DNA of 64,000 bases, taken from the NCBI RefSeq assembly GCF_010730575.1, contig NZ_AP022614.1:3224001-3288000 (forward strand), in the 5' to 3' direction. The DNA comes from Mycobacterium parmense. Lineage in GTDB: Bacteria > Actinomycetota > Actinomycetes > Mycobacteriales > Mycobacteriaceae. A program made the translations under genes and the position numbers. Below the pieces are notes generated by a model. The model saw only the letters and a program-made list of their open reading frames with translations. It had not been told where the DNA came from and did no database searches. Shown in pieces: positions 1 through 64,000 of the stretch. Position 1 is the stretch's first letter, and each line of letters begins with the position of its first letter.

Positions 1-248
1 CCCTGCCGGGGTTGCCCGCCGAGGCGATGCGGCACTCGATGGCATTGGCGCACACGGTGATCGGGCGGCTGCCCGCGCAACAAGCCGGCTACGTCCGCGG
101 CGCCGTCAATCATGCGTTCCTGGACGGCCTAAAGGTGAGCTCGCTGGTATGCGCCGGCATCGCGCTGGGCGCCGCGATCGTCGTGGCCTGGCTCTTGCCG
201 GCACGCGCGCGGCAAGATGCGCTATCCCCCGCACTGGCCAAGACCTAA
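1..248 (+). CDS. C-terminal end of an MFS-type transporter (partial at window edge)
   Basis: The open frame runs in from the left edge and ends with TAA at 246-248. The visible 80 or so residues include one hydrophobic helix (VSSLVCAGIALGAAIVVAWL) and a short basic tail (PARARQD). This looks like the last membrane helix of a drug-efflux transporter of the EmrB/QacA (DHA2) type. The family call rests on the tail alone and is inferred. A methyltransferase follows 28 bp downstream in the same direction, so the transporter may share its transcript. Confidence 0.5.
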   Translation, partial: LPGLPAEAMRHSMALAHTVIGRLPAQQAGYVRGAVNHAFLDGLKVSSLVCAGIALGAAIVVAWLLPARARQDALSPALAKT

Positions 249-276
249 AACCCCCATCAAAGAAAGGCACGCAACC

Positions 277-1101
277 ATGACCACAACGTCATCCGGCAGC
301 AGTTATGTCCTCGGGCACGCCGACGTGGAGGTGCAGCGACTGCTCCTGCAGGGACGGCTGTATGACAGCTACACCGAGCACGCGCTGCAGCTCGCCGGGC
401 TGCGCCCGGGCATGCGGGTGCTCGATATCGGCAGCGGCCCCGGCAACGTGTCGTTCGTCGCCGCCCGGCTCGTCGGCCCGACCGGTTGCGTGCTCGGCGT
501 CGATGCCGCACCCGCGATGGTCGAACTAGCCCGCCGCCGAGCAGCCGAAAAGGGCTTCTCCACAGTGCGTTTCACACAGGCCACAATCGACGCGATCGAA
601 CTCGACGAGCCTGTCGACGCGGTGATCGGCCGGCTGATCCTGATGCACCTGCCCGATCCGGTCGCCGCGCTGCGCCGGCTCAGCTCGTTCGTGCGACCCG
701 GCGGCGTGATCGCGTTCTCCGAGAATGACATCGCCGCGGCGCGCAGCGTCCCCGACATGCCGCTGTTCGGCCAGGTGATACCCGGGATCGTGCGCGCCTT
801 CGAGGCCATGGGGCTGTCCGCGCGGTTCGGCACCACGCTGCACACGATCTTCGCCGACGCCGGCCTGGGCGCGCCGCAGCTGACGCTCGGCGCCCCGATC
901 GGCACCGCCGCCGACACCGACATCCTGGCCTACGGCGCGGCGGTCTGGCGTCTGGTCTCCCCCATCGCGCAACAGGGCGGCTTCGCCATCGACGAGGTCG
1001 CCGACATCGACAACTTCGTGCCGCGCTTCCGCGAGGAGGCGCTCGCGGCCAACGCCCTCATCACGATGCCACCCATCATCACCGCGTGGGTGCGTAAATG
1101 A
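277..1101 (+). CDS. SAM-dependent class I methyltransferase
   Basis: This 274-aa protein has a Rossmann-type methyltransferase core. The SAM-binding motif I, VLDIGSGPGN, lies near residue 50, followed by an acidic loop (VLGVDAAPAMVELARRR) and a motif resembling LILMHLPDP near residue 125. The chosen ATG at 277 has a purine-rich ribosome site (AAAGAAAGG) 9 bp upstream; an earlier in-frame start at 217 would overlap the preceding transporter gene. The stop overlaps the next methyltransferase start by 4 bp, so the two are translationally coupled. The substrate cannot be read from sequence; a small-molecule or secondary-metabolite role beside an efflux pump is inference. Confidence 0.85.
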   Translation: MTTTSSGSSYVLGHADVEVQRLLLQGRLYDSYTEHALQLAGLRPGMRVLDIGSGPGNVSFVAARLVGPTGCVLGVDAAPAMVELARRRAAEKGFSTVRFTQATIDAIELDEPVDAVIGRLILMHLPDPVAALRRLSSFVRPGGVIAFSENDIAAARSVPDMPLFGQVIPGIVRAFEAMGLSARFGTTLHTIFADAGLGAPQLTLGAPIGTAADTDILAYGAAVWRLVSPIAQQGGFAIDEVADIDNFVPRFREEALAANALITMPPIITAWVRK

Positions 1102-1910
1102 GCAACATGATCCAAGACCAGTATTCGACCGGCCTGTCGCGCGACAACATCGAGCGCGCGCTGCGCGCGGCCGGCATGGACCTCGACGGCCTCGCCCCCG
1201 CCGACCTGGCCCTGTTGGAGGACTTCCACACCATGGGCCGAATCGCCACCGCCCAGTTGGTGGACCTGGCGCAGATCACCGGTCAGAGTCGAGTTCTCGA
1301 CGCCGGCAGCGGTGTCGGCGGCACCGCTCGCTACGTCGCCGACCGCTACGGCTCCCGCGTGACAGCCGTGGATCTCACCGACGAGTACTGCGAAACCAAC
1401 CGCTGGCTCAACCAGCTGGTCGGGCTCGACGAACGGATATCGGTTCGTCAGGCCGACGCCACCGCACTGCCCTTCGCCGATCGCACTTTCGACGTCGCCA
1501 TCAGCCAGCACGTCCAGATGAACGTGGCGGACAAGGCGCGCCTGTACTCCGAGGCACATCGCGTGCTCACGGATGGCGGGCGTCTTGCCCTCTGGGACAT
1601 CACGATTGGTGACGGCGGCGAACTGAGTTATCCCCTGCCCTGGGCCGACCACCCCGCGCGCAGCCACCTCGTCACCGCCGAGGAACTGCGCGGCGCCGTC
1701 GAATCCGCGGGTTTCACCGTCAAAACGTGGAACGACCTCACCGAGCAGGCCGCCGCGCTCATGCAGGCCATCCTGGCCCAGCCCGACAGCCCGCTGGGCC
1801 TGCACGCCTTCGTCACCGATTTCCGCCAAAAAGCCGAGAACCTCACCCGGGCCCTGACCGACGGGCGCCTGCGCGCCATCCAGGCAATCTGCGAACGTCG
1901 AACACCATGA
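1098..1910 (+). CDS. SAM-dependent methyltransferase (UbiE/glycine-sarcosine type)
   Basis: This is a 270-aa class I methyltransferase. Motif I is VLDAGSGVGGTARY near residue 66, followed by VTAVDLTDEY and FDVAISQHVQMNV. The QHVQMNV segment and the layout resemble sarcosine/dimethylglycine or UbiE-like enzymes acting on small molecules. It overlaps the preceding methyltransferase by ATGA at 1098-1101, and its own TGA overlaps the ATG of the broken hydrolase at 1907. The three frames therefore once formed a coupled operon. The two methyltransferases are not close copies, so they may act on different positions or substrates, which is inference. Confidence 0.85.
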   Translation: MSNMIQDQYSTGLSRDNIERALRAAGMDLDGLAPADLALLEDFHTMGRIATAQLVDLAQITGQSRVLDAGSGVGGTARYVADRYGSRVTAVDLTDEYCETNRWLNQLVGLDERISVRQADATALPFADRTFDVAISQHVQMNVADKARLYSEAHRVLTDGGRLALWDITIGDGGELSYPLPWADHPARSHLVTAEELRGAVESAGFTVKTWNDLTEQAAALMQAILAQPDSPLGLHAFVTDFRQKAENLTRALTDGRLRAIQAICERRTP

Positions 1911-2568
1911 TGCCCAACGAGATCATCGTGCCCGGCGCCCGATACGGGGAGCCCGAATTACGCGGCGCCGTCGTCGAATTCGTGCGAACCTCGGCCTGCG
2001 TGACGCCACGCTGGCGGGCGAGTCGATGGGAGCCGCGCTCGCGCTGCTGGCCTCGATCGAGCTGACCGACCGGGTGAGCGGGGTGATCGCGTTCAACCCC
2101 TACGACTACCCGGGCGGACTCGAGCGCGGCAACTGGTTCGCCCGCGTGATCGGGACGGGGGTCCGCCTGCCCGGATCGGGACCGATCTTTGCCCGATTGG
2201 AGCATCGCGTGATCCTGCGGGGCGTGCTGCGCGGCGGTTTCGCCGACCACCACGCGTTGCCGAAGGACCTGCTCGTCGAACTACGCCGAAGCGGCCGCCG
2301 GCCCGGCTACCCCGGGGTCAACCGGGCCATCATGCGCATCCTCGCCGGGCTGATCGACGCGAAAAGCCGCTACGCGCAGGTGAAGACACCGGTCACGTTG
2401 GTCTACAGCGAGCACGATTGGTCGCGCCCGGCGGATCGGGAGCAGGTCGCTCGCCTACTTGGTGTCCGGGCCGTCGCGGTGCCGGGTGCGGGCCACTTCT
2501 CGGCCCTCGAGCGCCCCACCGAGATGGTCCGGATCATCCGGCACGCGCGGCACAAGCTGTCACGGTGA
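1907..2568 (+). pseudogene. Alpha/beta hydrolase remnant with internal deletion and frameshift
   Basis: Translation from ATG 1907 gives a plausible hydrolase N-terminus (IIVPGARYGEP) and then ELRGAVVEFVR. The reading frame then needs to change near 1985-1990 to continue as NLGLRDATLAGESMGAALAL, which carries the nucleophile elbow G-E-S-M-G. The later catalytic acid region (SEHDWSRP) and histidine (GAGHFSALERP) are present. About 70-90 residues normally lying between the first strand and the elbow, including the oxyanion region, are absent. I read this as a deletion plus a one-base frameshift. The open part from 2026 (180 aa) could still be translated but would lack the N-terminal half of the fold. 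Confidence 0.75.
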
Positions 2569-2613
2569 AACCCGGGTTGGCTCGAATTAGTGCCCACCAA
2601 CCTGTTTTCCGAC

Positions 2614-3855
2614 CTAGTTCGTTGGTGGTGGTTGGGGTTGGAAGGGGTCGTACCACCACCAGTCGGCGCGCTCGCCGAGGGGCCCGGGGTAGGGCCTGAC
2701 CGGGGGCGGGGCCTGGGTGGGTGGGCGGGCGAGTGATCCGGGCTGCAGGGGTTGGCCGTCGCTGTCGGTGACGCACAGAGCGTCTGCAGGTCCGGTGAGG
2801 GTGATGTGGCCTTGGTGGTGCAGGCGGTGGTGATAGGGGCAGACCAGGACCAGGTTGGGCAGCTCGGTGGGCCCGCCGTCTTCCCAGTGCCGCAGGTGAT
2901 GGGCGTGCAGGCCGCGGGTGGCCCCGCAGCCGGGCACCGCGCAGCTGCGGTGGCGGTGCTCCAGGGCCCGGCGCAGCCGCCGGCTGATGGTGCGGGTGGT
3001 GCGCCCGGCGCCGATGGGCTGGCCGTCGCGTTCGAACCAGACTTCGCAGGTGGCATCACAAGTCACATAGCGGCGGTCGGCATCCGACAGCAGCGGGCCC
3101 AGGTGCAGCGCTGCAGCGCGCTGCGCGGCGTCGACGTGCACCACCACCGTGGTGTGCTGCCCATGAGGCCGCCGCGCCGCCTCGACATCCCACGCGGACT
3201 CCACCAAGCGCAGAAATGCCTCGAGGTTGCCCGGCAACGGTGGCGCGGTCTCTGAGGCACTATCGCCGTGATCGTGTTTCCACTCGGCGATCAGCGCATC
3301 CCGATGAGACGCCAACGCCGCGTCGAACCTCGCGGCATCCAGATGCGGAAGCCTGATCCGCCAACAGCTGAACTCCTCATCGCAGGTCTTAGTGATCGAG
3401 GCCTGCGGCTGCGGCCCAGCATCGGGGTCGGGTCGCGGTTCGAGCTTCAACGCGGTGCGCAGCTGGTTGACCGTGGCGACCCGCGCCAACCGCTCGTAAT
3501 GCGCATCCGATCCCTCACCGGCCCGCGCCGCGATGACCCCGACCTGATCCAGCGACAAGCGCCCCTCCCGCAGGCCCGCCGCGCAGCGCGGAAACTCACC
3601 CACCCGCCGCGCGATGGCGGTCGCCGTGTGAGCATTCGCCGACGACCAACCCAGCTTCCAAGCCACCAACGCCGCCACCGAGCGTGCACCCGTCATCCCA
3701 CACAGCTGGTCGCGATCGATCTCGCCGACAATCTCCACGATGCGGCCATCAATCGCGTTGCGCTGACCGGCCAGCTCCGCCAACTCCTCAAACAACACCT
3801 CCAGGCGCTCTTTAGGGCTCACCACCCCGGCGTCACCGGATGCGATCAAGGACAT
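2614..3855 (-). CDS. 13E12-family protein: DUF222 domain plus C-terminal HNH nuclease motif
   Basis: The protein is 413 aa with an N-terminal helical DUF222 region (about residues 15-190) and a C-terminal HNH-type motif near residue 315-355: CAVPGC, then LHAHHLRHWEDGG, then CPYHHRLHHQG. This architecture is typical of the mycobacterial REP13E12 repeat family, which is associated with prophage insertion sites and present in many copies. The ATG at 3855 follows no strong ribosome site. The gene lies alone between two decayed genes, consistent with a locally unstable region. Its cellular job is not established; nuclease activity is predicted from the motif only. Confidence 0.85.
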   Translation of the reverse strand: MSLIASGDAGVVSPKERLEVLFEELAELAGQRNAIDGRIVEIVGEIDRDQLCGMTGARSVAALVAWKLGWSSANAHTATAIARRVGEFPRCAAGLREGRLSLDQVGVIAARAGEGSDAHYERLARVATVNQLRTALKLEPRPDPDAGPQPQASITKTCDEEFSCWRIRLPHLDAARFDAALASHRDALIAEWKHDHGDSASETAPPLPGNLEAFLRLVESAWDVEAARRPHGQHTTVVVHVDAAQRAAALHLGPLLSDADRRYVTCDATCEVWFERDGQPIGAGRTTRTISRRLRRALEHRHRSCAVPGCGATRGLHAHHLRHWEDGGPTELPNLVLVCPYHHRLHHQGHITLTGPADALCVTDSDGQPLQPGSLARPPTQAPPPVRPYPGPLGERADWWWYDPFQPQPPPTN

Positions 3856-4027
3856 AACTGCATCATCGCAGCCACCTACGACAAGTTTCGGCCGCCGATC
3901 CGCGCCGGGGTGGGGCCGGCATCATCGGCCAAGCGACACAGCCCGATTGGCCGCCAAGCGCCCAACCACGGCGCTCACGCGCCCCGAGGCGATGATCCGC
4001 ACCTCCGGCGCACGCGTGGCGTCCGTA

Positions 4028-4283
4028 AGCTGTGGTCGTGGAACGTGCCAGGAGTGCGGATTCGCATACGACCTGACCGCTGCGACACAGGCCTGCGACG
4101 ACATTCGGGGTGACGTCGCCGAATTGGCCCGGCTGATTACCACCACCGAACGACGTACCCTCGCGCGGCCGAACGCGCCGGAGGAGGTGACCGCAGGTGG
4201 CCGTGAACACGCTGCACGACGTGCACCACCACCTGCTGGACACACCGCCAACTCGCCCCAACTACGTAACGGACAATCGCTGA
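4028..4283 (+). pseudogene. DinB-like protein remnant, frameshifted with middle missing
   Basis: The frame through 4046 reads CQECGFAYDLTAATQACDDI and continues to ELARLI, matching the zinc-knuckle-like start of a mycobacterial DinB/mycothiol-dependent family. A different frame, from about 4195, reads VAVNTLHDVHHHLLD and ends at TGA 4281-4283, matching that family's C-terminal metal-binding histidine segment. The usual protein is about 170-180 aa, so roughly 80-90 middle residues are gone and the two halves are out of frame. The tail overlaps the end of the convergent NmrA gene by 22 bp. Family assignment rests on remembered homologues. The stretch 3856-4027 shows nothing else recognisable. 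Confidence 0.6.
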
Positions 4284-5392
4284 TTCCACAGTCGGTCGGG
4301 CCCGAACCGGTAATGGGCCGGGTCAGCCGACGGGTCGTGCTCGCTTCGCCACACGGCCGAGTCGCCTGAATACCGCGGTCGGGCCGGCTGGGGATGCTGC
4401 TGGCGCCTGTCGAAGCGATCGAGCCGGTGCGCCGGCACCAGCCCGGTCAGCATGAGATTTCCGATCTCGCGCAGCACTTTGCCCGCGGTGCGCCGGGTGT
4501 CCGCCGCCTTGACGTAGCGGCGCGCGACGGTGAGAAAGTCTTCGGGCTCGACCCCGGCGACATCACGCACGTGAGTGGTCGGTCCGCCCACCTCCCAGCT
4601 GCCCAGGGCGGTCTCAGGCAGGTAATGGCGCAAACCGGACTCGAAGTACATGTCGGCTCCGAGTCGCTTGGCGTTCAGGCGCACCGCTCGCATGAACATC
4701 CACGGGGGAATTTCCATGAGCCGGACCCGCCGGCCCAACGCCTCACCCACCGCTTCGGCAACGTCGGCACCGGACAACAGCTTTGGCCCGGTCGGGCGGT
4801 AGGCGCGACCGTCATGGCGGTGCGGGTCGAGCAATGCGCCCACCGCGACCCTGGCGATGTCCTCGTTGGATGGGGGCGCGTTGAGTCGTCCCCCGGTACT
4901 TGGCGTCGGCAACACCCCGAGTTGGGCCGCAACCGGCAGCACCTGGAAATAGTTGTCCGCGAAGAATCCGGGATCGACCGCGACGTGGGCGGTGTCCGGC
5001 AGCAACTGAAACAGCTTGTCCGACAACCAGTGCTGGCGCGTCATCAGGGCCGGATGCTCGGGGCTGGCCAGCCACTGGCCCAGCGCGACCACGGCCTCTA
5101 CGCCGGCGCCGCGCGCGGCCACGGCAAAGGTGACCGCACTGTCGAGTGCGTGCGGGTGATACGGGGGGTTGAAGAACAACCGATCCACGCCGTCGACCGC
5201 GGCCCGAACGTGTTGAATGTCAAGCATATCCGCGACGACGACCTCGGCCCCCAAGGCACGCAAACGGGCACTGCGTCGATCATCGCGACGTACCAATGCC
5301 CTGGTGGCCACGCCCTTTTCCAGTAATTGGGCCGCCACCGCGCCGCCGATCCTTCCCGTCGCGCCGGTGACCAGCACCCGTGTGTTTGTCAT
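4262..5392 (-). CDS. NmrA-like NAD(P)-binding atypical SDR
   Basis: The protein is 376 aa. It begins with a Rossmann nucleotide site, VLVTGATGRIGGAVAAQLL, then RALVRRDD and a conserved ADM loop, as in NmrA/NAD(P)H-azoreductase-type atypical short-chain dehydrogenases. The start at ATG 5392 is supported by AGGAAGG 6-12 bp upstream; longer in-frame starts would enter the divergent regulator. The C-terminal 60 or so residues are basic, low in predicted structure and longer than in typical relatives. It is divergent from a TetR regulator across 108 bp holding a palindromic operator, so it is probably that regulator's target. The substrate is unknown. Confidence 0.85.
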   Translation of the reverse strand: MTNTRVLVTGATGRIGGAVAAQLLEKGVATRALVRRDDRRSARLRALGAEVVVADMLDIQHVRAAVDGVDRLFFNPPYHPHALDSAVTFAVAARGAGVEAVVALGQWLASPEHPALMTRQHWLSDKLFQLLPDTAHVAVDPGFFADNYFQVLPVAAQLGVLPTPSTGGRLNAPPSNEDIARVAVGALLDPHRHDGRAYRPTGPKLLSGADVAEAVGEALGRRVRLMEIPPWMFMRAVRLNAKRLGADMYFESGLRHYLPETALGSWEVGGPTTHVRDVAGVEPEDFLTVARRYVKAADTRRTAGKVLREIGNLMLTGLVPAHRLDRFDRRQQHPQPARPRYSGDSAVWRSEHDPSADPAHYRFGPDRLWNQRLSVT

Positions 5393-5418
5393 TGGAGTTC
5401 CTTCCTGCGAGATCTGAC

Positions 5419-5464
5419 GATGTGACCAATGGTTACATCGGCAGTATGCGACCGCGATGTGACC
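5419..5464. promoter_or_regulatory. Probable TetR operator between divergent NmrA and TetR genes
   Basis: A near-perfect inverted repeat, GATGTGACC-AAT-GGTTACATC (8 of 9 arm positions pair), lies at 5419-5439. The half-site GATGTGACC recurs exactly at 5456-5464, followed by a weaker inverted match. The two copies are 37 bp apart in the 108-bp divergent intergenic region. The position and symmetry fit binding by the neighbouring TetR protein; the assignment is inferred. Confidence 0.55.
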
Positions 5465-5500
5465 GTTGTCAACATTTGGCGCGCGTGAGATCGTGATGGC

Positions 5501-6124
5501 ATGAGTTCCGCCGGACCCCCCGCCAAAAAGGGCTACCACCACGGCGCGTTGCACTCGGCTCTGATCGAGGCGAGCATCGCCCTGGCCCGCGAGGGCGGAC
5601 CCGATCGGGTGATCCTGCGCGAGGCGGCCCGGGCCGCCGGAGTGTCGCATTCGGCCGCCTACCGCCACTTCGCCGACCGCGAGGAGCTGCTGGCCGAGGT
5701 GTCAAGCTATGCGCGCAGCGAGCTCGCGGCGCAGATGCGCCGACGCGTCAATCGCTCCAACGACCCTCGCAAGAGGCTGCGCGCGGTCGGCGCCGCGTAC
5801 ATCGACTTCGCGATTTCCGAGCCTGGACTGTTTCGCGCCGCATTCACCTCGCATCCCGCGACATCCCCCGACGCGGAGCGCGATCGCGCGACAACGGGCC
5901 CAGACCCTTTCGAGGTCCTCGGTCAAGTGCTCGACGAAGCCCAAGCCGCCGGTCTGCTTGACGCGCGCCGCAGGCCGGGGGCCGAGGTGGCCGCCTGGTC
6001 AGCGGTGCACGGCCTGGCCAGCCTGCTACTGGATGGACCGCTGCCCAGGAGCCCCGCCGCCGTCAGATTCGCGCAGGCCCAGGTGTTCGATCTCATCGAA
6101 CGCGGTCTGCTGAACGACACGTAA
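5501..6124 (+). CDS. TetR/AcrR-family transcriptional regulator
   Basis: This 207-aa protein starts with a classic TetR helix-turn-helix: [44 protein letters not shown], residues about 20-65. The ligand-binding part contains [10 protein letters not shown] and [16 protein letters not shown], typical of the WHG-type C-terminal domain. It is transcribed away from the NmrA-like gene and probably represses both that gene and itself through the palindromes between them. The ligand is unknown. The start at ATG 5501 is the first in frame and gives a family-typical N-terminus. Confidence 0.9.
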
Positions 6125-6155
6125 ACGGGCTCCACAAGACGGGCGACCACTGGCG

Positions 6156-6968
6156 GTGCGCGCACAGGCATGGTGGAGTGGGTATCGCCCATCCAGGGCC
6201 CCCACCAACCCGAGAGCGAGGTACGCCGTGCTGGGCCTGCCGGAGCAAGTGCACGCCTGCCTGTTCGACTTGGACGGCGTGCTGACCGATACCGCCAGCG
6301 TGCACACCAAGGCCTGGAAGGCCATGTTCGACGCCTTCCTGTCCGAACGGGCCAAGCAGACGGGCGAGAAGTTCGTCCCCTTCGACGCGGCCGCCGACTA
6401 CCGCAAGTACGTGGACGGCAAGAAGCGCGAAGACGGGGTGCGCTCGTTCCTGGACAGCAGGGGTATCGAACTGCCCGACGGCAGCCCCGATGACCCGAAA
6501 GACGCCGACACGGTCTACGGCCTGGGCAACCGCAAGAACGACATGTTCCAGAAGGTGCTCCACGACGACGGCGTCGAGGTGTTCGACGGCTCGCGGCGTT
6601 ACCTCGAGGCGGCCTCGGCCGCGGGTCTGGGGATCGCCGTGGTGTCCTCGAGCGCCAACACCCGCGAGGTCCTGGAGATCACCGGCCTCGACCGCTTCGT
6701 GCAGGCGCGCGTGGACGGCATCACGCTGCGCGACGAGCACATCGCGGGCAAGCCGGCCCCGGACTCCTACCTGCGCGGGGCGCAGTTGCTGGGCGTCGAG
6801 CCAAGCGCGGCGGCCGTGTTCGAGGACGCCATCTCGGGCGTGCAGGCCGGCCACGCCGGCCATTTCGGCCTGGTGGTGGGCGTCGACCGGGTGGGCCAGG
6901 CAGAGGATCTGCGCCGCAACGGCGCCGACGTGGTGGTGACCGACCTGGCCGAGCTGCTGAAGTCATGA
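6156..6968 (+). CDS. HAD-superfamily hydrolase, beta-phosphoglucomutase type
   Basis: The HAD signature [21 protein letters not shown] marks the catalytic aspartates. Motif II is VVSSSAN, the lysine is in [11 protein letters not shown] and motif III is [12 protein letters not shown]. The cap region is long, as in beta-phosphoglucomutases (M. tuberculosis Rv3400 is about 262 aa). GTG 6156 is the longest start (270 aa). GTG 6228 has a better ribosome site (GCGAGG, 6-bp gap; 246 aa), so the start is uncertain. An ATG at 6170 encodes MVEW in another frame, hinting at an N-terminal indel. It overlaps the GH65 gene by 4 bp: such pairs convert a disaccharide to glucose 6-phosphate through beta-glucose 1-phosphate. 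Confidence 0.85.
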
Positions 6969-9361
6969 TCGACGAAGAATGCTTCCCCGTTGATCCGTGG
7001 CACTTTCGCGAGACGAAGCTCGACCTGAACCTGCTGGCCCAGACGGAGTCGCTCTTCGCGCTGGCCAACGGGCACATCGGGTTGCGCGGCAACCTCGACG
7101 AGGGAGAGCCCTACGGCCTGCCGGGCACGTACCTGAACTCCTTCTACGAGATCCGGCCGCTGCCCTACGCCGAGGCCGGCTACGGCTACCCCGAGGCCGG
7201 CCAGACGATCGTCGACGTCACCAACGGCAAGATCATCAGGCTGCTGGTCGAGGACGAGCCGTTCGACGTCCGCTACGGCGAATTGATCGGGCACGAACGG
7301 GATCTGGATCTGCGCGCCGGCACCCTGACGCGGCTCGCACACTGGCGGTCACCCGCCGGCAAGGAAGTCAAGGTGGTGTCCACCCGGCTGGTGTCGCTGG
7401 CCCAGCGCGGCGTCGCGGCCATCGAGTACGTCGTCGAAGCGGTCGGCGAGTTCGTGCGAGTGACGGTGCAGTCGGAACTGGTCACCAACGAGGACCAGCC
7501 GCAGACCTCGGGAGACCCGCGGGTATCGGCCATCCTGGAGAACCCGCTCGAGGAAGTCGACCACGAAAACACCGACACGGGTGCACTTCTCATGCACCGG
7601 ACCCGTAGCAGCGCGCTGATGATGGCCGCCGGCATGGACCACGAGGTCGACGTTCCGGGGCGCGTCGAAGTGACCACCGACGCGCGCGCCGACCTCGCGC
7701 GGACCACCATCATCTGCGGGTTGCGCGCCGGGCAGAAGCTGCGCATCGTCAAGTACATCGCCTACGGCTGGTCGAGCATGCGGTCGCGTCCGGCGCTGCG
7801 CGACCAGGTCGCCGCCGCGTTACACAGCGCGCGCTACAGCGGGTGGCAGGGCCTGGTGGATTCGCAGCGGGCCTACCTCGACGACTTCTGGGACAGCGCC
7901 GACGTCGAGGTCGAGGGCGACCCGGAATCCCAACAGGCAGTGCGTTTCGGGTTGTTCCACCTGCTGCAGGCCAGCGCGCGCGCCGAACGCCGCGCGCTTC
8001 CGGCCAAGGGGCTCACCGGAACCGGCTACGACGGGCACGCCTTCTGGGACACCGAGGGTTACGTGCTGCCCGTGCTCACCTACACCGCGCCGCACGCGGT
8101 CGCCGACGCGCTGCGGTGGCGGGCGTCGACCCTGGACCTCGCCAAGGAGCGGGCGACCGAGCTCGGCCTCGAAGGCGCCAGCTTTCCGTGGCGCACCATC
8201 CGCGGTCAGGAGTGCTCGGCCTACTGGCCGGCCGGCACGGCCGCCTTCCACATCAACGCCGACATCGCGATGGCCTTCGAGAGGTATCGCGTGGTCACCG
8301 GTGACGATTCGCTGGAGGCCGACTGCGGCCTCGCGGTGCTGATCGAGACCGCCCGGCTGTGGCTCTCGCTCGGGCACCACGACCGCCACGGCGTCTGGCA
8401 CCTCGACGGCGTCACGGGCCCCGACGAATACACGGCCATAGTCCGCGACAACGTGTTCACGAACCTGATGGCCGCGCACAACCTGCACGTCGCCGCCGAC
8501 GCGTGCGTTCGCCACCCCGAGGCGGCCAAGTCGATGGGTGTCACCACCGAGGAGACCGCGGCGTGGCGCGACGCGGCCGACGCCGTCAACGTCCCCTTCG
8601 ACGAGGGGCTGGGCGTCCATCAGCAGTGCGAGGGGTTCACGACGTTCGCGGAGTGGGACTTCGAGCGCAACACCACCTACCCGCTGCTCCTGCACGAGGC
8701 CTACGTGCGCCTCTACCCCGCCCAGGTGATCAAGCAGGCCGACCTCGTGCTGGCCATGCAGTGGCAAAGCCATGCGTTCACGCCCGAACAGAAGGCCCGC
8801 AACGTCGACTACTACGAGCGGCGCATGGTGCGCGACTCGTCGCTGTCGGCGTGCACCCAGGCGGTGATGTGCGCCGAGGTCGGCCACCTGGAACTGGCCC
8901 ACGACTACGCCTACGAAGCCGCCCTGATCGACCTGCGCGACCTGCACCACAACACGCGCGACGGACTGCACATGGCCTCGCTGGCCGGCGCCTGGACCGC
9001 GCTGGTGGGCGGTTTCGGCGGCCTGCGCGACGACGAGGGCATCATTGCGCTGGATCCTCAACTGCCCGAGGGCATATCGCGACTGCGGTTCCGACTGCGG
9101 TGGCGCGACTTCCGGCTGACCGTCGACGTCAACCACTCCGACGTCACCTACACCGTGCGCGACGGGCCCGGCGGCCAGCTGACCATCCGGCATGCCGGTG
9201 ACGAGTTGGTGCTCGACACCGAGTCGCCGACCACCGTCGCGATCCAGCCGCGCAAGCCGCTGCTGTCGGCGCCACAACAGCCGCCGGGCCGCGAACCGCT
9301 GCGCCGCCGCAGCCTGACAGCACTCAGTGAGGCTGCACCAACCGCTGCACCTCCGCGCTGA
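6965..9361 (+). CDS. Glycoside hydrolase family 65 protein (disaccharide phosphorylase-like)
   Basis: The protein is 798 aa, about the length of M. tuberculosis Rv3401. It has an N-terminal beta-sandwich (ending near residue 300), an (alpha/alpha)6 barrel and a C-terminal beta sheet. Family landmarks are [25 protein letters not shown] and [19 protein letters not shown], where the glutamate of PDEY is the GH65 general acid. GH65 members include trehalose, maltose and kojibiose phosphorylases and some hydrolases; which activity applies here is not visible. Coupling to a beta-phosphoglucomutase-like gene favours an inverting phosphorylase. The C-terminal 35 residues are proline/alanine-rich, and the end overlaps the convergent TetR gene by 38 bp. 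Confidence 0.9.
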
Positions 9362-9902
9362 CCGCCTCCCCCAGCTCCGCGTCCGCCATGTCCTCCAGGC
9401 CGGCCGCCGAACGTAGGAACGGGGCAAAGAGCCGCCAACCCAGCTGCAGCGCAAAGGCGTTCGCGACGGCCAGCCGGGCGCTGCGGTCGTCGTCATGCAT
9501 TGGGCGTACGCGGTCGAAGAGCTGGGAGGCGCCGGGGAACCGCGACTGCAGCTTCCCCGCGGGGTAGCCGTCGAGCAAGGTTCGGGCCATCACACGCATG
9601 TGCCGGTCGAGCGCCCGCTCGACCTCCGCGGCCGACGGATCGGTCTGCAGCAGCGCGGTGGTCGTCGCCCCCAGGTGGTCCAGCACCGCGCCGACCAGCT
9701 GCTCCTTGGTGCCGAAGTGACGAAAGACCAACCCGTGGTTGACCTTTGAGCGCGCGGCGATGTCGCGAATGGATGTCGCGGCGGGGCCGCGCTCGGCGAA
9801 CAACTCGGTGGCGGCCTCGAGGACCGCGGCGGCTACCGCCTCCCGTCCGACGGGGGCGGCGCGGCCGGCGGGTGACTTCGGTGTTGCCGAACGTGTAGTC
9901 AT
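9324..9902 (-). CDS. TetR-family repressor (Rv3405c-like) of the adjacent dioxygenase
   Basis: This 192-aa protein has an N-terminal helix-turn-helix (ELFAERGPAATSIRDIAARSKVNHGLVFRHFGTKEQL) near residues 35-72. The C-terminal ligand domain contains AVANAFALQLGWRLFAPFLRSAAGL. The ATG at 9902 sits inside one of two identical palindromes that fill the divergent gap to the dioxygenase. This suggests direct autorepression and repression of the neighbour. It converges on and overlaps the GH65 gene by 38 bp at its 3' end. The inducing ligand is unknown. Confidence 0.9.
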   Translation of the reverse strand: MTTRSATPKSPAGRAAPVGREAVAAAVLEAATELFAERGPAATSIRDIAARSKVNHGLVFRHFGTKEQLVGAVLDHLGATTTALLQTDPSAAEVERALDRHMRVMARTLLDGYPAGKLQSRFPGASQLFDRVRPMHDDDRSARLAVANAFALQLGWRLFAPFLRSAAGLEDMADAELGEAVSAEVQRLVQPH

Positions 9903-9939
9903 GTGACTACACTAGCCGATATCGTAGTCGATTGACTAC
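9895..9939. promoter_or_regulatory. Twin TetR operators, GTAGTC-N4-GACTAC
   Basis: Two perfect inverted repeats share identical 6-bp arms and 4-bp spacers: GTAGTCATGTGACTAC at 9895-9910 and GTAGTCGATTGACTAC at 9924-9939. Their centres are 29 bp apart, almost three helical turns, so two dimers could sit on one DNA face. The first overlaps the tetR start codon and the second lies 28 bp upstream of the dioxygenase ATG. These are very probably the binding sites of the TetR protein encoded next to them. Confidence 0.85.
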
Positions 9940-9966
9940 ACCAAGAATCACCCGAAGGACCATGCC

Positions 9967-10869
9967 ATGACAGACTCGATCACCGTCACCAAGCTCGGCA
10001 GCCACATCGGCGCCCGCGTCGACGGGGTGCGCCTCGGTGGCGACCTCGACGCCGCCACCGTCGAGGGAATCCGCCAGGCGCTGCTGGCACACAAGGTGAT
10101 CTTCTTCCGGGACCAGCGCCACCTCGACGACCAGCAGCAACTGGCCTTCGCCGGCCTCCTCGGCACCCCGATCGGCCACCCGGCCGCCTCGGTCCTGTCC
10201 GCCGAGAACGCCCCGATCATCACCCCGATCAACTCCGAGTACGGCAAGGCCACCCGCTGGCACACCGACGTCACGTTCGCGGCCAACTACCCGGCGGCCT
10301 CGATCCTGCGGGCGGTCACCCTGCCCACCTACGGCGGTTCGACGCTGTGGGCGTCCACCGCCGCGGCCTACGCGCAGCTGCCCGAGCCCCTCAAGCAGCT
10401 GGTCGAGAACCTGTGGGCGCTGCACAGCAACCGCTTCGACTACATCACCGAAGAGGCCCAGGCCGCCATGAACGACGCGCAGAAGGCTTTCCGGCAAGCC
10501 TTCGAGAAGCGCGAATTCCGCACCGAGCACCCCGTCGTGCGGGTGCACCCGGAGACCGGTGAGCGAACCCTGCTGGCTGGAGACTTCGTCCGCAACTTCG
10601 TCGGCCTGGACAGCTACGAGTCGACAGTGCTGCTCGACCTGTTGCAGCGGCGAATCACGGCCCCCGAGAACACCGTTCGCTGGGCGTGGGAGGCGGGCGA
10701 CGTCGCGATCTGGGACAACCGGGCCACGCAGCACCGAGCCGTCGACGACTACGACAACCAGCCCCGGCTGATGCACCGCGTCACGCTGATGGGCGACGTT
10801 CCGGTGGACGTTCACGGCGAGCGCAGCCGGGTGGTCAGCGGCGCCCCCCTCGAGGCGATCGCGAGCTAG
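9967..10869 (+). CDS. TauD/TfdA-family Fe(II)/2-oxoglutarate dioxygenase (alkylsulfatase-like)
   Basis: The protein is 300 aa. The iron facial triad is visible as H99-x-D101 in RWHTDVTF and a distal histidine in [11 protein letters not shown]; an arginine in [10 protein letters not shown] would bind 2-oxoglutarate. Overall it matches the M. tuberculosis Rv3406 and AtsK alkylsulfatase group, which oxidatively cleave alkyl sulfate esters to release sulfate. It is divergent from a TetR repressor with two operators upstream, so expression is probably inducible. The last codons and the TAG stop lie within the first unit of the downstream 56-bp tandem array. Confidence 0.9.
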
Positions 10870-11123
10870 GCGCAGCCGAGCGAAGCGGGTCGCCGACCGA
10901 CAACCCAGCGGCGATCGCGAGCTAGGCGCAGCCGAGCGAAGCGGGTCGCCGACCGACAACCCAGCGGCGATCGCGAGCTAGGCGCAGCCGAGCGAAGCGG
11001 GTCGCCGACCGACAACCCAGCGGCGATCGCGAGCTAGGCGCAGCCGAGCGAAGCGGGTCGCCGACCGACAACCCAGCGGCGATCGCGAGCTAGGCGCAGC
11101 CGAGCGAAGCGGGTCGCCGACCG
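10854..11123. repeat. 56-bp tandem repeat array (MIRU/VNTR-like), about 4.8 copies
   Basis: A 56-bp unit starting GGCGATCGCGAGCTAGGCGC and including CCGAGCGAAGCGGGTCGCCG recurs essentially without change. The landmark GCTAGG falls at 10865, 10921, 10977, 11033 and 11089. The array begins inside the end of the dioxygenase gene, supplies its TAG stop, and stops 1 bp before the stop codon of the convergent choD-like gene. Unit identity implies recent slippage, so copy number probably varies between strains. The period is not a multiple of three. No CRISPR-like spacer variation is present. Confidence 0.95.
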
Positions 11124-11124
11124 G

Positions 11125-12861
11125 TCAGCCTGCGTGGCTGACCGGGTCGATCGGCAACCATCGCAACGCGCCCGGAGCATCGGCGGGCACCACCGGTTGC
11201 TTCGGCGCTATCGGCTCCATCCGCCGGTAGGCGTCGCCCTGTAGCGGCCGCTCGTCGTTCTCACCCTTGTTCGGCCAGAGCGACGCGGCGCGCTCGGCCT
11301 GCGCGGTGATGGACAGCGACGGGTTCACCCCGAGGTTCGCCGAGATCGCCGCGCCGTCCACCACGTACAGCGTCGGGTAGTTGTAGACCCGGTGGTAGGG
11401 GTCGATGACCCCGCGCTCGGGGCTGTCGCTGATCGCCGCGCCCCCCAGGAAGTGCGCGGTGAGCGGGATGTTGAACAGCTCGCCCCAGGTGCCACCGGCC
11501 ACGCCGTCGATCTTGGCGGCGATGCGGCGCGTGACCTCGTTGCCCACCGGGTTCCAGGCGGGGTTGGGGTCGCCGTGGCCCTGTTTGCTGGTGTACCAGC
11601 GGATGCCGAGCTTGCCGCGCTTGGTGTAGGTGGTGATCGAATTGTCCAGGTGCTGCATCACCAGCGCGATCATCGTGCGCTCGCTCCACTGGCGGGGGTT
11701 GAGCAGCCGCAGCATGCGGCGGGGGTCCTCGCCGGCCTGCTCCAGGAGTTGGCGCCACCGTGGGACGTCGGTGCCGCCGGGACCCGTGCCGTCGGTCATC
11801 AGCGTCTGCAGCAGCCCCATCGCGTTGGAGCCCTTGCCGTAGCGGCACGGTTCGACGTGGGTGTCCGACGTCGGGTGGATCGAGGACGTGATCGCGACCC
11901 CGTGGGTCAGGTCGAGATTGGGGTCGACCTCCAGCTTGCCGGCGCCGACGATCGACTCGGAGTTGGTGCGCGTCAGCACGCCCAGCTGCTTGGAAAGCCG
12001 CGGCAGCACGCCCTTGTCGCGCATCTTGAACATCAGGTGCTGGGTCCCCCAGGTGCCGGCGGCCAGCACCAGGTACGACGCGGTGAAGGTGCGCCGATCG
12101 CGGCGCAGCCAGCTGCCGGTGCGCACGGCGCGAACCTCCCAGAGCCCGTCGGAGCGCTGCCGGAAGCCCTTGACGGTTGTCATCGGAATCACTTGCGCCC
12201 CAGCGGATTCGGCGAGGCCCAAGTAGTTCTTCACCAGGGTGTTCTTGGCCCCGTAGCGGCAGCCGGTCATGCAGGACCCGCATTCCAAACAGCCCGTCCG
12301 CGCCGGACCCGCGCCCCCGAAGAACGGGTCGGGCACCGTCTCGCCGGGCTTCTTGGTGCCGTCGGGCCCGAAGAAAACCCCGACCGGGGTCGGCACGAAC
12401 GTGTCACCGCACCCCATGTCGTCGGCGACCTCTTTGAGGACGCGATCGGCGTCGGTGAACGTCGGATTCTGCACCACGCCGAGCATCCGTTGCGCCTGGT
12501 CGTAGTGGGGCATCAGCTCGTCGCGCCAGTCGGTGATGTGTGCCCACTGCCGGTCGGCGAAGAACGGCTCCGGCGGCACGTACAGGGTGTTGGCGTAGTT
12601 CAGCGACCCGCCGCCCACTCCCGCGCCGGCCAGGATCAGCACGTTCTTCAGCGGGTGGATGCGCTGGATGCCGTAGCAGCCCAGCCTCGGCGCCCACAGG
12701 AACTTCCGCAGGTTCCAGGATGTCTCGGCGAACTCCTCGTCGGCGAAGCGGCGACCGGCTTCCAGAACGCCTACGCGATAACCCTTTTCCGTCAGCCGCA
12801 ACGCGGTGACGCTGCCCCCGAATCCCGAACCGATGATCAGGACGTCGTAATCCGGCTTCAT
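11125..12861 (-). CDS. choD: GMC-family flavoprotein, cholesterol oxidase-like ChoD
   Basis: The 578-aa protein begins with an FAD-binding dinucleotide motif, YDVLIIGSGFGGSVTALRL, then VLEAGRRF. The GMC signature GAGVGGGSLNYANTLY lies near residue 82, and a cysteine-rich stretch, CLECGSCMTGC, lies near residue 190. The C-terminal VVDGAAISANLGVNPSLSITA is the second GMC signature. It corresponds to M. tuberculosis Rv3409c (choD). Whether it oxidises cholesterol itself or another sterol or hydroxyl substrate is debated for this protein. It lies downstream of guaB3 with 127 bp holding twin palindromes, so it may have its own promoter. Confidence 0.9.
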   Translation of the reverse strand: MKPDYDVLIIGSGFGGSVTALRLTEKGYRVGVLEAGRRFADEEFAETSWNLRKFLWAPRLGCYGIQRIHPLKNVLILAGAGVGGGSLNYANTLYVPPEPFFADRQWAHITDWRDELMPHYDQAQRMLGVVQNPTFTDADRVLKEVADDMGCGDTFVPTPVGVFFGPDGTKKPGETVPDPFFGGAGPARTGCLECGSCMTGCRYGAKNTLVKNYLGLAESAGAQVIPMTTVKGFRQRSDGLWEVRAVRTGSWLRRDRRTFTASYLVLAAGTWGTQHLMFKMRDKGVLPRLSKQLGVLTRTNSESIVGAGKLEVDPNLDLTHGVAITSSIHPTSDTHVEPCRYGKGSNAMGLLQTLMTDGTGPGGTDVPRWRQLLEQAGEDPRRMLRLLNPRQWSERTMIALVMQHLDNSITTYTKRGKLGIRWYTSKQGHGDPNPAWNPVGNEVTRRIAAKIDGVAGGTWGELFNIPLTAHFLGGAAISDSPERGVIDPYHRVYNYPTLYVVDGAAISANLGVNPSLSITAQAERAASLWPNKGENDERPLQGDAYRRMEPIAPKQPVVPADAPGALRWLPIDPVSHAG

Positions 12862-12917
12862 CGCACCAGTATGGCCTTACCCGTCGGTAATAAACCAGCG
12901 GCCCGGCCGGCCACGAG

Positions 12918-12965
12918 TGTGCGGCCAGCCGCACACCGGGGCCCGAGTGTGCGGCCAGCCGCACA
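12918..12965. repeat. Two tandem copies of an 18-bp palindrome upstream of choD
   Basis: TGTGCGGCCAGCCGCACA occurs at 12918-12935 and again at 12948-12965, exactly 30 bp apart. Each has 8-bp arms around CA. They sit between the guaB3 stop and the choD start, both on the minus strand. They could be operators of choD or stem-loops ending guaB3 transcription; the sequence does not decide. Confidence 0.75.
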
Positions 12966-12988
12966 TTGGGGCCCGGGACGCGCCAAAC

Positions 12989-14116
12989 CTAGCTTCCGAC
13001 GGTCAGGCCGACCTTCTGGAACTCCTTGAGGTCGCAATAACCGGCCTTGGCCATCGACCGGCGCAGGCCGCCAACCAGGTTGAGGCTGCCGAACGGGTCG
13101 TCGGAGGGCCCGTTGAGTACCTGATCGAGTGACGGGCGTTCAGCGACGGCGATCTGCAACAGCGCGCCACGCGGCAACGAGGGGTGCGCCGCGGCCGCCG
13201 GCCAGAACCAGCCACCGCCGAGCGCCTCCGCGGATTCGGCCAGTGGCGTGCCCAGCACCACCGCGTCGGCGCCACAGGCGATGGCCTTGGCCAGCTCGCC
13301 GGAGGTGTGGATGTCGCCGTCGGCCAGCACGTGCACGTACCGGCCGCCCGTCTCGTCCAGGTACTCACGGCGCGCGGCCGCGGCGTCGGCGATCGCCGTG
13401 GCCATCGGCACGCTGATGCCCAAAACCTCGTCGGAGGTGGTCACGCCCCGGGTGGAGCCGTAGCCGACGATGACGCCCGCCGCGCCGGTGCGCATCAGGT
13501 GCAGCGCGGTGCGGTGGTCGAGCACGCCGCCGGCGACCACCGGGATGTCCAACTCGGCGATGAACGTCTTCAGGTTCAGCGGCTCACCGTCGCTGGCGAC
13601 CCTCTCGGCGGAGACGATGGTGCCCTGGATGACGAGCAGGTCGATCCCGGCCTGCAACAGCACCGGCGTCAGCGCCTGCGCGTTCTGCGGGCTGACCCGC
13701 ACCGCGGTGGTCACCCCGGCCTCGCGGATTCGCGCGACCGCGGAGCCCAGCAGGTCCGGGTCCAGCGGTGCCGCGTGCAACTCCTGCAACAGCCGGATCG
13801 CCGCCGAGGGTTCGGGCTCCTTGCTCGCGGCCTCGACCAGTTGGGCGACCTTGGCCTGCACGTCGGCGTGCCGGCCGATCAGCCCCTCGCCGTTGAGCAC
13901 CCCGAGGCCGCCGAGCCGCCCGAGTTCGATGGCGAACTCCGGCGACACCAGGGCGTCGGTCGGATGGGCCACCACCGGGATCTCGAACCGGTAAGCGTCC
14001 AGCTGCCAGGCGGTCGACACATCCTGCGACGAGCGCGTGCGCCGCGAGGGAACGATGCTGACTTCGCTGAGTTCGTACGTGCGACGGGCGTTGCGGCCCA
14101 TCCCGATTTCGACCAT
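12989..14116 (-). CDS. guaB3: GuaB3-family IMP dehydrogenase-related protein
   Basis: This 375-aa (beta/alpha)8 barrel protein of the IMPDH/GMP-reductase superfamily lacks the CBS insert seen in GuaB2. Visible elements are SRRTRSSQDVSTAWQLD near the start, VVAHPTDALVSPEFA and the phosphate-binding segment GGVLDHRTALHLMRTGAAGV. It starts 7 bp after guaB2 on the same strand, so they form an operon as in M. tuberculosis (Rv3410c-Rv3411c). The exact reaction of GuaB3 in mycobacteria is not settled; GuaB2 is the essential IMP dehydrogenase. Confidence 0.92.
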   Translation of the reverse strand: MVEIGMGRNARRTYELSEVSIVPSRRTRSSQDVSTAWQLDAYRFEIPVVAHPTDALVSPEFAIELGRLGGLGVLNGEGLIGRHADVQAKVAQLVEAASKEPEPSAAIRLLQELHAAPLDPDLLGSAVARIREAGVTTAVRVSPQNAQALTPVLLQAGIDLLVIQGTIVSAERVASDGEPLNLKTFIAELDIPVVAGGVLDHRTALHLMRTGAAGVIVGYGSTRGVTTSDEVLGISVPMATAIADAAAARREYLDETGGRYVHVLADGDIHTSGELAKAIACGADAVVLGTPLAESAEALGGGWFWPAAAAHPSLPRGALLQIAVAERPSLDQVLNGPSDDPFGSLNLVGGLRRSMAKAGYCDLKEFQKVGLTVGS

Positions 14117-14123
14117 GTCCGCC

Positions 14124-15773
<1,650 letters not shown>

Positions 15774-15907
15774 CTATCGGCTCGCGGCCCCCCGGCGACG
15801 CTTGCTCGGGCGTGCCGCGAGCGGCAACCGCCACGGCCCGGACCACACGGGATGGCAGGTATGTCCCTGCTGGCGAAATCCCCGCCCGGCTGCGTAGGCT
15901 AGGGGAC

Positions 15908-16318
15908 GTGCGCGACCACCTCCCGCCGGGTTTGCCGCCCGACCCGTTCGCAGACGACCCCTGTGACCCGTCGGCGGCGCTGGACGCCGTAGAGCCGGGC
16001 CAGCCGCTCGATCAGCAAGAGCGCATGGCGGTCGAGGCCGACCTGGCCGATCTGGCCGTGTACGAGGCCTTGCTGGCCAACCGCGGCATCCGCGGACTCG
16101 TGGTGTGCTGCGACGAATGCCAGCAGGACCACTATCACGACTGGGACATGCTGCGCGCCAACCTGCTGCAGCTGTTGATCGACGGTACCGTCCGTCCGCA
16201 CGAGCCCGCCTACGACCCGGAGCCCGACGCCTACGTGACGTGGGACTACTGCCGGGGCTACGCCGACGCCTCGCTGAACGAGGCGACATCCGACGCGGAC
16301 GGATTTCACCGGCGCTGA
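15908..16318 (+). CDS. DUF5319 family conserved protein (Rv3412-like)
   Basis: This 136-aa acidic protein (MRDHLPPGLPPDPFADDP at the start) contains CCDECQQDHYHDWDMLRANLLQLL and a C-terminal YVTWDYCRGYADA. The cysteine/histidine cluster CCDEC-QQDHYHD could bind metal, but no function is established for the family. GTG 15908 is preferred because AGGGG sits just upstream and the family begins here. It is conserved next to guaB2 and sigD across mycobacteria and converges on the anti-sigma gene with a 28-bp gap. Confidence 0.88.
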   Translation: MRDHLPPGLPPDPFADDPCDPSAALDAVEPGQPLDQQERMAVEADLADLAVYEALLANRGIRGLVVCCDECQQDHYHDWDMLRANLLQLLIDGTVRPHEPAYDPEPDAYVTWDYCRGYADASLNEATSDADGFHRR

Positions 16319-16346
16319 GCGCGCCTTTCACCGAAAAAGCTTCCGG

Positions 16347-17150
16347 TCAGGGCGTGCCGCTGGGTGCGTCCGCGGGTGGCACCGTCGTGTGCGGGTGATG
16401 CCGGTGCCGCCCCGACGACGGGGTGGTCGACGGCGTGGCCGGCAAGGACGGCGCCGGGCTCTGCGATTCGCCGGGAGCCGGTTGGCTCGGCGGCACCGCG
16501 GTGGTGGCGGCCGGAAGCGGGCCGGCGGGGCCCGGCGAGACGGCCGGCGCGGGCAGCGTCGCATTCGGGTTGCGCGACTGCACCCGGGTGTTGAGCAGGT
16601 TCACCTGATCCATCAGGTCGTGTTTGCCGGCGCCGTCGTCCATCGACTGCACGGTGGAACTCACCTCGGCGAGCTGATTGTGCGCCTGGTCCCACTGCCC
16701 TTCGTCGATCATTTGCTGGACCTTGGCCAGCTCGGCCTTGGCCGACAGCTCGATGTGACTGTCGTTGACCCGCGGCTGGTCGAAGAACATGGCGTGCAGG
16801 CCGTACAGGGTGTCGCCCGGACGGGCCTCGACGACCATGGCGCCGAAGCCGCTCAGCATCAGCAGCGCAGCGGCGACGGATCCGATCGTCGCCAGGCCGC
16901 GGCGCCCGTGCCGGCGCTCCGCGAGTCCCGTGCGCAGGGCTTCGATGGCCTGTTCCGGCGAGACCAGGGCGCTGGCCGGTGGCCACCTCAGGTCGTCGCG
17001 CCAGTCCTCCAGCAGGGCGGCCAGCGCATCGTCGTCACGGTCGTCGAGCTCGACCGGGCGGCGCGCGGCCAGCGCGTCGACGAGCAGGTCGGTGCGGGCC
17101 ACCTCGTCCAGGGCCGGCTGGTCGCCGAGGGCGTATCCGAATTCAGGCAT
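16347..17150 (-). CDS. rsdA: Anti-sigma-D factor RsdA
   Basis: This 267-aa membrane protein has a cytoplasmic N-terminal part (FGYALGDQPALDEVARTDLLVDALAARRP) that would bind SigD and a single membrane helix near residues 92-110 (ATIGSVAAALLMLSGFGAMVV). The extracytoplasmic tail is long and Pro/Ala/Ser-rich. It corresponds to Rv3413c. ATG 17150 is chosen; a GTG two codons earlier is possible. The gene overlaps the end of sigD by 8 bp, the usual sigma/anti-sigma coupling. Release of SigD is expected to require regulated proteolysis of this protein, as known for the family. Confidence 0.88.
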   Translation of the reverse strand: MPEFGYALGDQPALDEVARTDLLVDALAARRPVELDDRDDDALAALLEDWRDDLRWPPASALVSPEQAIEALRTGLAERRHGRRGLATIGSVAAALLMLSGFGAMVVEARPGDTLYGLHAMFFDQPRVNDSHIELSAKAELAKVQQMIDEGQWDQAHNQLAEVSSTVQSMDDGAGKHDLMDQVNLLNTRVQSRNPNATLPAPAVSPGPAGPLPAATTAVPPSQPAPGESQSPAPSLPATPSTTPSSGRHRHHPHTTVPPADAPSGTP

Positions 17151-17718
17151 AGTCACCCGCCGCGACGATCTCGGACTTGAGCCGCGACAGCGCGCGGTGC
17201 TGCGCCACCCGGACCGCGCCGGTGGTGCTGCCGACCGCGGCGGCCGTCTCCTCGGCGGACAGGCCGACCACCACGCGCAGGATCAGGATCTCGCGCTGCT
17301 TGGCAGGCAGGATTTCCAGCAGGTCGCTCATCCTGCTCACGGATTCGGCCTCGATGGCCCGCTGTTCCGGGCCGGCTTCGCGCGACCAGCGCTCCGGCAC
17401 CGACTCGGCGGGGTAGGCGAGATCGCGCCCGGCGGCCCGGTGGGCGTCCGCGACCTTGTGGGCCGCGATGCCGTAGAGGAACGCCAGGAACGGCCGCCCG
17501 CGGTCCCGGTAGCGCGGCAGCGCGGTGATGGTGGCCAAGCACACCTCCTGTGCCACGTCGTCGGCTGACAGGCCACCCCGCTCGACGGTGCCGACTCGCG
17601 CCCGGCAATATCGCACGACAATCGGGCGGATGGTCTCCAGCACCTCCCGTAATGCGTTGCTGTCCCCCGTCACGGCCTGCGCGACCGCAGCGTCGAGACG
17701 TTCTCCTTGAAGTGTCAT
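17143..17718 (-). CDS. sigD: ECF RNA polymerase sigma factor SigD
   Basis: The protein is 191 aa. Region 2 (DDVAQEVCLATITALPRYRDRGRPFLAFLYGIAAHKVADA) binds core polymerase and the -10 element. Region 4 (LPAKQREILILRVVVGLSAEETAAAVGSTTGAVRVAQHRALSRLK) is the -35-binding helix-turn-helix. It is held inactive by the RsdA protein encoded immediately downstream with overlap. M. tuberculosis SigD (Rv3414c) is associated with nutrient-limitation responses. The ATG at 17718 gives a protein slightly shorter than the annotated M. tuberculosis one, and an upstream start is not ruled out. Confidence 0.93.
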   Translation of the reverse strand: MTLQGERLDAAVAQAVTGDSNALREVLETIRPIVVRYCRARVGTVERGGLSADDVAQEVCLATITALPRYRDRGRPFLAFLYGIAAHKVADAHRAAGRDLAYPAESVPERWSREAGPEQRAIEAESVSRMSDLLEILPAKQREILILRVVVGLSAEETAAAVGSTTGAVRVAQHRALSRLKSEIVAAGDYA

Positions 17719-17799
17719 CGACGGCGGTCTCTCCCACGTTACGAAGCGGGCACATCGCGGGGCTATCTAACGCACTGACAATAAGGCCTGAAGACCGTT

Positions 17800-18621
17800 T
17801 CAAGCGGAACGCCAGGTTCCCCCGGCGCGTCGCACCTGACCTGCGCAGATATCCCGAATTTCGCGCAATTTCGGTGTCGCAACCGTGACGCTTCCGATAT
17901 CGATCAGCAAGCAGGCCACCGCCCATCGCAGGGGCAACAGCCCCAGCCGGCCGGTGTCGCCGAGCGCGGCGTCCGCGATCTCGCGGGCGCGCCCGGTGTC
18001 CCCGGCGCTGCACAGGGCGGCGGCCAGCACCACGTCACTCTTGACCCGGTGCCGCTCCGACGGCACGGCCATGGCCCCCGCCAGCTCCACCGCCTCGGCG
18101 GCGTGGCGGACGGCGAGCGCACCGTCGCCACACGCCATCGCCAGCTCCGCTGCCACCCAGTGCCGGCGGACCGGGAGCCGGTCGGGCAGCGGACCGCGCG
18201 CCGGATCCACCCGGCCCAACAGCGTCGCCGCTGCGGCGAACCGGCCGACGCCCAGCGCGTCGGCCGCCAGCCCGATCAAGGCGTCGGCGCGCGCCTCGCC
18301 GGCTTCGACGCCCCCGCCCGCCAGCGCCAGGGCGCGGCCGTCCCACCCGCGAGCCATCACGTGCCAGCCGAGCTGCCGCAGGAACGATCCCTGTGTGCTG
18401 TGGGCCAGCGAAGCCAGCGGTCCCGCCGGTGCGCTGCGCCGTAACTCCGCCAGGTCGCGGTAGGCGCTGCCGTAGCGGCCCTGACCGCCTGCGGCCACCG
18501 CGCGCAGCCACAGCTGATGAGGCGTCCGGGCGGTCGGCAGCGGCCGCATGCCCGGCCGGTCACCGAAGGCGGCGGCCGCCAGGGCGTGCTCGATATCGAA
18601 AGTGTGACGAGTTTCGTTCAC
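17800..18621 (-). CDS. Conserved hypothetical, TPR-like helical protein (Rv3415c-like)
   Basis: The 273-aa protein is rich in alanine, leucine and arginine and appears wholly helical. Repeated helix pairs are recognisable, such as GRYGSAYRDLAELRRSAPAGPLASLAHSTQGSFLRQLG and RADALIGLAADALGVGRFAAAATLLGRVD, in the manner of tetratricopeptide repeats. No catalytic motif or signal peptide is visible. It lies 81 bp upstream of sigD on the same strand and is conserved there in mycobacteria, so a link to SigD control is possible but unproven. The tail, from about residue 245, is basic. Confidence 0.8.
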   Translation of the reverse strand: MNETRHTFDIEHALAAAAFGDRPGMRPLPTARTPHQLWLRAVAAGGQGRYGSAYRDLAELRRSAPAGPLASLAHSTQGSFLRQLGWHVMARGWDGRALALAGGGVEAGEARADALIGLAADALGVGRFAAAATLLGRVDPARGPLPDRLPVRRHWVAAELAMACGDGALAVRHAAEAVELAGAMAVPSERHRVKSDVVLAAALCSAGDTGRAREIADAALGDTGRLGLLPLRWAVACLLIDIGSVTVATPKLREIRDICAGQVRRAGGTWRSA

Positions 18622-18990
18622 GGTGACGGTAGTAAACAGTTTGTGGTCTTTCTGTTACTGATCTGTTAATCACTCTAGGCGCCGTACTAATTGCTCAATC
18701 CGGGTGCCTAGCCCGTGAGCTGCAAGATTCCCGATCCGGCAAGTCGCTGGTTAGCACGGTTATCGTTCTGCAAATGCTTTGCAGATGAACGTGAAGTTAA
18801 TTCTCCTCCAACGAGCACATAGTTTGGAGAGCTAAGTGGCTATTGACGGAAATTCGCCGTCGCCCCTAACGTCTACGGATGACGGGTAGTCATCGGTGAC
18901 GCCACATCATTTCAGATGCACAATCGGTTCTCGGACGCTTTTCGAACTTGACCTCACTTGGGCGTGCCGTGCAGAGAGGGAAACACACCA
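18622..18990. promoter_or_regulatory. whiB3 upstream region with inverted repeats
   Basis: This 369-bp gap between divergent genes contains no credible gene and is clearly AT-richer than its surroundings. It holds a perfect inverted repeat TCTGCAAA-TGC-TTTGCAGA at 18767-18785 and a second, GATGAC-GGGTA-GTCATC, at 18878-18894. The first part (18640-18680) is T-rich. A long regulated leader is expected for whiB3, which responds to redox and starvation, but I cannot assign a start site. Confidence 0.6.
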
Positions 18991-19299
18991 ATGCCACAAC
19001 CGGAGCAGCTACCTGGGCCCAACGCCGACATCTGGAACTGGCAACTGCAGGGCTTGTGCCGCGGCGTCGACTCATCGATGTTCTTCCACCCCGACGGCGA
19101 GCGCGGCCGTGCCCGCATGCAGCGCGAGCAGCGCGCCAAGGAGATGTGCCGGCGCTGCCCCGTGATCGAGCAGTGCCGATCCCACGCCCTGGAAGTCGGC
19201 GAGCCGTACGGGGTTTGGGGCGGCCTGTCGGAATCCGAACGCGACCTGCTGCTCAAGGGCGACATCGGTCGCTCCCGCGGCATCCGCCGGTCCGCCTAG
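18991..19299 (+). CDS. whiB3: WhiB3, iron-sulfur redox-sensing transcriptional regulator
   Basis: The 102-aa protein has the four cluster cysteines C23, C53, C56 and C62 ([10 protein letters not shown]), the GVWGG turn at residues 74-78 and a basic C-terminus ([16 protein letters not shown]) for DNA or sigma-factor contacts. This spacing matches WhiB3 of M. tuberculosis, which senses oxygen/NO through a [4Fe-4S] cluster and adjusts lipid synthesis and redox balance. ATG 18991 is preceded by AGAGAGGG. A strong hairpin follows the stop. The gene is transcribed alone. Confidence 0.97.
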
Positions 19300-19313
19300 A
19301 GATCGTCCATCCC

Positions 19314-19344
19314 GTCGGCCCCCGCCCACCCGGCGGGGGCCGAC
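19314..19344 (+). terminator. Stem-loop terminator after whiB3
   Basis: The arms GTCGGCCCCCGCC (19314-19326) and GGCGGGGGCCGAC (19332-19344) pair perfectly over 13 bp around a 5-base loop, 15 bp past the whiB3 stop. There is no U-tract, which is common for mycobacterial terminators. Confidence 0.7.
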
Positions 19345-19390
19345 TGGTGTCGGTTGGTGTGCGGAGCGGCGGTCCGCCAAGGTAAGTGGC

Positions 19391-19852
<462 letters not shown>

Positions 19853-20075
19853 CTCGCCCGGGTGCACTGGCACGGGTAGGGCCGGAAGTCACCGGGTTCG
19901 CGAACCGGGCCGCACCCGCCGAATTCCTGACTGCGCCGGCGTGCCCGCGTACAAGCCGGACGCGCGGACCAACGGCTCTTTGCCTGTGACCATCGGCCAT
20001 ATCCGGTGACGCCGCGGGTGGCTAGCGTCAGTTCGGTACAGGCAGAGAACAACTGAGAGACAGGGAGCTTTTGAC

Positions 20076-20366
20076 ATGACCCAAGGTGCTGAGAAGAAAA
20101 CGGTGGCGCCTCGCGCGGTAGAACTGGTCGACGATGTGCGCGAGTCGGCCAAAGCCGGACAGGAGGTCGCGAGCAAGGCGTTGCGTAAATTCCGTGACAC
20201 GGTCGATCAGGCCCTTCCTGAATCTGTCGAGCCGCTGCGCAAGAAGATCGTCGACGCCGCAATTGAACTGGCCGACCAGCTGGTCAACGCGCAGTACAAG
20301 TTTCACCGCAGCATCGTGCGCAGCGCGGAGCGTGTGCTGACCAAGTCCGACGGCGATAACGAGTGA
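20076..20366 (+). CDS. Small helical hypothetical protein, 96 aa
   Basis: I do not recognise a named family. The protein is almost entirely amphipathic helix with many Lys, Glu, Val and Ala (VELVDDVRESAKAGQEVASK and IVDAAIELADQLVNAQYKFH) and no cysteine or signal peptide. The start at ATG 20076 follows GACAGGGAG, a good ribosome site, and codon use fits the surroundings, so it looks real. A short stretch upstream (19895-19906, GGTTCGCGAACC) is palindromic. The helical, charged character resembles nucleoid- or surface-associated small mycobacterial proteins, but this is only a resemblance. Confidence 0.75.
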   Translation: MTQGAEKKTVAPRAVELVDDVRESAKAGQEVASKALRKFRDTVDQALPESVEPLRKKIVDAAIELADQLVNAQYKFHRSIVRSAERVLTKSDGDNE

Positions 20367-20589
20367 ACGGCCGCCGCGTGCGGCGTGGCCGAAAGCGACG
20401 TCGGCTGGACTGGCAGGCCGGCCCGGCGTCATAGCGCCTAATGTCGTGGGCCCGGCGTGGCGGGCTGCTGGCGCCACCGCCCGGTGCCGGTCGACAACTC
20501 CGGCCGCGCCGGGCAGCGCGCGCTTGATCGACCGGCGCCCCCGGTGGTGGCGCCGAATTCCTGCGTTTCGCAATCGTCGTCTGATACGA

Positions 20590-21567
20590 ATGAGTCAGTC
20601 GATGGAAGCGAACACAGTGAGCCCAACCCGTACAGTCGTCGTCGCCTCCGCCGGCCTTGTTCTCGCCACGGTCATGTTCGCGGTCGCCGCTTGCACGGAG
20701 CCGACAGCACCACCGACCGCGATGACGGCGGCTCCCTTGACCGCGACGGCGCTGCCGGCCACCGGGCCGGCGCGCGCGGCCATGATTCCGTCGGGCGCGC
20801 AGCCCGAGCTGGCGTCCGACCCCGCGCAGCTGGCCGACGACCTCGTCGCCGACGAGCAAGCGGTGCGTGACCGCTCGACGCCGGAGCCGGCCTTGGTCGC
20901 GGCGGCGCGCCGCCAGCAGGCGGCCTACCGCGCGATCGGGCGGAACCCGGAATGGGACGCGATCACCCGGCCGCGGATACCGCCGCAATTGCTGGCGGCA
21001 TACGACCGCAACGTCGACGCACGCCGGCAGCTCGCCGCGATGACTCCCGCGAAGGCTACGGTGCCGGCGTGGCGCATCGAGCCGCCGGCACCGGCGGACG
21101 AACTGCTCGGCGACTATCGCTCAGCGGAATCGGCGTCCGGGGTCGGCTGGAATTACCTGGCGGCGATCAATCTGGTCGAGACCCGGTTCGGCAGCATCAA
21201 GGGGGACAGCACCGCGGGCGCCCGGGGCCCCATGCAGTTCCTGCCCGCCACGTTCGCCGCCTACGGCGAGGGCGGCGACATCGAGTCGCCGCGCGACAGC
21301 ATCATGGCGGCCGGCCGCTATCTGTCAGCCAACGGCTTTGCGAACAACCCCGATAGCGCCATCCGGCAGTACAACCACTCCGACGAATATGTGCGCGCCG
21401 TCGACGAGTACGCGGGCGTGCTCGCCGACGATCCCGCCGCGTTCGCCGGCTACTACCGGTGGGAGGTGTACTACGTCACCACCGCCGGCGACGTCCTCCT
21501 GCCGATCGGCTATTCCGAGTCGTCGCCGATCCCGGTGGGCGACTACCTGTCGACACACCCGCAATGA
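20590..21567 (+). CDS. Lipoprotein with lytic transglycosylase (SLT) domain
   Basis: The 325-aa protein starts with a lipoprotein signal peptide. The hydrophobic stretch TVVVASAGLVLATVMFAVAAC ends in lipobox VAAC, with the acylated cysteine near residue 35. After a Pro/Ala-rich linker the SLT domain begins around residue 170. The likely catalytic glutamate is in AINLVETRFGSIKGDSTAGA, followed by GPMQFLPATFAAYG and RQYNHSDEYVRAVDEYA. Such enzymes cleave peptidoglycan between MurNAc and GlcNAc at the cell surface. ATG 20590 is used; ATG 20602 is also possible. A perfect palindromic terminator follows, shared with convergent groEL1. Confidence 0.88.
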   Translation: MSQSMEANTVSPTRTVVVASAGLVLATVMFAVAACTEPTAPPTAMTAAPLTATALPATGPARAAMIPSGAQPELASDPAQLADDLVADEQAVRDRSTPEPALVAAARRQQAAYRAIGRNPEWDAITRPRIPPQLLAAYDRNVDARRQLAAMTPAKATVPAWRIEPPAPADELLGDYRSAESASGVGWNYLAAINLVETRFGSIKGDSTAGARGPMQFLPATFAAYGEGGDIESPRDSIMAAGRYLSANGFANNPDSAIRQYNHSDEYVRAVDEYAGVLADDPAAFAGYYRWEVYYVTTAGDVLLPIGYSESSPIPVGDYLSTHPQ

Positions 21568-21616
21568 CGGCAGGCCCCGAGCACAGCAGGCCGGTCGCCG
21601 GCGAGGCCCGCAAACA

Positions 21617-21652
21617 AAGCACCCCCGGCCGTGCGCACGGCCGGGGGTGCTT
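21617..21652. terminator. Bidirectional terminator between transglycosylase gene and groEL1
   Basis: This is a perfect 36-bp palindrome: arm AAGCACCCCCGGCCGTGC (21617-21634) followed directly by its reverse complement (21635-21652). It lies 49 bp after the transglycosylase stop and 12 bp after the groEL1 stop on the other strand. The arms end in A and T runs on each side. It is well placed to stop transcription from both directions. Confidence 0.85.
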
Positions 21653-21664
21653 GGTACGGCTCAC

Positions 21665-23305
<1,641 letters not shown>

Positions 23306-23330
23306 TTAAGAGGGGCGATAACGCATGCCG

Positions 23331-23372
23331 CCCCGGAAAATCCCCGTGCTTTCGGCACGGGGATCGCCGGGG
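23331..23372 (-). other. Intercistronic stem-loop between groES and groEL1
   Basis: An inner stem ATCCCCGTGC (23340-23349) pairs with GCACGGGGAT (23355-23364) around a 5-base loop. An outer CCCCGG/CCGGGG pair extends it at 23331-23336 and 23367-23372. It fills most of the 89-bp gap between the two chaperonin genes. It could attenuate groEL1 or mark a transcript-processing site; processing between these cistrons has been reported in M. tuberculosis. Confidence 0.6.
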
Positions 23373-23385
23373 CGGGACACGATGC

Positions 23386-23688
23386 TTATTTCGAGACGAC
23401 GGCCAGCACGTCGCGCGCCGACAGGATCAGGTATTCCTCGCCGCCGTACTTGATCTCGGTGCCGCCGTACTTGCTGTAGATGACGGTGTCACCCTCCGAC
23501 ACGTCCACCGGAATCCGCTTCGCGCCGTCCTCGTCCCAGCGGCCGGGGCCGACTGCGACGACGGTGCCTTCCTGCGGCTTCTCCTTGGCGGTGTCAGGAA
23601 TGACCAGACCGGACGCGGTCGTGGTCTCGGCCTCGTTGGCCTGCACGAGAATCTTGTCCTCGAGTGGCTTGATGTTCACCTTCGCCAC
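23386..23688 (-). CDS. groES: 10-kDa co-chaperonin GroES
   Basis: This is a 100-aa protein of family-standard length. It begins [16 protein letters not shown], has the mobile loop [21 protein letters not shown] that docks on GroEL, and continues with [16 protein letters not shown] and [14 protein letters not shown]. It caps the chaperonin chamber. It is first in the groES-groEL1 operon; the leader carries a CIRCE operator about 170 bp upstream of the ATG at 23688. Confidence 0.98.
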
Positions 23689-23858
23689 GATAGGAGCCCT
23701 CCACTAGTGAGATGGGGTCCGGGGCTTCGCCCGGACCGGAGTTGCCGGCCGGCCCTGGGCTTGCCCGGAACCGTCCGATTATCAGGGGATTCGGCGTTCG
23801 TCCGTTCCCTTGCGCCGTCGTCGCGGGTGCCGGCGCAGGGGATCGTCCGAATGCCACC

Positions 23859-23883
23859 TAGCACTCTATACACGAGAGTGCTA
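23859..23883 (-). promoter_or_regulatory. CIRCE operator (HrcA site) of the groES-groEL1 operon
   Basis: TAGCACTC at 23859-23866, a 9-base spacer and GAGTGCTA at 23875-23883 form the canonical CIRCE inverted repeat, missing only the outermost T/A pair. Another GCACTC follows at 23884-23889. On the minus strand TTGAGT precedes and TATAGA falls within the repeat, so a promoter probably overlaps it. HrcA would repress here until heat shock. Confidence 0.9.
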
Positions 23884-23928
23884 GCACTCAAGGGCCCCCC
23901 GCTGCTTCCGGAGTTTCGCCCTTGGCGA

Positions 23929-24963
23929 TCAGGCGATCGGACCGTTCACCTGACCTGTCGTGACGGGCAGACCCGGGTCGCTGGGCGCGTCCAGCGGCGA
24001 GGCCTTCGCGCCCGCGGCGACGAGGTGCGCGGCGAACGCCGCGATCATCGCCCCATTGTCGGTGCAGAGCCGCGGCCGGGGGATCCGCAGGGTCAAGCCG
24101 GCCGCGGCGCAGCGCTCTTCGGCCAGCTCGCGCAGCCGCGAATTGGCGGCAACTCCCCCGGCGATCAGCAGGGTGGAGACGCCCAGCGTGGTCGCGGCGC
24201 GCACGGCCTTGCGGGTCAGCACGTCGGCGACCGACTCCTGGAAGCCCGCCGCCACATCGGCGTTCGCGGCGTCCGGGTGGCTCTCGAGATAGCGCGCCAC
24301 CGCCGTCTTGAGCCCGGAGAAGCTGAACGCGTACGGGTCGTCGGCCGGGCCGGTCATGCCGCGCGGGAACGTGATGGCGTCGCGGTTGCCGGTGTGGGCC
24401 AGCTCGTCGAGCACCCTGCCGCCCGGATAACCCAGCCCCAGCAGCCGCGCGACCTTGTCGTAGGCCTCGCCCGCCGCGTCGTCGACGGTGCTGCCCAGCT
24501 CGACGATCGGCTCGGCGAGGGAACGGATGTGCAGCAGGTGGGTGTGCCCGCCGGACACCAGCAGCGCCACACATTCGGGCAGCGGTCCGTGCTCGTAGAC
24601 GTCGGCGGCCAGATGTCCGCCGAGGTGGTTGACGGCGTAGAACGGCACCCCCCAGGCCGCGGCGTAAGCCTTGGCCGCCGCGATTCCCACCAGCAGGGCG
24701 CCGGCCAGCCCGGGCCCGATGGTGGCGGCGACGACGTCGGGCTTGTCGACGCCGGCGGCCGACAGGGCGCGCCGCATGGTCGGCCCCAGCGCCTCCAAAT
24801 GGGCCCGGGACGCGATCTCGGGGACGACGCCCCCGAAGCGGACATGCTCGTCGACGCTGGAGGCCACCTCGTCGGCGAGCAGCGTCACGGTGCCGTCCCC
24901 GGCCAGCCGCGCGATCCCGACTCCCGTTTCGTCGCAGGAGGTTTCGATGGCGAGGACGATCAT
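23929..24963 (-). CDS. tsaD: tRNA N6-adenosine threonylcarbamoyltransferase TsaD
   Basis: This enzyme transfers threonylcarbamoyl to A37 of ANN-decoding tRNAs (t6A), working with TsaB and TsaE. The 344-aa protein has the ASKHA start [15 protein letters not shown], the metal-binding histidines in [11 protein letters not shown] (near residue 115) and [10 protein letters not shown] nearby. The C-terminal [13 protein letters not shown] and CTDNGAMIA complete the nucleotide site. It overlaps rimI by 4 bp at its start. It is the last gene of the alr-hydrolase-tsaE-tsaB-rimI-tsaD run and is followed by 240 bp leading to groES. Confidence 0.96.
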
Positions 24964-25427
24964 CGGGCCTCCCGTCGCATGGTGTAGGCATCGGCGCCGC
25001 TGACCCGGTAGTAGCGCCGGCGCAGCCCGATCTGTTCAAAGCCCACGCTGCGGTACAGCGCGACGGCGGCCGCGTTGTCGGTGCGAACCTCGAGGTACAC
25101 CACGCCGCCCTCGGCGAAGGCGAGCAGCTGGTCGAGCAGCCGGCGCCCGATGCCCCGGCCCTGATAGACCGGGTCCACGCCAATGGTGTGCACCTCGTAT
25201 TCGAACGGCGGTTTGCGACCCAGCCGGGAGATGCCCGCGTAGCCCACGACCATGCCGCCGGCGCGTGCGGCCACGTAATGATTGTGGGCGCTTGCCAGTT
25301 CGCGGTTGAACGCCGCGGCGGGCCACGGGTCGTCGCCGTCGAACAACAGCGCCTCGAGCTCGGCGCACCGCGCGGCGTCCGCGGGCGTCAGCGCGCCGAC
25401 GGTGACGGGCTCGCTGGGGGCGGTCAT
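24960..25427 (-). CDS. rimI: Ribosomal-protein-alanine N-acetyltransferase RimI
   Basis: This is a 155-aa GNAT-fold acetyltransferase. The acetyl-CoA pyrophosphate loop is [16 protein letters not shown] (near residue 95), followed by [30 protein letters not shown], typical of RimI. It would acetylate N-terminal residues, classically of ribosomal protein S18. The start ATG 25427 is set by the 4-bp overlap with the tsaB stop, and a long upstream extension is antisense noise. It is translationally coupled on both sides within the t6A gene cluster. Confidence 0.93.
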
Positions 25428-26047
25428 CCGCGGGCCGCCAGCGGCCTGGCGTCGGGACGGCGCAGATACAACGCCACCAGCGGCTGCGGGGGCTGCGACC
25501 AGTCGGAAACCGCGGCGACGAGCCCGGCCGGCGTCGGGTGGACCGGCGCGCACGGCGGCAGGCCGAACAGGGCGGCGTGGTCGGGCGAACCGGCCACCGC
25601 TCGCGCCGGTCCGGGGTCGACTTCGGCCGGCGCGCTGACCCCGGGGCCGTCCATGCGGACCCCGTCGTGGTAGCGGGCCCAGTACACCTCGCGGCGTCGG
25701 GCGTCGGTGACGACCAGGGTGTCGCCGGTGGTCCGCACGCCGATGGCGTCGAGGCTGCACACGCCGCGCACCGGGATACCGAGCGCGTGCCCGTACGCGG
25801 CGGCGCTCGCCATGCCGGCCCGAAGCCCGGTGAACGGTCCGGGGCCGCAGCCCACGACGACGGCGTCGAGGTCGGGCATCGCCAGCCCGGCGTCGGCGAG
25901 GGCGCTCAGCACGTTCGGGGTGAGCCGTTCGGCGTGCGCCCGGGCGTCGACGGTCACGCGTTCGGCCAGCACCGAGAGGTCGTCGAGCCGCACGATCCCG
26001 GCTGTCACGGCGGGCGTCGAGGTGTCGAGGGCCAGCACCAGGGTCAT
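25424..26047 (-). CDS. tsaB: t6A biosynthesis protein TsaB
   Basis: This 207-aa ASKHA-fold protein begins MTLVLALDTSTPAVTAGIV, has VVGCGPGPFTGLRAGMASA near residue 70 and is shorter than TsaD because it lacks the second half. It is the scaffold partner of TsaD in threonylcarbamoyl transfer and has no catalytic metal site of its own. The start ATG 26047 overlaps the tsaE stop by 4 bp. The C-terminal region (residues about 130-207) is more variable, as usual in the family. Confidence 0.93.
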   Translation of the reverse strand: MTLVLALDTSTPAVTAGIVRLDDLSVLAERVTVDARAHAERLTPNVLSALADAGLAMPDLDAVVVGCGPGPFTGLRAGMASAAAYGHALGIPVRGVCSLDAIGVRTTGDTLVVTDARRREVYWARYHDGVRMDGPGVSAPAEVDPGPARAVAGSPDHAALFGLPPCAPVHPTPAGLVAAVSDWSQPPQPLVALYLRRPDARPLAARG

Positions 26048-26520
26048 GAGTCGGCCCCGCTCCCGGCCCACTGCCAGGTGGCGATGCGCACGTCGGAGTG
26101 GCTCACGCGCTCGAGGCGGACGTCGAGATGACGCTCGGAGAGCCGCTCGGCCAATCCCTCGCCCCACTCCACGACGACGACGGCGTCCTCGAGATCGCTG
26201 TCGAGGTCCAGCGAGTCGAGTTCGCCGAGCAGGTCGGCGCCGCGCCGGTCCAGGAGGCGGTACATGTCGACGTGGATCATCGCCGGCGTGCCTTCGCGGC
26301 GCGCCGGGTGCACCCGCGCCAGCACGTAAGACGGCGAGGTCACGGGTCCGTCGACGGCCATCGCCGCGGCGATCCCCTTGGCCAGCACCGTCTTTCCCGC
26401 ACCGAGCGGGCCCGAGAGCACCACCACGTCGCCGGCGCGCAGCTGACGGCCAAGGCGCTCCCCCAGCGCGACGGTGTCCTCGACGCGCTCGCAGGTGGCC
26501 GTGCCCGACCGCTCAGCCAT
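26044..26520 (-). CDS. tsaE: t6A biosynthesis ATPase TsaE
   Basis: The 158-aa P-loop ATPase has Walker A GPLGAGKT near residue 38, then TSPSYVLARVHP and IHVDMYRLLD, and a C-terminal VVVVEWGEGLAERL, all characteristic of TsaE. It drives cycling of the TsaBD complex by ATP hydrolysis. ATG 26520 is the start. The gene overlaps the upstream hydrolase by 8 bp and tsaB by 4 bp. Confidence 0.95.
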   Translation of the reverse strand: MAERSGTATCERVEDTVALGERLGRQLRAGDVVVLSGPLGAGKTVLAKGIAAAMAVDGPVTSPSYVLARVHPARREGTPAMIHVDMYRLLDRRGADLLGELDSLDLDSDLEDAVVVVEWGEGLAERLSERHLDVRLERVSHSDVRIATWQWAGSGADS

Positions 26521-27628
26521 TGCGGCCCAACCTGTTTCGCACCTGCCGGATCGCGAGCGCGGCCTTGCTCGGAGTGGCCCGCTTGACCAGCCGGACCAGG
26601 CCGTCGTTGATGGCATCCGGCTTGTCCAGCAGTGCCAGGTGGCTGGCACCGGCGACGATGACGAGCTCGGATTGCGGCAACGACGCGGCCATCCGTCGCG
26701 AATACTCGTCCGGGGTGAGCAGGTCGTGGTCGCCGCAGGCGATCAGGGTCGGCACCCGCAGCAGCGTCCACAGCCCGGCGGTCTCGTCATGCTTTTCCAG
26801 GGCGTCCAGGAAGCCCACCATGGTGCGGATCGGGGTGCCGTTCATCATCCGCTGCGAGAAGGCGTCCAGGCTGCGGCTGACCTGCAGGTCGCTGAAGGAC
26901 GCCGCCCGCAGCACCGGGCCGATCAGCGAGCGGGACACGTTGCGGCCGCGGTGCATCAGCTTCGGCGCCGAGCGCGCGGTGAACCGGACGGCTTCCAGCG
27001 CCGGGTTCCGCAGTATCTCGCCCAGCGGAGATCGCGAAACCCCCTCGGCCGCAGAGGAAATCAGCGCAACGCCCACTATGCGGCGCCCGTAGCGGTCGGG
27101 GAACTGCCGCGCGTGCGACAGCACCGTCATGCCGCCCATCGAGTGGCCGACCAGCACCACCGCCCCGCGGGGTGCGACCACCTTCAGCACCGTCTCCAGA
27201 TCGGCGCCGAGCTGGGTCAGCGTGTAGCTTTCGGGCGCGGCCTCCCCGGAGCGCCCGTGGCCGCGTTGGTCGTAGAAGACCATTCGCACGCGCCCGCCCA
27301 GCCGGTCGGGCAACCGAGTCCGCTGGAAATGGAACGCGCCCATCTGCAGGCAGAATCCGTGCACGAAAACCATGGTCAGCGGCGCGTCGGCCGGGCCCGC
27401 CTCGCGAACCGCCAGCGGCACTCCGTCCGGGGTGGTCACCACGTACCCACGGTCGTCGTCGATCAGGTCGAAATCCTCGGTCGCGTAAGGGTCTTCACCG
27501 GCGCGCGCCCGTTGGGTGATCGACCGCCTGGCCGAGGCCCCGACGATGGTGGCGACGGCGGTCAGCCCCGCGCCTCCCGCAAGCCAGGCGCTGCCCCTGA
27601 GGCGTCTGCGGGCTTTGTCAGGTCGCAA
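26513..27628 (-). CDS. Alpha/beta hydrolase with N-terminal membrane anchor
   Basis: This 371-aa protein has an N-terminal hydrophobic helix ([21 protein letters not shown]) that could anchor it or act as a signal. The hydrolase core follows: oxyanion region [16 protein letters not shown], nucleophile elbow [14 protein letters not shown] (Ser in GHSMG), acid in [11 protein letters not shown] and histidine in [13 protein letters not shown], so the triad is complete. The best start is TTG 27628, overlapping the alr stop by 11 bp; a slightly later start is possible. It sits between alr and tsaE in one transcript. The substrate is unknown; a lipid ester is plausible. Confidence 0.85.
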
Positions 27629-28793
27629 CGTTCCGCGCCTCGCGATAGGTCCGGGTGATGCGCCCCCGCGGGCTGGTCACCACTTCGTAGTGGATGGTGC
27701 CGAGCAGCTCAGCCCAGTCCTGGGCGGTGGGTTCGCCGCTGCCGCCCGGGCCGAACAGGATGGCCTCGTCACCCTCGGCGACGTCGACCGGCCCGGGACC
27801 CAGGTCCACGACGAACTGGTCCATGCAGATCCGCCCGACGCCGGGCCGGCGCCTGCCGTTGATCAGCACGTCCAGCCGCCCGCCCAGCGACCGGAAAATT
27901 CCGTCGGCGTAGCCGACGGGCAGCAGCCCCAGGGTGGTGTCGCGCCGCGCGGTCCAGGTGTGCCCGTAGGACACGCTCTGCCCCGCCTTGATCGGCTTCA
28001 CCAGCGCCACTGGGCATTTCACGGTCATCGCCGGTATCAGGCCCATGTCGCCGAGCTCGGGCACGGGGCTGAGGCCATACACCGCGATGCCCGGGCGCAC
28101 CAGGTCGAAGGCGAGGTCCGGACGCGACATCGTGGCCGACGAGTTCGACAGGTGGGCCACCTCGAACCGCAGCCCCCGGGCCCGCGCCCGCTCGAGCAGC
28201 TCGGAAAAACGTTGGCCCTGTTCGTCGTTCATAGGATTGCCCGGCTGGTCGGCGTAGACCATGTGCGACATCAGCCCGCGCAGCCGGATGGCGTCCTCGG
28301 CGACGGCCCGGCCCAGCGCCGCCAGCATCGACGGGTACTGCGCTGGGTGGACGCCGTTGCGGTTCAGCCCGGTGTCGACCTTGACGGTGACGGTAGCGGT
28401 CTTGCCGGTGCGGCGCACCGCGTCGCGCAGCTCGTCGAGCTGACGCTCGCCGGACACGGCGATCTCGACGTCGGCCAGCAGCGCCGGCGCGAAGTCGACG
28501 CCGGGCGCGTGCAGCCACGCCAGCATCGGCGCGGTGATTCCGGCCGCGCGCAGCGCCAGGGCCTCGTCCACGGTCGCGACACCCAGCTCCGCGGCCCCGG
28601 CGGCCAACGCCGCGTGGGCGACGCGGGTGGCCCCGTGGCCGTAGCCGTCGGCCTTGACGACCGCCATCACCTGTGCGGGGCCGGCGTGCTCGCGCAGCAC
28701 CCGCACGTTGTGCTCAATGGCACCCAGATCCACCACGGCCTCGGCGAGGACACCGGGTGTCCGGGATGTCGGCGTAACGGACACGGCCGCCAT
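27618..28793 (-). CDS. alr: Alanine racemase
   Basis: This PLP enzyme makes D-alanine for peptidoglycan and is the target of D-cycloserine. The 391-aa protein carries the PLP lysine K47 in [13 protein letters not shown] and the opposing tyrosine in [14 protein letters not shown]. The C-terminal [14 protein letters not shown] forms the dimer-interface entry. The start ATG 28793 follows no strong ribosome site, and the longer reading frame upstream is low-complexity. It heads the alr-hydrolase-tsaE-tsaB-rimI-tsaD run. Confidence 0.96.
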
Positions 28794-29022
28794 TGTCCCA
28801 GAACGGTCCGGTGCCACCGATTCACGACGGCGGGGCGCGCCCGCGGCGCAGTCACACCCGGCGCAGGTGCCACTTGCGCCCCCGATCAGCGGTCCGCCCG
28901 TCTCAGGGCGCCGGGCGGCCGACACCCGGGATCGTCGCTGGGAGGCGGGCACACGGACGGGCCCCGCCCCGGGCCGTCACCGAAGTGGGAACGTGACGAA
29001 GGTGACAGCGGCGCTCGCCGTC

Positions 29023-30405
29023 CTAGTGCGCGAAGTGCTGGGCCTCGTAATGGCCGCCAGGCTTGAGCTTGTCCAGCGAGGCCAGCGCGGTGCGGGCGTC
29101 GTCGTGCAACGCGCGGGCCAGGTCGGCGGAGAGGCCCTCGCGGACCACGATGCGCAGCACCGACACGTCGGTGGCGTTGTCGGGCATCGTGTAGGCGGGC
29201 ACCTGCCAACCGAAACTCCGCAGCTCGTGGGAGACGTCGAACTCGGTGTAGCCGCGGTTCCCGGCGAGCCGGAAGGCGACCACCGGTATCGCCGACCCGT
29301 CTGAGATCAGTTCGCAGTGATCGCCGACGCGCAGTTGGTGACCCAGCCATTGCGCGGTCGACGACAGCGTCTGCATGACCTGGGTGTAGCCCTCACGGCC
29401 CAGCCGCAGGAAGTTGTAGTACTGGCCGACCACCTGGTTACCGGGGCGGGAGAAGTTCAGCGTGAAGGTCGGCATGTCGCCGCCGAGATAGTTGACGTGG
29501 AAGACCAGGTCCTCGGGCAGATACTCCTTGCTGCGCCACACCACGAACCCGACGCCGGGATAGGTCAGGCCGTACTTGTGGCCGCTGACGTTGATCGACA
29601 CCACCCGGGGCAGCCGGAAGTCCCACCTGAGGTCGGGATGCAGGAAGGGCACCACGAAGCCCCCGCTGGCGGCATCCACGTGCACCGGCACGTCGACGCC
29701 GCCGCCGGCCGCCAACTTGTCCAGCGCCGCACAGATGTCGGCGATGGGCTCGAGTTCGCCGGTGTAGGTGGTGCCCAGGATCGCCACCACGCCGATGGTG
29801 TCCTCGTCGACGGCGTCGACCACCTGCTCCGGGGTGATGATGTAGCGCCCCTCCTCCATCGGCAGGTAGCGGGGCTCGACGTCGAAGTAACGGCAGAACT
29901 TCTCCCACACCACCTGGACGTTGGAGCCCATCACGAGGTTGGGGGTGCGACCCTTCCACTCTTTGCCGACCTTCTCGCGCCACCGCCACTTCATGGCCAG
30001 CCCGCCCAGCATGACCGCCTCGCTGGAGCCGATGGTCGACACGCCGCAGGCGCTCGACGGGTCGTCGTCGCGCAGGTCGTCGGCGTGGAACAGGTCGGCC
30101 ACCATGCACACGCAGCGCTGCTCGATGGCCGCGGTCGCCGGGTACTCGTCCTTGTCGATCATGTTCTTGTCGAACGTTTCGGCCATCAGCCGCCCGGCTT
30201 CGGGGTCCATCCAGGTGGTGACGAAGGTGGCCAGGTTGAGCCGGGAACTGCCGTCGAGCATGAGCTCGTCGTGGATGAACCGGTAGGCGGCTTCGGGGTC
30301 CATCGATTCGTCCGGCAGCCGCAACGCCGGCACCGGCGCGGTGAACATGCGGCCGGTGTAGGCGGGAGCGATGGAGTGCGCGGGCATGGACGGGTGCTGT
30401 GGCAC
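29023..30405 (-). CDS. gadB: Glutamate decarboxylase GadB
   Basis: This PLP enzyme converts glutamate to GABA with proton consumption. The 460-aa protein has the PLP lysine in SINVSGHKYGLTYPG and the typical HVDAASGGFVVPF, TIGSSEAVMLGGLAMKW and NFSRPGNQVVGQYY segments. The start is GTG 30405, placed by AAAGGA seven bases upstream. It follows nnr by 13 bp and belongs to the same minus-strand transcript. The gene corresponds to Rv3432c; the M. tuberculosis PPE/transposase-rich block that separates alr from gadB is absent here. Confidence 0.95.
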   Translation of the reverse strand: MPQHPSMPAHSIAPAYTGRMFTAPVPALRLPDESMDPEAAYRFIHDELMLDGSSRLNLATFVTTWMDPEAGRLMAETFDKNMIDKDEYPATAAIEQRCVCMVADLFHADDLRDDDPSSACGVSTIGSSEAVMLGGLAMKWRWREKVGKEWKGRTPNLVMGSNVQVVWEKFCRYFDVEPRYLPMEEGRYIITPEQVVDAVDEDTIGVVAILGTTYTGELEPIADICAALDKLAAGGGVDVPVHVDAASGGFVVPFLHPDLRWDFRLPRVVSINVSGHKYGLTYPGVGFVVWRSKEYLPEDLVFHVNYLGGDMPTFTLNFSRPGNQVVGQYYNFLRLGREGYTQVMQTLSSTAQWLGHQLRVGDHCELISDGSAIPVVAFRLAGNRGYTEFDVSHELRSFGWQVPAYTMPDNATDVSVLRIVVREGLSADLARALHDDARTALASLDKLKPGGHYEAQHFAH

Positions 30406-30418
30406 GTGGTGATCCTTT

Positions 30419-31840
30419 CTAAAGGGCGGCCAGGGCCGCCCGGATGTGCGGCACGATGCGCGACGCCGACGTGGGCACCTCGCGCGGGCCAGGGTCGGCG
30501 GCCGAGCGCTCCGCCGCGTGCGCGTGAACGAAGGCCGCCGCCGCGGCCGCCTCCGCGGCCGGCAGGCCCGCCGCCAGCAGCGCACCGATCATTCCGGACA
30601 GGACGTCGCCGGAACCGGCGGTCGCCGCCCACGACTGCCCGGCCGGGTTGAGGTAAACCGGGCCACCCGGGTCGGCGACCACGGTGACGTTGCCCTTGAG
30701 CAGCACCGTCGCGCCGAACGTGTCGGCCAGCTTGCGGCAGGCCCCGACGCGGTCGTCCCCCGGCGGGTTACCCGCCAGGCGGGCGTATTCACCCGCGTGG
30801 GGGGTGAGGACCGTCGGTGCCGTCCGGTTCGCCACCAGCTCGGGGTGGGCGGCCAGGATGGTCAGGCCGTCGGCGTCCACGATCACCGGCAGGTCGGTTT
30901 CCAGCGCGAACCACAACGCCGCCGCGCCGGCCTCGTCGGTGCCCAGGCCGGGCCCCACGATCCAGGCCTGCACCCGGCCGGCCGACGCCGGAGTGGGCGA
31001 CGCGATCACCTCGGGCCACACGGCGAGCACCTCGCGGTGAGCGCTGCCCGCGTAGCGGACCATCCCGGAGGTGGCCGCGACCGCGGCGCCGGTGCACAGC
31101 ACGGCCGCGCCCGGATACGTCGACGAGCCGGCCATCACGCCGGTCACGCCCTGGGTGTACTTGTCGTCGCGGGGGCCCGGGACCGGCCAGCGAGCCACGA
31201 CGTCGGCGGCCTCGAAACCCAGGACGTCGGTCGGCGGCAGGTCGAGCCCGATGTCGATCAGTTCCACGCGGCCGCAGTCGGCCAGCGCGTGCACCGGCTT
31301 GAGCCCGCCGAAGGTGACCGTCAGCGCGGCGTGCACCGCCGGTCCGGTGATCGCACCGGTCGCCACGTCGATGCCGCTGGGGCTGTCGACGGCGACCACC
31401 GGAATCCCCGCCCGGTCGACCGCCGAGAACACGTCGGCCGCGGCCGGCCGCAGCGAACCCGAACCGGAGATGCCGACCACCCCGTCGATCACGAGATCGG
31501 TTCCCAGACAGACTTTTTCGACGACGCGCCCGCCGGCTTTGCGGAATGCCGCCAGTCCCTTGCGGTGGACGCGGTCGGGGCTGAGCAGCACCGCGTCGGC
31601 GGCCGCGCCGCGCCGGCGCACGAAGGTCGCCGCCCACAGCGCGTCGCCGCCGTTGTCCCCGGAGCCGACGACCGCGCACACCCGCCTCCCGGCGACCCCT
31701 CCGGTGCGGGCGGTCAGCTCGCCGACGATCTCGGTGGCCAGCCCGAAGGCGGCGCGCCGCATCAGGGCACCGTCGGGCAGGGCGGCCAGCAGCGGCGCTT
31801 CGGCCGCGCGGATCGCGTCCACGGAGTAGTAGTGCCGCAT
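30419..31840 (-). CDS. nnr: Bifunctional NAD(P)HX epimerase/dehydratase Nnr
   Basis: The protein repairs hydrated NADH and NADPH. The N-terminal epimerase domain (YjeF_N, residues about 1-215) has VGSGDNGGDALWAATF and VDSPSGIDVATG. The C-terminal ADP-dependent dehydratase is ribokinase-like, with IVGPGLGTDEAG, VLTPHAGEYARL, LLKGNVTVVADP and TAGSGDVLSGMIGALLAAGL. ATG 31840 (MRHYYSV) gives 473 aa, matching Rv3433c; ATG 31852 would add four residues. It follows the rhomboid-like gene and is followed by gadB at 13 bp. Confidence 0.95.
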   Translation of the reverse strand: MRHYYSVDAIRAAEAPLLAALPDGALMRRAAFGLATEIVGELTARTGGVAGRRVCAVVGSGDNGGDALWAATFVRRRGAAADAVLLSPDRVHRKGLAAFRKAGGRVVEKVCLGTDLVIDGVVGISGSGSLRPAAADVFSAVDRAGIPVVAVDSPSGIDVATGAITGPAVHAALTVTFGGLKPVHALADCGRVELIDIGLDLPPTDVLGFEAADVVARWPVPGPRDDKYTQGVTGVMAGSSTYPGAAVLCTGAAVAATSGMVRYAGSAHREVLAVWPEVIASPTPASAGRVQAWIVGPGLGTDEAGAAALWFALETDLPVIVDADGLTILAAHPELVANRTAPTVLTPHAGEYARLAGNPPGDDRVGACRKLADTFGATVLLKGNVTVVADPGGPVYLNPAGQSWAATAGSGDVLSGMIGALLAAGLPAAEAAAAAAFVHAHAAERSAADPGPREVPTSASRIVPHIRAALAAL

Positions 31841-31892
31841 CAACGCAAGCATCCCATGCCGGGCCGCGATCAGACCACGCCACCGCCTGCGG

Positions 31893-32606
31893 TCAGGCGG
31901 AACCCTCCGAGGAGCCGCCCCGGCGCATCATCGCCTTGACCCGGGCCGGGCTGAGCTGCCCACCCTTCTTGGTGCGGGTCATCGGGTAGAAGCACAACCC
32001 GATGAGGATCGAGGTGAAGTGCCCGATCGCGGTGAAGTTCAGCTCGATGCGGTCCATGGTCAGCAGCGGGAAGCCGAAGATGACGAACAGGATCGCGAGG
32101 TAGCCCCAGCGCCACGGACGCGCGATGTGGTAGGTCAGCACGGCCATCACGCCGACCAGGAAGTAGCTGACGCCGATGTCGCGGGCGTGCACCAGCCGTT
32201 CGGCGGCGTCGTGCTCCTCGATCGCGAAGTACAGCAGGCTTTCGCTGATGTAGGTGGACAGGATGTGGGCGGACAATCCCACCGTGAGCCAGCGCAATTG
32301 GCCGAGCCAGTGCTCGGCCGGCGCCAGAAACAGGGTGAACAGCAGCAGGTAGGGCTCGAGCTCCTTGCCGTCGATCCACAGCAGGCTGGAGAACAGCACG
32401 TCGAGCGGGTCGCGCGCCAGCGCGTGGATGTTCGTGGAGTGGTGCAGCAGCATCGCGTGCAGCTCCCGCTTGGGGAGTTCGTTTTGGACGATCGTGGTGA
32501 TCGCCAGCACCACCAGCCAGCCGTAGGTCAGCGGTGCGTTGCTGACGAAGTGCCAGACCACGAGGCCGATGCCCCGCAGCCGCCCCCGCACCGACGAATT
32601 CGCCAC
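31893..32606 (-). CDS. Rhomboid-like integral membrane protein
   Basis: This 237-aa protein has about six membrane helices. The features of a rhomboid intramembrane serine protease can be seen: a helix with DIGVSYFLVG (candidate nucleophile S147 in a GxSx motif), a last helix with IGHFTSILIG (candidate H196, spacing HxxSxxxG) and a histidine in LSAHILSTYI. This suggests the Ser/His dyad is kept, although the GxSG motif is altered to GVSY. It corresponds to Rv3434c. GTG 32606 is preceded by GAAGG. It sits in the glmS to gadB run; targets are unknown. Confidence 0.75.
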   Translation of the reverse strand: MANSSVRGRLRGIGLVVWHFVSNAPLTYGWLVVLAITTIVQNELPKRELHAMLLHHSTNIHALARDPLDVLFSSLLWIDGKELEPYLLLFTLFLAPAEHWLGQLRWLTVGLSAHILSTYISESLLYFAIEEHDAAERLVHARDIGVSYFLVGVMAVLTYHIARPWRWGYLAILFVIFGFPLLTMDRIELNFTAIGHFTSILIGLCFYPMTRTKKGGQLSPARVKAMMRRGGSSEGSA

Positions 32607-32657
32607 CCGTTAACCTTCGCACGCCGTGCGGCGGGAGGTGAACTTCGGGCGCACGCG

Positions 32658-33506
32658 TCAGGCCGGCTTGTCGGCGTCGGGCCGCAGGTGCCGCCACCAG
32701 CAGCTGATGTAGAGCGACATCGCGACCGCCAGGGCGACCAGCACCCAGATGACGACGGTGAGGTCGATCCAGCTGCCGAACGGCGGCGAGCCGGGCAGCG
32801 CGTTGCGCAGCGGCACGACCGCGAACAGCATCGCCCCGTACCAGGTCGTCATCGGCGGCTGGAATTTGCGCCGGTCACGCACCGTCTGGATCGCGACGAA
32901 CAGGGCCAGGACGGCGATGGTGACCAGGACGCCGATGACCACGATCGCGAACGCCGCCGTGCTCGGCGCCCGGCGCAGGTTGAGCCGGTAGGGGGCGTTG
33001 TCGCTGGGCTTGCTGGCGCCGACCTGCCAGCCGGACAGGTGGTCGACGAAGGTCACGGGCACGAGTTCGGGCGTGGTGCCGCCGCCGTGGAAAAGCTGCA
33101 CCTCGATCGGTCCGGAGCGGTAGTGGTCGAAGGGCCAGCGCTCGAGGTGGCCGGCGAGGGTCAGCGGGACGGGGAAGACGCCGGGCAGCATGCCCCTGGT
33201 GTACTCGCGGTGGGTGGGCGCGGCGGCGGACCTGACCCGAAGCGTGAGGTCTTCCTTGAGCCGGTGGGTCAGCGGATCCAGCAGCGCGGGGCCGGGCAGC
33301 ACGGCCAGGTTGGCGACGACCGCGCTGTAGTTCGGCTGCATCTCTTCGACGCTCAGCGTCGCCGTGGTCCCGTCGCTGCCGGCCGGACCGTCGAAGACGT
33401 TGGTCGCCGAACTGCTGCGGGCGTAGAACATCAGCGACGCGGCGTAAGCCCCGACGATGACGACGACCAGACTGACGATGCCGAAACGCGTGACGGCCGT
33501 TCGCAT
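32658..33506 (-). CDS. DUF4436 membrane protein (Rv3435c-like)
   Basis: The 282-aa protein has an N-terminal membrane helix (FGIVSLVVVIVGAYAASLMF) and an extracytoplasmic domain of about 150 residues (YSAVVANLAVLPGPALLD, LAGHLERWPFDHYRSGPIEV). Three further helices follow near the C-terminus (STAAFAIVVIGVLVTIAVLA, MLFAVVPLRNALPGSPPFGSW, LTVVIWVLVALAVAMSLYI). The PFDHY segment is a conserved mark of DUF4436. Function is not known. It lies between glmS and the rhomboid-like gene with 50-85 bp gaps and is likely co-transcribed. Confidence 0.88.
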   Translation of the reverse strand: MRTAVTRFGIVSLVVVIVGAYAASLMFYARSSSATNVFDGPAGSDGTTATLSVEEMQPNYSAVVANLAVLPGPALLDPLTHRLKEDLTLRVRSAAAPTHREYTRGMLPGVFPVPLTLAGHLERWPFDHYRSGPIEVQLFHGGGTTPELVPVTFVDHLSGWQVGASKPSDNAPYRLNLRRAPSTAAFAIVVIGVLVTIAVLALFVAIQTVRDRRKFQPPMTTWYGAMLFAVVPLRNALPGSPPFGSWIDLTVVIWVLVALAVAMSLYISCWWRHLRPDADKPA

Positions 33507-33590
33507 TTGTCCTCCCCGGGGCGTGCTTCAACGGGGAATCTAATGCAACCGCCGCGTGCCCGTCGGCCGAACCGCCGAAGCGGCGCCCGG

Positions 33591-35459
33591 CTACTCGACC
33601 GTGACGGACTTGGCGAGGTTGCGCGGCTTGTCGACGTCGTACCCGCGCGCCTGGGCCACCGACGCGGCGAACACCTGCAGCGGGATGGTCGACAGCAGCG
33701 GCTGCAGAAGCGTTGACACCGAAGGGATTTCGATCAGGTGGTCGGCGTAGGGTCGCACGGTGTCGTCGCCCTCCTCGGCGATCACGATGGTGATCGCGCC
33801 GCGGGCCTGGATCTCGCGGATGTTGGACAGCAGCTTGGCGTGCAGGGTGGCCTGACCCTTGGGCGAGGGCATGACGACGATCACCGGCAGGTCGTCCTCG
33901 ATGAGCGCGATCGGGCCGTGCTTGAGCTCGCCGGCGGCGAACCCCTCGGCGTGCATGTAGGCCAGCTCCTTGAGTTTCAGCGCGCCTTCCAGCGCCACCG
34001 GGTAGCCGACGTGACGGCCCAGAAACAGCACGGTGGACGACTGGGCGAACCGGTATGCCAGGGCGGCCACCGGCTCGACCGTCGCCAGTACCCGGGCCAC
34101 CAGGTCCGGCATCGCCTCGAGCTCGGAATACTCGCGCTCCACCTCGTCGGGGTACTTGGTGCCGCGGGCCTGCGCCAGCGCCAGGCCGACCAGATAGTTG
34201 GCGGTGATCTGCGCCAAAAACGTCTTCGTCGACGCCACGCCGATCTCCGGGCCGGCGCGCGTGTAGAGCACCGCATCACACTCGCGCGGAATCTGCGAGC
34301 CGTTGGTGTTGCAGATGGCCAGCACCTTGGCCTTTTGTTCCTTTGCGTGCCGGACGGCTTCGAGGGTGTCGGCGGTTTCCCCGGACTGGGAGATGGCCAC
34401 CACCAGGGTGCTGCGGTCGAGCACCGGGTCGCGGTAACGGAATTCGCTGGCGAGCTCGACCTCCACCGGCAGCCGCGTCCAGTGCTCGATCGCGTACTTG
34501 GCCAGCAGCCCGGAGTGGTACGCGGTGCCGCAGGCGACGACGAAGACCTTGTCGACTTCGCGCAGCTCCTGGTCGGAGAGCCGCTGCTCGTCGAGGACGA
34601 TGCGGCCGTCGGCGAAGTGACCGAGCAGCGTGTCGGCCACGGCGGCGGGCTGCTCGGCGATCTCCTTGAGCATGAAGTACTCGTAACCGCCTTTCTCGGC
34701 GGCGGCCAGGTCCCAGTCGATGTGAAAACGGCGGGCGTTCGCGGCGTCGTCGTTGCCGGCGAAGTCGGTGATCCGGTAACCGTCCGCGGTGATCACCACG
34801 GCCTGGTCCTGGCCGAGTTCGACGGCCTCGCGGGTGTGCGGGATGAACGCCGCGACGTCGGAGCCGACGAACATCTCGCCGTCGCCGATCCCGACGACCA
34901 GCGGCGTGGACCGGCGCGCGGCGACGATGGTGCCGGGCTCGTCGGCGTTGGCGAACACCAGCGTGAAGTGGCCCTCCAGCCGGCGCAGGACAGCCAACAC
35001 GGACGCGGTGAAGTCGCCGGCGGTCTCGCCGTGCCGGTAGGCCCACGCCACCAGGTGCACGGCCACCTCGGTGTCGGTGTCACTGGCGAACTCGACGCCG
35101 GAAGCCTCGAGCTCCTGGCGCAGCGCGGCGTAGTTCTCGATGATGCCGTTGTGGACCACCGCGATCTTGCCGGCGGCGTCGCGGTGCGGGTGCGCGTTGC
35201 GGTCGGTGGGACGTCCGTGGGTGGCCCAGCGGGTATGGCCGAGGCCGGTGGCGCCCGCCAGGGACTCCGGCGGCATCTCCGCCACCGCTTCCTCGAGGTT
35301 CGCCAGCCGGCCGGCGCGGCGGCTCACGGTGAGCCTGCCCGTGTCGTCCACCAACGCGATGCCCGAGGAGTCGTAGCCGCGGTATTCCATCCGGTGCAGC
35401 GCATCCATGACGACCTTGCAGGCAGGCCGCTGCCCGACGTAGCCGACGATTCCGCACAT
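33591..35459 (-). CDS. glmS: Glutamine-fructose-6-phosphate aminotransferase GlmS
   Basis: It makes glucosamine 6-phosphate for cell-wall UDP-GlcNAc. The 622-aa protein starts MCGIVGYVGQRPA, with Cys2 as the glutaminase nucleophile. The N-terminal Ntn domain has GLGHTRWATHGRPT. Two SIS domains follow (VACGTAYHSGLLAKY, VAISQSGETADTLEA, VLFLGRHVGYPVALEGALKLKELAYMHAEG), and it ends in PRNLAKSVTVE. The true start is ATG 35459. No glmS ribozyme is recognisable in the leader. It works in one pathway with GlmM encoded 5 kb away. Confidence 0.97.
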   Translation of the reverse strand: MCGIVGYVGQRPACKVVMDALHRMEYRGYDSSGIALVDDTGRLTVSRRAGRLANLEEAVAEMPPESLAGATGLGHTRWATHGRPTDRNAHPHRDAAGKIAVVHNGIIENYAALRQELEASGVEFASDTDTEVAVHLVAWAYRHGETAGDFTASVLAVLRRLEGHFTLVFANADEPGTIVAARRSTPLVVGIGDGEMFVGSDVAAFIPHTREAVELGQDQAVVITADGYRITDFAGNDDAANARRFHIDWDLAAAEKGGYEYFMLKEIAEQPAAVADTLLGHFADGRIVLDEQRLSDQELREVDKVFVVACGTAYHSGLLAKYAIEHWTRLPVEVELASEFRYRDPVLDRSTLVVAISQSGETADTLEAVRHAKEQKAKVLAICNTNGSQIPRECDAVLYTRAGPEIGVASTKTFLAQITANYLVGLALAQARGTKYPDEVEREYSELEAMPDLVARVLATVEPVAALAYRFAQSSTVLFLGRHVGYPVALEGALKLKELAYMHAEGFAAGELKHGPIALIEDDLPVIVVMPSPKGQATLHAKLLSNIREIQARGAITIVIAEEGDDTVRPYADHLIEIPSVSTLLQPLLSTIPLQVFAASVAQARGYDVDKPRNLAKSVTVE

Positions 35460-36065
35460 TCTGACCAGGGTAGTGCAGTGATCCGCCTGGGCCCGTCCCC
35501 GCGCGGCCGACGCGAGACGGAATCGCGACGGCCCGGGCACGCCGGCGCCGGGCGGGCGGCGGTCGCGGACGCGGGCCGGCCCGGCCTCGCCCGGCCTCAG
35601 CCCGGCACGACTTGGGCGGCCGTTTCGGGCCAATTCATACCGTCTTCATAAACGACCGCAACTCTTTTCACCTGATGTATCTTCGGCGTTTTCGTTGGCG
35701 TCAGTGCCTGAGCATGTTTGCCCTTTAGACTTCCGAATATCAGCCAGAGCTGGCAACCACTTAAGCCAGCGGAAAGGACCCCGGTGTAGACGCCCGCCTG
35801 ATCACGTTGCGGATGGCCGCCAGCGATCGCTTCTCGGTAATCACTATGTAAGACAGCGTTTTACCGTGACACGCGAACCGTGCGGGCCACGCGATTTCTT
35901 TGACGATCTAATTTCGAGCAGACATCAATGCCGATAGTCCAGTTACCGAGTGCCGATTTGCTGAATGCATCGGACAAAAAACGCAAAAGCCATTTATGCC
36001 GGGCATCGATTACTTCTTATCACCCGGTCAATGCGCCGACTCGGCGCCCTCTCAAGGAGACAACC
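35460..36065. other. 606-bp region between divergent glmS and a 71-aa gene; long AT-richer leader
   Basis: The first 180 bp next to glmS are extremely GC-rich. From about 35640 to 36065 composition drops sharply, with several AT-rich patches (AACTCTTTTCACC, GGACAAAAAACGCAAAAGCC). No conserved protein can be read in any frame, and no tRNA, T-box or glmS ribozyme is recognisable. The short ORF opening at 35928 only runs into the downstream gene. A structured leader or small RNA is possible; I cannot assign either. Confidence 0.5.
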
Positions 36066-36281
36066 ATGACCGCTGTCCTCTACGACGACGTTCCCCCCGT
36101 CCCGGCTGCGCCGGCCGCGCCGCACCTGACGCTGGCGCCCGCACCGGCCCCGAAGCGGCACCGCTCACCGATCGGCGGCGGCGACCCACTGGTCGACGGC
36201 GCCGCCCGTTTGCTGAGCATCCCGCTGCGCCAGGTGTACGCCGTGCTGTGGCGCGTGGGCGTCATCGAGGTCACGGCCTGA
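36066..36281 (+). CDS. Small Pro/Ala-rich protein, 71 aa, unknown function
   Basis: The start ATG 36066 is strongly supported by CAAGGAGACAACC just upstream. The N-terminal half is Pro/Ala-rich and disordered (VPPVPAAPAAPHLTLAPAPA). The C-terminal 30 residues (DPLVDGAARLLSIPLRQVYAVLWRVGVIEVTA) look like a compact amphipathic helix pair. No signal peptide or known motif is visible, and I do not recognise a family. It is preceded by an unusually long AT-richer leader, which suggests regulated expression. A hydrolase-like gene follows 59 bp downstream. Confidence 0.75.
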   Translation: MTAVLYDDVPPVPAAPAAPHLTLAPAPAPKRHRSPIGGGDPLVDGAARLLSIPLRQVYAVLWRVGVIEVTA

Positions 36282-36340
36282 GCAGCACGGTGGGCTGTGC
36301 GTTTTCCCGGCGCCGGAGGGCGATGCGCTAACGTCGACGG

Positions 36341-37180
36341 GTGGCCCGCACCCGCAAGCTCGTCGCAGCCCTCAGCCGCCGAGGACCGCACCGGGTTTTG
36401 CGTGGTGACCTGGCCTTTGCCGGACTGCCCGGCGTGGTGTACACCCCGGAAGCCGGCCTGAATCTGCCCGGCGTGGCGTTCGGTCACGACTGGCTTACCG
36501 GCACCGCCCGCTACTCGCGGCTGCTCGAACACCTGGCGTCGTGGGGCATCGTCGCGGGTGCCCCCGACACCCAGCGTGGGGTGGCACCTTCGGTACTGAA
36601 CCTGGCGTTCGACCTCGGCACCGCCCTCGACATCGTGTCGGGCGTGCGCCTCGGCCCGGGGAAGATCAGCGTTCATCCCGCCAGGCTCGGCGTGGCGGGC
36701 CACGGTTTCGGGGCGTCGGCCGCCGTGTTCGCCGCGGCCGGTATGCCCGACAAGCCGGCGGCGGTCGCGGCGATCTTCCCGAAGGTCACCGATCCGCCGG
36801 CCGAGCGGCCGGCCGCGACGCTGAAGGTTCCGGGCTTGATCCTGAGCGCACCGGACGATCCGAAAACCCTGAACGCCGACGCACCCGAGCTGTCCCGCGT
36901 CTGGAAGTCGGCCACGCTGCGCATCGTCAGCAAGGCCCACCCGGCGGGGCTGGCCGAGGGTCGCCGGCTGACCGGCGTCCTTGGCCTGGGCGGTCCACAC
37001 CGGCGCACGCAGCGGTCGGTCCGAGCGCTGTTGACGGGCTATTTGCTGTACACCCTGGGCGGCGACAAGACGTACCGCGATTTCGCCGATCCCGACGTCC
37101 GGCTGCCCAGGACGGACCAGTTGGATCCGGAGGCCGAGTCGGTGCCCCTCGAGGAGAAGATCGTCGCCCTGCTGAAGTGA
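36341..37180 (+). CDS. Dienelactone-hydrolase-like protein lacking the usual nucleophile (Rv3438-like)
   Basis: The 279-aa alpha/beta-hydrolase fold has strand-loop features such as LPGVAFGHDWLTGTARYS and ILSAPDDPKTLNADAPEL (acid region). The expected nucleophile elbow reads VAGHGFGASAA at residues 118-128, so G-H-G-F-G replaces G-x-S/C-x-G. A serine does occur four positions later. KAHPAGLAEGRRL may carry the catalytic histidine. The protein is therefore either inactive as a hydrolase or uses another residue. GTG 36341 begins the frame. It corresponds to Rv3438. Confidence 0.8.
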   Translation: MARTRKLVAALSRRGPHRVLRGDLAFAGLPGVVYTPEAGLNLPGVAFGHDWLTGTARYSRLLEHLASWGIVAGAPDTQRGVAPSVLNLAFDLGTALDIVSGVRLGPGKISVHPARLGVAGHGFGASAAVFAAAGMPDKPAAVAAIFPKVTDPPAERPAATLKVPGLILSAPDDPKTLNADAPELSRVWKSATLRIVSKAHPAGLAEGRRLTGVLGLGGPHRRTQRSVRALLTGYLLYTLGGDKTYRDFADPDVRLPRTDQLDPEAESVPLEEKIVALLK

Positions 37181-37227
37181 CGTGCGTTTCCTTTCCGCTG
37201 CTCGGCGGCCGGCGGGCGTCGTGGTAG

Positions 37228-38280
37228 ATGTCGTGGGTGCGAATCGGGATTGCTCTTGATTACTCGGGCGGGTTTCACGATGCCGTCGAGCGCGTCGTCG
37301 AACTCGAAAAGGCGGGCATCGACGCCGCCGTCGTCGCCGAGGCGTACGCCTTCGACGCAGTCAGCCAGCTCGGCTACCTGGCGGCGAAGACCAACACCGT
37401 CGAGTTGGCGTCCGGGGTGTTCCCCCTCTTCATCCGCACACCGTCGCTGCTGGCGATGACCGCGGCCGGGCTGGACTTCGTGTCCGACGGGCGATTCCGT
37501 CTCGGGATCGGCACCTCCGGCCCTCAGGTGATCGAGGGCTTCCACGGTGTCGAGTTCGACGCTCCGCTGGGCCGCACCCGCGAGGTCGTGGAGATCTGCC
37601 GCCAGGTGTGGCGCCGCGAACGGGTGCAGCATGCCGGTAAGCACTACCAGATCCCGCTGCCCGCGGACCGCGGGACGGGTCTGGGGAAACCGCTGCAGCT
37701 CATCAATCATCCTGTGCGCGAACGTATTCCGATCACTATTGCGGCGCTTGGCCCCAAGAACGTCGAGCTCACCGCCGAGATCGCCGAGGGCTGGCAGCCC
37801 GTGTTCTTTCACCCGGAACGCGCCGCATCGGTGTGGGGCGGGGCGCTCGCTGCCGGCTCCGCGCGGCGTGATCCGGCGCTGGGGCCGCTCGACGTCGTGG
37901 TGCACGCGTCGCTGGCCATCGGGGACGACGTCGGAGACCGGCTGGCCCGGGTGAAACCGCAACTGGCCCTCTACATCGGCGGGATGGGCGCCAAGGGCCG
38001 CAACTTCTACCACCGCCTGGCGACGCGCTACGGGTTCGGCGAGGTCGCCGACCGGATCCAGCAGCTGTACCTGTCCGGCCGCAAGCAGGAGGCCATCGAT
38101 CTGGTGCCCGAAGAGTTGGTGCGGGGCATCTCGCTGGTCGGACCGCGCGGATACGTCGCCGAGCGCCTGGCCGCATTCGCCGCCGCCGGCGTGACGACGC
38201 TTTTGCTGAGCCCACTGGCCGCCGACCGCGACGAGTACGTGCGCTTCGTGAAGGAAGCCTTGGCGCTACGGCCCGCCTGA
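37228..38280 (+). CDS. LLM-class F420-dependent oxidoreductase
   Basis: This 350-aa luciferase-like monooxygenase-family protein begins RIGIALDYSGG and has ELASGVFPLFIRTPSLLAMTAAGLDFVSDGRFRLGIGTSGPQVIEGFHG, the bacterial-luciferase-type barrel, with LGRTREVVEICRQVW and ITIAALGPKNVELTAEIAEGW. Mycobacterial members typically use coenzyme F420 rather than FMN; M. tuberculosis Rv3520c is a close type. The substrate is unknown. GTG 37237 is an alternative start. Its 3' end is 4 bp from the convergent 455-aa gene. Confidence 0.88.
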   Translation: MSWVRIGIALDYSGGFHDAVERVVELEKAGIDAAVVAEAYAFDAVSQLGYLAAKTNTVELASGVFPLFIRTPSLLAMTAAGLDFVSDGRFRLGIGTSGPQVIEGFHGVEFDAPLGRTREVVEICRQVWRRERVQHAGKHYQIPLPADRGTGLGKPLQLINHPVRERIPITIAALGPKNVELTAEIAEGWQPVFFHPERAASVWGGALAAGSARRDPALGPLDVVVHASLAIGDDVGDRLARVKPQLALYIGGMGAKGRNFYHRLATRYGFGEVADRIQQLYLSGRKQEAIDLVPEELVRGISLVGPRGYVAERLAAFAAAGVTTLLLSPLAADRDEYVRFVKEALALRPA

Positions 38281-38284
38281 GCCG

Positions 38285-39652
38285 TCACTGCCCCGCCTGT
38301 GGAAGCTGGTCGGCGGCGATTTCGCAGGGCGTCGAGTGCTCATCCGCCGGAGGTGCCGGCGGCGCCGCATCGGCCGCAGCCGCCGCGGGCGCGGGTTCGC
38401 CGCCCGCAGGCGGCGGCGAGGGCGTGACTTCGGCCGGCTCCGAAACGCCCTGCGGCGGCGCCGTACCCGTTGCCGGCATTGGCGCGTCGACCGGCGACGG
38501 CGCCTCCGCGGTACCGGCCGGGTCGGCCTCGTCGTCGGCCGGGTCGGCCTCGTCGTCGGCCGGGTCGGCCTCGTCGTCGGCGTGGAAGGGATCGTCGCCG
38601 AGGTCTTCGGTCGCCGATCCGACCAGGCCACTCATCGCGTCGACGATTCTGCCTGCCAGGCCGGCGAGACCGCCCAGGCTGCCGAGGCCGCCCAGGCCAC
38701 CGCCGAGATCTCCGGCTGGAAGGCTCGAGGCGTCCCCGAGCGCGGCGCCCCAGTCCGGAACGGGAGCTGCGGGCGCGGGAGCCGGCGCTGCCGACGCGGC
38801 GACGGGGGCCGCCGCTGCCGGAGCGGAAGCCGCGTCTACCGGCGCGGGCACAACCGCAGCGGGGGCGACAGCCGCGGGGGCGCCGGGCGCCGGTGCGACG
38901 GCCGCCGGTACTGGGGCGAGTGCCGGCGGCATTGACTGCGGGCCGGGCAGATAGCCCCCACCGAGGTCACCCGGAAATTCGAAGCAGGCCGTCGGTGCGG
39001 CGGCCATCCTGTCGATCACCATGTCGTACGACGTCGCGACGGCGTCGGCCGTCGAGCGCATCGTCGTCAGCCAGTCGATCACCACGTCCTCGCGCACGTA
39101 GGGCCCGACCTCCTGGCGGATGAGCTGTTCGGCGCTCGGCCTGTCGCCCGCCCCGCCGGTGACGGTCGCGGCGGCGGCCAGCCACGACTGCCGCTGCGCC
39201 ACGGTCCGATCGTCCACGGCGACGGCGGTCGCCACCTTGGAATCGACCAGATACCAGAGGTTGTCGCGCAGCGACTCACACCGCTGCGCCGCCGCACGCA
39301 ATTCGGTGGCCACGCCCGCCGCGACGTCACAGTGGCGCTGCACCAGCCGCACCGCCGAGTCGCCGCCGGGCCCCTGCCATGCCGCGGCGAGCTCGGCGGC
39401 TTGGGCGCGCTGCATCCGGAGGGCCTCCGTCACCGCCGCACCCGCAGCGCGCAGCGCCGCGCAGTCCTGGTCGAGCGCGTGCAGGTCGAGGCCGTCTTCG
39501 CCGTCGTACCAGTCTGGGACCTGGGACGGGTGCGAGGTCAGGTCGGGATGGCCGAAGCCCAGCGCGTGACACGCCTGCACGTAGGCCTGGGTGTGCTCGA
39601 CGGCCTCCCGCCCCTCGGCGAGGCGCGCCGCGACGTCCAACCGGTCGGCCAC
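38285..39652 (-). CDS. WXG-type helical domain protein with disordered acidic tail (Rv3439c-like)
   Basis: The 455-aa protein has an N-terminal helical domain (residues about 1-225). Within it AAELAAAWQGPGGDSAVRL carries a W-x-G turn (W92-Q-G94) like that between the helices of WXG100 proteins. Residues 230-455 are Ala/Pro/Gly-rich and include a threefold repeat of the heptad DDEADPA. GTG 39652 begins 2 bp after the stop of the 109-aa gene, so the two are coupled. The pair resembles ESX-secreted or ESX-associated partners, and ESX-4 is 3 kb away. Function is otherwise unknown; the WXG reading is inference. Confidence 0.75.
   Translation of the reverse strand: MADRLDVAARLAEGREAVEHTQAYVQACHALGFGHPDLTSHPSQVPDWYDGEDGLDLHALDQDCAALRAAGAAVTEALRMQRAQAAELAAAWQGPGGDSAVRLVQRHCDVAAGVATELRAAAQRCESLRDNLWYLVDSKVATAVAVDDRTVAQRQSWLAAAATVTGGAGDRPSAEQLIRQEVGPYVREDVVIDWLTTMRSTADAVATSYDMVIDRMAAAPTACFEFPGDLGGGYLPGPQSMPPALAPVPAAVAPAPGAPAAVAPAAVVPAPVDAASAPAAAAPVAASAAPAPAPAAPVPDWGAALGDASSLPAGDLGGGLGGLGSLGGLAGLAGRIVDAMSGLVGSATEDLGDDPFHADDEADPADDEADPADDEADPAGTAEAPSPVDAPMPATGTAPPQGVSEPAEVTPSPPPAGGEPAPAAAAADAAPPAPPADEHSTPCEIAADQLPQAGQ
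38521..38582. repeat. 21-bp tandem repeat coding for the DDEADPA heptad, three copies
   Basis: GGTCGGCCTCGTCGTCGGCC recurs with a period of 21 bp at 38521, 38542 and 38563. It keeps the reading frame and adds acidic heptads to the disordered tail of the 455-aa protein. The near identity of the units points to recent expansion. Confidence 0.9.
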
Positions 39653-39654
39653 GG

Positions 39655-39984
39655 TCAGGCGATCCGCGCGGCGGCAGAGAGTTCGGCGTCGGCGTAGCGG
39701 TCGGCGCAGGCCCGCAGCGCCGCCGCGATATCGACCGATGTGCGTGCCCACTGCGACAACTCGGCCCCCAGCCGGTGCAACTGGACCCGCAGCGCATCGC
39801 CGCGTGCGGCATACGCGCGGCCGGCACGGTCCCCCCCGAACGTGAGCGCGGCGAGGTGATCGGTGGCCGCGGCGTCGATGAGCTCGGCGGCGGCGCCGAA
39901 CTGGCCGGCGATCCGGCGCGTCGCCACGACGTCGATCTCCGTTCGCGCGACGGTGCTCTGTCGTACCCCTGTGTCGAATCTCAT
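39655..39984 (-). CDS. Small WXG100/EspC-like helical protein with YxxxE motif (Rv3440c-like)
   Basis: The protein is 109 aa. The first helix region is VVATRRIAGQFGAAAELIDAAATDHL. A central turn LTFGGDRAGRAYAARGDALRV resembles the EspC/DUF2580-type secreted proteins. The C-terminal helix holds Y97-A-D-A-E101, which fits the YxxxD/E type VII secretion signal. It precedes the 455-aa WXG-type gene by 2 bp, an arrangement typical of ESX substrate pairs. It follows glmM by 44 bp on the same strand and might be co-transcribed with it. No function is known. Confidence 0.78.
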   Translation of the reverse strand: MRFDTGVRQSTVARTEIDVVATRRIAGQFGAAAELIDAAATDHLAALTFGGDRAGRAYAARGDALRVQLHRLGAELSQWARTSVDIAAALRACADRYADAELSAAARIA

Positions 39985-40028
39985 GCCTTGTTCGACGGTC
40001 GGTACGGCGTCGGGGTTCCGGCGCGACG

Positions 40029-41378
40029 TCAGCGCGCGAGGCTCACCGCTTCGGCGACCCGGTTGGCGACCCGCTGCGCGACGCCTTCCTCGGGCGCCTC
40101 CACCATGACACGGATCATCGGTTCGGTGCCCGAGGGGCGCAACAGGATTCGGCCGGTGTCACCGAGCTCGGCCTCGGCCTCGCCGACCGCGCTCCGTACC
40201 GACGGCGCGGCGGCGGCGGTGGCCTTGTCGGCGACCTGAACGTTGATCAGCACCTGTGGCAGCGCCCGCATTGTCGAGGCGAGGTCGGCCAGCGACGAGC
40301 CCGTCTGCGCCATGCGCATCATCAGCCGCAGCCCGGTGACGATGCCGTCGCCGGTGGAACCCACGGCGGGCATCACGATGTGGCCGGACTGCTCCCCGCC
40401 CAGGCTGTAGTCGCCGGCCCGCAGCTCCTCGAGGACATAGCGGTCACCGACGCCGGTCGTGCGCACGGTGATGCCGGCCGAGCGCATCGCCAGGTGCAGT
40501 CCGAGGTTGCTCATGACCGTCGTCACCAGTGTGTCGGAGGCCAGTTCACCGGCCTCCTGCATCGCCAGGGCCAGCACCACCATGATCGCGTCGCCGTCCA
40601 CGAGCTGCCCGTGGGCATCGACGGCCAGGCACCGGTCGGCGTCGCCGTCGTGCGCCAGACCGAGGTCGGCGTGGTGGGCGATGACGGCCGACCGCAGCGA
40701 GTCCAGGTGCGTCGAGCCACAGCCGTCGTTGATGTTGAGCCCGTTGGGCTCGGCGTTGATCGCGATGACCTGCGCGCCGGCCGCGCGGTAGGCGCTGGGC
40801 GCCACCGACGACGCGGCGCCGTGCGCGCAGTCGACCACCACGGTCAGGCCGTCTAGCCGCACCGCGTTGACCTTGCTCAGATAACGCAGGTAACGCTCGG
40901 CGGCGTCCTCGGCGTCGAGGACGCGGCCGATGCCCGCGCCGACGGGCCGCAGCCCCGGGCCGGCGGCGACCAACTCCTCGATCTGGTCCTCGGTCTCGTC
41001 GTCGAGCTTGCGGCCGCCGGGACCGAAGATCTTGATGCCGTTGTCGGGCATCGGATTGTGCGACGCCGAGATCATCACGCCGAAGTCGGCGTCGTAAGCA
41101 CCGGTCAGGTAGGCGACCGCGGGCGTCGGCAGTACCCCGACCCGCAGGGCGTCCACGCCCTGACTGGCCAGCCCGGCGATGACCGCGGCCTCCAACATCT
41201 CGCCGCTGGCCCGCGGGTCGCGGCCGACGACGGTCACGCGCCGCGCGGGCGCCGCCGAGCCGCGGCCGGTGCCCGCCAGCCGCCGCGCTGCGGCTGCTCC
41301 CAGCGCCAGCGCCAGCTCGGCGGTCAGCTCGCGGTTGGCGATCCCCCGAACGCCGTCGGTGCCGAATAGTCGACCCAT
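40029..41378 (-). CDS. glmM: Phosphoglucosamine mutase GlmM
   Basis: It interconverts glucosamine 6-phosphate and 1-phosphate, the step after GlmS. The 449-aa protein starts [18 protein letters not shown]. The phosphoserine loop is [15 protein letters not shown] (near residue 105), the Mg-binding loop is [13 protein letters not shown], the sugar loop is [11 protein letters not shown] and the phosphate loop is [14 protein letters not shown]. All four signatures of the alpha-phosphohexomutase family are intact. It follows rplM-rpsI by 151 bp, the usual mycobacterial arrangement. Confidence 0.97.
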
Positions 41379-41529
41379 GCGGACAAACCTCTCACAGTTA
41401 GCGGTTCCGCACCTAACGTGCCCTTATCTTTCTGACCGAAACCGTGCGGATAAGTGCGCAGACACGCCGACAACGACGCACCTCGTGTTCGAACAAGATG
41501 CGCCGTTGCGGCCAGAAAGTGATCGCAGG

Positions 41530-42060
41530 TCAGCGCTTGCTGTACTGCGGCGCCTTGCGCGCCTTCTTCAGCCCGTACTTCTTGCGCTCGGTGGCGCGCG
41601 GGTCGCGGGTCAAAAAGCCCGCCTTCTTCAGCGCGGGCCGGTCCTCCGGCGCGGCCACGATCAGCGCCCGCGCGATGCCCAGGCGCAGCGCGCCGGCCTG
41701 GCCCGAGGGTCCGCCGCCGGAGAGCAGGGCGTAGATGTCGAAGCTCTCCGCCCGGTCGACCGTGACCAGCGGGGCCTTGATGAGCTGCTGGTGCACCTTG
41801 TTGGGGAAGTAGTCCTCGAGGCTGCGCCCATTGAGGCTGAACTTGCCGGTGCCGGGCACCAGGCGGACCCGCACGACGGCCTCCTTGCGGCGACCGACGG
41901 TCTGGATGGGCCGCTCGTAGACGAACGATTCGCCGGACGCGGCCGCCTCGGCGGCAGGCGCCTCGGGAGCCTCCGTGGCTTCGGTGACCTCCGTGACGTC
42001 GGCAGCCTCGGTGACGTCGGCGGCCTCGGTGACGTCGGTGGCTTCGGTTGTCTCGGTCAC
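41530..42060 (-). CDS. rpsI: 30S ribosomal protein S9 with acidic repeat extension
   Basis: The 176-aa protein ends in the conserved S9 tail ([19 protein letters not shown]) that reaches the P site. The core begins at [20 protein letters not shown]. The first 45 or so residues are an acidic Thr/Glu/Ala/Val extension containing TEAADV hexads, encoded by an 18-bp repeat at 41993-42046. The M. tuberculosis protein is about 151 aa, so the extension is longer here. It overlaps rplM by 4 bp. Confidence 0.97.
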
Positions 42061-42500
42061 TGGGCCACCTGCTTGATCTCGTACCGCACCGGCTGCTGAG
42101 CCGTGTGGGGGTGCTCGGGGCCGGCGTAGACGCGCAGCTTGCGCTGGATCTGACGGCTGAGCTTGTTCTTGGGCAGCATGCCGACGATCGCCTTCTCCAC
42201 GACACGGTCGGGGTGCTTCTCCATCAGCTGGCCGATCGTGCGCCTGTGCAGGCCGCCGGGATACCCGGAGTGGCGGTAGGCCATCTTGTCCCGCAGTTTC
42301 TCGCCGCTGATGGCGACCTTGTCGGCGTTGATGACGATGACGAAGTCTCCGCCATCGACATTGGGGGCGAACGTCGGCTTGTGCTTACCGCGCAACAGGT
42401 TGGCTGCCGCGACGGCAAGGCGGCCAAGCACCACGTCCGTGGCGTCGATGACGTACCACGAGCGCGTGGTGTCACCCGCCTTGGGCGCATAGGTGGGCAC
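42057..42500 (-). CDS. rplM: 50S ribosomal protein L13
   Basis: The 147-aa protein matches family length: [27 protein letters not shown] at the start, [21 protein letters not shown] and AVYGMLP-like [14 protein letters not shown], and ending [14 protein letters not shown]. The start is GTG 42500; ATG candidates upstream would add low-complexity sequence. It is the first gene of rplM-rpsI-glmM. Confidence 0.97.
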
Positions 42501-42661
42501 AGCGCTTACCTTCTTCTCTCGAGTGGATCCCGGTTTCACCGGGTGCCGGTCAGGCGTCAGGCGGTGGGGTTGATCTCGGCGACCGACGTTGACCCGAGGC
42601 CCCGGCGTACCGCACGCCAACGGAGCAGCTTACCGACCGCCATCCCCGCAGGTCAAAATCA

Positions 42662-42702
42662 CTGTGTGGTCCCGGCGGCTCTCCCCCGCCGGGACCACAC
42701 AG
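42662..42702 (-). terminator. Strong stem-loop between esxT and rplM
   Basis: The arms CTGTGTGGTCCCGGCGG (42662-42678) and CCGCCGGGACCACACAG (42686-42702) pair perfectly over 17 bp around a 7-base loop. It lies about 65 bp after the esxT stop on the minus strand, so it most likely ends ESX-4 operon transcription before the rplM promoter. Confidence 0.8.
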
Positions 42703-42768
42703 CGTCTATCAGGCGCGGCCCAGCCCGCGCGGCGTCTATCAGGCGCGGCCCAGCCCGCGCGGCGTCTA
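42702..42768. repeat. 30-bp direct repeat abutting the esxT stop codon
   Basis: GCGTCTATCAGGCGCGGCCC begins a 30-bp unit at 42702 and again at 42732. A third partial copy (GCGTCTA) starts at 42762 and contains the esxT stop at 42766-42768. The repeat appears to have arisen by duplicating the region around that stop codon. It fills the gap between esxT and the terminator. Confidence 0.85.
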
Positions 42769-43062
42769 GCGTCCCCACGCGCCCGCGGCGCGACGGTCGG
42801 CGTCCGCCACGTCCTGCGCCCCGTCGCGGACCGCGTTTCCCAGGTCGACGAGCATCTCGTTCAGCGCGGTTGCCGCCTGGTGCCACTTGCTCTGCTCGAC
42901 CTGATAAGCGGTCGCCGCCTCGCGGGTCCAGAGCTGCTGCAGCGGGGCGATCTGCGATCTCAGCTGGTCGAGGGCGGCATTGAACCGGGCAGCGGTCGCG
43001 TGGATCTCCTGGCGCACCGAGTGTTCGATCTCGCCGAAGTCATAGGACAACACCGGATCCAC
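42766..43062 (-). CDS. esxT: ESX-4 WXG100-family protein EsxT
   Basis: This 98-aa helical-hairpin protein, with EsxU, is the putative substrate pair of ESX-4. The central turn reads LQQLWTREAATAYQVEQ: the usual W-x-G is W-T-R, as I recall it also being in M. tuberculosis EsxT (Rv3444c). GTG 43062 is placed by GGGAGG six bases upstream. It is 12 bp after esxU and is the last gene of the locus before a strong hairpin. Confidence 0.93.
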   Translation of the reverse strand: MDPVLSYDFGEIEHSVRQEIHATAARFNAALDQLRSQIAPLQQLWTREAATAYQVEQSKWHQAATALNEMLVDLGNAVRDGAQDVADADRRAAGAWGR

Positions 43063-43074
43063 GGGTGGCCTCCC

Positions 43075-43392
43075 TCACAGGTCTCCGCCGGCGGCGGCGA
43101 TGCTGCCGGCATGGTTCTGGGCGGCGTCCTGCAGCGCGGCGGCGTTGTGCCGGATGGTCTCGGCGATGGCGTGGAGGACGCGGTACAGCCGCAGCGACTC
43201 GGCGTTCCAGCGGTCCACCACCTCTTTGAACCGCGCCGCGGCGAGCCCTCCCCAGACCGGTGCCGGCACGCAACCCATGCGTCCGATGAACGTCTGCAGC
43301 ATCGCCCGGATTTCTTCGTTGTGGGCATCGGTGCTGGCCGCGATGGACCGCATCAGGTCGAAGTCGGTGCTCAGGGTGTTCGGCGCTGCCAT
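43075..43392 (-). CDS. esxU: ESX-4 WXG100-family protein EsxU
   Basis: The 105-aa protein has the helix-turn-helix of WXG100 proteins with the W-G-G turn in [22 protein letters not shown]. It likely pairs with EsxT for export. The start ATG 43392 gives [16 protein letters not shown]; the much longer upstream frame overlaps the preceding gene and is not credible. It lies 53 bp after the Rv3446c-like gene. Confidence 0.93.
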
Positions 43393-43445
43393 ACCTAATC
43401 CGACCCCGGGGGGCCGTGTTCGGTTCCCTCGAATCTGCGGTCTCA

Positions 43446-44657
43446 TCAAATCGCGTGCGCGGATCGCACCGCCTGCTCGCAGACTGCGCGGATGGCGTCC
43501 TCGCCACCCGGCCGGCTCTGGCACCCGATGCTGATCCGCACGGGCCCGTCGAGCAGCACCGTCCACCGCACGTGGTGGCCGGTGCGGACTTCCCGATAGG
43601 TCACCCCGGACCGGCCGGCACTGACCCCGGTCGGGTTGAAATCGACGAACACCCCTGCGGGCTCGGCGTCGATCGCTCGTCGCAGCCGTTGTGCGCTGTC
43701 ACCCGGCGTCTCGCCCGAGACCGGCGATTGCGTGACGTGCAACGCGACCTCGGGGTCCGAGGGCGACGTGACCTGTACCCGCGCGGAACCGGGTCCCCCG
43801 GTCAGCCGTTGCGTGGGCCAGCCCGCGGGCACCACGACCGCGACGCGGCCTTCCACCAGGAACGTGGTCTGCGAGATCTCCGCCCGGGTCACGGGGATCG
43901 CGGCGTGCCGCTCCACGGTCGCGACGGCCGGCACCCCCGCCACCAGCGCCGCCGCAGCGGCCCCGAGCCCGGCGACCGCCCTGACGCGTCGCCGGCCTCC
44001 GGGTGGCGGCCGGGGCGCGGCGCTTGCCGCCGGCGGGCTCGACCGCGCGAGGCGGGGCAGCTGTACGTCGTCGACCTCGACGACCGTGCGCCCCGCGGCC
44101 CGCGCCGCGCCGGCGATCAACCTCGCAAGCGTGGCGGCCCCGTCGACGGCGCCCGGCGCGTCGATCAGCACGACTGCCGGCTCCATGCCGGCGATCGCGG
44201 CCAGGGCCTCGTCGCCCGCGAGTTGCGGGTCGGCGCGGCGGGGCAGCGCGATCTTCTCGGCGCCGGAGACCATCACCAGGCGCTCGGCGATCTCCACAAC
44301 CGCCGTCGTTCCGCAACCGGCACGGGAGGCCCGCAGCAGCAGCCACGACCGGGGGCGCGCCACCGCGTCACCGGTGACCGCGCCCATGGCCGCGGTCACC
44401 CTGTGCACCCGCGCCGACGACCACCACGACGGGTGCACGACGACCGCCCCGTCACACCCCGCACAAGCCACCGCGGCCAGCGCCGACCGCCACAGCGAAT
44501 CCACGGCCACCGGACGCTCGTCGACGAGGGCGAACTCGTCGTCCAGGCTGCCCAGCAGCGCGCGAATGACCTCAGTGTCCGCCACACACGCTGCGCCGCA
44601 ACATAATCGGCGTATCGTGGCCGGCCCGCACTCGATGATCGCGCGATGCCCGCTCAC
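43446..44657 (-). CDS. ESX-4-associated membrane protein (Rv3446c-like)
   Basis: The 403-aa type VII secretion-associated protein has an N-terminal domain (residues 1-215) with repeated ATPase-like or actin-like strands ([37 protein letters not shown]). A Pro/Ala linker follows, then one membrane helix ([21 protein letters not shown], near residue 240). An extracytoplasmic domain of about 150 residues completes it. GTG 44657 overlaps the eccC4 stop by 4 bp. This gene is conserved in ESX-4 loci; its role is not established. Confidence 0.88.
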
Positions 44658-47600
44658 GGCGGGCTCCAGCCAACCTGGACGAGCTGGTCGTCGTCGCCGC
44701 GGGCCGCCAGGACGCCCCGGCCCGCCGGCATCCGGGACGGGCGCCCGGTCCCGAACGGCGCGCCGCCGTCCGGGCAGCCGCTCATCATCAGCGTCATGCA
44801 CCCGAGGTCGCGCAGGCCCGCCAGCAGCGGCTCGAACAGCGCACGCTCGGCGCCGGCGCTGCGCCGGGCGACAATGAGGTGCAACCCGAGATCCCTTGCA
44901 TACGGCAGGTATTCGAGGACACCGGCCAGTGGGCTGGCCGTCGGTGCGGTCGCCAGGTCGTAGTCGTCGACGACGAGGAAGACCTCCGGGCCCGACCACC
45001 AGGGCCCGGCCCGCAGCAGCTGCGCCTGCGAGGCGTCCGCGGGGGGCATGCGTTCCCGCAACACCTCCAGGAGCCGCGGCATCAACGCAGCCAATGCCGA
45101 CGGCGACATGGCATACCCGTCGAGGTGTTCGGACTCGATCGCCCCCAGCAGCGAACGCCGGAAGTCGACGATCACCAGCCGGGCCTGCCCGGGGGTTCGG
45201 GTGCGGACGACCTCGCGGCACAGGGTGCGCAGGGTGGCGGTCTTCCCGCACCGGTCCTCCCCGAAGACCAGCAGGTGCGAGTGCCGCGCGAAGTCGGCCG
45301 CCACGGGCCGGATTCGACGCTCCTCGAGGCCGAGCAACAGCTGCGCTCCCGAATCGTCACCGGCCTGGTCGACGACGGCGTCGTGGGCCACCAGCGCGGG
45401 CAGCAGCGGTATCCGCGGCGCCGACGATTCGCCCTGTGGGACAACGTCTCCGGGCAGGGCGATGACCATGTGCAGCCCCTCGCGGGACAGACCGCGCCCC
45501 GGCCTGTCATGGGGTACGTCGCGCGCCGCCTTGCGGCTCAGCTCCGAGTCGGCCGGGTCACCCAGCCGCAGCTCGATACGGGTGCCGGCCTGATCCTTCA
45601 GCGACGGCCGTATCTCGGCCCACCGCGACGCCGACAGCATCACGTGCACGCCGTACGAAAGACCCTCGGCCGCCAGGGCGGTGATCCGGTGCTCCAAATC
45701 CTCGAACTCGCGGCGCAGCGTCGCCCAGCCGTCGATCACCAGGAACACATCCCCGAAGGGATCGTCGCCGCACCCCGGGCGCCGGCGACGGTACTCGCCC
45801 ATCGATGCAATGCCGCGGCAACCGAACAAGGCCTCCCGCGAGCGGACGACGGACTCGCACTCGGCCACGATGCGCGCGGCGAGTCGTGGCTCGGCGCGGC
45901 CGGCGACCGCGCCGACGTGCGGCCACGGCCGCAGCGACGCCAGCGCCCCGCCGCCCAGGTCGAGGCAGTAGAACTGCACCCGGCGCGCGTCGTGAGTGGC
46001 CGCCAGCGCGGTGATCAGGCTGCGCAGCGCCGTCGACTTGCCCGATTGCGGCGCGCCGACAATCGCGACGTTGCCCGCGGCCCCGGACAGGTCCACCACC
46101 AGCGGTGTCCGGCGCTGTTCGAACGGCCGGTCGACGATCCCGATCGGCACCGTCAGGGCCGCTGCGGTCGCGCCGCCGCGCAACACGGCGTCCAAAGACG
46201 GCGCCTCGTCGAGCGGCGGCAGCCAGACCCTGTGGGCGGGCGGCCCGTACGCCGACAGCCGGTCGAGGATCGCACCCAGAACCGTCGGTGCCGCGGTGCC
46301 CGCGCGGGCGGCCGGGCGCGTCACCCGGCCGGCCGGGCGCGTGGTGAACGGACGCGCCAAAGCGGCCGCCGCCGTCGGTGTTCGGGACGGCGGTAAGCAG
46401 CGCGGCCCGGACGCGTACGCGGCCTGGAACCGGATCATCCCGCCGCCCCCGACCCGGAGCAGGCCGGCGCCGGGTGTGCTCGGCAGTTCGTAGGCGTCCT
46501 GCGATCCCAGGACCGCGCGTGATTCGGCAGCCGACATGGTTTTCAGGCAGATCCGGTAGGACAGGTGCGCCTCCAGGCCCCGCAACCGACCCTCGTCCAG
46601 CCGCTGACTGGCCAGCAGCAGGTGCACGCCCAGCGATCGGCCCAGCCTGCCGATCGCCGCGAACGTCTCGGCGAATTCCGGCTGCTGCGAGAGCAATTCG
46701 GAGAACTCGTCGACCACCACCAGCAACGTGGGCAGGGGGGCGAGCCCGGCGCAGTCCCGCCGCGCACGCTCATAGTCCGCGACGCTGCCACAGCCGGCCG
46801 CACGCAGCACCCGTTGGCGGCGATTCAGCTCGCCCGCGAGCGCCTCTCGCATCCTGGCCACCATTGGCGCCTCCTCGGCGAGGTTGGTGATGACGGCGGA
46901 CACGTGGGGAACGGCCGCGAACTCCAGAAATGTTGCGCCGCCCTTGAAGTCGACAAGCAGCAGGTTGAGCGCCTCCGGGGAATTGCGCGCCACCATACCC
47001 AGGGCGATGGTCCGCAGCAGCTCCGATTTGCCCGACCCGGTCGCCCCGACGCACAACCCGTGGGGCCCCATGCCCCCGGCGGCGGCCTCTTTGATGTCGA
47101 GCTCGACCGGGCCGCCGTCGGCGGTTCCGATGGGCACGGTCAGGCGTGCACCGTTGCGCCACAACCGGGCAGGGTCGAATTCGGCCACGTCCCCGACACC
47201 GGCCATCGCGGCCCAATCCGCCTTGGCGACGGACCCCGGCCGGTAACCGGCCAGCCGCCTCGCGCAGACCAGCGCGTCCTGCCGGCCCAGCCGGTCCGGG
47301 CGCGACAGTGCCTCGCGCGCACCGGAGGCTCGCACGATCACCGGGGCGCCGTCACCACCGGCGCCGACCCGCAGGACGGTCGCGCCGGCGGCCTCGAAGG
47401 CCTCGGCGCGCTCGCCGAGGTCGGCGACGACCACCGCGTGCGCGCCGTCGGCATGGCCGAGCGCCTCGAGCGCCTGCGCGGGGTTCCGGTACACCATCCG
47501 GGCGGCGCCCAGCGCATCGGCATCGGCGGCATGCCGGTTGTGCGGCAACCACTTCAGCCAGTCCCACTCGGCGTGGCGGTCGCCAACCGCGCCCACGATC

Positions 47601-48331
47601 GACAGCTGATCCGGAGGGTGCAGCACGGCCAGCTGGCAGATCAGCGCGCGCAGGACCCCCCGCACCGCCGACGTGTCACCGTCGATCGTCACGGTCGCGT
47701 GCGCCCGCAGGTCGATCGTGATCGGCGCGTCGATCGTCGAATACGTCCCCAGGAAACGTTGCAGCGCCTCGACGGTGACCGGATCACGGCGCCGGCCCTC
47801 CGGAAGGTCGGGGGCCACCAAACGGGTTGCGAGAGGGCGTGTTCCGAAGCCTATCCGTACGAGTCCGAAGTCATCGTCGCCCGCCCGCCTCTCCCACATT
47901 CGCGGGCCGCCGACCAGCGTCCACAGCGTGTCGGGATCCGGATGGCTCCAGCACAGTGACAATCGTTGCGCCGCAGCGGTTTCGATAACCTGCTCGCGCA
48001 ACCGGCTCAGGTAGGCCAGGTAGTCTGCCCGGTCGGTATCGACGCCCGCCCCGGACGCTCGCCCGCCTCCGGTGAAGGCCGCCGTCACCATCGAGACCAG
48101 CATCGTCACCGGGAACACCAGGAACATCGGGTTACGCGTCATGCCCGACCCGGACACGAACGCCACGGCCACGACGCCCAGGCTCACCACCGACATCGCG
48201 ATCGGCGCCAGCCGCATCAGCGTGCTCCGCCCGCCCGGCGAGGGCACCGCGGGCGGGGCGGTGACGGCGACGTCCGCGGTCGCGCACGCCGGCGGCCGGC
48301 GCCGCGGCGCGGGCGCGAAGACATTGGTCAC
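44654..48331 (-). CDS. eccC4: ESX-4 secretion ATPase EccC4
   Basis: The 1225-aa FtsK/SpoIIIE-type motor of the ESX-4 apparatus has two membrane helices near the N-terminus ([32 protein letters not shown]). Three ATPase domains follow, with P-loops GATGSGKSE (about residue 427), GAPQSGKST (about 757) and GEDRCGKTA (about 1022). Domain 1 has Walker [13 protein letters not shown] 48331 is chosen because GGGAGGA stands 6 bases upstream; a TTG at 48400 would lack such a site. It is divergent from eccD4 over 130 bp and overlaps the Rv3446c-like gene. Confidence 0.95.
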
Positions 48332-48461
48332 CCTTGTTCCTCCCGACAGGTTGGCGACGCTAGGCAGCGCCGGACCCGGCGGCAACTCACCTGTGGACAA
48401 CCGGATATGGGCCCTGAGCGAAATGGCTACCGTGCGGTGATCCGACCGAAAGGGGTCCGCG

Positions 48462-49835
48462 TTGCCTGCATCCGAGCCGGGACTGCGCCGCGTGTCGGTT
48501 CACGCCGGCGCCGCCGTCGTCGACCTGGTGCTGCCCGCCGAGACCCCGGTAGGCGTGCTGCTCCCGTCGATCGTCGACCTGCTGCCGGATCAGCGCGGCG
48601 ACGACGGTTGGGTGGGGACGCGACACCAGCTGTCGCTGCCCGGCGCGGCCCCGCTCGACACCTCGACCACACTGGTGCAGAACGATATTCCCGACGGCGC
48701 CGTCCTGGTGCTGAGCCGCCCCGCGACACCGTTGCCCGCTCCCCGCTTCCACGACGCCGCCGAGGCCCTGGCGCAGGCGCCGGGGCCCGGGTCCCGGGTC
48801 CTCAGCCGGCGCGCGATCCGCCTCACCGCCGCGGTGGCGGCGGCCTGCGTGACCGTCGCCGGGCTGGCGACGCTGATCTGGACGTCCCGCATCGACGCCG
48901 GCGCAAGGGAAGTCGTCTCGGTCGCCACGGCGTCGGCCGCCTTGGTCGCGCTGCTCCTCGCGGTGATCGCGCAGCGGTCGTACCGGGACGGGGCCGTCGG
49001 CCTGACGCTGGGTTTGGCCACCGTGGCCTTCGCCACGGCGACCGGTTTCCTCGCAGTGCCCGGCGGCCCCGGCGCCCCGCACGTCCTGCTGGGCGCGACG
49101 GCGACGGCCGTCACCTCGGTGGTGACCATGCGCGCGGCCGCCTGCGGCCTCGCCACGTTCACGGCGACGTCGGCCCTGGCCCTGATCGTCGCGCTGGCGG
49201 CGTCGGCGGCCCTGCTCACCGCCGCCCCCCTGCGCGCCGTGGGTGCGGCATCGGCGTTGGTGTCCGTCGGCCTGCTCGGCGTCGCGGCGCGGCTGTCGAT
49301 CCTGCTGGCGGGGTTGTCGCCGCGGCCCTCGGACCCCGGTGATCCCGCGCTCGCCGACCGGGCCGCGCGCGCCGAGTGCTGGCTGTCCGGCCTGCTCACG
49401 GCGTTCGCCTCGTCGGCCGCCGGGGGCGCGGTGGTCACCGTGCTCGCCGGCGCGCCCGGCCTGTCGTGCACCGCTTTCGGCGCCCTCACCGGCGCACTGC
49501 TGCTGCTGCGCGCCCGATCCGCCGGCCGCAGCGGCGAGGCGCTGACGTTCACCGCCGGCGGCACGGCCGTCGTCGTGGCGACCCTGACCGTTGCGGCCTC
49601 GCGCGCCCCGGCACCCGCCGCGTGGGTCGTCGCGGTCACCGCGGGGCTGGCCGCCGCGGCGCTGTACCTGGGGTTCGTCGCCCCCGAGCGGCGGCCCTCG
49701 CCGGTCGCGCGCCGCGGCGTCGAGCTGCTGGAGTGCGCGGCGCTGGTCGTGCTGGTTCCGCTGACCTGCTGGGTGTGCGGCCTGTACGGGGCGGTGCGGG
49801 CACTGGACATCCCGCGACTCGCCGATCTTCGGTGA
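48462..49835 (+). CDS. eccD4: ESX-4 membrane channel protein EccD4
   Basis: The 457-aa protein has an N-terminal ubiquitin-like domain (residues about 8-90: [34 protein letters not shown]). About eleven membrane helices starting near residue 120 ([20 protein letters not shown]) run to the C-terminus. EccD dimers form the bulk of the ESX inner-membrane pore. TTG 48462 is the start, with AAAGGGG 6 bases upstream. It overlaps mycP4 by GTGA. Confidence 0.93.
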
Positions 49836-51124
49836 AGATCCCACGCCTGCTGGCGGTTTCGGCGTTGGCGGCGGCATGGGTCATCGCATCACCGGTGGCG
49901 CACGCGGTCTCGCCGCCACCCATCGACGACACGTGGCTGCCCAAGCCCGGACTGCCGGCGCCACCGTGGCCGACGGTGCAACGCGAGGTGTGTGCGCAGA
50001 TACCGTCAGGGCCGGGCCCCGATCAGGAACTCGGCGACCTGCCGCGGGTCTGGCGACTGACCCGCGGCGCGGGGCAACGGGTCGCGGTCATCGACACCGG
50101 CGTGTCGCGCCACCGCGGGTTGCCCGACGTGGTGCCCGGCGGCGATTACGTGTCCACCGGCGACGGCGTGCAGGATTGCGACGCGCACGGCACGCTCGTG
50201 GCCGGAATCATCGCTGCGGCGGCGGGGTCGGAAGCCGATGGCTTCCGCGGAATGGCGCCCGAGGCCACCGTGGTCAGCATCCGGCAGTCCAGCGCGAAGT
50301 TCGCGCCCGCCCACGACCGGGCCCGGGCCGGGGTGGGCGATGTCGAGACCCTGGCGAAAGCCGTCCGGACGGCCGCCGACCTCGGCGCGTCGGTGATCAA
50401 CATCTCCTCGGTCGCCTGCGTTCCGGTCACCTCGGGACTCGACGATCGCGCTCTGGGCGCCGCGCTGGCGTACGCGGTCGACGTCAAGAACGCCGTCGTC
50501 GTAGCCGCGGCGGGCAACACCGGCGGCGAGGCGCCCTGCCCGCCGCAGCGGCCCGACGCGACGTGGGAGAACGTCACGGTGGCCGTCAGCCCCGCCTGGT
50601 ACGACGACTTGGTGCTGACCGTCGGGTCGGTCGATCGGGAGGGCGAGCCGTCGCCGTTCACGCTGGCCGGCCCGTGGGTGGACGTCGCCGCCCCCGGCGA
50701 GGCGGTGCCTTCGCTCGGTTCGCAACCGGTCTCCGGCACCAGTTACGCCGCGCCGGTGGTCAGCGGGCTCGCCGCACTGATCCGCGCCCGGTTCCCGGCG
50801 CTGAACGCTCGACAGGTGATGCAGCGCATCGAGTCGACCGCACACCACCCGCGCGCCGGGCGCGATCCGCGCGTCGGCAACGGCACCGTCGACGCCCTGG
50901 CCGCCGTCAGCACCGAGGCGTCCCCGCGTCCCACGGCCGCCCCGAGGCCCGTGCCGGTCACCCGAGCGCCCCACGCCGGCGCCCCAAGCCCGCGCGCCCG
51001 CGACTTCGCGCTGCGCGGCGCGGCCGCCTGCCTGCTCGCCCTCGGGGTCGCTTTGGCGCTCGGCGCGGCGCGAGGCCGGTTACGGCGCGGCGATGTCCGG
51101 TCCGGTGGCGTCTCGCGCGACTGA
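49832..51124 (+). CDS. mycP4: ESX-4 mycosin protease MycP4
   Basis: The 430-aa subtilisin-like serine protease begins with a signal peptide (LLAVSALAAAWVIASPVAHA). The triad is D in VAVIDTGVSRH, H in DCDAHGTLVAGI and S in VSGTSYAAPVVSG; the oxyanion Asn is in VVAAAGNTGG. A C-terminal membrane helix (AAACLLALGVALALGA) anchors it outside the membrane. GTG 49832 overlaps eccD4. Its 3' end overlaps eccB4, on the other strand, by 45 bp. Confidence 0.95.
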   Translation: MKIPRLLAVSALAAAWVIASPVAHAVSPPPIDDTWLPKPGLPAPPWPTVQREVCAQIPSGPGPDQELGDLPRVWRLTRGAGQRVAVIDTGVSRHRGLPDVVPGGDYVSTGDGVQDCDAHGTLVAGIIAAAAGSEADGFRGMAPEATVVSIRQSSAKFAPAHDRARAGVGDVETLAKAVRTAADLGASVINISSVACVPVTSGLDDRALGAALAYAVDVKNAVVVAAAGNTGGEAPCPPQRPDATWENVTVAVSPAWYDDLVLTVGSVDREGEPSPFTLAGPWVDVAAPGEAVPSLGSQPVSGTSYAAPVVSGLAALIRARFPALNARQVMQRIESTAHHPRAGRDPRVGNGTVDALAAVSTEASPRPTAAPRPVPVTRAPHAGAPSPRARDFALRGAAACLLALGVALALGAARGRLRRGDVRSGGVSRD

Positions 51125-52462
51125 CGCGCGCTGCCTGCTCAGTTCCGGTCCGCACGGGAGGGCGGCCAGCACGGGCCAGGGCGCGGGGATCGGCTCGGCG
51201 AGGCCGAGGTCATGCGCGGCGTCGTCGTCGCGCACGGCGAACCGCACCCCGGCGTCGGTGACCAGGTAGCGCGTGCCGTCCCGGCCGTCGCCCCGCACGT
51301 AGGCACTGCGGCCCGGCGGCAGATAAACCGCGTCGAGTGCCGGACCGCGTCCATCGGCTTGCGCCAGGGTCAGCGGCGTCTGACCGGCCGGCACCGGCGG
51401 CGCGCTCGCGGTCAGCAGCGCGGCGCGCGCGTCGGCCACGTCCCGCGCGACGCACAGCGTGCCGTCATCGCCCACCAGCGTCGGGGCGTGGTCGGGATAG
51501 CCGGCCACCGGCAGCGCGTCGACGACCGCGGCGGCACGGACGACGTCGGGTGCCACCGCGATGGCGTTCGTGGTGCCCCGCGAATCGGCGAAACGCAGGA
51601 GATCGGCGGCCACCTGCCCGATCCGCTGGACGCCGCCGGGCAGCACCGCGTAATTCTCGTCACCGTCGGCGCGGCTCACCCGCAACACGCTGCCCACCGG
51701 GAACCCCGCCGCACCGGGAACCTCACCGAGAACTCGCCGGATCCGCGGTGCGGCGATCGGCGGCGCTTCGGGCAGGGCGCTCAGCAACCACGACGACACG
51801 GGGCGAGGGGCGCGGCCCTCCAGCCGCAGCGCCCGCACCACCGCCGCGTCGGCGAGATCGATCACCGCGCGCTGCCCGTCGTAGAGCAGGAAGGTCGGCG
51901 AACCGGAGACCGGGACGGCCAGGACGGCTTGGCCGGTGGGCAGTCGACCGACGGACGCCGCCCCGGCGCCGCCGACGACGACCGTCGTCGCCGCCCCGCC
52001 GGGGCCGTCGCATACGGTCCAGCCCGCTTCTTCGGCGGGCAGCGGCGAGCCCACGAACGACGGCGCGCCCGGAATGCCCAGCAGCGGCCCGCGTTTGACG
52101 TTCGCGAGATCGGCCTCACGGACCTTGAGCGGATCGCCGGCCGTCGCCGCCACCAACCGCGCCGAGGCCAGGTTCGGCACCGGGTGCCAGGTGTCACCCA
52201 CGCGCACGTACAGCGCCCCGGACCGCTCACCGATCACGATCTGCGCCCGGTCCAGCGCCGGGTGCGGTCGCAGCAAACCCAGCAACGCGCACCCCGCCAG
52301 CGCGACGGCCGCCACGACCGACCCGACGGTCAGGGAGATCGCCTGTGCCCGCAAACGGGCGCCGCAGGCGACGAAGTCACCGCCCAGCAACGCGCACTCG
52401 AGGCGCCGGAGCAGGAACCGATAACCGCTGAGGTACAGCCATGCCGGCTGGCTGTGCAGCAC
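51080..52462 (-). CDS. eccB4: ESX-4 membrane component EccB4
   Basis: The 460-aa protein has the EccB N-terminal signature LYLSGYRFLLRRLECALLGGD, a single membrane helix near residues 44-66 (ISLTVGSVVAAVALAGCALLGLL) and a large periplasmic domain. That domain contains the usual IVIGERSGALYVRVGDTWHPVPNLASARLV. GTG 52462 begins the frame. It converges with mycP4 and is divergent from the cutinase genes. No eccE4 gene is present beside it. Confidence 0.94.
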   Translation of the reverse strand: MLHSQPAWLYLSGYRFLLRRLECALLGGDFVACGARLRAQAISLTVGSVVAAVALAGCALLGLLRPHPALDRAQIVIGERSGALYVRVGDTWHPVPNLASARLVAATAGDPLKVREADLANVKRGPLLGIPGAPSFVGSPLPAEEAGWTVCDGPGGAATTVVVGGAGAASVGRLPTGQAVLAVPVSGSPTFLLYDGQRAVIDLADAAVVRALRLEGRAPRPVSSWLLSALPEAPPIAAPRIRRVLGEVPGAAGFPVGSVLRVSRADGDENYAVLPGGVQRIGQVAADLLRFADSRGTTNAIAVAPDVVRAAAVVDALPVAGYPDHAPTLVGDDGTLCVARDVADARAALLTASAPPVPAGQTPLTLAQADGRGPALDAVYLPPGRSAYVRGDGRDGTRYLVTDAGVRFAVRDDDAAHDLGLAEPIPAPWPVLAALPCGPELSRQRASVARDATGPDIAAP

Positions 52463-52583
52463 CGATGCCCCCTGATCTGCGGATCCGTTGTGAACACGTT
52501 AGAGAGCCGGCCGCCCGCCCGGTCTCGCCCATCCACAGGTCAGCGAATTTTCGGTCCTCGCTCACAGCGCGTAAAATCGCGTC

Positions 52584-53420
52584 GTGATCAGTCACCGCTT
52601 ACGTGGCCTGCTCGGTGCAGGCGCGCTGGCCGCCGCCACGGGCCTGCTGGCGAGCCCGGGATCCGCGCCGATCGCCTCCGCCGACGACTGCCCGGACGTC
52701 GAGGTCATCTTCGCCCGCGGCACCAACGAGCCCCCCGGCCTGGGCCGCGTCGGCGACGCCTTCGTCGACTCGCTGCGTCAGCAGACCAACGGATTGAACA
52801 TCCTGCCGTACGGCGTGAACTACGCGGCCAGCAAGCTGCAGCTGCACGGCGGCGACGGCGCCAACGACACGATCGACCGCGTCAAGAAGAGCGTGGAGAA
52901 GTGCCCGAGCACCAAGATCGTGCTGGGCGGCTACTCCCAGGGCGCGTCGGTGATGGACATCGTGGCCGGTGTTCCCATCGGCGGCATCAACTGGGGCAGC
53001 TCGCTGCCGCCGCAGTATGCGAGCAACATCGCGGCCGTCGTCACCTTCGGCGACGTGGCCGACCGCGCCGGCGGCACGCTGCCCAGCCAGAGCGCGCTGC
53101 TGGGCTCCAAGGCGCTCGACCTGTGCAACCCCAACGACCCGATCTGTCATGCGGGCCCGGGCAACGAGTGGAGCGGCCACACCGAGGGCTACGTCCCCGT
53201 CTACACCACCCAGGCCGCGGCGTTCGTCGCATCCAAGCTGCTGGGCGCCGGCCAGCAGGTGCCTGGTTACGGGCCGCAGCTGCCGGGACCGCAGTCGCCC
53301 GGATACGGGCCGCAGTCGCCGGTCAACGGACAGCTGCCCCCCTCGATCCACGGAAACGTGCCGGGGCCGAGTTCGCCGGAAGACTCGATTCCGCCGTCAC
53401 CGCAAGCCCCTCTCGTCTGA
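52584..53420 (+). CDS. cut3: Secreted cutinase-like lipase Cut3
   Basis: The 278-aa exported esterase has a signal peptide ending near ASA-DDCPD (residue 34). Catalytic Ser is in [11 protein letters not shown], Asp in CNPNDPICH and His in [11 protein letters not shown], with disulfide cysteines as in cutinases. The C-terminal tail is Pro/Gly/Gln-rich with short repeats ([19 protein letters not shown]), longer than in the M. tuberculosis protein. GTG 52584 starts it. It is followed by a second cutinase 42 bp away. Confidence 0.93.
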
Positions 53421-53462
53421 ATCGTTACCGTCGCGCGATCTTCGCGCCCCTAACATCGTTGT

Positions 53463-54101
53463 GTGAGGCTCACACCGTTCAAGCTGGTCGCCGCGTTTCT
53501 TGCGCTGGCCGCTCTGTGGGTGGTGGTTCCTCGCCTGATCCCGCACGCCTGGGCGTCCTGCCCCGGCGTTCAAGTGGTGTTCGCCCGGGGCACCGACGAA
53601 CCGCCCGGCGTTGGGCGGGTCGGGGAGGCCTTCGTGAGCGCGCTGCGCCAGCAGACCCGCAGAAGCGTCGGCGTGTACGGGGTCAACTACCCGGCCAATA
53701 AGGACTTCCTGGCCGCCACGAACGGCGCGAACGACGCCAGCAACCAGATCCAGCAGATGGCGGACAACTGCCCCGACACCAAGCTGGTGCTCGGCGGTTA
53801 CTCGCAGGGCGCCGCCGTCGTCGACATCGTCACCGCCGCGCCGCTTGCCGGATTCGGCTTCCGCGACCCGCTGCCTGCCACGGCGGCCGATCACGTGGCC
53901 GCGGTCGCGCTGTTCGGGAACCCGTCCGGCCGGGCGGGTGGGTTGATGAGCGCCCTGAGCCCGAATTTCGCGGGCAAAATCATCGACCTGTGCAACCCCG
54001 GCGACCCGATCTGCTCGCCGGGCAATCTCTGGGCCGCGCACCTCGGTTATGTGCCCACGCTGACCAACCAGGCGGCGAGTTTCGTCGCCGCCAGGGTCTA
54101 G
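53463..54101 (+). CDS. cut4: Secreted cutinase-like lipase Cut4
   Basis: This 212-aa paralogue of the preceding cutinase shares [28 protein letters not shown]. Catalytic Ser is in [11 protein letters not shown], Asp in CNPGDPICS and His in [10 protein letters not shown]. The N-terminal hydrophobic segment ([19 protein letters not shown]) is a signal or anchor. GTG 53463 is the start. Its stop and that of convergent truA share the tetranucleotide CTAG at 54098-54101. Confidence 0.93.
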
Positions 54102-54958
54102 CGGGTCCGCAGGTCCCGGGTGATCAGGTTGCGTGCGCTCAACTGGTCGTCGGGCGGATAGTCGACGCCGACCAGCGTCAGCCCGTGCGCGGGCGCGGCG
54201 GCGAAGTCGCTGGATCGATCTGTGGCGGTGAGTAATTCGCGGCACCACGACACCGGCCGCCGACGTTCGCCGACGGCCAGCACGGCACCCACGAGCGAGC
54301 GCACCATCGACCAGCAGAACGCGTCGGCGCTGACGTGCGCGGTGATCAGGTCGCCGTCGCGCGACCAGGCGAACCGCTGCAGGTCGCGAATGGTGGTGGC
54401 GTTCTCCCGGTGCCGGCAGAACGCCGCGAAATCGTGCAACCCCAGCAGGTCTCGTGACGCGGCCGTCATCGCCTCCAGGTCCAGGTCGCGCGGCCACGCA
54501 GCGATGAAGCGGGCCTGGAGCGGCTCCACGCCGTAGGGCGCCGTCGACAGCCGGTAGCGGTAGTGGCGCCGCAGCGCCGAGAACCGTGCGTCGAAACCGT
54601 CAGGGGCGCAAGCGATGTCCAGGACCCGGACGTCGGTCGGCAGGAAGCGCCCGAGACGACGCAACAACGGCACGAACTCCGCTTCGCCGACGCGCGGCGA
54701 GCGCGGGTACGCGTTGGGCAGCGCCGCGCACGGCACATCGGCGTGGGCCACCTGCGCGGTGGCATGAACGCCGGCGTCGGTGCGGCCCGCCGCGCGTAGG
54801 CGCACCGGCGTGCGGAAGATCGTCGTCAGCGCCTCATCGAGGACGCCCGCGACCGTGCGCTGGCCGGCCTGCGCCGCCCAGCCCGCGAAACCGGTTCCGT
54901 CATAGGCGATGTCGAGCCGCAGACGGACGGTCTCGTCGTCAGCTCTCGGTGGCCTCAT
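54098..54958 (-). CDS. truA: tRNA pseudouridine synthase A
   Basis: It modifies U38-U40 in tRNA anticodon arms. The catalytic aspartate is in [18 protein letters not shown]. Other family marks are [31 protein letters not shown] and [17 protein letters not shown]. Two ATG starts exist, 54958 (286 aa) and 54982 (294 aa), each within a copy of a 24-bp duplication in the rplQ tail. I prefer 54958, which adds no more than the conserved domain needs. It overlaps rplQ by 20 bp. Confidence 0.95.
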
Positions 54959-55544
54959 TCGGCTCGTCGGCTTCGGCCTCATTCGGCTCGGCGGTCTCGG
55001 CCGCGGCGGTCTCGGCTTCGGCGGTCTCGGCCGGTTCGGCGGCCTCGTCGGCCGTCGGGCCGACCGCTTCCTCGGGCTCCACGGCCGCCTGCGGGGCGGC
55101 CGCGGCGGCCACGGGTGCAGACCCGCTCTCGGACCGCTTCTGCGAAGCGCTCGCCCGCCGCGCCCGGTCGGCCTCCGACGTCACCGTCTTCTCCCGCACC
55201 AGTTCGATGACGGCCATGGGAGCGTTGTCGCCCTTGCGCGCCTCGACCTTGATGATGCGGACGTACCCGCCGTTGCGGTCGGCGTAGAACGGCCCGATCT
55301 CGTCGAACAGGGCGTGCACGACGTCCTTGTCGCGGATCTTCTTCAGAACCTCTCGGCGGTTGTGCAACGTGCCCTTCTTCGCATGCGTGATCAGCTTCTC
55401 CGCATACGGCCGCAGCGCCCGCGCCTTGGGCTCGGTGGTCTTGATCCGGCCGTGCTCGAACAGCGACGTGGCCAGGTTGGCCAGAAGGGCCTTCTGGTGC
55501 GACGACGACCCGCCGAGGCGAGGGCCCTTGGTGGGCTTGGGCAT
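54939..55544 (-). CDS. rplQ: 50S ribosomal protein L17 with long acidic tail
   Basis: The conserved L17 core is residues 1-120 ([23 protein letters not shown] at the start, [24 protein letters not shown]). The remaining 80 residues are an Ala/Glu/Thr/Pro-rich acidic extension ([20 protein letters not shown]), as in other mycobacteria. The tail contains a 24-bp duplication around 54953-54990. It follows rpoA by 37 bp. Confidence 0.97.
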
Positions 55545-55581
55545 TGCTGACGCTCCTGTCTAGATGTTCAAGACCGCTCGG

Positions 55582-57361
<1,780 letters not shown>

Positions 57362-57372
57362 GATTTACCTCC

Positions 57373-57789
57373 CTAGACCCTTCTCCGCTTGGGGGGACGG
57401 CAGCCGTTGTGCGGCTGCGGCGTGACGTCGGAGATCGCACCGACCTCCAGGCCCGCGGCCTGCAGCGACCGGATCGCGGTCTCCCGGCCCGAACCCGGGC
57501 CCTTGACGAACACGTCCACCTTGCGCACCCCGTGCTCCTGTGCCTTGCGGGCCGCGTTCTCGGCGGCCAGCTGGGCGGCGAACGGGGTCGACTTGCGGGA
57601 GCCCTTGAATCCGACGTGGCCCGACGACGCCCAGGCGATGACGTTGCCCTGCGGGTCGGTGATGCTCACGATGGTGTTGTTGAACGTGCTCTTGATGTGG
57701 GCGGCGCCGTGCGGGATGTTCTTCTTTTCCCGCTTGCGGGTCTTCTGCCCCTTCTTGGGAGCCGACGAGGTTGTCTTCTTCGGTGGCAT
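57373..57789 (-). CDS. rpsK: 30S ribosomal protein S11
   Basis: The 138-aa protein has [18 protein letters not shown] and the C-terminal [26 protein letters not shown]. The N-terminus is a lysine-rich extension typical of actinobacteria. It is 3 bp after rpsM. Confidence 0.98.
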
Positions 57790-57792
57790 CGG

Positions 57793-58167
57793 TTACCTGG
57801 CCTTCTTCTTGCCGGCGATGGTGCGCTTGGGGCCTTTCCGGGTCCGCGCGTTGGTCTTGGTCCGTTGGCCGCGCACCGGCAGGCCGCGACGGTGCCGCAG
57901 GCCCTGGTAGCAGCCGATCTCGATCTTGCGGCGGATGTCGGCCTGCACCTCACGCCGCAGGTCGCCCTCGACCTTGAGGTTGGCTTCGATGTAGTCACGA
58001 AGGTGGGTCAGCTGGTCGTCCGTGAGATCGCGCGAGCGCAGATCGCGGTCGATGCCGGTGGCCGCCAGGATTTCGTTGGACCTGGTGCGGCCGATGCCGA
58101 AAATGTAGGTCAGCGCGATCTCCATCCGCTTGTCACGCGGCAGATCGACGCCCACTAGTCGAGCCAT
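57793..58167 (-). CDS. rpsM: 30S ribosomal protein S13
   Basis: The 124-aa protein has [33 protein letters not shown] and the basic tail [27 protein letters not shown]. It separates from rpmJ by 172 bp, where I see no gene. Confidence 0.98.
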
Positions 58168-58339
58168 GAGTGGCGTTTCCTCTTTCTCAGCGAAGGTCTA
58201 ATCCCAGCCCGTTCCCGCCTGCTGCGGCGGGGCCCGGCCTCCGTCCGGGCGTGATGAGCGGCCTGTCCGCTCAGTGGCGCTGGGAGGTCAGCATTCAGTT
58301 GTGTGGCGCCGCGCCCGCGGCTCGAGGCGAGAGTCCGGC

Positions 58340-58453
58340 TCAGCCCTGGCGCTGCTTGTGGCGCGGATCGGAGCAGATCACCATGACCCGCCCATGCCGA
58401 CGGATCACCCTGCACTTGTCACAGATTGGCTTGACGCTCGGGTTCACCTTCAC
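58340..58453 (-). CDS. rpmJ: 50S ribosomal protein L36
   Basis: The 37-aa zinc-ribbon form begins [20 protein letters not shown] and ends [13 protein letters not shown], with C11, C14, C27 and H32 as metal ligands. GTG 58453 starts it. It is too short for most automated calls but complete. Confidence 0.96.
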
Positions 58454-58505
58454 GGCTGTTCGATCCTGTTCTTCTGCTCGTCGGTTGCTTGTCTCGGGCT
58501 TCTCG

Positions 58506-58727
58506 TCACTTGTACCGGTACACGATGCGGCCCCGGGACAGGTCGTAGGGGGACAACTCCACCACCACCCGGTCCTCGGGCAGGATGCGGATGTAGTGCT
58601 GCCGCATCTTGCCGCTGATGTGGGCGAGCACCTTGTGACCGTTCTCCAGCTCAATGCGGAACATCGCATTGGGCAGGGGCTCGACCACGCGGCCCTCGAC
58701 CTCTATGGCACCGTCTTTCTTGGCCAT
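58506..58727 (-). CDS. infA: Translation initiation factor IF-1
   Basis: This 73-aa S1-fold protein starts [41 protein letters not shown]. It is the first gene of the infA-rpmJ-rpsM-rpsK-rpsD-rpoA-rplQ-truA operon. The 255 bp upstream, before the divergent response-regulator gene, should hold its promoter. Confidence 0.98.
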
Positions 58728-58982
58728 AACTTCTTAAGAGTCCTCGTCTTTGGTTTCGTATCGCTTTTGGCGCCCACTTCGGCGCAACATTGAACACCGA
58801 CTTCGAACGTGAGCCGGTGACAGGAAATTCCTAGGGACTTGGCACACAGAAAGCCGGCGCGCATGACGCACCGTCGGTCAACGATACCTTGTGTATGGGC
58901 CGGACCCAAATCGCTGTAAGGGGAATCGGGCCGGCCGGCACGACCTGCCGCATGCGGCCTGACGAGCGCATACTTGAGCGCG

Positions 58983-60662
58983 ATGACGAAACCAGGTGCC
59001 GGCGGCGCGGCTCAGTCCCGCAAGCCCGTGATGCTGACCGTCGACGACGATCCCGCGGTCTCGCGGGCCGTTGCCCGCGACCTGCGCCGCCACTACGGCG
59101 AGGAGCACCGGATCGTGCGCGCGGAGTCCGGGGCGGACGCGCTGGGCACGCTCAAGGAACTCAAGCTGCGCGGCGAGACGGTCGCGGTGCTGATCGCCGA
59201 CTACCGGATGCCGCAGATGAGCGGCATCGAGTTCCTCGAGCAGGCCATGGACCTCTATCCGGCGGCGCGCCGGGTGCTGCTGACCGCGTATGCCGACACC
59301 CACGCCGCCATCGATGCGATCAACGTCGTCGACCTCGACCACTATCTGCTCAAGCCGTGGGACCCGCCCGAGGAGAAGTTCTACCCCGTCATCGACACCC
59401 TGCTGGACGCCTGGCGCGCCGCGCCCGAGCACCCGATCCCGCACACCAAGGTGATCGGGCACCGCTGGTCGGCCCGGTCCTGGCAGGTGCGCGACTTTCT
59501 GGCCCGCAACGGGTTGTACTACACCTGGTTCATGGCCGACGAGCCGGACGGCGAACGCCTGCTCAACGCCGCCGGCGCGGACTCGCTGCGGTTGCCCGTC
59601 GTGGTCACCGAGCGCGGCGCCACCCTGGTCGAGCCCTCCGACGCCGAGCTCGCCGACACGCTGGGCCTCACCACCAATCCCTCGCAGGACTTCTACGACC
59701 TGATCGTCATCGGCGGTGGACCCGCGGGGCTGGCGGCGGCCGTGTACGGGGCGTCCGAGGGCCTGCGCACGGTCCTCATCGAGCGCACCGCCACGGGCGG
59801 ACAGGCCGGCCAGAGCTCGCGGATCGAGAACTACCTGGGCTTTCCCGACGGCGTGTCGGGCGGCCAGCTGGCCGACCGCGCGCGCCGACAGGCCGAGAAG
59901 TTCGGCGCGGAGCTGATCACCGCCCGCAAGGCGGTCGCCTTGGAGGTCAACGGCCCCAAGCGCACCGTGCGATTCGCCGACGGAGGGGCCGTCGACGCAC
60001 ATGCCGTCATCCTGGCCACCGGCGTCGCCTACCGGAACCTCGAAGCCGAGGGGTGCAACGAGCTGAACGGCTGCGGCGTCTACTACGGCGCCGCGGTGTC
60101 GGTGGCATCCGAATGCGAGGACGAAGAGGTCTACGTGGTCGGCGGGGCCAATTCGGCGGGTCAGGCCGCGATGTATCTCTCCCGCAAGGCCAAGGCGGTG
60201 ACGATCGTCGTGCGCGCCCCGTCGCTGCAGGCGTCGATGTCGTACTACCTGATCCAGCAGATCGAGGCGACACCCAACATCGCCGTGCGCACCTGCACCG
60301 AGGTGCACCGCGCCACCGGCGACGGCCACCTCGAGAAGCTGACGCTGCGCAACAACCGCACCGGCGACACCGAGGACGTCACCTGCGCGCGGCTGTTCAT
60401 TTTCATCGGTGCCGCGCCGCGCACCGAATGGCTCGACGGCGTGCTGGCCCGCGACGCCCACGGCTTCATCCTCACTGGCCCCGACCTGCGCAACGTGTGC
60501 GGCTGGACGCTGGACCGCCCGCCGCACCACCTGGAAACGAGCGTTCCCGGGGTGTTCGCCACCGGGGACGTCCGGTCGGCGTCCGCCAAACGCGTCGCGG
60601 CCGCCGTCGGCGAAGGATCGATGGCCGTGATGCTGGTCCACCGCTACCTCGCCGAGTCGTAG
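58983..60662 (+). CDS. Response regulator fused to Grx-like and thioredoxin-reductase-like flavoenzyme domains
   Basis: Domains of this 559-aa protein in order: (1) a REC domain with D21-D23 acidic pocket, phosphoacceptor D73 in IADYRMP, T101 and K124 (LLKPW); (2) a glutaredoxin-like segment, residues about 150-215, where the active-site CxxC is replaced by SARS in GHRWSARSWQVRDFL; (3) a TrxR-type flavoprotein with FAD motif DLIVIGGGPAGLAAAVYGA, NADPH motif VVGGANSAGQAAMYLS and FATGDVRSAS. The TrxR redox CxxC is absent (GCGVYYGAAVS). ATG 58983 is used; TTG 58974 is an alternative. The sensor kinase gene follows by 4 bp. Phosphorylation probably controls an NADPH-using flavoenzyme; the reaction is unknown. 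Confidence 0.88.
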   Translation: MTKPGAGGAAQSRKPVMLTVDDDPAVSRAVARDLRRHYGEEHRIVRAESGADALGTLKELKLRGETVAVLIADYRMPQMSGIEFLEQAMDLYPAARRVLLTAYADTHAAIDAINVVDLDHYLLKPWDPPEEKFYPVIDTLLDAWRAAPEHPIPHTKVIGHRWSARSWQVRDFLARNGLYYTWFMADEPDGERLLNAAGADSLRLPVVVTERGATLVEPSDAELADTLGLTTNPSQDFYDLIVIGGGPAGLAAAVYGASEGLRTVLIERTATGGQAGQSSRIENYLGFPDGVSGGQLADRARRQAEKFGAELITARKAVALEVNGPKRTVRFADGGAVDAHAVILATGVAYRNLEAEGCNELNGCGVYYGAAVSVASECEDEEVYVVGGANSAGQAAMYLSRKAKAVTIVVRAPSLQASMSYYLIQQIEATPNIAVRTCTEVHRATGDGHLEKLTLRNNRTGDTEDVTCARLFIFIGAAPRTEWLDGVLARDAHGFILTGPDLRNVCGWTLDRPPHHLETSVPGVFATGDVRSASAKRVAAAVGEGSMAVMLVHRYLAES

Positions 60663-60666
60663 ACCC

Positions 60667-62172
60667 ATGACCCCCACGGTGCCGTGCGACCCCGGCGAGC
60701 TGCGCAGCCTGTTCCTGTTCGAGGCCCTCTCCGACGAGCAGCTCGCGGTGCTGTGCAGCCAGGGGCAGATCCAGAACTACCAGCCCGGTCCCCTCTGCGT
60801 CGAAGGCGAGCCGGCGACGTGCTTCTACGTCCTCATCGAAGGAGAGCTGACGATGTCCAAGCTCTCCGGGGGCCAGGACATCGAAACCAACCGCACCTCA
60901 CAGCGCGGCGTCTACTGCGGGGCCTGGCGCGCGTTCACCGGTGGCAAGCAGAAGAGCTACGACGCCTCGGTCCACGTGACCAGGCCGTCGAGATTCTTCG
61001 TCATGGACGCGCCGGTGTTCGCGCAGTTCATGAAGGACCAGTTCCCCATGGCGGTCCATCTGCTCGACGGGATCGCGGTGGGCACCGACCGGACCCGCAG
61101 GATCATCGACAACCGGGAGAAGCTGCTGGCGCTGGGGCGGTTGTCGGCCGGGCTGACCCATCAGCTCAACAATCCCGCCGCGGCCATCGCCCGCGCCGCC
61201 GACGAGCTGCGCGGACGCATCGCCAACATGCGCGGGAAACTGGCGATGCTCGCCGACGGCACCGTCTCGCCGGAGACGCTGAACGCTCTGGTGCGGCTGC
61301 AGGAGGCGGTCGCCGAGCAGGTCGCCAAGTCGGCGGCGCAGAACGTGACCGCGATCGAGACGGCGGACCGCGAGGACGCCGTCGGCGACTGGCTGGACGA
61401 CCACGGTATCGACGGCGGATGGGACATCGCGCCGACGCTCGTCGAGGGCGGCATCGACACCGACTGGCTGGAGCGCATCGCGGCCACCGCCGAGGAATTG
61501 GAGAGTTCGGCTTCGTTGGAGCTGGCGGTCCGCTGGATCAGCTACACGATCGAAAGCGAGCTGCTGATGAACCAGATCTCCGAGGCGAGCAGACGGATTT
61601 CGGCGCTGGTCGCCGACGCCAAGCAGTATTCGCAGATGGACCGCGCCCCCTTCCAGGTGGCCGACGTGCACGAACTGCTGCGCAGCACGCTGGTGATGTT
61701 CGCCGACCGGCTGACCAAAGACGGCAAGCAACCCGGCGCGATCTCGGTGGTCAAGGAGTTCGACCCGTCGCTTCCCCAAATCCCTTGCTTCCCGGGAGAT
61801 CTCAATCAGGTTTGGACCAACATAATCGACAACGCGCTGGCCGCGATGCGCCCCAAGGGCGGCACGCTGACCGTCCGCACCTGCCGGGAGGGCGAAAACA
61901 TGGCGCGGGTCGAGATCTGCGACACCGGCCCCGGCATCCCCGACGAGGTGCGCGAGCACATCTTCGAGCCGTTCTTCACCACCAAGCCGGTCGGGGAGGG
62001 CACCGGCCTCGGGCTGGATCTCGCGTGGAACATCGTCGTCAAGAAGCATCGCGGGGACCTCAGGGTGGAATCCGCGCCGGGCGACACCCGCTTCATCGTG
62101 TTGCTGCCACTCGAGAAACCACCCACCGAGGATTTGTCAGATCCCGACCTGGATGCGGAATCCGCGGAATAG
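60667..62172 (+). CDS. Sensor histidine kinase with N-terminal cNMP-binding-type domain
   Basis: This is a 501-aa soluble kinase. Residues 10-125 form a cyclic-nucleotide-type beta barrel (CVEGEPATCFYVLIEGELTMSKL), but the phosphate cassette is degenerate (GVYCGAWRAFTGG). The H-box is LGRLSAGLTHQLNNPAAAI with H165. An unusual helical insert (about 195-300) separates it from the ATPase domain: N-box QVWTNIIDNALAAM, G1 CDTGPGIPDE, F-box IFEPFFTTKP, G2 GTGLGLDLAW. No membrane helix is present, so it senses inside the cell. It is almost certainly the partner of the preceding REC-flavoenzyme. Confidence 0.9.
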   Translation: MTPTVPCDPGELRSLFLFEALSDEQLAVLCSQGQIQNYQPGPLCVEGEPATCFYVLIEGELTMSKLSGGQDIETNRTSQRGVYCGAWRAFTGGKQKSYDASVHVTRPSRFFVMDAPVFAQFMKDQFPMAVHLLDGIAVGTDRTRRIIDNREKLLALGRLSAGLTHQLNNPAAAIARAADELRGRIANMRGKLAMLADGTVSPETLNALVRLQEAVAEQVAKSAAQNVTAIETADREDAVGDWLDDHGIDGGWDIAPTLVEGGIDTDWLERIAATAEELESSASLELAVRWISYTIESELLMNQISEASRRISALVADAKQYSQMDRAPFQVADVHELLRSTLVMFADRLTKDGKQPGAISVVKEFDPSLPQIPCFPGDLNQVWTNIIDNALAAMRPKGGTLTVRTCREGENMARVEICDTGPGIPDEVREHIFEPFFTTKPVGEGTGLGLDLAWNIVVKKHRGDLRVESAPGDTRFIVLLPLEKPPTEDLSDPDLDAESAE

Positions 62173-62201
62173 CGGTTCCACCCCGGGAGGTTGGAGACAC
62201 C

Positions 62202-63053
62202 ATGACCGACTCAGTTCCAGGCAAACCAAATCTCGGCCGGTTCGGATCGTTCGGACGTGGCGTCACTCCTGCGCAAGCCAAAGAAATCGAGTCTCTGGGC
62301 TACGGGGCCGTCTGGGTGGGCGGGTCACCGCCTGCCGAATTGGCCTGGGTGGAGCCCATCCTGGAGGCGACCACCACCCTGCAGGTGGCCACCGGGATCG
62401 TCAACATCTGGACGGCGCCCGCCAAACCGGTCGCGGACTCGTTCCACCGCATCGACAAGGCCTACCCCGGGCGTTTCCTGCTCGGCATCGGCGTGGGCCA
62501 CCCCGAGGCGCACACCGAGTACCGCAAGCCGTACGAGGCGCTCACGGAGTACCTGGACCGGCTCGACGACTACGGCGTGCCGGCGAGCCGGCGCGTGGTG
62601 GCGGCCCTGGGGCCGCGCGTGCTCAAGCTGTCCGCGCAGCGCGCCGCCGGCGCTCACCCCTACCTGACCACGCCGGAGCACACCGCGCGGGCCCGCGAGC
62701 TGATCGGCCCGGAGGCCTTGCTCGCGCCCGAGCACAAGGTGGTGCTGACCACCGACCCCGAGAAAGCCCGCACAGTGGGCCGCCGCGCGCTCGACATCTA
62801 CTTCCAGCTGGCCAATTACCGCAACAACTGGAAGCGGCTGGGCTTCTCCGACGAGGAGATCACCAAGCCGGGCAGTGACCGGCTGGTCGACTCGCTGGTG
62901 GCCTACGGCACGCCGGACCAGATCGCGGCGCGGCTCACCGAGCACCTCGACGCCGGGGCCGACCACGTGCCCGTCCAGGTCCTGACCAAGGATGAAAACC
63001 TGGTGCCGGCGCTGGCCGAACTGGCGGGGCCGCTCGGACTGAACCCGTCTTAA
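62202..63053 (+). CDS. LLM-class F420-dependent oxidoreductase, paralogue 1
   Basis: The 283-aa luciferase-like barrel has LQVATGIVNIWTAPAKPVADSFHRI, GRFLLGIGVGHPEAHTEYRKPYEALTEYL and AAGAHPYLTTPEHTARARELIGP. This layout belongs to the mycobacterial subfamily with predicted F420 use (M. tuberculosis Rv3463 type). GGAGA precedes ATG 62202. It follows the kinase by 29 bp and precedes its paralogue by 21 bp, so all four genes probably form one transcript. The substrate is unknown. Confidence 0.9.
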   Translation: MTDSVPGKPNLGRFGSFGRGVTPAQAKEIESLGYGAVWVGGSPPAELAWVEPILEATTTLQVATGIVNIWTAPAKPVADSFHRIDKAYPGRFLLGIGVGHPEAHTEYRKPYEALTEYLDRLDDYGVPASRRVVAALGPRVLKLSAQRAAGAHPYLTTPEHTARARELIGPEALLAPEHKVVLTTDPEKARTVGRRALDIYFQLANYRNNWKRLGFSDEEITKPGSDRLVDSLVAYGTPDQIAARLTEHLDAGADHVPVQVLTKDENLVPALAELAGPLGLNPS

Positions 63054-63074
63054 GCAAGCAGAGAGGGACCCAAG

Positions 63075-63941
63075 ATGACCGAGGCAATAGCACTTAAGCC
63101 CGACCTGGGCCGGTTCGGCGTCTGGCTGCCCAACCGCTCGATCACTCCCGAAGTGGCCACGGGCATCGAATCCCTCGGATATGGCGCCGCCTGGATCGGC
63201 TGGTCACCAGACGCCGAACTGGCCTGGGCCGAGCCGGCGCTGGCGCGGACCAGCTCGCTGCAACTGGCCACCGGGATTGTCAACATCTGGACCGCGCCGG
63301 CGCCGACGGTTGCCGAGTCCTTTGCGCGCATCGAGAGTGCGTACCCGGGAAGGTTTCTGCTGGGCGTCGGGGTGGGCCATCGCGAGCACACCCAGGAGTA
63401 CGTCAAGCCGTACGATGCGCTGGTCAGTTACCTCGACGAGCTCGACGCCGCGGATGTGCCGACCAGCCGCCGCGTGCTCGCGGCGCTCGGGCCCAGGGTG
63501 CTGCGGTTGGCGGCGCAGCGCAGTGCCGGCGCCCACCCGTATCTGACCACACCGGAACACACGGCCAAGGCACGTGAACTGGTCGGCAACTCGGTTTTCC
63601 TGGCCCCGGAACACAAGGTGGTGCTCACCACCGACGCCGCGGAGGCGCGCGCGGTCGGCCGCCAGACCGTCGAAACCTATCTGGGCCTGAGTAACTACGT
63701 GAACAACTGGCTGCGGCTGGGATTCACCGAAGCCGACGTGCGCAAGCCGGGTAGCGACCGGCTGATCGACGCCGTGGTGGCCTACGGCACCCCGGACGCC
63801 ATCGCCAGGCGCCTCGACGAGCACCTGCAGGCGGGCGCGGACCACGTGGCCGTCCAGGTGCTGGGCGCCGGCGACGACGAGGCACTGTTGCGTGCGCTCG
63901 GTGAATTGGCGGGACCGCTCGGGCTAACTCCTGCAAAGTGA
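63075..63941 (+). CDS. LLM-class F420-dependent oxidoreductase, paralogue 2
   Basis: The 288-aa protein is clearly duplicated from the preceding gene: LQLATGIVNIWTAPAPTVAESF, GRFLLGVGVGHREHTQEYVKPYDALVSYL, SAGAHPYLTTPEHTAKARELVG and LAPEHKVVLTTDAAEARAVGR align without gaps. Differences cluster in the N-terminal loop and after residue 195, which may alter substrate choice. It is the last gene before rmlB, 28 bp downstream. Confidence 0.9.
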   Translation: MTEAIALKPDLGRFGVWLPNRSITPEVATGIESLGYGAAWIGWSPDAELAWAEPALARTSSLQLATGIVNIWTAPAPTVAESFARIESAYPGRFLLGVGVGHREHTQEYVKPYDALVSYLDELDAADVPTSRRVLAALGPRVLRLAAQRSAGAHPYLTTPEHTAKARELVGNSVFLAPEHKVVLTTDAAEARAVGRQTVETYLGLSNYVNNWLRLGFTEADVRKPGSDRLIDAVVAYGTPDAIARRLDEHLQAGADHVAVQVLGAGDDEALLRALGELAGPLGLTPAK

Positions 63942-63969
63942 CCGATCCGCTCGGTTAGGGTGTTGACCC

Positions 63970-64000
63970 ATGCGGCTACTGGTCACCGGCGGCGCCGGCT
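63970..64000 (+). CDS. rmlB: Start of dTDP-glucose 4,6-dehydratase RmlB (partial at window edge)
   Basis: Only MRLLVTGGAG is visible before the window ends, the Rossmann start of an extended short-chain dehydrogenase. Gene order (Rv3464 in M. tuberculosis) and the exact peptide point to RmlB of the dTDP-rhamnose pathway. The call rests on ten residues plus context. Confidence 0.75.
   Translation, partial: MRLLVTGGAG

Follow-up and report, generated by a model that had tools for sequence, protein, structure and literature searches.

The window analysed here is a stretch of 64,000 nucleotides from Mycobacterium parmense (contig NZ_AP022614.1). Toward its end, four genes follow one another on the same strand with gaps of 4, 29 and 21 nt, as an earlier note had described and as the open-reading-frame calls confirm. 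These genes and the features within them are given below in window coordinates.

58983..60662, + strand: REC–glutaredoxin-like–TrxR-like flavoprotein, 559 aa (open reading frame, Pfam/NCBIfam, AlphaFold2 model with pLDDT 87.9)
59199..59201, + strand: D73, predicted phosphorylation site in the receiver domain (residue counts in homologues)
59469..59480, + strand: SARS (S163–S166), site of the glutaredoxin CxxC, with the cysteines replaced (profile alignment to Rv3198.1)
60087..60098, + strand: GAAV (369–372), site of the TrxR CxxC, without cysteine (TrxR alignment, residue columns)
60114..60116, + strand: C378, conserved lone cysteine in the helix after this site (conservation counts; helix 372–378 in the model)
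60667..62172, + strand: soluble sensor histidine kinase, 501 aa (Pfam, alignment of 84, model with pLDDT 79.1)
61159..61161, + strand: H165, predicted phosphorylated histidine (kinase alignments)
62166..62192, + strand: SigH-type promoter GGAATA-N18-GTT of the LLM unit (motif scan)
62202..63053, + strand: LLM1, TIGR03620 F420-type oxidoreductase, in a unit apparently apart from the pair (NCBIfam, own promoter motif)
63075..63941, + strand: LLM2, TIGR03620 F420-type oxidoreductase, likewise apparently apart from the pair and adjoining rmlB (NCBIfam)

The first gene is taken to begin at the ATG at 58983, with alternative starts at TTG 58974 and ATG 59031. Its product matches Response_reg and Pyr_redox_2 (Pfam/NCBIfam), and Pfam found no DNA-binding domain in either the flavoprotein or the kinase. 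The middle domain of the flavoprotein resembles Rv3198.1, which we take to be mycoredoxin-1. When searched as a profile, it matched this glutaredoxin (PDB 2lqo) with an E value of 1.1e-6, whereas as a single sequence it had no match in the PDB; of 17 members, 3 matched the Pfam Glutaredoxin family, the best at E 0.0016. In the model the domain has the order beta-alpha-beta-alpha-beta-beta-alpha. It has the Trx/Grx fold in common with Rv3198.1, and in the window protein the CxxC has become SxxS. Among 137 proteins, S163 is present in 110 and S166 in 122; cysteine occurs at 166 in three, and the catalytic first cysteine, at 163, in none.

The second disulfide site is lost as well. Alignment with TrxR places the first cysteine of its CxxC on G369 and the second on residue 372 or 373, and cysteine is absent from columns 369–374 in all 137 proteins, a CxxC being present elsewhere in one of them. 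The FAD/NAD(P) fold of TrxR is nevertheless retained, and many FAD/NAD(P) positions are invariant among homologues. The two-domain fold is common to TrxB (PDB 5uth, 2a87, 5mh4) and AhpF, with about 30–34% identity over the aligned structures, the alignment rows spanning residues 234–559 only of a predicted model and being uninformative on the REC and glutaredoxin-like parts. Unlike TrxB and AhpF, the window protein has no CxxC at the site, carries REC and glutaredoxin-like domains in addition, and has a kinase partner. The same N-terminal addition sets it apart from the TrxR-like ferredoxin-NADP reductases (Bacillus FNR, PDB 6gar, 3lzw), and nothing seen in this analysis points to a ferredoxin partner. 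Two ordinary TrxB genes with CATC are found in its own genome. The HRRxxxR motif is characteristic of TrxR, and only R411 of it is kept, so that NADH and NADPH are alike possible as cofactor. Thus, of the NADPH/FAD flavoprotein output proposed earlier, the FAD/NAD(P)H-type flavoprotein stands and the choice of NADPH is not established.

Judged by these residues, the output is not a working disulfide enzyme of the thioredoxin-reductase type. We considered whether the protein might still be a true thioredoxin- or mycoredoxin-type disulfide reductase that works through other cysteines, such as C378. This cysteine is kept in 122 of the 125 kinase-linked proteins, compared to 1 of the 12 orphans (flavoproteins with no linked kinase), and the TrxR-like superfamily includes flavin reductases, YpdA/Bdr, that use a single cysteine. 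Some public records also name the protein a fused response regulator/thioredoxin-disulfide reductase. On the other side stand the missing cysteine at the canonical CxxC place in every protein, the SxxS of the glutaredoxin-like domain, the TIGR01292 score of 223.8 bits (below the 343.45 cut-off) and the position of C378 at the far end of helix 372–378 in the AlphaFold2 model. Taken together, we regard a disulfide reductase of this kind as very unlikely. The loss of the CxxC could also mean that the flavin domain is catalytically dead and purely structural.

MSMEG_1516 is probably the M. smegmatis member of the REC-flavoprotein family. Experimental work has called it a thioredoxin-disulfide reductase, with a band of ~60 kDa and 36% identity to Rv3913 (PMC7474061). 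Both the band and the identity, as given there, fit its placement in the family. If the family is incapable of disulfide chemistry, the reading as thioredoxin-disulfide reductase in records and papers would be wrong. The fusion of REC to a TrxR-like domain is already in print among response regulators with enzymatic output; the portions of these accounts that bear on it speak of neither the kinase, the CxxC loss, a UBP partner nor a function.

The kinase gene lies immediately 3′ of the REC-flavoprotein gene in all 80 named relatives (16 Mycobacterium and 64 other loci, the best-scoring matches of the genome scan). In a set of 148 Mycobacterium genomes, the kinase accompanies REC in 97 of 98 carriers, the remaining one sitting at a contig end, and a single degraded kinase fragment was found among the 50 non-carriers. 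The pair is distributed over many actinobacterial genera and one Caballeronia plasmid. This breadth is taken from the genome scans, since the 120 matches listed in the protein search with the whole flavoprotein were filled by Mycobacterium. That the REC-flavoprotein and the kinase form one unit is well supported by these comparisons. Additional kinases of the same family lie distant from the locus in some Mycobacterium genomes, so more than one kinase may serve as partner. Upstream, a divergently oriented gene for a universal stress protein was considered as a further member and set aside, as only some of the Streptomyces loci have it.

Conservation of the receiver goes together with the kinase. 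The acid pocket, phospho-acceptor, threonine and lysine (D21, D22, D73, T101 and K124) are intact in 125 of 125 kinase-linked proteins, compared to D73 in 4 of the 12 orphans (counts that omit L193 and L214, where the REC gene is split, and the orphan L225, which is broken). In the orphans the flavin part is kept and the receiver has decayed. They are distant (38–47% identity) and may be one clade, in which case the association of D73 with the kinase rests on few events; one of them, L217, lies on a contig that ends 0.9 kb downstream, where a kinase is possible. In the kinase, H165 is invariant in alignments of 84 and of 38 rows, and the N, D/G, F and G2 boxes (LNQVWTN, DTGPGI, FFTTKP and GTGLGLD) are largely conserved among the 84. 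D73 and H165 are thus found at the positions that the earlier note had named. The comparative evidence that the kinase would act on D73 of the receiver is strong, and this soluble kinase probably switches the flavoprotein. The earlier proposal of a phosphorelay controlling a redox enzyme therefore survives as a kinase-receiver pair with a flavoprotein output and fails as to LLM/F420 membership.

The domain content of the kinase (HATPase_c 79.9 bits; cNMP_binding 31.8 bits against a cut-off of 27.5) and its predicted model fit a cytosolic kinase with a cNMP-type input, again as proposed. HisKA scores 20.1 bits, below its cut-off of 26.9, and in the model a helical insert splits the dimerisation helices. 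The canonical cyclic-nucleotide pocket holds the phosphate with a glutamate and an arginine; this pattern was not seen, by eye, in the window kinase or at the conserved positions of the 84 kinases. A cyclic-nucleotide signal from a class III cyclase, suggested by an open reading frame that overlaps the UBP-type zinc-finger gene in the own genome (L244, 4734–6005 and 6002–6355), was rejected: in 20 other Mycobacterium genomes no such cyclase adjoins the UBP gene, one of them having a cyclase-like match 2.4 kb away.

The direction of control can be read in two ways. The flavoprotein could be the sensor, the NAD(P)H/FAD redox state setting the dephosphorylation or availability of a receiver that acts as phosphate sink or kinase feedback. 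The loss of both disulfide sites beside many invariant FAD/NAD(P) positions is in keeping with this, as is the lack of a DNA-binding domain in either protein. Such a role is, however, unlikely in our estimate. In a sister architecture, a cNMP-like domain is fused directly to the Grx/TrxR-like module, with no kinase nearby in three loci. Both this sister fusion and the decay of the receiver in orphans that retain the flavin part hint at an output role for the latter. The own genome encodes one such cNMP-binding-domain TrxR-like protein (C1:4873174-4874871), which has the same CxxC-less glutaredoxin-like and TrxR-like module, the same lone cysteine (by eye) and an adjacent UBP gene. In these proteins the cNMP-like domain stands in cis instead of REC plus kinase.

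A UBP-type zinc-finger gene lies downstream of the pair in 35 of the 64 non-mycobacterial loci and is absent from the stretch covered at 28 (best-scoring matches). Within Mycobacterium, a UBP ortholog (at least 150 bits, plus one split gene, G102, at 100.7 bits) occurs in 69 of 98 carriers, compared to 0 of 50 non-carriers; 29 of the 98 have no close ortholog. At a looser cut-off of E 1e-20, a weak UBP match appears in one non-carrier (G120), where it adjoins the single-chain cNMP-type gene. On the rmlB tree only four strongly supported independent pairs are available, among which UBP was concordant in 2.5 on average and never opposite (p not significant). These distributions make the UBP-type zinc finger a better-supported partner than the LLM genes. 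We found nothing on the gene pair together with a UBP zinc finger in the open-licence papers searched.

In the mechanism that we favour with moderate confidence, the cNMP-like N-terminal domain of the kinase would sense a signal, H165 would autophosphorylate, and the phosphoryl group would pass to D73. The receiver would then shift against, or dimerise, the glutaredoxin/mycoredoxin-like and TrxR-like FAD/NAD(P)H protein, both parts of which lack CxxC. Most likely, either the phosphoryl state would gate the passage of hydride from NAD(P)H via FAD to an acceptor other than a dithiol, or the flavin state would gate partner binding. As partners, the lone C378 and the UBP-type zinc finger would be the best candidates. 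A more far-reaching reading, possible but less likely than not, is that this widespread phosphorelay switches a complete but disarmed thioredoxin system which works on or through the UBP zinc finger, so that NAD(P)H/flavin signals would be passed with no thiol-disulfide exchange. With its two-component flavin output, strictly paired kinase and candidate zinc-finger partner, the system is a test case for phosphorylation acting directly on flavin chemistry.

Both LLM products belong to TIGR03620 (387.3 bits for LLM1 and 375.1 for LLM2, cut-off 219.8) and are 67% identical, in agreement with the duplicated LLM enzymes described before; their use of F420 is predicted from the family assignment. 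The earlier note placed all four genes in a single operon, in which the phosphorelay would govern F420-linked redox chemistry through the two LLM enzymes. The clustering is real: strand and short gaps agree with it, and all 16 named Mycobacterium loci (best-scoring) have LLM genes behind the pair, as do all 57 carrier loci (mostly picked for both genes being close). Yet these LLM genes occur at none of the 64 non-mycobacterial loci (best-scoring matches), relatives of them are present in 38 of the 50 Mycobacterium genomes that lack the pair, and the LLM unit has its own predicted SigH-type promoter. Separation of the LLM genes from the pair had been set beforehand as refuting the operon; they are separate in 64 of 64 loci outside Mycobacterium and joined within it. 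We therefore consider the four-gene phosphorelay highly doubtful and the place of the LLM enzymes in it unsupported.

The promoter (criterion GGAAYR-N17 (16–18)-GTT) has a spacer of 18, and its GTT ends 9 nt 5′ of the LLM1 ATG. It was sought in 77 Mycobacterium loci, namely the 16 named loci, the window, 40 carrier regions chosen mostly where an LLM gene was near, and 20 of the 50 non-carriers, chosen by LLM match; LLM presence in this set is by choice, and kinase presence and promoter counts are independent of it. The motif precedes the LLM genes in 49 of 57 carrier loci, where 0.5 would be expected, and the REC gene in none of the 57. The exact motif is absent within 250 nt in 8 of 57 carrier and 9 of 20 non-carrier loci; without two duplicate loci, the promoter is present in 47 of 55 carriers and 11 of 20 non-carriers. 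Of the two trxB genes that served as positive control, only one has the motif. In 19 of the 20 non-carrier loci (selected by the LLM gene), the LLM gene lies between infA and rmlB. The motif is compatible with read-through from the kinase gene. The LLM genes appear to be a separate, SigH-controlled unit, and on balance we favour two adjacent units, the two-component pair (58983–62172) and a SigH-controlled LLM pair (62166–63941), that are neighbours by position only. In M. tuberculosis, the LLM gene Rv3463 adjoins infA (Rv3462c) and is strongly SigH-dependent (PMC4803200). The Mycobacterium loci, likened to it by infA neighbourhood, carry GGAATA-N17/18-GTT at the matching place; the window differs in that LLM is present twice and the REC/kinase pair is interposed. 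The LLM/F420 genes of the locus thus fall in the predicted SigH stress regulon, the home of Rv3463.

The 5.95-Mb, single-contig genome of M. parmense carries four genes on the plus strand, flanked by divergent infA and rmlB and separated by gaps of 4, 29 and 21 nt. The features of this run are the following.

58983-60662, + strand: REC-flavoprotein gene, ORF with Response_reg and Pyr_redox_2 (domain scan)
60667-62172, + strand: kinase gene, ORF with cNMP_binding, HATPase_c and a sub-threshold HisKA (domain scan)
62166-62192, + strand: putative SigH-type promoter of the LLM unit, a motif match that overlaps the kinase stop codon
62202-63053, + strand: LLM1 gene, ORF with TIGR03620 (domain scan)
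63075-63941, + strand: LLM2 gene, ORF with TIGR03620 (domain scan)

The ORFs, gaps and domain scans bear out the gene layout and domain content of an earlier note on this DNA. The kinase-flavoprotein pair that it described is true and unusual, but its joining of the pair with the F420-type neighbours was wrong. Among the matches listed, the nearest named relatives of the REC protein are from Mycobacterium, at 91% identity.

The true unit at the locus is its first two genes, encoding the REC-flavoprotein and the kinase. In 80/80 named genome loci (the best-scoring 80 matches of the genome scan) both genes share a strand and the kinase gene comes second, with a median gap of ~6 nt and a single outlier of ~1.3 kb. 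The REC gene is present in 98 of 148 Mycobacterium genomes, a count that omits one genome having only the cNMP-type relative, a single chain of cNMP-like, glutaredoxin-like and TrxR-like domains. A genome-wide kinase search detected the kinase in all carriers but one (97/98), the exception (G048) having its REC gene at a contig end; among the 50 non-carriers, its match was one degraded 196-residue fragment in G089. On an rmlB tree of 55 genomes the carrier label needs 8 changes, at least 4 of them on well supported branches, so the pair has been gained or lost repeatedly, both genes together. In two genomes (G076 and G125) the REC gene is split, a sign of decay.

Some Mycobacterium genomes hold extra related kinases, elsewhere or in tandem. 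Tandem kinase genes follow the REC gene at six loci (L080, L084, L194, L197, L198 and L200; the first copy of L197 is apparently broken), and further relatives (44-54% identity) lie away from the infA-rmlB locus, at G077:C1:4444948, G041:C48:19017, G056:C1:3137787 and others. On a plasmid of the proteobacterium Caballeronia sp. NK8 (L075), the REC-flavoprotein gene is flanked on both sides by such kinase genes. A full-length relative, 38% identical, lies at 4228-5838 of MT838110.1, which is entered as bacteriophage from human faeces and may be bacterial DNA.

Comparison across genomes places the LLM genes in a second unit, apart from the pair. They stand beside it in 16/16 Mycobacterium loci versus 0/64 other named loci, which outside Mycobacterium speaks against the earlier link between them. 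LLM relatives occur in 136 of 148 Mycobacterium genomes, comprising all 98 carriers and 38 of the 50 non-carriers. At 20 non-carrier loci, selected by their LLM gene, this gene adjoins rmlB in 20 and has infA on the opposite side in 19. A SigH-type promoter motif, GGAAYR-N16-18-GTT, precedes the first LLM gene in 49/57 carrier and 11/20 non-carrier loci, against 0.50 and 0.09 expected from dinucleotide-shuffled sequence; in carriers it precedes the REC gene in 0/57, the kinase in 1/57 and the second LLM gene in 1/55. Its GTT ends 9-10 nt upstream of the first in-frame start codon in 54 of 60 positives, and in two genomes where the kinase-LLM spacing is ~1.8 and ~2.1 kb it keeps its place by the LLM genes. 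As a control, the pattern was found ~40 nt upstream of one of the two host trxB genes and not of the other. Since LLM2 and rmlB (start ~63970) are only 28 nt apart, stress-induced transcription from the promoter may extend into rmlB. For Rv3463 of M. tuberculosis, PMC4803200 gives a 573-fold dependence of expression on SigH; PMC6414722 handles this gene product as a hypothetical protein. The host's two trxB genes (L003 and L004, at C1 845.8 kb and 4184.5 kb) are nearly identical. At four Mycobacterium loci without the pair (L162, L167, L169 and L170), ~2.3-2.4 kb of other sequence lies between infA and the LLM gene.

The residues for phosphotransfer are conserved in both partners. D21, D22, D73 (the predicted phospho-acceptor), T101 and K124 are invariant in 125/125 kinase-linked REC proteins, and across an alignment of 84 kinases H165 is conserved, as are the N, G1, F and G2 boxes. 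No kinase of this type was found within ~5 kb on either side of thirteen distant relatives (38-51% identity), where the contig allows; that of L217 stops 0.9 kb downstream. Of the 12 alignable orphans, 4 retain D73, 1 retains T101 and 6 retain K124, whereas the flavin part stays conserved. Such decay is expected if the kinase is the reason for keeping receiver chemistry, although the association of D73 with the kinase may be weakened by the orphans possibly forming a single clade. A canonical cyclic-nucleotide pocket has a phosphate-binding Glu/Arg pattern. This was not apparent in the cNMP-like domain of the kinase, judged by eye, and cAMP is therefore not assumed as ligand.

Judged by its motifs, the REC-flavoprotein has an output other than a thioredoxin reductase. 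Residues 369-372 (GAAV), which take the position of the CxxC, are Cys-free in 137/137 proteins, with one stray CxxC outside the canonical site among the aligned REC-flavoproteins; the host genome has two ordinary TrxB genes with CATC. The middle domain of the window protein is unrecognised by Pfam, and a profile search with it hits Rv3198.1, a glutaredoxin of M. tuberculosis (mycoredoxin-1; PDB 2lqo; E 1.1e-6). The profile alignment sets the glutaredoxin WCGYC against WSARS, with S163 in 110/137 and S166 in 122/137 proteins and Cys at these positions in 0/137 and 3/137. With CxxC sites lost in both domains, the whole thioredoxin-type relay seems to be retained as folds and disarmed as chemistry. 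An AlphaFold2 model (pLDDT 87.9) lies 2.2 A from the TrxR structure 5mh4, titled FR, and 7.4 and 5.1 A from 5mjk and 5w4c, titled FO; the closer fit to the FR form agrees with a protein no longer needing the disulfide swing to the flavin. C378 is retained in 122/125 kinase-linked proteins versus 1/12 orphans. R411 is the sole residue left of the TrxR motif, so the cofactor may be NADPH or NADH.

MSMEG_1516 is presumably the M. smegmatis member of this family. It is named thioredoxin disulfide reductase (~60 kDa band, 36% identity to Rv3913) and co-purified with Wildcat gp145, a toxic protein of a mycobacteriophage (PMC7474061), is listed in a ClpC1 interactome (PMC10433963) and is under-represented upon VapC overexpression (PMC10745673). 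The domain architecture is mentioned in PMC5847659, and in the literature searched, to the extent of the text available, a function for the pair was not found assigned.

A small UBP-type zinc-finger protein (zf-UBP, PF02148) is a better partner candidate for the pair than the LLM genes. Its gene lies 3' of the kinase in 35/64 non-mycobacterial named loci and nearby in one more, adjoins 3/3 single-chain cNMP-type relatives examined (the host's own copy included), and is near 2/4 intermediate pairs and 1/13 orphans. It stands beside the pair in 0/16 Mycobacterium loci, the host gene being at C1 346.5 kb. A close ortholog is present in 69/98 carriers versus 0/50 non-carriers (Fisher 4.7e-19, kinship ignored); a looser limit gives matches in 74 genomes, including one non-carrier, G120, whose weak match adjoins its single-chain cNMP-type gene. 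A kinship-aware test had 4 independent pairs, with UBP in the same direction in 2.5 and opposite in 0, and was not significant. A class III cyclase was not found beside the UBP gene in 20 other Mycobacterium genomes; in the host, the UBP gene begins within the ORF of a class III nucleotide cyclase, with a 4-nt overlap (L244, 4734-6005 and 6002-6355; C1 ~345.2-346.9 kb).
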